Shown here: positions 1 to 64,000 of the stretch, in pieces
Layout of the letters: each line of letters starts with the position of its first letter
How positions within the stretch are numbered: position 1 is the first letter of the stretch
Assembly: GCF_045679555.1 (NCBI RefSeq)
Contig: NC_092090.1
Coordinates: 32,001,288 to 32,065,287 of the forward strand
DNA: 64,000 nt
Source: Salvelinus alpinus
Lineage: Eukaryota > Chordata > Actinopteri > Salmoniformes > Salmonidae
Direction: 5' to 3'
Program-made: the position numbers and the translations under genes
Notes under the pieces: generated by a model
Told to the model about the DNA's origin: nothing
The model's database searches: none
Seen by the model: the letters and a program-made list of their open reading frames with translations, nothing else

Positions 1-522
1 CCAGGAGAACACACTGCTATTAACAGTCTGAGGGGCATTCTGTTTGTGTTCACTAATCTAGTTTGGGAAGGAGAAAGTAACTGTAAAAAAAAAATGCTTC
101 CAAGTTTTTTGATGGAGTGCAAGGCTGCATACGCATCAAGATGCCTTAGGAATGCCTAGTGATATTCATTAGTAGGACTACAGTACTATATACAGTGGTT
201 CCACCTTTAAAAGTTGAGAGCTTACACCGCGGGATTTAGAGGTCATTTGTGGTTTAGTACGGTACCCTGCGTCACCACTTCATTGCTCCAGACCAGCACA
301 AGGGGGAGTTAGAGCACTGATTATGTTTTTGGGTCCTACTGTGTCTCTAACTGACAATGAACGGGCGACATAAACCTAAATAGAAACTGATAATTGTGCA
401 CGACTTCAGTATTACTTAGTAAAACTATTGTTACACTAAGGTTTTTATTATTTTATTTTGTTAGGATTATTTTGCTCTTACTGTAGTACTGTATGCCCCT
501 CCCGACCAGTCATGTTGTTCAG
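1..522. other. Left-edge non-coding sequence
   Basis: No coding exon, RNA gene or clear repeat family was recognised here. It probably lies in an upstream intron of the synaptotagmin gene or in its flank, because C2A and transmembrane exons must lie to the left. The SINE described next begins at its right end. Confidence 0.4.
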
Positions 523-1075
523 CACCTGAGTGTGCAATGGTCTAAGACACTGCATAGCTGTCACGCCCTGACCGTAGAGAGCGTTTTATGTCTCTATTTT
601 GGTTTGGTCAGGGTGTGATTTGGGTGGGCAGTCTATGTTCTATGTTCTATGATTTTCTATTTCTATGTGTTTGGCCGGGTGTGGTTCTCAATCAGAGGCA
701 GCTGTCTATCGTTGTCTCTGATTGAGAACCTTACTTAGGTAGCCTTTTCCCACCTGTGTTTGTGGGTAGTTGTTTTCTGTTTTGTGTTGTAGCACCTTAC
801 AGGACTGTTTCGTTTTCGTTCATTCACTTTGTTATTTTGTATTTAGTGTTCAGTTTTTTTCAATAAAGCATGAACATTTACCACGCTGCGTTTTGGTCCG
901 ATCCTTCCTGTTCATCAGACAAAGAAGATCGTTACAATAGCAGTGCAAGCTGTGTTGCTACAGATGCTGGTTCAATACCTGAGGTGGCCTTGACTGGGAA
1001 ACGCATGAGATGACTGTAGGTTTTTGGTTTTTCTCCGTCTAAAAACAGAAATAAATAATTCTAAATAACAAACTG
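523..1075 (+). repeat. tRNA-derived SINE (salmonid type) split by an LTR
   Basis: Positions 523-558 resemble the tRNA-like head of salmonid SINEs (a 'ggtctaagacactgcat'-type stretch). Positions 937 to about 1000 continue the same SINE ('cagtgcaagctgtgttgc', then a degenerate B-box near 'ggttcaatacc'). The two halves join cleanly if the LTR at 559-936 and one copy of the 5-bp duplication are removed, so the SINE is older than the LTR insertion. The right boundary is approximate. Confidence 0.65.
559..936 (+). mobile_element. Solo LTR, 378 bp, with 5-bp target duplication
   Basis: The unit begins TGTCACG and ends CGTTACA, giving TG...CA termini typical of LTRs. It carries an AATAAA polyadenylation hexamer in its 3' part, just before a 'catgaacatttaccacgctg' stretch. 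The 5 bp before it (554-558, ATAGC) are repeated exactly after it (937-941). That duplication marks integrase-type insertion followed by LTR-LTR recombination. Relatives lie at 23493-23857 (+) and 21604-22057 (-). The retroelement family was not named because no pol gene is present. Confidence 0.8.
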
Positions 1076-1236
1076 GCTTTATTTACAAATTAGAAATAAT
1101 GTCCAACCACATGTTCAAGAATGGCCTTTTTCTCGCTCATGTTACGTTATTTGAAAATGAAATAATCTCCAAAATATTGTTATTTTTTAAACAAAGCGAT
1201 TATTATTATTATTATTCATTTAGAATTATATAAAAT

Positions 1237-1311
<75 letters not shown>

Positions 1312-4108
1312 AACCCTGTTATTAGCAGGACAATACAGTATATATTGGTCATGGCTCCCGAGTGGCGCACATTGGGACTGCCTTGCAGTTCTCCAGCTGT
1401 ATCTATTGAAAGAGTGCAAGAGGGTTTTTCGTTTTCCTTGGAATAGAAACACCATAATATTAATCAAATTAACCCCAAACTCTAAAAGTAATTGGAAAGG
1501 TATATACAAATTATTTGTGACATTGTGGTTACAATAAAGAACGTAAACAAGATGTAAACAATATGCTGTGTTTTTATTTACAGTCGTGATGGACAGCTGG
1601 GGGCATTTTGAAAACAGGCTTTCAAACACTTGTAGCCCGATTAGCAGGACAATAGACTCTTTATAGCCCGGCTACTGTAGGTGTGAACATCCCCCTACCT
1701 GCAATGTATTCGATGCTTAAGTACTCTGAAGTGTTACATTTCTAACTCAAAACAGCAGTACAGTATTTCTTCATCAACATCTTTATGCTTTAGTTAATAA
1801 AATAATGATAAAAATACTCTTTCAAAATGCTGATGTTTATTTAGTTATGGATCCATAACGAATTACTATGGGAATAAATATCACTGAATGACAGAAATAT
1901 TGGAACAAAGTTGTTTAATGAAGGTTAACAAATGGTTGCTTACTGAATACTCTTTCAAACCCGTTGTACAGCACCATTATGGCTATTAGCAGGGATATAT
2001 TTTGTGTAAGTTTGGTAACGTTTTTAGGAAACCTTTCATTGGGTTAATCAATTAAAATCTTGCATAGAAAGTTATTGCTCTCCCATTAAAATGTTCCAGT
2101 GGAATTCTCAGTGTGTAAGAGAAGATCACCAGGAGGAGATCTCACCAACTCTACGGAGTTATTTTCAGAACAGGGTGATAATTGAGCTGTTGCGTTTTAC
2201 AGCCGAACAGAAGTCTTCTCTCTCGCGTAGCATCAATGTTTATTATTGGAATATGAGAGGGAGTTTTCCAGACCAATGACTGGGAAGGGTTTCAGATAAA
2301 TCTATCCTGACATCTTTGCTACTACACCGTTACCTGTGAGTGAGTTTTTCTATTTTTTATGTCAGTGATGAGTTCTCCTATAAATCAACAACATATTAGT
2401 TATAAAGAGAGTGAGGGAATTTGCCATTGTTAATCTCATAAGAAAAAGCTCTTCCTACCCTTCACCGAAACCAACTAGCGAGTTGCCATGATGGGGTTTT
2501 TGGTCAACATGTTGGCTCAAGTCCTTGTAAAATCCCAAGGCAATGGTTTGAGCTTGATATGGTCAGAGCTTGTTGTGATGGCATTCTATTCCATCCTTAT
2601 TCTAATGATATTGAGGGTAAGAACGATAAGTATCTTGTCCTTGACCGATCCTTGACCGTGTCGTGTCTTTGCTATCGTTAAATTGAAGACTTATAGTTTT
2701 TATCAAAGATTCCTGTAATTAGGGATTACACGATCACTTGAGTAATAGCGTAACTAATTAACTATGAATTCGAGGGCACCAGGGAAAGTTATCAGATTAC
2801 AAAGTTATAATTTCCCAATATAACCTTTCAGATATTTTCATATCTGATCAGTAGTCTTCTAATTAATGATTTATTTACTTTACCTCACGTTAGTCTCATT
2901 CCAAACGTCGTAAATTGTTGATTATCTGCACGAACCCAGTCTTCAATATGAGTCATCCATACATCAATTGTCTTAAATCATTTATTTATTACTAACTAAT
3001 TAATTCACAGAAATGCATAAACAAACAAACAAACTTAAAAATAGTTACATGAAATGATGGGAGAAATATGCCCTAGTGGGCTGAACCGGCATGGCGGCTT
3101 GTTAGACAAAGGGAAAGTTGCGTTCGACTAAGAATTCACTACAGAGTCCATAATTATAACAATTGACATGCTAATCCTTACACATAAACGCTCACTCATT
3201 CGGGAACAATTGCAATCAATATATATATAGTTACGCTCGGTGTGTGTCGTCTTGATCGTTGGAGAGAAGTTCGTTTTGGTTGGAGTTCCTTCTGTCCCGG
3301 TTATTGTGGATAGTTCAGAGTGACATTCGTTATAGAATGGATGTTTCGGCGGTTGTCTTTCTTCGCGTTCAATGATACCGAATTCCTAGCTGCAGACTAG
3401 TAGTCAATATCAAAGACTTGTTATTATTCGGCTAAGAGTTTAACCACGTGGTATGGTTAAAGATTCAGCAATGGTACTCAACCTTCGTTCTCCCCATGGA
3501 GGATAAACATGGTCTGGTGGTAATTTCTCAGAGTTTACTTTTATTCAGATAGCAGGAAGGGGCTGTCCTTGGATGTCTGACCCAACTGGCTCAGGGGCGG
3601 GTCCTCGGGTTTAGTTCAAATCAAAAAGGGATTTATATTTTTCTTAATAAAACAGTCCAAAATCATATTGCACAATTATACAAACAGTATCATACTCACT
3701 CATTCATTTTATACAACAAACAGATGTAAACCTCATATCTGAGGTTATTATATAAACAGCGGTATGGTAATGTAGTCCCACAGTCTCTCATGAGTTTCCC
3801 CCGTGGTGACCAATTGGCATGTTAATAGCTGGACTCTCCACCGATCTTTTATACTTTTGCAGGAACATGAAATATGTTCGTACCTCAAGTTCTGTGAGGT
3901 GGGAGAAAATTCCTTTGTCCTGAAAGTTTACCCTCTGTCTAATACTGTTGGGCCATGAGGAGATTCTCAGGAATTTACGACCTCTCTGTGACCACAGCAT
4001 GGGTTGAAGGGGCAGGGAAAGGCAGGGAGAGGGGGATGGGGTTTGCAATACCCAAGCAGGCGACGTCATGACAACCGTATGTTGATTATTTTTAGATTAT
4101 TTATTCAG
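1076..4108. other. Non-coding stretch upstream of the syt9 minisatellite
   Basis: I find no supportable exon. It contains a (TA)n tract at 1239-1309 and a short SINE-head fragment ('ctcccgagtggcgcac') near 1355. The AT-rich sequence from about 2640 to 4080 has the feel of a dispersed repeat, but I cannot assign a family. The open frames at 2091-2279 and 3788-4069 show no domain or splice support. The segment is probably syt9 intron between the C2A and C2B exons. Confidence 0.4.
1239..1309. repeat. (TA)n microsatellite
   Basis: About 35 uninterrupted TA dinucleotides. It directly precedes a SINE-like fragment near 1355. Confidence 0.95.
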
Positions 4109-5575
4109 TGGTTGATATAGTGGTGTTGTGTTTACACCCTGCAGGATACAGTGGTTGATATTGTTGTATTATGTTTCCACCCTGCAGGATACAGCGGTTG
4201 ATAGTGTTGTGCTGTGTTTCCACCCTGTAGGATACAGTGGTTGATAGTGTTGTGTTTCCACCCTACAGGATAATGTGGTTGATATTGTGGTGTTGTATTG
4301 TGTTTCCACCCTGAAGGATAATGTGGTTGATATTGTGGTGTTGTGTTGTGTTTCCACCCTGCAGGATAATGTGGTTGATATTGTGGTGTTGTGTTGTGTT
4401 TCCACCCTGCAGGATAATGTGGTTGATATTGTGGTGTTGTATTGTGTTTCCACCCTGCAGGATAATGTGGTTGATATTGTGGTGTTGTATTGTGTTTCCA
4501 CCCTGCAGGATAATGTGGTTGATATTGTGGTGTTGTATTGTGTTTCCACCCTGCAGGATAATGTGGTTGATATTGTGGTGTTGTATTGTGTTTCCACCCT
4601 GCAGGATAATGTGGTTGATATTGTGGTGTTGTATTGTGTTTCCACCCTGCAGGATAATGTGGTTGATATTGTGGTGTTGTATTGTGTTTCCACCCTGCAG
4701 GATAATGTGGTTGATATTGTGGTGTTGTATTGTGTTTCCACCCTGCAGGATAATGTGGTTGATATTGTGGTGTTGTATTGTGTTTCCACCCTGAAGGATA
4801 ATGTGGTTGATATTGTGGTGTTGTGTTGTGTTTCCACCCTGCAGGATAATGTGGTTGATATTGTGTTGTTGTGTTGTGTTTCCACCCTGCAGGATAATGT
4901 GGTTGATATTGTGGTGTTGTATTGTGTTTCCACCCTGCAGGATAATGTGGTTGATATTGTGGTGTTGTATTGTGTTTCCACCCTGCAGGATAATGTGGTT
5001 GATATTGTGGTGTTGTATTGTGTTTCCACCCTGCAGGATAATGTGGTTGATATTGTGGTGTTGTATTGTGTTTCCACCCTGCAGGATAATGTGGTTGATA
5101 TTGTGGTGTTGTATTGTGTTTCCACCCTGCAGGATAATGTGGTTGATATTGTGGTGTTGTATTGTGTTTCCACCCTGCAGGATAATGTGGTTGATATTGT
5201 GGTGTTGTATTGTGTTTCCACCCTGCAGGATAATGTGGTTGATATTGTGGTGTTGTATTGTGTTTCCACCCTGCAGGATAATGTGGTTGATATTGTGGTG
5301 TTGTATTGTGTTTCCACCCTGCAGGATAATGTGGTTGATATTGTGGTGTTGTATTGTGTTTCCACCCTGCAGGATAATGTGGTTGATATTGTGGTGTTGT
5401 ATTGTGTTTCCACCCTGCAGGATAATGTGGTTGATATTGTGGTGTTGTATTGTGCTTCCACCCTGCAGGATAATGTGGTTGATATTGTGGTGTTGTATTG
5501 TGTTTCCACAATGCAGGATAATGTGGTTGATATTGTGGTGTTGTATTGTGTTTCCACAATGCAGGATAATGTGGA
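4109..5575 (+). repeat. 48-bp minisatellite carrying splice-acceptor copies
   Basis: From about 4270 to 5575 roughly 27 units of 48 bp stand head to tail; degenerate, shorter units occupy 4109-4269. Each full unit contains 'tttccaccctgcag' followed by 'gataatgtgg', which is the intron/exon junction of the following syt9 exon (acceptor AG at 5563-5564). Because 48 is a multiple of three and the unit lacks stops in the exon's frame, it translates there as [16 protein letters not shown]. Marker variants ('ctgaag' followed by two 'gtgttgtg' units) recur exactly 480 bp apart (4312 and 4792), so a ten-unit block was itself duplicated. The last two units read 'ccacaatgcag' instead of 'ccaccctgcag'. 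Confidence 0.95.
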
Positions 5576-5685
5576 TCTGGGAGACCTGATGTTCTCTCTG
5601 TGCTACCTGCCCACCGCCGGCAGACTGACCATCACCATGATCAAGGCCAGGAACCTTAAGGCCATGGACATCACTGGGGCATCAG
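5565..5685 (+). CDS. syt9: syt9 exon: start of C2B
   Basis: The acceptor is 'ccacaatgcag' and the donor is G|gtagaa; the exon enters in phase 0 and leaves in phase 1. It encodes DNVDLGDL, then the first C2B strands up to MDITGAS. The second loop-1 Asp codon is split by the intron (G|AC). The acceptor is inferred from homology and phase; because of the array upstream, any earlier repeat copy would also be in frame. Confidence 0.85.
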
Positions 5686-8600
5686 GTAGAAGTCAACACT
5701 ACCTCACACCATAACAACACTACCACAAAAACACATAATATCTCACTGTGTATTTCTATTCAATACTACCTAACATCAACATATGCTGTATACAACAAAA
5801 ATAGCACAGCAGACTCTTTCTCAGTCTCTATGTCTCTGTCTCAGTCTCAGTCTCTTCCTCTCTCTCTCTCTCTAGACCCGTATGTGAAGGTCTCTCTAAT
5901 GTGTGACGGTCGGAGATTAAAGAAGAGGAAGACCTCCACTAAGAGGAACACTCTGAACCCTGTCTACAATGAAGCCATAGTCTTTGATGTCCCCCCAGAG
6001 AACATTGACCAGATCGGCCTTATGATCGCCGTCATGGACTATGACCGGTGAGTAAATGAGCTTTAACTCAGAGATCCAGTAGTTGTTAACTCAGTGACTC
6101 AGTAGCTTTTAACTCAGTGACTCCATAGCTTTTAACTCAGTAGCTTTTAACTCAGTGACTCAGTAGCTTTTACCTCAGTAGCTTTTAACAAGTGTGACTC
6201 AGTATCTTTTAACTCAGTGACTCAGTAGCTTTTAACTCAGTGACTCAGTAGCTTTTAACTCAGTAGCTTTTAACTCAGTGACTCAGTAGCTTTTAACTCA
6301 GTAGCTTTTAACTCAGTGACTCAGTAGTTTTTAATTTGTGGTTCTTATGCAGTATATACCTTTGTGCTACTTGTCAGTCTATCAGGCTTCTTATAGTCCC
6401 TTGAGAGAGTAGATACCTCCAGTCAAGACAATACTTATTCAGAATTGATGCAAGGCCTATAGAGGGTTAAAAAGCTTTCAATGCCGATGCGAGTGAAATA
6501 GAGAAGGTTACGTTACTCCAGGGCCTCCTATCTGTGGGTAGCAGTCCAACATCTCCTCGTCTTTATCTTCCTTCTATTCTTGCTCTTATCAATTCTCATT
6601 TTAGTACCGCTATGTTTTTGCACCAAGGCAAATGTATCATCATTACTGTGAAGGTAGACATATTCACACGATCACCTAGCTTTGCAACACCCACCCATAG
6701 CACGCGCTACAGCAGGTATATTTTACTGGTCATCCCCAAAGCCAACACCTGCTTTGGCCGCCTTTCCTTCCAGTTCTCTGCTGCCAATGACTGTAACGAA
6801 TTGCAAAAATCACTGAAGCTGGAGACTTATATCTCCCTCTCTATCTTTAAGCATCAGCTGTCAGAGCAGCTTACCACTTATCACTGTACCTGTACACAGC
6901 CAATCTGTAAAAAGCACAGCCAACTACCTCATCACCATATTGTTATTTATCTTTTTGTTCTTTTGCACCCCAGTTCTCTTGCACATCATCATCTGCACAT
7001 CTACCAATCCAGTGTTAATGCTAAATTGTAGTTTTTTCACCTCTATGGCCTATTTATTGCCTTACCTCCCTAATCTTCTACATTTGCACACACTGTACAT
7101 AGATTTTTCTATTGTGTTATTTACTGTACGTTTGTTTATGTGTAACTCTGCTTTATCTTGATCAGGTCGCAGTTGTAAATGAGAACTTGTTCTCAACTGG
7201 CCTACCTGGTTAAATAAAGGTGAAATTAAAAAAAAGTTAAAAAATAATGACTGTTCTGTCACATCGTTATTGAAAAGATACTCTCATTCTGTCACATCAT
7301 TTAGCTCTGTCACACCATTCATACAGACGCAATATGAATGTTCTTTCCTGACATTTCACATCCCATCATACATTTTGGTTGATGCCCTATTTTTCACTGA
7401 ATTCACACATTTTCAATGAGTCATGTGATTCACTTTTAGATCCACACAGGGTTACTGTAATGTTACTTTAATGTTCTATCTAAAGGTAGGAATAAACTTG
7501 TAGGTTTATCTTACTACCCAAATAAACGTTAAGTTTAGGTAGAGACAGTACTCCTTCATCTCCAGTCCAAAGGCAGGAGTAATGAAGGCCTCTGTGTGTT
7601 TCCCTATCCAGTGTAGGCCATAATGAGGTCATCGGGGTGTGTAAAGTGGGCAACGATGCAGAGCACCTGGGCCGAGACCACTGGAGCGAAATGCTGTCGT
7701 ACCCACGAAAACCCATCGCCCACTGGCACCCGCTCATAGAGGTAAAGCCGGTGTTCGTTTGTGTGTGTGTGTGCCCACATACAGTGGGGTGAACAAGTAT
7801 TTGATACACTGCCGATTTTGCAGGTTTTCCTACTTACAAAGCATGTCTGTAATTTTTATCATAGGTACACTTCAACTGTGAGAGACGGAATCTAAAACAA
7901 AAATCCAGAAAATCACATTGTATGATTTTTAAGTAATTAATTGCAAAATCGGCAGTGAAAACCTGCAAAATCGGCAGTGTATCAAATACTTGTTCTCCCC
8001 ACTGTATGTGTCTTTGTTTCCAAGTGGAACATTTTCAAGGTTTGTCTCAGCTGAAATAGGTTTGTATTGCATATTGTCAAAAATGACTCAAATACCCGAC
8101 ATCTTGAAGTTGACTAGTTTGACCTATGTCTGGTGGTTTCAGACTTCAGATGGTAGAGTGTCGTTACCTGCCACAGAAACTCATTCATCAAAATTATCCT
8201 CCTCTTTTCTAAGGCCTCATTCTTCTCAATAATCAATACCCTAAGAGGCTCTCAACCTCTCTACCTCCCAGCGCAAAAAATCCTCCATTGTCAAAAACAA
8301 CCACAGCTGAGAATGCCAAGGCTTTCAGCGAGTATAACTACCTTGATTTTTTGTTGTTGTTGTTGAGCCAAATTTACTCAGGAAAAATATAATTAAAATC
8401 AGACTTTCATGTGTATGGTAGTTACTTCCCAAGCATGGCAGCAAGAATACCGTTTCTTCTGAAGAAGAATCAAGGCCTTTCTACATTTCATGTCTACATT
8501 GCGTTGTATAAGATGTTGCTATGTACAAGGTAGCTGAACAACGGTATACATACAAAGCTGACATTAATTGGAAAGATATAATAATACATCTATTTTTATT

Positions 8601-9865
8601 ATTATTATGGAGGATAGATTGAGTGTTGAGGAGTTGAAGGAGGGAGTGTGTAACCTGTGCACTCAGCCTTGCGTAATGGCTTTATTGTGTTGGCATCAAA
8701 GGAGACTGTCTTCCTTTAGAACACAGCTGAGTGAACCACCAATGTTTAGAGAGGGATCGAGGGAGAGAAAGAGAGAGTGAGACAGACAGATAGGGAGAGA
8801 CACTGTAGATTAAGTGAAAGAGACAGTGCGAGAGCAAGAAAAGAGGTAGAGAGACAGACAGAGCAGGATTTGAGAAAAGGAACAATTAAGCAGTCTATTC
8901 TGTTTGCTTCAGGGTTACTTACTTAGTTAGTTACATTATGTGACTATGCTTTGAAATCCTAATTTGAGCCCCCAGGAAAGCACATCTATTATTTAGCAGT
9001 CTGCCTCACCAGCCATTTGAATCAATGTTGTTCTGCCTTCACAAGGCCCTCCCCCCAAAAATCACATATTCAAAACACGCCCGGGACGCAAAAGGACTTC
9101 AAACGCAACTATGTTTGTTTGTGTTTGTTTGCTCTGTAACCCATCACTCTCTCCCTCACTCTCTTTCCGTAATGGCTTCTGTCTTTTTGCTTTTTAGCCA
9201 GCAAACAAAACAATTACTGTCAAGAAGAACTGACCCTTTCACTGGAAAATAGATCTGACCTCGATGAGATGAAAAGAGAGGAAGACGTTTTTCTGCTTGC
9301 TTAACTAACCGATTCTGAGCGGCTAGATTTCTGCAAGCGAAATAATCAATCAAGTGCTTTCATGTTGAAGTGCTGGGAGTTTGAGAGAATCTCTGTTTTC
9401 ACTACGGGTGTTTTAGAGAGTAGCTCTGTTTGGCAGTCCTCTAAGGAGGATTCAGAGGCAATAAAGATTATTCCCAAAACAGATTTTAGTTTGGCACAGC
9501 TTGTTGCTTATCACCTACAATTAGTGAGAGAGTCTTGAATTAGTGAGCTCTTATTAGTGTATTTAGGTCACAATTGCTGCTATTAAGCTTTAACTACAGT
9601 GCAGTGAACTTCACCTACAAACAGAACTCACAATTTAATCGGTTTATCAAAGTAGCAGATTTGGTCAATACACTGACCCGAAATGATCTGTTATCTTCAT
9701 CCCCTTTACAGAATGTCTCTAGGACTACTAATCTACATGTACACAGCTATCTTTATTGGAGGTTTATCTCATCTCTCTTCTCTCTCTCTCCCACAGTACC
9801 AAGGCACCACAGGCGGGAGCCAGGCAGGGTCCTGTAATTCCCTGAAGACTCCTCCGTCTCCATAA
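5565..9865 (+). CDS. syt9: Synaptotagmin-9, C-terminal part (four exons, C2B domain)
   Basis: Synaptotagmins are vesicle membrane proteins that bind calcium and phospholipid through two C2 domains and trigger exocytosis. Exons 5565-5685, 5876-6047, 7612-7741 and 9797-9865 join in phase (0/1, 1/2, 2/0, 0/stop) to give a complete C2B domain. Visible features are '[12 protein letters not shown]' at the start, the loop-1 aspartates in 'MDITGASDPYVK', the polybasic 'GRRLKKRKT', the loop-3 aspartates in 'MDYD' with Glu in 'GHNEVIG' at the fifth ligand position, and the docking-type 'HWHPL'. The wording '[19 protein letters not shown]' fits SYT9 better than SYT1, SYT3 or SYT6 as I remember them, and the ppfibp2 neighbour supports this. 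C2A, linker and transmembrane exons lie left of the window. Salmonid duplicates cannot be told apart here. Confidence 0.85.
5876..6047 (+). CDS. syt9: syt9 exon: C2B middle
   Basis: It follows a (TC)n polypyrimidine tract ending 'tctctag' and ends CG|gtgagt, with phases 1 and 2. It encodes [20 protein letters not shown] through to 'IAVMDYDR', so it holds the polybasic strand and the two loop-3 aspartates. Confidence 0.92.
6061..6330 (+). repeat. Intronic tandem repeat of 'agcttttaactcagtgactcagt'-like units
   Basis: Directly after the C2B middle exon, segments reading 'actcagtagcttttaa' and 'ctcagtgactcagtag' alternate about a dozen times with small changes. This is a local minisatellite of mixed unit length. 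Confidence 0.85.
6650..7236 (+). mobile_element. LINE 3' end, L2/CR1-like (intronic)
   Basis: The + strand from about 6660 to 6890 encodes a C-terminal LINE ORF2 tail ('[18 protein letters not shown]', then 'FKHQLSEQL'). The non-coding 3' end includes 'gagaacttgttctcaactgg' and 'ggttaaataaaggtgaaat' and finishes in an A-rich tail. A similar tail occurs at 35720-35790. The 5' boundary is truncated and approximate. Confidence 0.75.
7612..7741 (+). CDS. syt9: syt9 exon: C2B end
   Basis: The acceptor is 'cctatccag' and the donor is GAG|gtaaag; it enters in phase 2 and ends in phase 0. It encodes '[19 protein letters not shown]', then '[20 protein letters not shown]' followed by PLIE. The WHxL-type docking motif is present as WHPL. 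Confidence 0.92.
7782..8004. mobile_element. 223-bp Tc1 MITE in the last syt9 intron
   Basis: It starts CAGTGGGGTGAACAAG and ends CTTGTTCTCCCCACTG, flanked by TA on both sides. Both ends match the long inverted ends of the full Tc1 copies at 49091 and 61645. It is an internally deleted derivative with no transposase, only 40 bp downstream of an exon. An extra inverted copy of 'gcaaaatcggcagtg' lies near its right end. Confidence 0.92.
8005..9796. other. Rest of the last syt9 intron
   Basis: No exon or named repeat was recognised. It includes a purine-rich GA stretch at about 8750-8880 and ends in the TC-rich acceptor tract before 9797. Confidence 0.5.
9797..9865 (+). CDS. syt9: syt9 terminal exon
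   Basis: The acceptor is 'ctcccacag'. The frame continues from GAG at 7741 and gives '[20 protein letters not shown]' plus SP, then TAA at 9863-9865. The tail is Gly/Ser/Pro-rich and longer than the short end I recall for mammalian SYT9. The perfect phase match supports it. Confidence 0.85.
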   Translation, partial: YQGTTGGSQAGSCNSLKTPPSP

Positions 9866-10824
9866 GCTTAACCGTCTGGTCCCTCCCGGAATACGACCAC
9901 AAGGAGAAGAGCCAGGCAGCCCAGCCCAACCGTAGGAGTACCGTCCTGCTGAGTGGTCGACATACTGTTATACGTCACGACCGTGTGCGGTCAATCTCCT
10001 GGTTATCAGAGACCAATTATTGTCTGCTCTGCGTCTCTGGGAAAGGACGTTTGCATGGGGAGTTGGATTGATTCAGTTGCATGTTGAGTGACCACATAAT
10101 ATGGTTGTTTTCTTTTTATTCAGTTCCAAAAAGAAAATCGATGACAAAAACAACCAGGAGGTTTTAACAGTTTGATCTAAGCCTGAGTTTGAAGTAACCG
10201 TTTTTTACATTAGTCTTGCTCTACCTGTTTTTAATGGGGTGTGTCTGTATTGCACAGTGTACTTAAAAACAACCAGTTGAACTGACATACATATTTCATT
10301 TGGAAACGGTGCATGAGGTCATGGTTTTTGGTGGAATATCTTCTCCTCAGTTTCTTTCGGTTTCTGTTCTTGGAATAGAATGTTCTGTCGGATGATCACA
10401 TGACATGTGCAGTGGCAGTTCATTTCTTAGACTTAGTACCTGTACGTAAAAATGTCCTTTCAAATGTTATCAATAAATATTTATTAATAAAACACAGCTG
10501 GATGGTCAATGTTAATATTCCTCACCTGTTGCTATGACAACCACAGATTATCGTGAGGCGATAAAAGGCAAGTGTAAAACCATATGGTAATGAAAACCAA
10601 CATGCCTAATCTGATCATGTAAATGAATACAATTATTGTGTGTAATTGTGGGACGGTGATTCTATTAAGTTATTACAGTAAGCTAAATGTCAAAATAAAA
10701 TAGGAAAAGGCACAAACTGAGTGACTGTGAAATACTGTAGAGAGAGGGGGAGAGACAACCAAGACCAGAGAGAAGGGCTATCAAGAGATAGTCATATGAC
10801 ATAAAAAAAAATAAACAGCGAAAT

Positions 10825-10857
<33 letters not shown>

Positions 10858-10960
10858 AGTCTAAATGTTTTCTGAGAGATGTAGATGGGGTCTAGTCATT
10901 TGTTTTGTACCTTGTCAATGATCCGTTGTTTATTTTTGCATATTACAAATCCAATAAATG
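9866..10960 (+). other. syt9: Probable syt9 3' UTR
   Basis: AATAAA hexamers occur at 10472-10477 and 10486-10491, and again at 10953-10958, giving likely poly(A) sites about 0.6 and 1.1 kb after the stop. A short (GT)n lies at about 10827-10857. Transcript ends cannot be read from DNA alone. Confidence 0.5.
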
Positions 10961-12002
10961 AGATTGCAGCCGAGTGGATAACCATGACAGGAAGAAACGG
11001 CTGTATTTGTGAGAAGGTTACTAATGAATCCACATAGAAACCAATGCCAAATGAACATCTGCTCAGAACATTCACAGATTATTTATCATTATGGTTTAGA
11101 ATAATCTGGATACATGCCTAGTTGCTAACTACTGTTTTCACTTTATCAGCTGGGTTCAGCCAATAATACTGTGTGGCTATGCATACCTCTTGGGGATACA
11201 TGTACTTGTACATTTGAGGCTCTGACAGAATATTGACTCCACTGTTTCCTTCAGTGTCATACAGGCTCGTCAGTTTTAGAGCAAGCTGATTGGCTATCGA
11301 ACCATTAGCTCCTTATTGTGTAGGCTGCATGTTCTGGGTTTAAATTGTTCCACCGTCGCTCTCCATGGATTAGCTGCCTCCAGTGATGATGAGCTGTGCT
11401 TTGTCACTGTCAGAGACGGTGTTTTCAATTAGACATGCCTGCCCCTCACAAAGTCAGAAATCAGAGTCTGATGAAGTTGTACCTACTCCATATGCTGTTC
11501 TCAGGTCAATTTAGCATGTTCCTCCTAATGGTAAAGTTAGGGATTAGGAGGGTAAACTGATCCTAGATCTGTGCCTACTACCCGCAGCACTAGAAATGCG
11601 GTGTTCTAATCTAATCAATTGTACCGCGTGTATTGAGCCAGTTTATCAGATATACTGTAGATCAGAAGAGGTCTACCGTGACTGTCTGTTGAATATCCAT
11701 GTTTCATTATCTTATGCTTTTAGTGATTAATGACTTTACATGTTGAACTCTACCTGAATGATGGCTGCCATTGTATTGACTTTAGTCATGGGAATTACGT
11801 AACGTCTGTTGTACTCTGGACTTTTACCATTTCTGGAAATCACTCTTATGGCTACTGTGAAGGTTAACCACATTTACCAGCATGACTTCATAGCTCCATA
11901 CACATCTATAACAAGCCAACATTGTGTATGTTTTGAATATGACAAGATAGAACAGTAGGAACTGGAGCCATCTATTTCGTTTTTAGCTGAGTATGTCATC
12001 AG
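10961..12002. other. Intergenic sequence
   Basis: No coding region or named repeat was recognised. The segment ends at the 8-bp target duplication of the next element. Confidence 0.4.
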
Positions 12003-12576
12003 CAGTGGTGTAAAGTATTTGAGTAAAAATATTTGAAATTACTACTTAAATATTTTTGACAACTTTTCCTTGACTACATTCCTAAAGAAAATAATGTTCT
12101 TTTTACTCCATACATTTTCCCTGACACCCAAAATACTCATTACACACAAAATACAGTGCTCAGCAGGACAAGAAAATGATCCAGTTCACTCACTTATCTA
12201 GAGAACATCACTGGTCATCCCTACTGCCTTTGATCTGGCAGACTCACTAAACATACAGTACATGCTTCGTTTGTTAATTATGTCTGAGTGTTGGAGTGTG
12301 CCCTGGCTATCCGTAAATAAAATAAAAAACTAGAAAATGGTGCCGTCTGGTTTGCTTAATATAAGGAATTTTAAATGATTTATACTTTTACTTTTGATAC
12401 TTAGGTATATTCTAGCAATTACATTTACTTTTGGTACTTAAGTATATTTAAAACCAAATACTTTTAGAATTTTACTGAAGTAGTATTTTCTGTGTGACTT
12501 TCACTTTTACGAAAGTCATTTTCTATTAAGGTATCTTTACTTTGAGTTTGACAACTGGGTACTTTTTCCACCACTG
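12003..12576. mobile_element. hAT-type MITE, 574 bp, perfect 8-bp target duplication
   Basis: The ends are CAGTGGTGTAAAG... and ...CTTTTTCCACCACTG. The 8 bp GTCATCAG at 11995-12002 recur exactly at 12577-12584. An 8-bp duplication with CAGTGGTG ends is the hAT signature. The interior is AT-rich with no transposase frame, so it is non-autonomous. Confidence 0.92.
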
Positions 12577-13081
12577 GTCATCAGCCGATGCATTCCCTCC
12601 CTGCATATGGGACACTTTAGAAGATGACGTGTGACACCGTTTAGATGATGATGATGATGCAATGTTCGCTATAAACAGGGCAATTTCCCCGTTGTGTGTA
12701 ACCTACAGGATGCTTTGGAAATAGAATTCGGAATTAGAACTCTAGAATGGTTCTGAACCTTCTTATGACGGTCTAAAGAGTCAGCCATTTTGGTCAGGGA
12801 GGTGGTCAAACATGGTTTGCCAGTGCTGTGATAAGATAGTGTAAAACAATGAATTTGAAGATTATCTGCATTGTATGTTTGTTAGCTATAGCCAGACAGT
12901 TTTATAGCAATGATTCCATACATTTTTCAAATTATGCTAATATGCCAACATTCCATTTTAACAATGCAGTCAATCCACAGCTATGCACTGGCTGAAATCA
13001 GTTGATGATAGGATTTAGACAAGTTGTAAATGCAACATGTACTGATATTGTATAATATAATAACAAACACAGGGAACAGCA

Positions 13082-14400
13082 GAGGGAGCACCCTCCAATC
13101 CACATTGAAGGGACAGTAGAAGGTGGAAAGTTTTAAGTTCCTCGGCGTACACATCACAGACAAACTAAAATGGTCCACCAACACGGACATTGTGGTGAAG
13201 AAGGCGCAAAAGCGCCTCTTCAACCTCAGAAGGCTAAAGAAATTTGTCTTGTCACCTAAAATTCTGACAAACTTTTACAGATGCACAATTGAGAGCATCC
13301 TATCGGGCTGTATCCCCCCTGGTAGGGCAACTGCACCGCCCTCAACCACAAGGCTCTCCAGAGGGTGGTGCGGTCTGCACAACGCATCACTAGGGGCAAA
13401 CTCCCTGCCCTCCAGGACACCTACAGCACCCGAGCCACTGCCTGTTCACCCCGCTAGCATCCAGAAGGCGAGGTCAGTATAGGTGCATCAAAGCTGAGAC
13501 CAAGAGACTGAAAAACAGCTTCTATCTCAAGGCCATCAGACTCCTAAACAGCAATCACTAATTCAGAGAGGCTGCCGCCTCAAATCATTAACCACTTTAA
13601 TAAATGGATCACTAGTCACTTTAAACAATGCCACTTTAATAACGTTTACATGTCTTACATTACTCATCTAATATGTATATACTGTATCTTATACCATCTA
13701 TTGCATCTTGCCTGTGCCGCTCGGCCATCGCTCAACCATATATTTACACTACCCTTCAAATGTTTGGGGAAGGAAAGAGAGTTTCAGAAGAAAGTGCTTT
13801 GTTTCTGGCCCTTTTGAGCCTGTAATCAAACCCACAAATGCTGATGCTGCAGATACTCAACTAGTCTAAAGAAGGACAGTTTTATTGCTTCTTTAATCTG
13901 GGCAACAATTTTCAGATGTGCTAAAATAATTGCAAAAGGGTTTTCTAATGATCCATTAGCCTTTTAAAATGATAAACTTGGATTAGCTAACACAACGTGC
14001 CATTGGATCACAGGAGTGATGGTTGCTGATAATGGGCCTCTGTACGCCTATGTAGATATTCCATAAAAAATCAGCCGTTTCCAGCCACAATAGTCATTTA
14101 CAACATTAACAATGTTGACACTGAATTTCTGATCAATTTGATGTTATTTTAATGGACAAAGAATTTGCTTTTCTTTCAAAAAGGACATTTCTAAGTGACC
14201 CCAAACTTTTGAATGGTAGTGTGTTCATTTTCTTATTCCATCCCTTTAGATTTGTGTGTATTAGGTAGTTGTTGGGGAATTGTTATATTACTTTTTAGAT
14301 ATTACTGCACTGTCGGAACTAGAGGCACAAGCATTTCGCTACACTCACATTAACATCCTGTAACCAAGTGTATGTGACCAATACAATTTATTCAATTTTA
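13082..14400 (+). mobile_element. LINE ORF2 3' fragment and 3' UTR, interrupted by a Tc1 MITE
   Basis: Positions 13100-13310 encode 'VESFKFLGVHITDKLKWSTN' and 'KKAQKRLFNLRRLKKF', the conserved region after the reverse transcriptase in L2/CR1-like fish LINEs. Later parts are shifted out of frame. The 3' end resumes after the MITE (14222-14400) with 'catttcgctacactcacatt' and 'tgtatgtgaccaatac'. The same family recurs at 34062, 38940 and 59199. Confidence 0.85.
13747..14221. mobile_element. Tc1-like MITE nested in the LINE
   Basis: The inverted ends are CACTACCCTTCAAATGTTTG on the left and CAAACTTTTGAATGGTAGTG on the right. Left TA is intact and the right TA has become TG. The 475-bp interior holds no open transposase. 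It separates the LINE body from its 3' tail. Confidence 0.85.
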
Positions 14401-14659
14401 TTTAATTTCTATAACACATTTTCTGATATTTGTTGTGCCTTTTATTTTCTTGCAGAAGTAAAAACAGGAAATGCATCACCGATGCCTCTACGGCCATTCA
14501 TTCTAATTAGACTGGTTTGGATTTCTCCCTGATGAGAGTAGCTGCCATTATCCCCCCATTCTATAACTTTGAGTGATTATGACATAGCCCCCTTAGCAAT
14601 TTAATAGGATCTCTATGGAGTTGACCGCCAGACGACAGGGGCAGATAAACTGTCTTTCT

Positions 14660-14661
<2 letters not shown>
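14401..14661. other. Short intergenic spacer
   Basis: Nothing recognisable beyond the preceding LINE tail. It leads into a TG microsatellite. Confidence 0.4.
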
Positions 14662-16157
<1,496 letters not shown>

Positions 16158-16742
16158 GTGGTTGTGCATGCATACCTGCAAACCTATCGTTAGTGGTCTG
16201 AGGGAAGTGGATAAACTACTGTGATCCATCCAGGTGCCTACAGAGGTGTTAGCCTATCTTGTTTTGTGAGCTTTTATCACTAATCGTCTCAGCGGATGAC
16301 ACAGAGTATTTATCAGGCTGACATGTAGCACTTAAAAGCTGACACTAACAGGCGCTGAGCCAGGGAGGCTTGCTATCTCTTACGCTACATGAGGCGGCGA
16401 TCTGCTTTTAATAGTGCAGACATAGAGGAGGTATGAATAGACGTGTTGCCATGACTCTTGCCCACTGGGCTGCATGTATTCACTGAGTCGACTCTTGGAC
16501 TACAACAAGCATTTATTCTGATTGCCAACAGTAGTAGTCTGTTGAATGTGGCACTTGATAATCAACTGTATAATCATACTCATTGTGGAGTGATTGACCT
16601 GTGCTCAGCCACCCTCTCCTTGCAACATGATGCAGGCAAATGATGAGAAAATAAACTGCTGCAATAGGGTGAAGGCAGAGGTTGAAAATGAGTACAGGCA
16701 GAGAGAGAGAGGTAGAGAGAAGGAAAGAGAGAGACAGACATA
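16158..16742. other. Intergenic sequence
   Basis: No supported gene; a short GA-rich run at about 16695-16740 precedes the next MITE. Confidence 0.4.
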
Positions 16743-17012
16743 CAGTTGTAGGATCTTAACTTGAGCCTGTTTGCTACAGCAGGAAAATAATTCTGCAGCA
16801 ACAGGAAATGTGAATTATTATGTGGATTATAATCAAGGAAGATTTTTTGTAGGGGTTGATACATTGTTTATTTGGGCAAATCAAGTCTGACATTTTAAAA
16901 TGGAAATTACAAACTTACAAAGCCTTTTGTAATACAATACAACTTCGCATTTCTTGTTCTGCAGTACAAATCTCAGAAACAAAAGAGTGATCAAATTAAT
17001 ATCCTTCATCTG
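16743..17012. mobile_element. TA-flanked MITE, about 270 bp
   Basis: The left end is CAGTTGTAGGATCTTAACTT and the right end reads in reverse CAGATGAAGGATATTAATTT, an imperfect inverted pair flanked by TA on each side. There is no coding content. It sits about 300 bp upstream of the predicted start codon of the next gene. Confidence 0.75.
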
Positions 17013-17328
17013 TACAGACAGACAGACATACAGACATACAGGCAGACTAGGTCTATAGAAATAGGCTGTTCCAGTGTTCTGGGTGGATATGTGGATAGGT
17101 AACTAACCTGATGATGTCACAATGCCTCTTTACCAGGGATGGAGCACTAGTTATTATAAGGGAACATTATGAGGTAACATGTTGCCACGGAAACACACTT
17201 ATGTCATAATCTCGGACCACATTAAAACTGTCAGACAAGCTCAGATAGAGCGCATTAGCTACATTTGAACAATCTCTCAACCAATAACTGATTTGATTGA
17301 TTACAACAGTACACTACCCTGGCGTGAC

Positions 17329-17572
17329 ATGGGTCAGAGACTCAGTGACCCTGTCCCTGAGGTATCCCCTAGCGAGAAACCAAAGGAGACCCAGGAACAT
17401 ATAGATAAACCCAAGGAGAAGAGGATCCCTCCAGCCCTGAACTTTCTTCAGATGTTTACACTGCTGAGCTGCGTCAAGGTGAAGAAAACCCCCTTTGATC
17501 CCTCCCAGAGTGGTGAGGGGAGAAAGGGAACAACGATACACGATACGAACAACAATAATGACTCTGATACGG
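17329..17572 (+). CDS. Unknown gene exon 1 (module A1)
   Basis: ATG at 17329 has G at -3 and G at +4. The donor is G|gtgagt, phase 1. It encodes MGQRLSDPVPEVSPSEKPKE, 'NFLQMFTLLSCVKVKKTP' and an Asn/Asp-rich end. Splicing into an internal acceptor at 'cctgag' (as in module A2) is an alternative to using this ATG. Confidence 0.6.
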
Positions 17573-19636
17573 GTGAGTGTTAGGAGGTGTATATTGATTA
17601 GTGCTGCTACATAGTACAATTATTTAGGCTTCACTTGGAGAAAAAAAACACATCATGTGTCTTAGAAATGTTTCACTTACAGGCTTGGACAACTCTGCAG
17701 GTGACATGAAAAGGATCAAGGACAAGAGTAAAGGAAAGGTTAGGGGAGAAAAATATTGTATTGAATCTCAGGACCACAAATGCAGAACGACACCGGAAAC
17801 AGAAAAAGACATTAAACAAAGACCTAACTCGGTAAGACATCCAAACTTGCTTATTAATGAGGATTAACCAATGCATTTGACAATTTATAATGACCACAAT
17901 CAGGAAAACACAGCATATTGTGTTGAATTTGATACATTGACACGGCTTGACAAATGTGATGATGTTACAATGCCCCTTCGGATGGGGTAGGCCCTAATAG
18001 TTATTAGGAAAAGTCTAAACGGAATCCATGGAACGTCCCAACTCTGACCTTACCCCATTGACGTTGAAATTGAAATGGTTAAGGTAAGGGTTAAGGTTAG
18101 GGTAGGGGTTAAGGTTAGGGTTTAGGGTAGGGACCCCCCAAGGATCACAGACAGCACTAACGCTAGTTATTATGGTGTAACATTTTGACATGGAAACACA
18201 CTTATGAAATAATATTTGCTGCTAACCAAGCTAGCTCATTGGCTACATATATTCAACATTGATATTGTAGTTTGAAATATCAGTAGATTTCTAACTGATG
18301 TATTGATTGCGACACTGAGGTCTCCTCTGAGGATCAAGCAAAGGAGACCCAGCAGAAAGAGAAGAAGAAGAGCATCCATCCAGCTGTGGCGGCCCTGCAG
18401 ATGTTCACTCTCTTCTGCTGTGGTGGGAAAGTCAAGCTGAGGAAGACTGGTCCCTCTCAGAACAGACAGAGTAGAAAGGACCATGACAAAGACAATGCAT
18501 CTGATACTGGTGAGTGTTATGGGGTGTCTGCTGATTAGAAATAGAATAAGATTGGCTCCACTTGGAAGAACGTGTCTTCAAAATCAAAATGTCTAATCTA
18601 CACAGGCTCGGACGTGTCGGGAGGTGATGTTACAATCAAAAGGGTCAAGGACAAGAGTAATGGAAAGGTGGGGAGGGAGAAAGACCGGACTGAAGTTCAG
18701 CTGTTGGAATCATCTCAAGACCACAAACCCAGAAGTACAACACCAGAAACAGACAAGGGAACTAATTCGGGACAAAGACCTAACTCTGTGAGACAACCAA
18801 ACATGCTGTATCATATTTTACTGTGAGCAAAATAACTTTCTCATAATGCAGCATTATCGTTGGGTGTTACAATTGTCTTATGCAGATAAATCGAAGGACA
18901 CCACGGCAAGTGAAGACCCCTGTGGAGGAAATTTACATAATACCTGACTCTCCAACTTTACCACGTGCCCACGTAAGTTACTGAAACCTTAATTACTATG
19001 CGGACAGACAGAGATTCAAACATCCAGACAGTTTCCCCCCTGACTTCAACCTAACCCCCCTTTTCCTCCGTGTAGAGCTCCCTCTCCCAGTTATCCCTGG
19101 CTAGGAACCTGGCCGTCCTCCCGCTGGAGTGGCAGCTACCTGGAGTCCCTCTGACCACCTCATCTATGGCAACTAGGACAGAGAGAAAGCCATCCTCTAC
19201 CAACACTTTGACACAGGCACAGACGGAAACACAGACAACAGATATGAACACAGACACACAGACTACTGCCACCTCTCAGAGCCAGATCTCCATGGTGACC
19301 ACCCAGTTATCGGAGACCATGACAGAGGTTCACACATCAGACTCCATTACCCAGACCTCCACTCCTGACATGGCTCTGACTCCTGAGAGCACTAAGGACA
19401 TGATCATTACTGATGAGGATGTGAAGGATGACTCTGCTAAAGATTTGATCTCCAACCTAACAGACACCTCTATGGAGAAATCCATCAGTGAGACCAGCCT
19501 GAAAGACCTCATCGCTGAGGATGAGGAAGATGACAATGAGCTGAACGATATGGCTGCCTCCTCTACACCTGCTACTGATAATGCCAATGAGGATGCAAAG
19601 CCGCTGGAGCATGCAGCACTTCATGACTACTGGTGA
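17329..19636 (+). CDS. Unrecognised six-exon gene with an internal exon-pair duplication
   Basis: Six exons (17329-17572, 17683-17831, 18320-18509, 18606-18787, 18886-18972, 19076-19636) sum to 1,413 nt, giving 470 codons plus TGA with every phase compatible. I do not recognise the family. Exons 1 and 3 share an 'LQMFTL..C..VK' core and end SDTG; exons 2 and 4 share 'K(I/V)KDKS.GKV', 'SQDHK', 'TTPET' and 'QRPNS'. The N-terminal two-thirds is Lys-rich and the last exon is Thr/Ser then Asp/Glu-rich, suggesting a largely disordered protein. The start 'MGQRLSDP' fits the MGxxxS pattern of N-myristoylation, and the Cys near LQMFTL could be lipidated; both are inference. It lies between syt9 and ppfibp2, where human has OLFML1, but shows no olfactomedin features. 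A non-coding start further upstream is possible. Confidence 0.65.
17683..17831 (+). CDS. Unknown gene exon 2 (module B1)
   Basis: The acceptor is 'cacttacag' and the donor TCG|gtaaga; phases 1 and 0. It encodes GLDNSAGDMKRIKDKSKGKV, then a Glu/Lys-rich stretch ending 'KQRPNS'. Confidence 0.65.
18078..18132 (+). repeat. Interstitial telomere-like G-rich repeat
   Basis: Irregular 'ggttaagg', 'ggttaggg' and 'gtttaggg' units in the intron between modules B1 and A2. The matching place in the first copy of the duplication lacks it, so it arrived or expanded after the duplication. It is too irregular to be a real telomere. Confidence 0.8.
18320..18509 (+). CDS. Unknown gene exon 3 (module A2)
   Basis: The acceptor is inferred at 'gcgacactgag'; it has a weak pyrimidine tract but phase 0 fits and a TGA lies just upstream in frame. 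The donor is G|gtgagt. It encodes VSSEDQAKETQQKEKKKSI and 'VAALQMFTLFCC', then Lys/Arg/Asp-rich sequence ending SDTG. Relative to A1 it lacks the block holding the start ATG. Confidence 0.55.
18606..18787 (+). CDS. Unknown gene exon 4 (module B2)
   Basis: The acceptor is 'ctacacag' and the donor TCT|gtgaga. It encodes GSDVSGGDVTIKRVKDKSNG onward to 'GQRPNS', clearly paralogous to module B1. Confidence 0.65.
18886..18972 (+). CDS. Unknown gene exon 5
   Basis: The acceptor is 'ttatgcag' and the donor CAC|gtaagt; phase 0 at both ends, 29 codons. It encodes 'INRRTPRQVKTPVEEIYIIP' then DSPTLPRAH. Confidence 0.65.
19076..19636 (+). CDS. Unknown gene terminal exon
   Basis: The acceptor is 'cctccgtgtag'; the stop TGA is at 19634-19636. 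It has 186 residues: an ordered-looking 'SSLSQLSLARNLAVLPLEWQ' start, a Thr/Gln-rich middle ('TQAQTETQTTDMNTDTQTT'), then an acidic end. An AATAAA hexamer at 19821-19826 gives a plausible poly(A) site. Confidence 0.7.
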   Translation, partial: SSLSQLSLARNLAVLPLEWQLPGVPLTTSSMATRTERKPSSTNTLTQAQTETQTTDMNTDTQTTATSQSQISMVTTQLSETMTEVHTSDSITQTSTPDMALTPESTKDMIITDEDVKDDSAKDLISNLTDTSMEKSISETSLKDLIAEDEEDDNELNDMAASSTPATDNANEDAKPLEHAALHDYW

Positions 19637-20977
19637 CAGTAGAGACCGAGCTGCCTTTGGATCTCTGAAGAGCCAGTTGGCCTAATGAACATTTCAATAT
19701 AACAAAAGCTATACTATGATCAATTAATTAAAAAAATAATTCTGCAGCAAATTTTCACTACTGTTGATATGTGAAGCAGCTTATTTAGATTAAGCCTATT
19801 TGTTTGAGTTCACCAAAAATAATAAATATTACTGACAAGGGAACAATCAAACCACTACAGGTAGGGGAGAGTGAATACATCAGCATAGAGTTCATTTGGA
19901 CAATAATGATCCATAGGCATAGTACATTGTAATGTATGAAATAACATTCACCCACAGCGAAATCAGACGTGTTCTATTTTCTCCCTCTGTCCTTCCCTCC
20001 CACGTCCTGATGAGGTTTAGATTGTCATGTTATCCAGCCCTTAAACTGTTTAGCATTTTAATAACACCTCGCAAACTCAGGGCCTAATTACCTTTGTTAC
20101 ACATGCATCAAATAGAGTCCTCCTATCACCACATATCTGGGCCACCTGAAGGTGCTGTGTTACTGGTGGGGTTCCAACAGATTACAGGGAGATTGGTTAA
20201 GTAAGTCAACCTAAATAAGGATGATGGGAACATCCTCATAATACAGCACGTCATTTTCTTTGCCTATATTGCAGGAGGGAGGACATATTGGTGTCATCAG
20301 AGTATTAGCACACATACTGTGGAGCAGGATCTTGTTGTTTTATCACCTTGAATGGTGACAGAATAGAGAGCTTTGAAACTATTGAATTAAGTGTTAAAAT
20401 ACCAGGTGAAAAATGCTCTGTTAGAAAATCACTTTGAGAGTTTAGGTATTTTACGAATTCTCGCAGGTAAGATTTCTGTCAAACTGCACTTTTCTGTCTC
20501 TGTCATGCCTGCGGTCGCCAGCTGTACAGCCTCCCCAGAGCTGCATATTCCAGTGGCCTACATGCATGGATAATGAGCTGAGAGAAGTAGTAGCAGCACA
20601 TCGGTTAGGGCTACAGCCAAGCTGTACTTCACCTGAGAAGACCCCTAGTTGTACATGAGTGCACTCTCCACAAAAAAGATCAGCCTGACATCAACATACA
20701 GTACTGTTGACAAAGTAGACATGGAATTAAATCAACATAACATAGATACTGTACATGTATGTAATTAAACATTATGTTTTTGATGATTTTTAATCTAGAA
20801 AAGATGCAGAACATATTAACTCTGAAAGGGGAGGGAGAGAAGAGAGAGGGGGATGAATGGGTGAATATAGAGGAGAGACAGTAGGAGGGATGGTGAGATG
20901 TATCCATCTATGAATTCAAATATTAATCTATCCAATAAGGGGATCAAATGTACACAAAGACATGCATGTACACACAC

Positions 20978-21013
<36 letters not shown>

Positions 21014-21181
21014 ATACCCAGTCCTCTATCCAAATGAAGTGGTCAGGGCATCACAGTGATCTAGTTACAAGGATATTGAGAGAAGCCATTTCTTTCCTCT
21101 AGAGACTAACATTGATGAGGTTCACTGGACACTCAAACACAACTCCAACAAGTCCGTGAAACAAAAGATTACATAATTTTA
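19637..21181. other. Intergenic sequence after the unknown gene
   Basis: It begins with the probable 3' UTR (AATAAA at 19821). A (CA)n tract lies at about 20979-21011. No other gene is supported. Confidence 0.45.
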
Positions 21182-21603
21182 CAGTTTTTTTTTACAAACG
21201 CTTGGACCCATTTCTCAATACTTAGGTCACTTTTTCAAAACTCTTCACACAGTTCTCCTAACTAACTTTCAGCTTGGCACAGCAGTTAATTTCACGTTCA
21301 AAATGCCCTAAAACTACCAAAACACTTCATACACGTCTCAAATCAACTCTTCCATAACACTAGCAAAGGTTGTCACCCAACAAGCACACGTTGTCACTCA
21401 TAAAACAATGACCTAAACAACACTAACAACAGCTAGCATTACACAATGTTTTCTCTACAAAACAAGAATGACACCTCTCTACTGTTTAGAATTCACTGCA
21501 GTATATGTTACAGGAATGTATCAGACATGATGCAATATGCTTCAATATGTTTTATGTCATTTTATGGCATTGAGTGATTCCAAAATACAATCATTCGTAT
21601 ATA

Positions 21604-22057
21604 TGTAACGATTGTTCTCCTCCTTGTCTGAGAAGGAGCATGGATCGGACCAAAACGCAGCTGGTGATGAATACATGTTGATTTATTAAACAAGACGAAC
21701 ACGAAGCACACTTGAATAACTACAAAACAACAAAACGACGTAGACAGACCTGAACATGAGAACTTATAGAACACAAAGAACGCACGAACAGGAACCGACT
21801 AAAACAAACGAAACAGTCCCGTGTGGTAACAACACTGACACGGAAGACAAACACCCACAAAACACACATGAAACCCAGGCTGCCTAAGTATTATTCTCAA
21901 TCAGGGACAACGATTGACAGCCGCCTCTGATTGAGAATCATACCAGGCCGAACACAAAATCCCAACATAGAAAATCACACATAGGCAACCCACGCAACTC
22001 ACGCCCTGACCAACTAAATAAATACAAAACAAGGGAAAACAGGTCAGGAACGTGACA
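21604..22057 (-). mobile_element. 3' LTR (minus strand), 454 bp
   Basis: Read on the minus strand it starts TGTCACG and ends CGTTACA, the same ends as the solo LTR at 559. A run of 11 G (minus strand, 22061-22071) lies just upstream of the LTR start, as expected for a polypurine tract that primes plus-strand synthesis. It is therefore the 3' LTR of the element at 22058-23492. Confidence 0.8.
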
Positions 22058-23492
22058 GAACCCCCCCCCCCTCAAGGTGCGAACTCCGGGCGCACCACCT
22101 AAAACTCTAGGGGAGGGTCTGGGTGGGCGTCTGTCTGCGGTGGCGTCTCTGGCGCGGGACGTGGACCCCACTTTAACAATGTCTTTGTCCGCCTCCTTAA
22201 TCGCCCTCCATATCAACCCCACTGGACCAAGGGGCAGCACCGGACTAAGGGGCAGCACCGGACTGAGGGGCAGCACCGGACTGAGGGGCAGCACCGGACT
22301 GAGGGGCAGCACCGGACTGAGGGGCAGATCCTGGCTGGCGGGCGGTTCTGGCAGGTCCTGGCTGGCGGGCGGCTCTGGCAGCTCCTGGCTGGCTGGCTCT
22401 GGCAGCTCCTGGCTGGCTGGCTCTGGCAGCTCCTGGCTGGCTGGCTCTGGCAGCTCCTGGCTGGCTGGCTCTGGCAGCTCCTGGCTGGCTGACGGCACTG
22501 GCAGGTCCTGGCTGGCTGACGGCACTGGCAGGTCCTGGCTGGCTGACGGCACTGGCAGGTCCTGTCTGGCGGACGGCTCTGGCTGCTCCTGTCTGGCGGA
22601 CGGCTCTGGCTGCTCCTGTCTGGCGGACGGCTCTGGCTGCTCCTGTCTGGCGGACGGCTCTGGCTGCTCCTGTCTGGCGTACGGCTCTAGCGGCTCGGGA
22701 CAGACGGGCAGCTCTGACGGCTCGGGACAGACGGGCAGCTCTGACGCCTCGGGACAGACGGGCAGCTCTGACGGCTCGGGACAGACGGGCAGCTCTGACG
22801 GCTCGGGACAGACGGGCGGCTCAGATGACGCTGGGCAGGCAGGCAGCTCAGACAGCGCTGGGCAGGCAGGCAGTTCAGGCAGCGCTGGGCAGGCAGGCAG
22901 CTCAGACAGCGCTGGGCAGGCAGGCAGCTCAGACAGCGCTGGGCAGACGGGTACACCTGTAGGGAGGAGACGGAGAGACAGCCTGGTGCGGGGGGCTGCC
23001 ACCGGAGGACTGGTACGTGGAGGTGGCACCGGATATACCGGACCGTGATGGAGTACATGCGCTCTTGAGCACCGAGCCTGCCCAACCTTACCAGGTTGCA
23101 TGGTCCCCGTAGCCCTGCCAGTGCGGCGAGGTGGAATAGCCCGCACTGGGCTATGCTGGCGAACCGGGGACACCATTTGTAAGGCTGGTGCCATGTATGC
23201 CGGCCCGAGGAGACGCACTGGAGACCAGACGCGTTGAGCCGGCTTCATGGCACCTGGCTCAATGCCCAATCTAGCCCTACCAGTGCGGGGAGGTGGAATA
23301 ACCCGCACCGGGCTATGCACACGTACAGGAGACACCGTGCGCTTTACCGCATAACACGGTGTCTGCCCGTACTCTCGCTCTCCACGGTAAGATCGGGAAG
23401 TGGGCGCAGGTCTCCTACCAGACTTCGCCACACTATCCTTTAGCCCCCCCCAATAAATTTTTGGGCTTGACTCACAGGCTTGACTCACAGGC
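22058..23492 (-). mobile_element. LTR-element internal region with a proline-rich repeat ORF
   Basis: An open frame runs on the minus strand from 23488 into the LTR (to 21938; 516 codons). It has Arg/Pro-rich 'SPVR.(H/I)SPVR' pairs, then tandem blocks such as 'SELPACPAL', 'QEQPEPSAR', 'LPVPSASQD', 'QELPEPAS' and 'LPLSPV'. No protease, reverse transcriptase or integrase motif is visible, so I do not assign gag or any named product. A 5' LTR in the same orientation is absent, so the element is truncated. Confidence 0.6.
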
Positions 23493-23857
23493 TGTCACGC
23501 CCTGACCTTAGAGAGCTTTTTATGTCTCTATTTTGGTTTGGTCAGGGTGTGATTTGGGTGGGCATTCTATGTAAATTTTTCTATGTGTTGTATTCCTTTG
23601 TTTTGGCCGGGTTTGGTTCTCAATCAGGGACAGCTGTCTATCGTTGTCTCTGATTGGGAACCATACTTAGGTAGCATTTTCTCGCCTGTGTTTTGTGGGT
23701 AGTTATTTTCTGTTTTGTGTTTCTACACATGACAGAACTGTTCGTTGTCGTTTTGCTCTTCGTTATTTTGTTCTAGTGTTCAGTTTTTTAATAAACATCA
23801 TGAACACGCACCACGCTGCGCTTTGGTCCACTCCCTCTTCTTCAGACGAGCGTTACA
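23493..23857 (+). mobile_element. LTR, 365 bp, opposite orientation to its neighbour
   Basis: It starts TGTCACG and ends CGTTACA with a poly(A)-type 'aataaac' near the 3' end; closely related to 559-936. The flanks (CAGGC and GCAAC) are not a clean target duplication, so it may be part of a rearranged composite. The tandem 'cttgactcacagg' just left of it may mark the junction. Confidence 0.75.
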
Positions 23858-25108
23858 GCAACATAAGAGTTAGTCTATTACGGTAGTTTACATTATACCT
23901 AAAAACATGCCATTGTGTGCCTCTGCCCTGTTTGGTTTTGTTCAAAACCAGTTCTGTATTTTATAGTCATCTTACCTGGACATATTGGTTCCTGAGTTGC
24001 TTGACTCGTTCAGAGTTCCTCTCAAAGAGGACAGTGTACAACTGCTTCATCCTGACTTGATGTTGTTTCAGGACTCAAGAAATATTTGTTATGCTTACAC
24101 TGTCTGCCAACACTCGTCCCAAATCTCTGTGAGTTTTATGCCATTGTTTCTGATGACCATACCAACGATTGCAGTTTCCTGCACAGCAGTGAAAATCCTA
24201 CCTCTCCCGCCTGTAGGAGGTAACCGTTGGGTCCTGAGCAGAAATACAAAAACAATTACAATTACACACAAGTAGGTTTGGAAACTTTGCTCAATTTACT
24301 TCTGTAATGTGCAGTTCATTCAGATGCCCTTGCAGAATGCACATCTTACCTGTTGTTTTGCCGGAAATTTCTCAGAATAGATGCCACTGTTGAGCGTTTG
24401 CAGATTTGGCTGCACTCTCAGACCAGCCTCTCTCATTGATAGATCATGATTTATTACATGATCAATTACGGTAGCCTTAATCTCATCTGAGACTACAGCT
24501 CATGATCTTCCTCTCAGTCTTCTTCCACCACACATACGTACTCCTCTCCCTCTCCCAGCCACTCTTCTTCCTCTGTCAGCCACTTCTCTATCTCTGGCTG
24601 GGTCCATGTTTACATTACAGTACAGCATTATTCCTAAGATATCCCCTTTTGTATAGATGGTAATGTAATTGAAAGACTAACACCTGTGTAGGTGTTCCGC
24701 TACAATGGGAATCAGCTGTGGTTGGTCTAACTGTTTTGATAGTATTTCATTTTTTAGATTTGGAATATATTTCAATACGGTATTACTGTAGAAATGTAGC
24801 AAATTTATGTCTTATTCAATTTTGTGTTATTTTAGGTTTTGAACTTAAGTTTAACAATTTTGAAAAGAGTATGTAAACATGTGCAAATTGGCCTGTAGGT
24901 ACATACAGTTTTGGTGGTGGTTGTGTCTGAGTGAGAAAAGAGTTCATGAAAATTGAAAGATGTAGTCATTGAATGCATTTTGTGCCAAAGCAATGAAAAA
25001 TTATCCATAGTTTAGCCCACATAGACTGCTGTTATGCTCACTGTGTGAAGAGTTTAGAAAAAGTGACCAAATTATTGAGAAATGGGTCCTAGCGATTGTA
25101 AAAAACTG

Positions 25109-25719
25109 TAATCCAAGTACTTTTCATATGATTGCACAGTTAGATACATATTACTATAGTAAGTACCATTAATAGAGATCCACACTCTTTTCACACTTCG
25201 GTAGGCTATCTATGCCAGGGGCTATTCTAGATCCTGAGCTATGAGTATCCATTGACCTGACCCATCATGGCTTTAAGTGACCAGTCTATCCTCAGGGGGA
25301 TACTACTGACAACACACTGACAGCCAGGCTCTATTGAGATCTGTCAGCTGCTGTTTTTGCTGACCCTGTCTTTACCCTGCTCATAGGACATTATGGACAG
25401 TGTGTGTGTGTCCGTGTCTGCATTAATGTGTGTGTGTGCATGCGTTCCTATGCATGCATGCATGGTTGCAAATACATATCTGTGTGTGTGTGTGTTTTGT
25501 AGTGTACAACTGAGGGTTGGAATGAACAGTCAACTGTTTCTCAGTTGCGCCTAGATGCAGAGGGAGAGCAATAAGACAGTGATGTATGAATATCCCCTCA
25601 GCAGTCAGAGACATTATGAGCCATCATGGGAAGAAACAGGGGAGAATATATACAGCTTGGTACAAAAAAAATGGAAGTTATACTCTACTACAGTGTTTCC
25701 CAACTCCGATCCTCGAGCA
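25109..25719. other. Intergenic sequence
   Basis: Only short TG/CA tracts (about 25400-25495) are seen; no gene. Confidence 0.4.
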
Positions 25720-25727
25720 CCCCCAAC

Positions 25728-26080
25728 CAGTGGAGGATGCTCATTTTTTTATTATTTAACCTTTATTTAACTAGGCAAGTCATTTAAGAACAAATTCATA
25801 TTGTGCAATTGTGCACCGCTCTATGGGACTCCCAATCACTACCGGTTGTGATACAGACTGGATTTGAACCAAGGTGTCTGTAGTGACACCTCTAGCACTG
25901 AGATGCAGTGCCTTAGACCGCTGCGCCACTCGGGAGCATAATAATGGCCGGAATGGTGTAAATGGAATGGTATCAAACGCATCTTCATCTGTTTGATACC
26001 ATTCCATTCACTCCATTCCAGCTATTCCGCTCCATTCCAGCCATTATTATGAGCTGTCCTCCCATCAACAGCCTCCACTG
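25728..26080. mobile_element. Palindromic hAT-type MITE with 8-bp duplication, SINE inside
   Basis: The ends are CAGTGGAGGATGCTCA... and ...CAACAGCCTCCACTG. CCCCCAAC at 25720-25727 is repeated exactly at 26081-26088. The right half is a long imperfect palindrome around 'ggtatcaaacgc' and 'gtttgatacc'. The left arm is interrupted by the SINE at 25745-25938. Confidence 0.9.
25745..25938 (-). repeat. HpaI-type SINE (minus strand)
   Basis: Read on the minus strand: 'ctcccgagtggcgcagcggt' head, B-box-like 'ggttcaaatcc', and a tail 'aactgacttgcctag'-like ending 'taaataaaggttaaat'. These are the head and tail of the salmonid tRNA-derived HpaI group. It lies inside the MITE arm. Confidence 0.9.
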
Positions 26081-26088
26081 CCCCCAAC

Positions 26089-26680
26089 AATACACATTTT
26101 TGTTGTGGCGCCGGCAAGCACACTTGATTCTAGTTGTCAAATAATCATCAAGAACTTGACAAGTTGAATAAGGCATTTTTGTCCAGGGTGATAATACCAA
26201 TGTGTACTGTTAGTGGTACTGGAGGACTGGATATGGAAACAACTACTTTACTACAAAACTATTGAACAAGTAAGTGATTGTGAAGCTGACTTCTTGTGAT
26301 AATATGATACTGTTTGATACTGATACTCTCTCTCAGCTCTATCTTTCTCCCTTCCTCTGAACCATAGAGTTGTATTATTAATTACACAGACATTGCTCTG
26401 TCAGTGAGAGCGCATGGAACAGACATAGCATCTCTCCATCCCTACACTGGGGAGTGGGGAGCCCTGAGGACCTACTTTGAAGTTCTCCACAGACTAGTTC
26501 ATTGGTGGAGCACACTGATGGAAGGTAGAAGGAGAGGGAGGAGGTATGGAAAGAGAAAGAGAAGGAGAGAGAGAGAGTGAGAGCGAGAGAGAGAGCAGCC
26601 AATGGAATGTCAGTTCATCACTATGATAGGATTATTATTGGACAATGATAGAGATATTAAAGTAATCCATAATTATTTTA
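26089..26680. other. Intergenic sequence
   Basis: A GA-rich patch at about 26520-26600; no supported gene. Confidence 0.4.
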
Positions 26681-26684
26681 TTTA

Positions 26685-26865
26685 AAAAAAAAATTTTACC
26701 GTTATTTTACCAGGTAAGTTGACTGAGAACACGTTCTCATTTGCAGCAACGACCTGGGGAATAGTTACAGGGGAGAGGAGGGGGATGAATGAGCCAATTG
26801 TAAACTGGGGATTATTAGGTGACCATGATGGTTTGAGGGCCAGATTGGGAATTTAGCCAGGACAC
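26685..26865 (-). repeat. Dispersed salmonid repeat fragment
   Basis: Contains 'gagaacacgttctcatttgc' and 'ggggatgaatgagccaattg', which I recognise as a recurrent salmonid interspersed sequence; the family name is uncertain. Confidence 0.5.
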
Positions 26866-26979
26866 CGGGGTTAACACATTGGTAGAGCTAGTGTTTTTCC
26901 ACACCTTCCACTCCTGTTACAGGAAGACACAGTGAGTGAGATTGAACAGGTTGGCAGTATTAACCCCCCATCTCTATAA

Positions 26980-29262
26980 ATCCTCCTGATCAACAGCAAA
27001 CAGCCATTCTGAGACACACTTAGATAATTCCTTTGATGATACAGCAGTAGCAATAGAAGGATATAACATCTATAGAAGAGAGAGGAATGCTTATGGAGGA
27101 GGTGTTGCTATATATTTTCAGAGCCATTTCCCTGGTCGTTTGTCAAGTGTTATTGAAGTGTTATGGTTGCAGGATCACTTGGCACATCTAAAGCCTTTCC
27201 TTTTGAGGTGCTGCTATAGGCCACCAAGTGCTAACAGTCAGTATCTAAATAATTTTTGTGAAATGCTTGATAGTGTATGTGATGTAAACAGAGAGGTCTA
27301 CTTTCTTGGGGACCTGAATATTGACTGGTTTTCATCAAGTTGTCCACACAAAAGGAAGCTTCTCACTGTAAAAAGTGCCTGCAATCTGGTTCAGGTTAAT
27401 AATCAACCTACCAGGGTGTTTACAAACACCACAGGAACAAGATCATCCACATGTATTTTAAAAATATATAGATATTACATTTTTACTAATACTGTAGAAC
27501 TTTGTTCTAAAGCTGTATCCATACCCATTGGATGCAGTGGCTATATCCAGGAAAGCCAAAGTTCCAAAAGCTGGTCCTAAAATAATGTATAAGTGATCAT
27601 ACAAAAGATTTTGCGGTGACTATTATGTGGATGATGTTAAAAATATTTGTTGGTCTGATGTGATTAATGAGGAGCATCCAGATGCTGCACTTGATTAATT
27701 TAAGAAATTGCTTCTTCCAATTATTGATAAACATGCAACTGTTAAGAAACTGACTGTTAGAACTCTATGGATTGATGAAGAATTACAAAACTGTATGGTT
27801 GAAAGAGATGGGGAAAAATAAGTGGCTAATAAGTCGGGCTGCACATCTGATTGGCTGACTTAATGCAAATTGAGAAATTATGTGACACGTAACTTGTAGT
27901 GCTCTGATGATTGGTTACTGATCAAAATTACTGATGAAATTACTGATGATTGGTTTAAAGAAATTGATAATAAGAAGATTATGGGAGCTGTACTGTTAGA
28001 TTTCAGTGCAGCCTTTGATATTATTGACCATAACCTGTTGTTGAGAAAACGCATGTGTTATGGCTTTTCATCCTCTGCCATATTGTGGATTCAGAACTAT
28101 CTATCTAATTGAACTCAGAGGGTTTTCTTTAATGGAAGCTTCTCTAATGTCAAACATGTAAATTGCGGTGTACCGCAGGGCAGCTCTCTAGGCCCTCTCA
28201 CCTTTTTCTATTCATACCAATGACTTGCCACTGGTGTTAAACAAAGCATGTGTGTCCATGTATGCTGATGATTCAATGATATAAGCATCAGCAACCACAG
28301 CTAAAGAAGTCACTAAAACCCTTAGCAAAGAGTTGCAGTCGGTTTTTGAATGGGTGTTCAGTAATAAACTGGTCCTGAACATCTCTAAAACTAAGAGCAT
28401 TGTATTTGGTACAAATAATTCCCTAAGTTTTAGACCTCAGCCGAATCTGGTAATGAATGATGTGGTGGTTGAACAAGTTGAGGAGACTAAATTACTTGGT
28501 GTGTCCTTAGATTGTAAACTATCATGGTCAAAACATATAGATTTAATGGTGGTAAAGATTTGTAAAGGTCTGCTATTTTGACACCACACTCCACAAAGCA
28601 ATTCCTGCAGGTTATAGTTTTATCTTATCTTGATTATTGTCCAGTCATATGGTCAAGTGCTGCAAAGAAAGACCTAGTTAAGCTGCAGCTAGTCCAGAAC
28701 AGAGCTTGCTCTTCATTGTAATTAGAGGGCTAATATTAATACTATGGATGCCAGTCTCTCTTGGCTGAGGAAATACTGACAACATCACTTCTTGTTTTAA
28801 AAGTAACATTCATGTGTTGGAAATTCCAAATGATTTGTATAGTCAACTTACATACAGCGCTGACACACTTACCCTACCAGACATGCCAACAGGTTTGTTT
28901 TATACATTCCCCGGGTCCAGAACAAATACAAAAATTTGTACATTATCATACAGAGCCATGAGTGCATGGAACTCCTTTCCATCTCAGATAGCGCAGCTAT
29001 AGTGATTAGCAAAACGGGTTTCAAAAAACAAGTAAAGCAAAACCTCTTGGGAGAACGCCTCTCCCCCATGTGACCTACTTGTTGTGTGTTTGTACTGACA
29101 TGTATGTGTACTGATAGATGCACACACATATGACATGTTCATATTTCTAAATGTATTTTGTCTGTAATATCTTGTTCGTTATATGTCGGAACCCAGTAAG
29201 ACTAGCTGTCGCCATTGGTGTCGGCTAATGGGGAACCTAATCAATCAAATCAAATCAAGAGG
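26980..29262 (+). pseudogene. Degenerate non-LTR retrotransposon (endonuclease and RT), L2/CR1-like
   Basis: Positions 27140-27450 encode an apurinic-endonuclease C-terminal part ('YFLGDLNIDWF'). Positions 27990-28280 encode reverse-transcriptase blocks 'LLDFSAAFDIIDHNLLL', 'GVPQGSSLGPL' and a broken YADDS. Positions 28330-28580 encode 'NKLVLNISKTKSIVFGTN' and 'TKLLGVSLDCKLSWSKHID'. Several stops and frameshifts make it inactive. The 3' end 'taatggggaacctaatcaat' with (ATCAA)-like copies is typical. Confidence 0.85.
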
Positions 29263-29440
29263 TGATACGCTGTGCTCAGTGCAGCAGTCACTGACCATGG
29301 TGAACCAGTCCACCTCCTGTCCTGACTGAGCAATTGATTTCTCCACTCTCTGGAAACTGCATTAGCCAGAACACATTTGTGGAGAGAAGGTCAGTGTCAT
29401 CATGATGACGGAATGTCAAGTTCACTAAACCCAGCAGTCA
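29263..29440. other. Short intergenic spacer
   Basis: Nothing recognised; it joins the LINE tail to a minisatellite. Confidence 0.35.
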
Positions 29441-29823
29441 ATCACACAGGCAGACGCATGCACGTACACACACACAAACACAGGCAGACGCATGCACGTA
29501 CACACACACAAACACAGGCAGACGCATGCACGTACACACACGCACAGACGCATGCACGTACACACACACAAACACAGGCAGACGCATGCACGTACACACA
29601 CACAAACACAGGCAGACGCATGCACGTACACACACAAACACAGGCAGACGCATGCACGTACACACACGCACAAACACAGGCATACGCATGCACGTACACA
29701 CACGCACAAACACAGGCAGACGCATGCACGTACACACACACAAACACAGGCAGACGCATGCACGTACACACACACAAACACAGGCAGACGCATGCACATA
29801 CACACGCACAAACGCAGGCAGAT
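29441..29823 (+). repeat. 34-bp minisatellite, 11 copies, alternating purine-pyrimidine
   Basis: The core 'gacgcatgcacgtacacaca' recurs 11 times, usually spaced 34 bp apart (range 26-36). GCATGCACGTAC followed by CA runs alternates purine and pyrimidine almost without break, a sequence class prone to Z-DNA. The many His/Thr and Cys/Val frames are artefacts. Confidence 0.95.
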
Positions 29824-31010
<1,187 letters not shown>

Positions 31011-31082
31011 AGGATTCAATGGATAAATGGACTGACATTTTTAAGCGAATCAATTCAGTTACCCCACTCCATCTTGCACTTG

Positions 31083-31405
31083 TGTGTAGCCTATGTTATG
31101 ATGTGTAGCCTATGTTAACATGTGTAGCCTATGTTATGATGTGTAGCCTATGTTATGATGTGCAGTCTATGTTATGATGTGCAGCCTATGTTATGATGTG
31201 CAGTCTATGTAATGATGTGTAGCCTATGTCTTGATGTGTAGACTATGTTATGATGTGTAGCCTATGTTATGATGTGGAGTCTATGTAATGATGTGTAGAC
31301 TATGTTATGATGTGTAGACTATTTTATGACGTGTAGACTATTTTATGACGTGTAGACTATGTTATGATGTGTAGCCTATGTGTTGATGTGTAGACTATTT
31401 TATGA
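31083..31405 (+). repeat. 19-bp minisatellite, 17 copies
   Basis: The unit 'tgtgtagcctatgttatga' repeats 17 times with point variants (cag/gag/gac, 'attttatga', 'atgtaatga'). Distribution of variants suggests local block duplication. Confidence 0.95.
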
Positions 31406-31632
31406 TGTGTTTTTTGCTGAACAGTATATTAGACAGAACACCATTCATGATTGCCATGCGTACAACATTTGGTCATTGACATACTGTATGTAGTGATTTG
31501 ATGCTCTCTGGTGGCCTTGTAAGGCATAGCAGCACATCACTGCCTCCATGCTCTCCTATACAGATAGCAAAGATGGTGGATAATGAAGATGCTACATAAA
31601 GGCTGTTTACCATAAAAACAAATAGGTCAAGA

Positions 31633-31742
31633 TTCCTGTCTGTGTAAGTGGGCATTCCCTTTCTTACGTGAGAATACTTTCCGGCGTGTATTCTCAAAGA
31701 TGGTCACAAATGAGAGGCGCAGCCCACTTACACAGACAGGAA
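31633..31742. repeat. Perfect 21-bp inverted repeat with a 68-nt loop
   Basis: The left arm 31633-31653 starts 'ttcctgtctgtgtaag'; the right arm 31722-31742 is its exact reverse complement. Inside, 'gagaatac' (about 31670) and 'gtattctc' form a second smaller stem. This could fold as a hairpin or cruciform; no function can be assigned. Confidence 0.85.
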
Positions 31743-32700
31743 CCCTCACAATTGTTTTCAACAGGAATCTACCCGATAACAGCTGGCTCTGGTCTACCTA
31801 TTCCCCCTTCACCCCCGCTCACCCCACCCTGCCCAATCAGAAAGAAATTGCCCGCGAGATGTTTCGCTTTCTCTACCGTCTTTGCTGATAGGACACGTAC
31901 ACTATCAAAAGAAAACACAGGTGAATGCAAATGGAACAGAGGGGCAACAGTGGAACATAAACGCTCTATTACAAATTAATCTGCAACACAATACAATTCA
32001 AATTGGGTTATGTGAACACATTACACTACAGAAGATAAAAAGATCCACACATACGATATTGTGTAATGTAACATTAATTGTAGCAGCCCGCTGGCTAAAT
32101 GTACATTATAATACTGTTAATGAGCCATCCTGGCCCCAACAGATGCTACCCATGGGCCAATAACACGGCGAGTGAACATTCTCCCAACGGCATATGTCAA
32201 TGTAGGTCAAATCAAATAGAAGTTATGCATTTCAGTCAATACCAAAGACAGATTCATGGTTACAGTGTATGGAACGGGATTCAATTTAAAACCTGTACTT
32301 ACTTGAAAGAAAGGAAACTCAACTTGAGATGTAACAGCAGAAGGTCTGTTTTGTCGAGCCTAGGGGGCCGGAGAGGGGAGAGGAGAGGGAAGGGATAGAG
32401 CAGGTGGTAGGGGAGGGTGTGTAGATCATTTCTCAAATACTCCAACTGTAGAACAATGTTATGATGCCTTCTTCCCCACTATAACAGCTATCTGAGCTGT
32501 GTTGGTCACTGGTCATCCAAAAGGTTATTTCTTTCCTCTTGGACTGTATTGAGCGGTGCAGACGTTTGTACCATATCATTAACGTGCTTTTGTAATTCCC
32601 TGGACAGAAATAAAAGCATTTATTTAGCCAACAACTGAATGGCTGTGACTAAAATAGTCCTACAAGTCAAAATGTTCAGAGTGGATGTCATTATACAATC
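31743..32700. other. Intergenic sequence
   Basis: The open frames at 31668-31979 and 32099-32398 show no domains; nothing supported. Confidence 0.35.
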
Positions 32701-32702
32701 TC

Positions 32703-32883
32703 AGAAAAAAAAGTTCAAAAAAGGGTTATTTGGCTGTCCCCAGAGGAGAACCCTTTTTGGTTCCATTATATGTAGAACCCTCTGTGGAAAGGGTTCTAAT
32801 TGGAACATAAAGGGTTCTTCGAAGGGTTCTCCTATGGGGACAGCCAAATAACCCTTTTAGGTTCTAGATAGCACACTTTTTTT
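32703..32883. mobile_element. Foldback MITE
   Basis: 'gggttatttggctgtcccc' (32723) and 'ggggacagccaaataaccc' (about 32836-32854) are near-perfect inverted arms; outer parts (A-rich left, T-rich right) extend the pairing. The middle contains further 'agaaccct' and 'agggttct' pairs. No coding capacity. Confidence 0.85.
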
Positions 32884-33157
32884 CCTAATGTACTAAAGAC
32901 CTTGAATTAACTATAAGATAGGGTGATAGGATGATGCAGCACTCTGGTTCTGGTCAAGGACTTGATGAAATCGGACTAATCTGATAGATAAGCTTTGTTG
33001 TGGTGCAGTTCAGTTGGTAGGTTATCACTTCTCCAGTGATTGCATCTCTGCCACTATGGAGCCAGAGTGCTATGAAGTAACAACCTTATCTGTGATTCAG
33101 TAAGCAGTCAACATATCGACCCTTGGATGTGTGTGATTACAACACATTGGCAAATAA
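32884..33157. other. Short intergenic spacer
   Basis: Nothing recognised. Confidence 0.35.
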
Positions 33158-34002
33158 CAGTACCAGTCAAAGGTGTGGACACACCTACTCATTCAAGGGT
33201 TTTTCTTTATTTTTACTATTTTCTAAATTGTAGAATAATAGTGAAGACATCAAAACTATGAAATAACACATATGGAATCACGTAGCAACCAAAAAAAGTG
33301 TTCAACAAATCAAAATATATTTAATATTTGAGATTTTTCACAGTAGCCACCCTTTGCCTTGATGACAGCGTGCACACTCTTGGCATTTTCTCAACCAAAT
33401 TCATAAGGTCGTCACCTGCAATGGTTTTCAATTAACAGGTGTGCCTTGTTAAAGGTTAATTTTTGAATTTTCTTTCCTTCTTAACGAGCCAATCAGTTGT
33501 GTTGTGACAAGGTAGGGGTGGTATACAGAAGATAACCCTATTTATTAAAAGACCAAGTCCATATTATGGCAACAACAGCTAAAAATAAGGAAAGATAAAT
33601 GGAAGTCCATCATTACTTTAAGACATGAAGGTTAGTCAATACGGAATATTTTAAGAACTTTGAAAGTTTCTTCAAGTGCAGTCGCAAAAACCATCAAGCG
33701 CTATGATGAAACTGGCTCTCATGAGGACTGACACAAGAAAGGAAGACCAAGAGTTACCTTTGCTGCAGAGGATAAGTCCATTAGAGTTACCAGCCTCAGA
33801 AATTGCAGCCCAAATAAATGCTTTACAGAGTTCAAGTAACAGACTCATCTCAACATTAACTGTTCAAAGTAGACTCCATGAATTAGGTCTTCATGGTCGA
33901 ATTTCTACAAGAAAGCACTACTAATTATACAATGTAGAAAATAGTAAAAATAAAGAAAAACCCCTGAATGAGTAGGTATGTCCAATCTTTTGACTGGTAC
34001 TG
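33158..34002 (+). pseudogene. Internally deleted Tc1-like transposon
   Basis: The inverted ends are CAGTACCAGTCAAAGGTGTG and a right end that reads in reverse CAGTACCAGTCAAAAGATTG, with TA at the right edge. Each end continues with 'aagaaaaacccctgaatgag'-type sequence. Positions about 33600-33920 keep relics of the transposase N-terminal helix-turn-helix region on the + strand, full of frameshifts and without the catalytic DDE part. Confidence 0.85.
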
Positions 34003-35719
34003 TATGTGTTTATTTAGTTTATAGTAGCCTACTGCAGTAGTGGATTTCACTCTGCAACAGGGTGAGGGATGCTATTACAAAATACAGTATAGTGCCAGAA
34101 CAACAACCTCTCCCTCAATGGGATCAAGACAATGGAGCTGATAGTGGACTACTGGAAAAGGAGGGCGGAACAGCTCCCTATTCACATCGACGAGGCTATA
34201 GTGGAGCGGGTCGAGAGTTTCAAGTTCCTTGCTGTCCACATCACCAACAAACTATCATGGTCCAAACACACCAAGACAGTCGTGAAGAGGGCAGGACAAC
34301 ACCTTTTCCCCCTCCGAAGACTGAAAAGATTTGGCATGGGTCCCCAGATCCTCAAAAAGTTATACATCTGCACCATCGAGAGCTTCCTGACCGGTTGCAT
34401 CACCGTCTCTGGTATGGCAACTGCTCGGCACCCGACCGTAAGGCACTACAGAGGGTAGTGCGTAAGGCCCTGTATATCACTGGGGCCAAGCTTCCTGCCA
34501 TCCAGGACCTCTATACCAGGTCAGAGGAAGGCCCAAAAAATGTAGACTGATCCATTGCATTGCATTTCTGTTCATAACGTTGCATCAAGACTGCTCAAAT
34601 GTGCTTAATTGGTTTATTAATACATTTTCAAGTTCATAACTGTGCACTCTCCTCAAACAATAGCATTGTATTCTTTCACTGTAATAGCTAATGTAAATTG
34701 GACAGTGCAGTTACATTAACAATAATTTAAGTTTCCTGCCCATATCAGATATGTCAATGTCCTGGGAAATGTTATTGTTACTTACAACCTCATGCTAATC
34801 ACATTAGCCTACGTTAGCTCTACCATCCCACGGGGGGTGTTCACCTTGTTTTCACATTTTCAAATATATTTTTCAACGGGGCTGTACATTTGGGTAAGGT
34901 TTTTTTCCCACCTGAGTAGCCTTGTTTCACAGCCAAAAATAAAATTAAACCATCTTGTGTTCAGCAAAAGAACAACACAATGTCAAATATAGGTAGCCTA
35001 GTCAAATAATTAACATCCAATCACATTAACCGTTACTCTCTCGCGGGAATTCCACTAACGGTCCGTATGTAGCCAAACATAGCTGCTGCTCATCTGTACT
35101 GATGGCGCAAATGCCATGACAGGGAGACATATTAGAGTGGTAACGTGCGTGCAAGCAGTTGCTCTCTACGCCACTTGGGTACACTGCAGCATCCACCGAG
35201 AAGATCTTGCTGCCAAGGAAATGCCTGACAGCTTGAAAGACGTTTTGGACACTACAGTTAAAATGGTTACCTTTGTTAAAGCAAGGCCTCTGAACTCTCG
35301 TATATTTTCTGCACTATGCAATGATATGGGCAGCGACCATGTAACGCTTTTACAACATGCAGAAGTGCGCTGGTTGTCAAGGGGCAAAGTATTGACAAAT
35401 TTATTTTAATTGAGAGACGAGCTTAAAGTTTTCTTTACTGATCATAATTTTCACTTGTATGATGACGAGTTTCTCACACGACTGGCCTATGTGGGTGATG
35501 TTTTTCTTGCCTGAATGATCTGAATCAAGGATTACAGGGACTCTCCGCAACTATATTCAATGCGAAGGAACAAAATTGAGGCTATGATTAAGAAGTTGGA
35601 GCTCTTCTCTGTCTGCATTAAAAGGACAACACAGGTCTTTCCGTCATTGTAGGATTTTTTGTGAGCAAATTAACTCAAGCTTACAGACGATGTCAAATGT
35701 GATATAGCTGTATATATAG

Positions 35720-35792
35720 ATGTAAATGAGAACTTGTTCTCAACTAGCCTACCAGGTTAAATAAAGGTGAAATAAAAAAAATATTTAAAAAA
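35720..35792 (+). repeat. LINE/SINE 3' tail inserted in the hAT remnant
   Basis: 'gatgtaaatgagaacttg' through 'ggttaaataaaggtgaaat' and an A-rich end repeat the tail seen at 7170-7236. Confidence 0.75.
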
Positions 35793-36006
35793 TAGCGAAG
35801 CACCTGAGTGAGTTGGGTGCGTAATTACGCAGGTACTATCCCTTTCATGCCCTGCCTCCAGTCCACTTATCGATATCTGAACAAGAGAGCCTCATCGAAA
35901 TAGCAACAAGTGGTTCTGTGAAACTTGAATTTAATCAGAAGCCACTGCCAGATTTCTGGATTGAGCTGTGCTCAGAGTATCCTGTCTTGGCAAATCGCGC
36001 TGTTAA

Positions 36007-37405
36007 AACTTCTTAGGGCTGCAATCTCGTTAACGGGATCGATATGACAACAGCCAGTGAAAGTGCAGGGCGCCAAATTCAAACAACAGAAATCTCATAA
36101 TTAAAATTCCTCAAGCATACAAGTATTTCACACCATTTTAAAGATACACTTCTTGTTAATCCCACCACAGTGTCCGATTTCAAAAAGGCTTTACAGTGAA
36201 AGCACCACAAACGATTATGTTAGGTCACCGCCAAATCACAGAAAAACAACAGCCATTTTTCCAGCCAAAGACAGGAGTCACAAAAAGCAGAAATAGAGAT
36301 AAAATTAATCACTAACCTTTGATGATCTTCATCAGATGACACTCATAGGACTTCATATTTATATCCAAAAACCTCAGTTTACATTGGCGCCATGTTCAGA
36401 AATGCCTCCAAAATATCCGGAGAAATTGCAGAGCCACATCAAATAACAGAATACTCATCATAAACTTTGATGAAAGATACATATTTTACATAGAATTAAA
36501 GATAAACTTGTTCTTAATGCAACCGCTGTGTCAGATTTCAAAAAAGCTTTACGGCGAAAGCACAATATTCAATAATCTGAGAACAGCGTTCAGCCACAAA
36601 AGGAGTTTACAGTTACCCGCCAAATTGTGGAGTCAACAAAAGTCATAAATAGCATTATAAATCTTCACTTACCTTTGCTGCGGAATGCACTCCCAGGACT
36701 CCCACTTCCACAAGAAATGTTTGTTTTGTTCGGTAATGTCCATCATTTATGTCCAAATAGCTACTTTTGTTGGCACGTTTGGTAAACAAATCCAAAGTCA
36801 CGAACCGCGTTCACTAAAAGCAGACAAAATGTCAAAAAGTTCTGTAACAGTCAGTAGAAACATGTCAAACGATGTATTGAATCAATCTTTAGGATGTTTT
36901 TAACATAAATCTTCAATAATGTTCCAACCGGAGAATTCCATTGTCTTCAGAAGTGCGATGGAACAGAGCTCCCTCATGTAAACGCGCATGGTCAGAGCAT
37001 GGTCAGCTCATGGCAGACCTTACTCATTCCTCTCTCCTTCAGCCCCACTTCTCAGTAGAAGCATCAGACAAGGTTCTAAAGACAGTTGACATCTAGTGGA
37101 AGCCGTAGGAAGTGCAAACTGACCCACATCCCACTGTGTATTCGATAGCCGATGAGTTGAAAACCTACAAACCTCAGATTTCCCTCTTCCTGGTTGGATT
37201 TTATTCTCAGGTTTTTGCCTGCCATATGAGTTATGTTATACTCACAGACATCATTCAAATAGTTTTAGAAACTTCAGAGTGTTTTCTATCCAATACTAAT
37301 AATAATATGCATATATTAGCAACTGGGACTGAGGAGCAGGCAGTTTACTCTGGGCACCTTTTCATCCAAGCTACTCAATACTGCCCCTGCAGCCATAAGA
37401 AGTTA
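36007..37405. mobile_element. 1.4-kb TTAA-flanked element (piggyBac-like, non-autonomous)
   Basis: The ends are AACTTCTTAGGGCTGC and, inverted on the right, AACTTCTTATGGCTGC. TTAA occurs at 36003-36006 and again at 37406-37409, and removing the element plus one TTAA restores the hAT reading frame (AVKT followed by LMPFA). No transposase frame is seen. TTAA duplication is the hallmark of piggyBac insertion; assignment beyond that is inference. Confidence 0.85.
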
Positions 37406-38340
37406 TTAAGACACTGATGCCCTTTGCAACCATGTACCTATGTGAGAGTGGATTCTCGGCCCTCACTAGCATGAAAAGTAAATACAGGCACAGACTGTGT
37501 GTGGAAAATTATTTAAGACTAAGACTACAATACAACCCAACATTGCCAAGTTATGTGAATCCTTTCAAAAACACCCTTCTCATTAACCTGTGGTGAGTTA
37601 TTCACAATTTTCTAATAACAAATAAAGTTGTATTTGTAAAATGGCTAAATAAAGACCAAAATTGTTGATTATTATTGCATTATTATTTGTGACCTGGTCC
37701 TATAAGAGCTCTTTGGCACTTCCCACGAGCCGGGTTGTGACAAAAACTTACACTCATTCTTATGTTTAATAAATGTATCGTATAGTGTGTGTGTGTGGCA
37801 GGCTTACAATGATGGCAAAAACAACATTTGAGAGTGCGCTGATCCTGGTGCTAGAGAGGGTACGCAGATGGAGGTTGAATGTTTGAAGGGGTACGGGACT
37901 ATAAAAAGTTCGGGAACCACTGTAGTAGAGGAAAACAGTTTCTATCCCCAAACCGTAAGACTGCTAAACAACGAATGAAATGGCCACCCAGTTATTTGCA
38001 TTGACCCACCCCCCCCCCCCCCACACTGCTGCTACTCTCTGTTTAATATCTATGCATAGTCATGTTACCCTTACCTACATGTACAAATTACCTCGACTAA
38101 CCTGTACCCCAGCACATTGACTCAGTATCGATTCCCCCTGTATATAGCCTCATTATTGTTATTTTATTGTGTTACTTTTTATTTTATTTTTGACTTTAGT
38201 TTATTTAGTAAATATTTTCTTAACTCTATTTCTTGAACCTCATTGTTGTTTAAGGGCTTGTAAGTCAGCATTCCACGGTAAGGTCTACACCTGTTGTATT
38301 CGGAGCATGTGACACATAAAACTTTATTTTATTTGTTTAT

Positions 38341-38939
38341 AGACCAAATAAGATTACACGATTACATCTGTGAACAGAGGCAATGTGGCAATGTGCATTA
38401 GGTTTAAAGTTGTATATACATTTTCCTGTGAGTAGGTTTGTGTGTGTACGCGTGTGCGTGTAATTATACAGCAAATAGTCCAAAACAGGTTGTAGTGACA
38501 GAGATGATGACTCTCCATTCTGTCTATAGCATCCATACGGTTTTCACTTGGACTTTGTTATGACAGCCACTGGTCCATGTTTGCATTCGTTATCAGTATC
38601 CAACTGTCTGGCATCCTGTCCTCCTACTGTATGTCCGTCTGTCAGTACAAGGGTCTTATGTGTCCTCCAAATAATGCCTTGGCTGTGCTACCCTAGTGCA
38701 GCCAAGACTGACAGCTCTAAAAAGCATGGTATGCTGTGTTGTGTCTAACTGTCTGATTGACAGGGACATAAGGTAAACTGTGGATGCTATACAGAAATGA
38801 TTGTGACTGGGTCCTGCTGGTCAGTACCATCTTTATACTGATTCAACCTTGTTTCCAGTAAGGCAGTATTTTATAACTTCTATATTCTCAGGCTGAGGGC
38901 AACATAAAGAAACACAAGACAATTAGGAAATATAGAAAT
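38341..38939. other. Intergenic sequence
   Basis: No supported gene or clear repeat. Confidence 0.35.
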
Positions 38940-39355
38940 ATTATAACGAGCAATGTCAGTCCAGAATATAAGTCTCTAAGGTGTAAGTCTCTAAGGTGTA
39001 GGGTAGAGTACTGGGTGGTAACAGTGACTAAGGTTCATGGCAGGGTACTGGGCAGAAGCCAGCTAGTGGTGACTATTCAAAAGTCTGATGGCCTGGAAAT
39101 AGAAGCTGTTTTTCAGTCTGTTGGTTCCAGCTTTGATGTACCTGTCTCCACCTTCTAGATGGTAACAGGGTGAACCTCAGCTCGGGTGGCTGAGGTCCTT
39201 GATGATCTTCTAGGCCTTTCTGTGACACTGGGTGCTGTAGATGTCCTGAAGGGCAGGCATTGTACCTCCAGGGATGCGTTGGGCTGACTGCACCACCCTC
39301 TTGAGAGCCCTGCGGTTGTGGACGGTACAGTTGCTATATCAGGCAGTGATAGGAC
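38940..39355 (-). mobile_element. LINE fragment (minus strand)
   Basis: 'tctgatggcctggaaataga' and 'ctgcaccaccctcttgagag' match the LINE 3' coding region seen at 59540-59800 in the same orientation. It is truncated on the right by a SINE. Confidence 0.75.
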
Positions 39356-39361
39356 AGTGTG

Positions 39362-39572
39362 CAGTGTGAATGTGCACCCGGCCCACCACAGGAGTCACTA
39401 GTGCGCAATCGAACAAGGACATCCCTGCCGGCCAAACCCTCCCCTAGCCTGGACAACGCTGGGCCAATTGTGTGCCGCCCCATGGGTCTCCCGGTCGCGG
39501 CCGGCTGCGGCAGAGCCTGGACTCGAACCCAGAATCTCTAGTGGCACAGCTAGAACTGCGATGCAGTTTTTC
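39362..39572 (-). repeat. SmaI-type SINE (minus strand), head damaged
   Basis: Contains 'ctcccggtcgcggccggctg' and 'gcctggactcgaacccagaa' (B-box, minus strand). The head that should read through to 'cactcgggag' is deleted so that 'gatgcag' joins 'tttttcgggag'. Confidence 0.85.
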
Positions 39573-39987
39573 GGGAGGCCCACAAAAACACAAACAATGC
39601 CACGGTTGATATTCCATCCCAAGTGGATAGGACAGCTGACAATGGCAAGAACTCCGCCCACAAAATGAGAGGAACATTTAAAGCCAAAAGACACATCCAT
39701 GGAGGATATTTACATGGGAAAAAGGGCTGGGGCAGCTGTTGTTGTTTTGCTGTAATTTTGATCTAAGAGGTAACGAGTATTCCCTAAAGCTCCAGTCATC
39801 TGAATGCTGATTAGAATCTCTTTGACTGGTTTTACATTTTAGTTCATGATTGAAAACTGTCCCATCTCTTACTCCCCTCCATTCTGCTCCTTCTGCCCCT
39901 CTCTGTCTCTCTCAAACCCTCCTCTCACCGGCTCTACTCTCACTCCCCGCATCCCCCTCCCCCTCTCTCTATTTCAATTTCTACTAG
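39573..39987 (+). other. Sequence upstream of ppfibp2 exon with the start codon
   Basis: It ends in a long C/T-rich tract (about 39865-39985) leading to 'ctactag', a strong acceptor. A promoter was not identified; the transcription start is probably upstream. Confidence 0.45.
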
Positions 39988-58551
<18,564 letters not shown>

Positions 58552-59126
58552 GTGAGTAGGCGGCTGTCAAAAGTTACGATAAATGTATGTTTTTCTCTCT
58601 TGGTCCAGTAGTGAGATGTAATTTGGCATACATCACAAAATACAACATTGAACAGTGTGATCCCATTGCTTTGTATATAGTTGAGTACCATTGTCTACGT
58701 TAAGCGGTGTTGGCATACACAGCACAACCATCATTACTGTTTGGATGGCAGGGGCTGTTGGAAAGCCGATGGTGTATGTATCCGCTCATCAGTAGCACCA
58801 CCCACAGGCATTAATGGCACAGTAGGGCTTTTGTACTCTTACAGTTGCATGCACGGGTGGAATCTTGGCTCTTGAAACAAATGTGCCTCATGCTCGCTCG
58901 CTCTCTCCACAGCCATCCATTTTAGGCAAAGCCACAATTAATGAGTCCTGAATATGCCCGACCTAATTTTGGAGTTTGGTCCATTAAGAGAAACTAGACC
59001 AGGGTACTGGCACCACTTCAAAACACACACACGCACTCTGTTACCACTACTCTGATTTCCAGCTGTTCCCATGTCACACTCCACACTTCTCAACTCTTAT
59101 GTTAAAAGTGTATGGAGAAAACCATT

Positions 59127-59198
59127 TACAGTGCCTTGCTAAAGTATTCAGACCACTTGGATTATTTCACATTTTGTGTTTAAAGTGGGATTAAAATG
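59127..59198 (+). mobile_element. Tc1-like end fragment
   Basis: 'cagtgccttgctaaagtatt' followed by 'cagacca' is the start of a salmonid Tc1 family inverted repeat; it is cut off by the LINE that follows. Confidence 0.6.
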
Positions 59199-61620
59199 GA
59201 TCAAATCAAACTTTATTTGCCACATGCGCCGAAAACAAGTGAGGACTTTACAGTGGAATGCTTACTTACAAGCCCTTAACCAACAGTGCAGATCAAGCAG
59301 AAGAAAATATTTACCAAGTAGGCTAAAATAAAAAGTAACACAATAACAATAATGAGGCTATATAGCGGGGGTACCGATTCAGGGTACAGGCTAGTTGAGG
59401 TAATCTGTACATGTAGGTGGAGGCGAAGTGACTATGCATAGGTAACAAACAAACAGCGAGTAGCATCAGTGTACGGGGGGGGGGGGGGTTGGGGGGGGGT
59501 TCAATGTAAATTGTCCGGTGGCGATTTTTATGAATTGTAAAGCAGTCTAATGGCTTGGAGGTAGAAGCTGTTGAGGAGCCTTTTGGTCCTAGACTTGGCG
59601 CTCCGGTACAGCTTGCCGTACGATAGCAGAGAAAACAGTCTTTAACTTAGGAGACTGGCGTCTCTGACAATTTTATGGGCTTTCCTCGGAGACCGCCTAT
59701 TTATATAGGTCCTGGATGGCAGGAAGCTTGGCCCCATGTACTGGGCCGTTCGCATTACCATCTATAGCGCCTTACCGAGCAGTTGCTATACCAGGCGGTG
59801 ATGCAACCAGTCAGGATGCACTCTGGTGCAGCTGTAGAACCTGTTTAGGATCTGGGGACCCATGCGAAATCTTTTCAGTCTCCTGAGGGGGAATAGGTTT
59901 GTTGTGCCCTCTTCACGACTGTCTTGGTATGTTTGGACCATGACAGTTTGTTGGTAATGTGGACACCAAGGAACTTAACTCTCAACTCGCTCCATTACAG
60001 CCCTGTTGATGTTAATGGAGGCCTGTTCAGCATGCCCTTTCCTGTAGTCCACCATCAGCTCCTTAGTCTTGCTCACATTGAGGGAGCAGTTGATGTCCTG
60101 GCACTGCCAGTTCTCTGACCAGCTCCCTATAGGCCATCTTGTTGGTGATCAGGCCTACCACTGTTGTCATCAGCAAACTTAATGATGGTGTTGGAGTCGT
60201 GTTTGGCCACACAGTCGTGGGTGAACAGGGAATACAGGAGGGGACTAAGTACACACCCCTGTGGGGCCCTAGTGTTAAGGATCAGCGTGGCAGACGTGTT
60301 GTTGCCTACTCTTACCACCTGGGGTGACCTGTCAGGAAGTCCAGGATCCAGTTGTAGAGGGAGGTGTTTAGTCCCAGAGTCCTTAGCTTTGTGGACACTG
60401 GTGTTGAACACTGAGCTGTAGTCAATGAACAGCATTCTCACATAGGTGTTCCTTTTGTTCACGGGAGAAAGGACAGTGTGGAGTGCGATTGAGATTGCCC
60501 CAACATATGATGCAAATTGGAGTGGGTCTAGGGTGTCTGGGAGGATGCTGTTGATGTGAGCATGACCAACCTGTCAAAGCATTTCATGGCTACCGATGTG
60601 AGTGCCACGGGGTGGTAATCATTTAGGCAGATTACCTTCACTTCCTTGGGCACAGGGACTATGGCGGTCTACTTGAAATCTATTAGAGACTCAGTCAGGG
60701 AGAGGTTGAAAAATGTCAGTGAAGACACTTGACAGTTGGTGCACGCATGCTTTGAGTACACGTCCTGGTAATCCATCTGGCCCAGCTGCTATGTGAATAT
60801 TGACCTGTTTTTAAAGGTTTTGTTTCCATAGGCTACGGAGAGCATTATCACATAGCCATCCAGAACAGCTGGTGCTCTTGTGCAGGCTTCAGTGTTGCTT
60901 ACCTCGAAGCGAGCATAAAAGGCATGCAGGTCGTCTGTTAGGCTCGTGTCACTGGGCAGCTCGCGTTTGGGTTTCCTTTTTGTAGTCCGTAATAGTTTAA
61001 GCCCTGCCACATCCGACGAGCGTCAGAGCCGGTGTAGTAGGATTCAAACTTAAGAGGGTGTTAATGCTTTGCTTGTTTGTTGGTTCTCTGAGGGCATAGC
61101 GGGATTTCTTATAAGCGTATGGATTAGTCCTTGAAAGCAGCAGCTCTAGCCTTTAGCTCGATGCGGATGTTGCCTGTAATCCATGGCTTCTAGTTGGGAT
61201 ATGTACGTACAGTCACTGGGGACGACATCATCGATGCACTTATTGATGAAGCCGATGACTGAGGTAGTGTGTTTGTCAATGCCATTGGATGAATCTCGGA
61301 ACACATTCCAGTCTGTGCTAGCAAAACAGTCCTGTAGTCTAGCATCCGCGTCATCTGACCACTTCCGTATTGAGCGAGTCACTGGTACTTCCTGCTTTTG
61401 TTTTTGCTTGTAATCAGAAGGATAGAATTATGGTCAGATTTGCCAAATGGAGGGCGGGGGAGAGCTTTGTATGCATCTCTGTGTGGAGTAAAGGTGGTCA
61501 AGGATTTATTTAAATTTTTTGCACGTGACAATTTGGTAAAACTGATTTTAAGTTTGCCTGCATTAAAGTCCCGGACACTAGGAGCAATGTCTATCTAGAG
61601 AAAATACGCTAATGTCAAAG
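59199..61620 (-). pseudogene. LINE (minus strand), degenerate reverse transcriptase
   Basis: The minus strand from about 61390 encodes a linker ('SIRKWSDDADARLQDCF'), then 'DDLHAFYARFEVSNTEAC' near 60930, 'MLFIDYSSVFNTSV', 'APQGCVLSPLLYSLFTHDC' and 'IIKFADDNS' at 60460-60150, i.e. RT blocks with FADD in place of YADD. Many frameshifts. The 3' end at 59199 reads in reverse 'ggcaaataaagtttgatttg'. Same family as 13082 and 34062. Confidence 0.85.
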
Positions 61621-61644
61621 TGGATTAATTATTTTATATATATA

Positions 61645-63250
<1,606 letters not shown>

Positions 63251-63299
63251 TATATATATATATATATATAGTATATCATTTTTTATTTTTTTTTACTTA

Positions 63300-63665
63300 A
63301 CTAAGACTGTTGCATAAGTATTCAGCCCCTTTTTGTTTAGATAAGCCTAAATTAGTTCAGGAGTAAAATATGGCCTAACAAATCACATAAATTACCTAAC
63401 CCTGAAATAATAGGGGTTGACTGGAGTTTTGAATGACTAACTGTCCCCCATACAACATTTTAAGGTCCCACAGTCAAGTGTTGAGTTTCAAGCACAGATT
63501 CCACTACAAAGACCACAGAGCTTATCAAAAGCCTCATAAAGGGCAGTGATTGGTAGCTGGGTAACAATAACCAATCCGACATTGAATGTCTCTTTTAGCT
63601 TTAATGTCTCTTTTACCCCAATCTGAGGTCCTGAGTTCTCTGAAGCAGGTTTTCATCAAGGATCT
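63300..63665 (+). mobile_element. Mosaic of Tc1-like transposon remnants
   Basis: 'gcataagtattcagcccctt' and 'gtttcaagcacagattccac' recall one salmonid Tc1 family; 'ctgagttctctgaagcaggt' and 'atcaaggatctctctgtact' recall the transposase region of another. Degenerate, with no usable frame. Confidence 0.6.
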
Positions 63666-63679
63666 CTCTGTACTTTGCT

Positions 63680-64000
63680 CCATTCAGATCCCTCAATGTT
63701 TTACTCAAATCTATACACAATACCCCACAATGACAAAGCAAAAAACAGGTTTTTAGACATTTTTACAAAAATTAACAGTTACACCGTATTCAGACCCTTT
63801 GGTATGAGACTCGAAATTGAGCTCAGGTATATCCTGTTTCCATTGATCATCCTTGATGTTTCTTCAACTTGATTGGAGTCCACCTGTGGTAAATTCACTT
63901 GATTGGACATGATTTGGAAAGGCACACCTGTCTATATAACGTTCCACAGTTGTCATGTCAGAGCAAAAAACAAGCAATGAGGTCAACGGAATTGTCTCTA
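63680..64000 (+). mobile_element. 5' end of a further Tc1-like transposon, cut by the window edge
   Basis: Contains 'ataccccacaatgacaaagc', 'ggtatgagactcgaaattga' and 'gattggagtccacctgtggt', the known inner-end sequence of a salmonid Tc1 family. The transposase frame apparently begins with the ATG at 63978 ('atgaggtcaacggaattg'). Confidence 0.8.

Follow-up and report, generated by a model that had tools for sequence, protein, structure and literature searches.

The window, by which we mean the whole 64,000-nucleotide stretch of DNA analysed, contains on its forward strand four exons that splice in frame to give 163 residues and a stop. The first C2B exon (5565–5685, 121 nt) begins in phase 0 with the conserved residues DNVDLG and ends at a GTAGAA donor; it is followed by the second (5876–6047) and third (7612–7741) C2B exons and by the last coding exon (9797–9865), which has the stop codon at its end. 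This 163-residue C-terminus was compared with the retrieved proteins of 350 residues or more; the best match was P0051 from Oncorhynchus keta, with 162 of 163 residues identical, and the corresponding figures were 161 of 163 for P0036 from Salvelinus namaycush and 154 for P0008 from Megalops atlanticus. P0051 and P0036 are both named synaptotagmin-9-like by NCBI, and the C2B domain matches solved synaptotagmin structures, with synaptotagmin-3 the best. The DNA is therefore likely to come from a salmonid. Judged by these matches, the C2B domain and C-terminus are of the syt9 type, in agreement with the gene assignment made in an earlier, sequence-only reading of this DNA. That reading also placed the array described below between C2A and C2B. 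Homologous proteins support this position, although a motif scan of the 64,000-nt window found no C2A exon, and the upstream exon therefore lies beyond the window or was missed.

We searched proteins with two queries, the frame running through the array and the exon (397 matches, with at least 7,999 candidates scored) and the last three repeat units plus the exon (219 matches). The matches to the second query are mostly genomic reading frames, and in 103 of the 120 listed of those 219 a glutamine directly precedes the exon's first residue (12 could not be scored and 5 have another residue), as expected from a CAG read through out of the intron. DNVDLG is present in 91 of the 120 matches listed of 397, mostly preceded by VSS, VTS or VTN. 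The conserved Q/DNVDLG junction thus indicates a phase-0 intron with 5565 as the conserved acceptor. By this comparison, the junction is old and conserved in relatives, and most likely the repeat was copied from the exon at 5565 and not the exon from the repeat.

A second array lies beside the gene at 6062–6334 (38-bp unit, about 6 copies), beginning about 15 bases past the donor of the exon that ends at 6047. The window has many tandem repeats (48 TRF rows, some overlapping) and includes minisatellites at 29444–29822 (34-bp unit) and 31083–31410 (19-bp unit), as well as a GC-rich, coding-like tandem array at 22230–22951 with 18- and 27-bp units. This array lies in open frames that are long on either strand; the one of 518 aa on the minus strand is the longest and has no Pfam match. 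Two closely similar Tc1-like transposase remnants lie in opposite orientation at 49307–50376 (minus strand), where the 5' reading frame matches the Pfam Sleeping Beauty HTH and Tc3 transposase domains, and at 61965–62976 (plus strand), where the basis is the list of open reading frames only. An open frame of 186 aa at 19076–19636 (plus strand), rich in T, S, D and E, looks coding by eye and has no Pfam match. A tRNA scan of the window returned 0 genes.

Tandem units join the end of the intron to the start of the exon

Immediately upstream of the first C2B exon, at 4269–5564 on the forward strand, lies a minisatellite that resolves into 27 tandem units of exactly 48 bp when cut at every AG/GATA; TRF called it at 4250–5574 with a period of 48, 27.6 copies and 98% matches. 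Each unit consists of 10 exon-like bases followed by 38 intron-like ones, the last two of which are an acceptor AG, and so corresponds closely to the final 38 bases of the syt9 intron and the initial 10 bases of exon 5565–5685. The unit ends in TTTCCACCCTGCAG and the next begins with GATAATGTGG, which agrees with the exon start at 5565 at 10 of 10 bases, after which the two diverge. Set in the register of 38 intron and 10 exon bases, the four units compared had 0 to 3 mismatches per 48 to the true junction. The TRF call, the AG/GATA cutting and the exon match all bear out the earlier claim that a syt9 acceptor has been copied about 27 times in 48-bp steps. Chance similarity was rejected, as the best match to the 40-base unit core outside the array region, on either strand of the window, has 16 mismatches. 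The repeat DNA had 0 matches in each of genome_contigs and viral_contigs, which are prokaryote and virus collections and carry little weight here.

The units are nearly uniform, with 18 of 27 identical to the consensus and the variants comprising C46A (two units), A29G (three), G22T with A29G (one), T35C (one) and C42A with C43A (two). The final two units (5469–5564), which provide the acceptors of exons starting at 5517 and 5565, both end in CCACAATGCAG, a CC to AA change that contrasts with the CCACCCTGCAG form of the tract. A higher-order duplication spans 4269–5228, in which the ten-unit block 4269–4748 recurs at 4749–5228 with one difference in 480 bp. Because of this block duplication, the copy number of the array probably changed recently by a large step, unless the duplication is an assembly error, and the array is probably length-polymorphic.

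The 5' edge of the array (4106–4268, plus strand) is degenerate, with a partial copy at 4106–4144 followed by copies of 43, 43 and 38 bp (4145–4268). There an exon-like GATA is joined to intron CAGTGG with a 43-bp period, whereas the homogeneous units hold ten exon bases and have a 48-bp period. These edges suggest that a first duplication reached four bases into the exon and a later family ten bases into it, with GTGG as a short homology; point changes could alternatively have caused the difference between 43-bp and 48-bp copies.

Each unit carries complete local acceptor signals

Every unit contains a U-rich tract and a single AG, and in the consensus a single branch-like TTGAT lies 34 nt upstream of that AG. 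The 1,296 bp of the array hold 27 AG dinucleotides, compared with about 94 expected at the window's rate. The 28 in-frame acceptors, with exon starts from 4269 to 5565, read CAG at 26 sites and AAG at 2. We scored acceptors and donors with an approximate Shapiro–Senapathy matrix. On this approximate matrix, 22 of the 28 in-frame acceptors and also 4269 reached 11.4 bits and 5469 reached 10.8 bits, with 7.2 bits for 5517 and 5565, which share the same weaker context, and 6.8 bits for the two AAG sites. Thus, 24 of the 27 upstream acceptors outscored the true site at 5565 (10.8–11.4 versus 7.2 bits, approximate matrix) and, because all share the branch-like motif as well, the local signals favour the decoys. 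The array therefore multiplies the syt9 acceptor together with its complete local signals, as had been proposed. The poorer tract previously remarked on at the true junction was also confirmed, and it is common to acceptor 5517, one unit upstream.

The same reading had offered branch-point placement as a reason why splicing might ignore the array. This fallback fails, because the 48 bp before 5565 are themselves an array unit with the branch-like motif inside it, so that any branch point there is repeated and cannot shield the true site. Donor-like sites are poor by comparison: true donors scored 5.1 and 10.0 bits, whereas the best values were 1.8 bits in the 48-bp units and 2.9 at the edge (approximate matrix), which makes splicing within the array unlikely.

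Each of the 27 extra acceptors (4269 to 5517) keeps the frame and leaves it open as far as 5685; depending on the one used, the exon would measure between 169 and 1,417 nt and the protein would gain between 16 and 432 residues. At the degenerate edge, which has a TAG at 4245, the acceptors 4145, 4188 and 4231 all run into a stop, and of these only 4188 is in frame. The units are thus stop-free and frame-preserving as claimed, yet openness is cheap evidence: five of the six frames of the 48-bp unit lack stops, and shuffling its bases still left frame 0 open in 40% of 20,000 trials. A coding repeat domain was rejected on the five open unit frames, on the closure of the frame upstream by the TAG at 4245 and on the lack of array words, except LQDNV, in all examined proteins.

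Protein evidence on the decoy acceptors

The repeat peptide was found in none of the 240 proteins examined (120 listed of 397 matches and 120 listed of 219). The only five-residue word shared between the repeat and the matches was LQDNV, in 1 of the 120 listed of 397 and 12 of the 120 listed of 219; in the genomic reading frames the conserved CAG/DNV junction explains it. None of the 104 candidates from a search with a five-frame composite repeat peptide reached E ≤ 1e-3. The protein negative is weak, because 90% clusters may hide a +16 isoform among their members (P0051 stands for 32 sequences); candidate length was also bounded. Actual use of the decoys, as the earlier reading envisaged, therefore finds no support in the listed proteins, and it is further disfavoured by published boundary repeats, for which a regular or exon-adjacent site is reported to be used.

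Comparison with known boundary repeats

'Mirage' minisatellites spanning exon–intron boundaries are described in amphioxus for the globin genes BflGb6 and BflGb9 and for Adh3 (PMC3087553). The BflGb6 repeat comprises the 3' end of an intron and the 5' part of the next exon, many of its units carry splice signals, and its 150–160 bp units are present in 6 and 3 copies in two haplotypes; Adh3 units measure 10–72 bp. Globin RT–PCR and Adh3 data suggested undisturbed regular splicing (PMC3087553). On the features given there, the syt9 array is like BflGb6. It lies on the acceptor side, its unit spans a single boundary, with bases from the intron as well as the exon, and is continuous with the exon at 5565, its units carry copies of the splice signals, and it has a homogenized centre (18 of 27 units identical) with divergent edges (43, 43 and 38 bp). 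It differs from the amphioxus mirages as described in having 27 copies of 48 bp that are nearly identical, in frame and stop-free, and it is known from one sequence alone, whereas the amphioxus structures are known by length variation and splicing data. In its structural features the array is an acceptor-side mirage minisatellite of syt9, and it is unusual in its size, the near-identity of its units and its in-frame unit.

Human boundary repeats that include a donor are less similar, since the syt9 array repeats the acceptor of the downstream exon and not the donor of the upstream one. Intron 7 of F7 contains 37-bp repeats and, of the repeated donors, only the most upstream, exon-adjacent one is reported to be used normally (PMC6627357); that repeat is thus on the donor side with a 37-bp unit. 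Intron 18 of ABCA7 holds a 25-bp VNTR with about 24 reference copies whose first two bases are the donor, and one-unit retention is reported as 2 ± 1%, independent of VNTR size, with skipping of exon 19 rising with size (PMC5954066). The ABCA7 repeat, as reported, is like the syt9 array in abutting an exon and containing the splice site itself in its first bases, but it is on the donor side and one retained unit shifts the frame and leads to nonsense-mediated decay, whereas a slip in syt9 stays in frame.

In the polyubiquitin gene UBC, one site acts as both donor and acceptor within coding repeats, and its stochastic use yields isoforms differing by whole units (PMC10809524). The tandem splice sites of UBC and syt9 are alike in their multiple-of-three spacing, but the syt9 units are acceptors only (AG/GA) and lack a good donor (best in the unit 1.8 bits, approximate matrix); with no good donors, UBC-like splicing inside the array was ruled out. 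Variable internal tandem repeats at exon–intron boundaries also alter splicing in human segmental duplications, where 27 intron modifications are reported (PMC2812944). Unlike the syt9 array, these concern novel introns in recent paralogues, with units averaging 30 bp and 4 repeats (PMC2812944).

Interpretation of the array

We consider it probable that this mirage is spliced mainly at 5565, with decoys used at a few percent or less. Slippage or unequal exchange would have duplicated the intron end and the first bases of the first C2B exon, a route suggested by the structure seen in the sequence, and the array has then probably grown in blocks, recently, as the 480-bp duplication indicates. 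By analogy with the published cases, most transcripts would join the upstream exon to 5565, which should be preferred because it is the sole site adjoining the intact exon and the nearest to its donor; the array would therefore leave with the intron. Slips to 5517 or 5469 would place 16 or 32 extra residues in the C2A–C2B linker, giving in-frame longer proteins because the acceptors from 4269 to 5517 are all in frame and stop-free, and such isoforms would be expected at the low level just given. Three points stand against this reading: the decoys are favoured by their local signals; the two amphioxus haplotypes hold just 6 and 3 units, so that the analogy may not extend to the 27 here; and a boundary VNTR can strongly affect splicing, as the skipping of exon 19 in ABCA7 shows (PMC5954066).

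The array acceptors might instead be used often, producing a ladder of in-frame syt9 linker-length isoforms whose range follows copy number. The higher scores of the decoys (approximate matrix), the branch-like motif, tract and AG in each of them, the open frame from all 27, and the stochastic use of tandem splice sites reported for UBC (PMC10809524) would all accommodate such a ladder. We nevertheless find it unlikely, as no such protein occurs among the 240 listed of 616 matches (a +16 form could hide in a 90% cluster), the precedents favour the regular site, and exons that start at distant units would reach 1,417 nt. With a mean hydropathy of +1.2, the inserted 16-mer is hydrophobic, and long inclusions would therefore probably be harmful to the protein. 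The stronger proposition, that the number of array copies determines a heritable series of stable in-frame syt9 isoforms that varies between individuals, with linker steps of 16 residues tuning a calcium sensor of exocytosis, seems improbable. The earlier suggestion that copy-number changes alter syt9 isoforms thus survives in part: a recent change is probable from the ten-unit block duplication, but the effect on isoforms, like decoy use, is unsupported.

GU-rich RNA is bound by CELF proteins and TDP-43, and the array may act, rather than through its acceptors, through its long run of GU-rich sequence close to the 3' splice site, on which GU-binding proteins would accumulate with copy number, altering inclusion of the 121-nt exon or expression. 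Consistent with this, TGTG, TGTT and TTGT occur at 66, 45 and 63 per kb in the array versus 13, 8 and 7 elsewhere in the window, and skipping of ABCA7 exon 19 increases with VNTR length (PMC5954066). As 121 nt is not a multiple of three, however, skipping would break the C2B frame, and we hold this effect to be unlikely. Finally, it is highly improbable that the copy number is wholly or partly an assembly error: a 480-bp duplication with one difference could be artificial, and one amphioxus mirage is reported to have been misassembled in a draft genome (PMC3087553), but the degenerate copies at the edge, like the several private variants among the units, are in keeping with a genuine array, and removing one block still leaves 17 units.

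Implications for splice-site choice and syt9

The locus constitutes a natural test of competition in cis, in which 28 in-frame acceptors with near-identical local signals, the exon-adjacent ones slightly weaker, lie in one pre-mRNA. Junction counts for each unit would gauge the weight of exon sequence and donor proximity in the choice of a 3' splice site. Since a slip within 4269–5517 keeps the frame and makes no stop, its products should escape nonsense-mediated decay. If the decoys are used, array length would serve as an easily typed marker of a series of linker lengths in a synaptotagmin; if they are silent, a boundary minisatellite can exceed 1.2 kb at an acceptor and leave the gene unspoiled.
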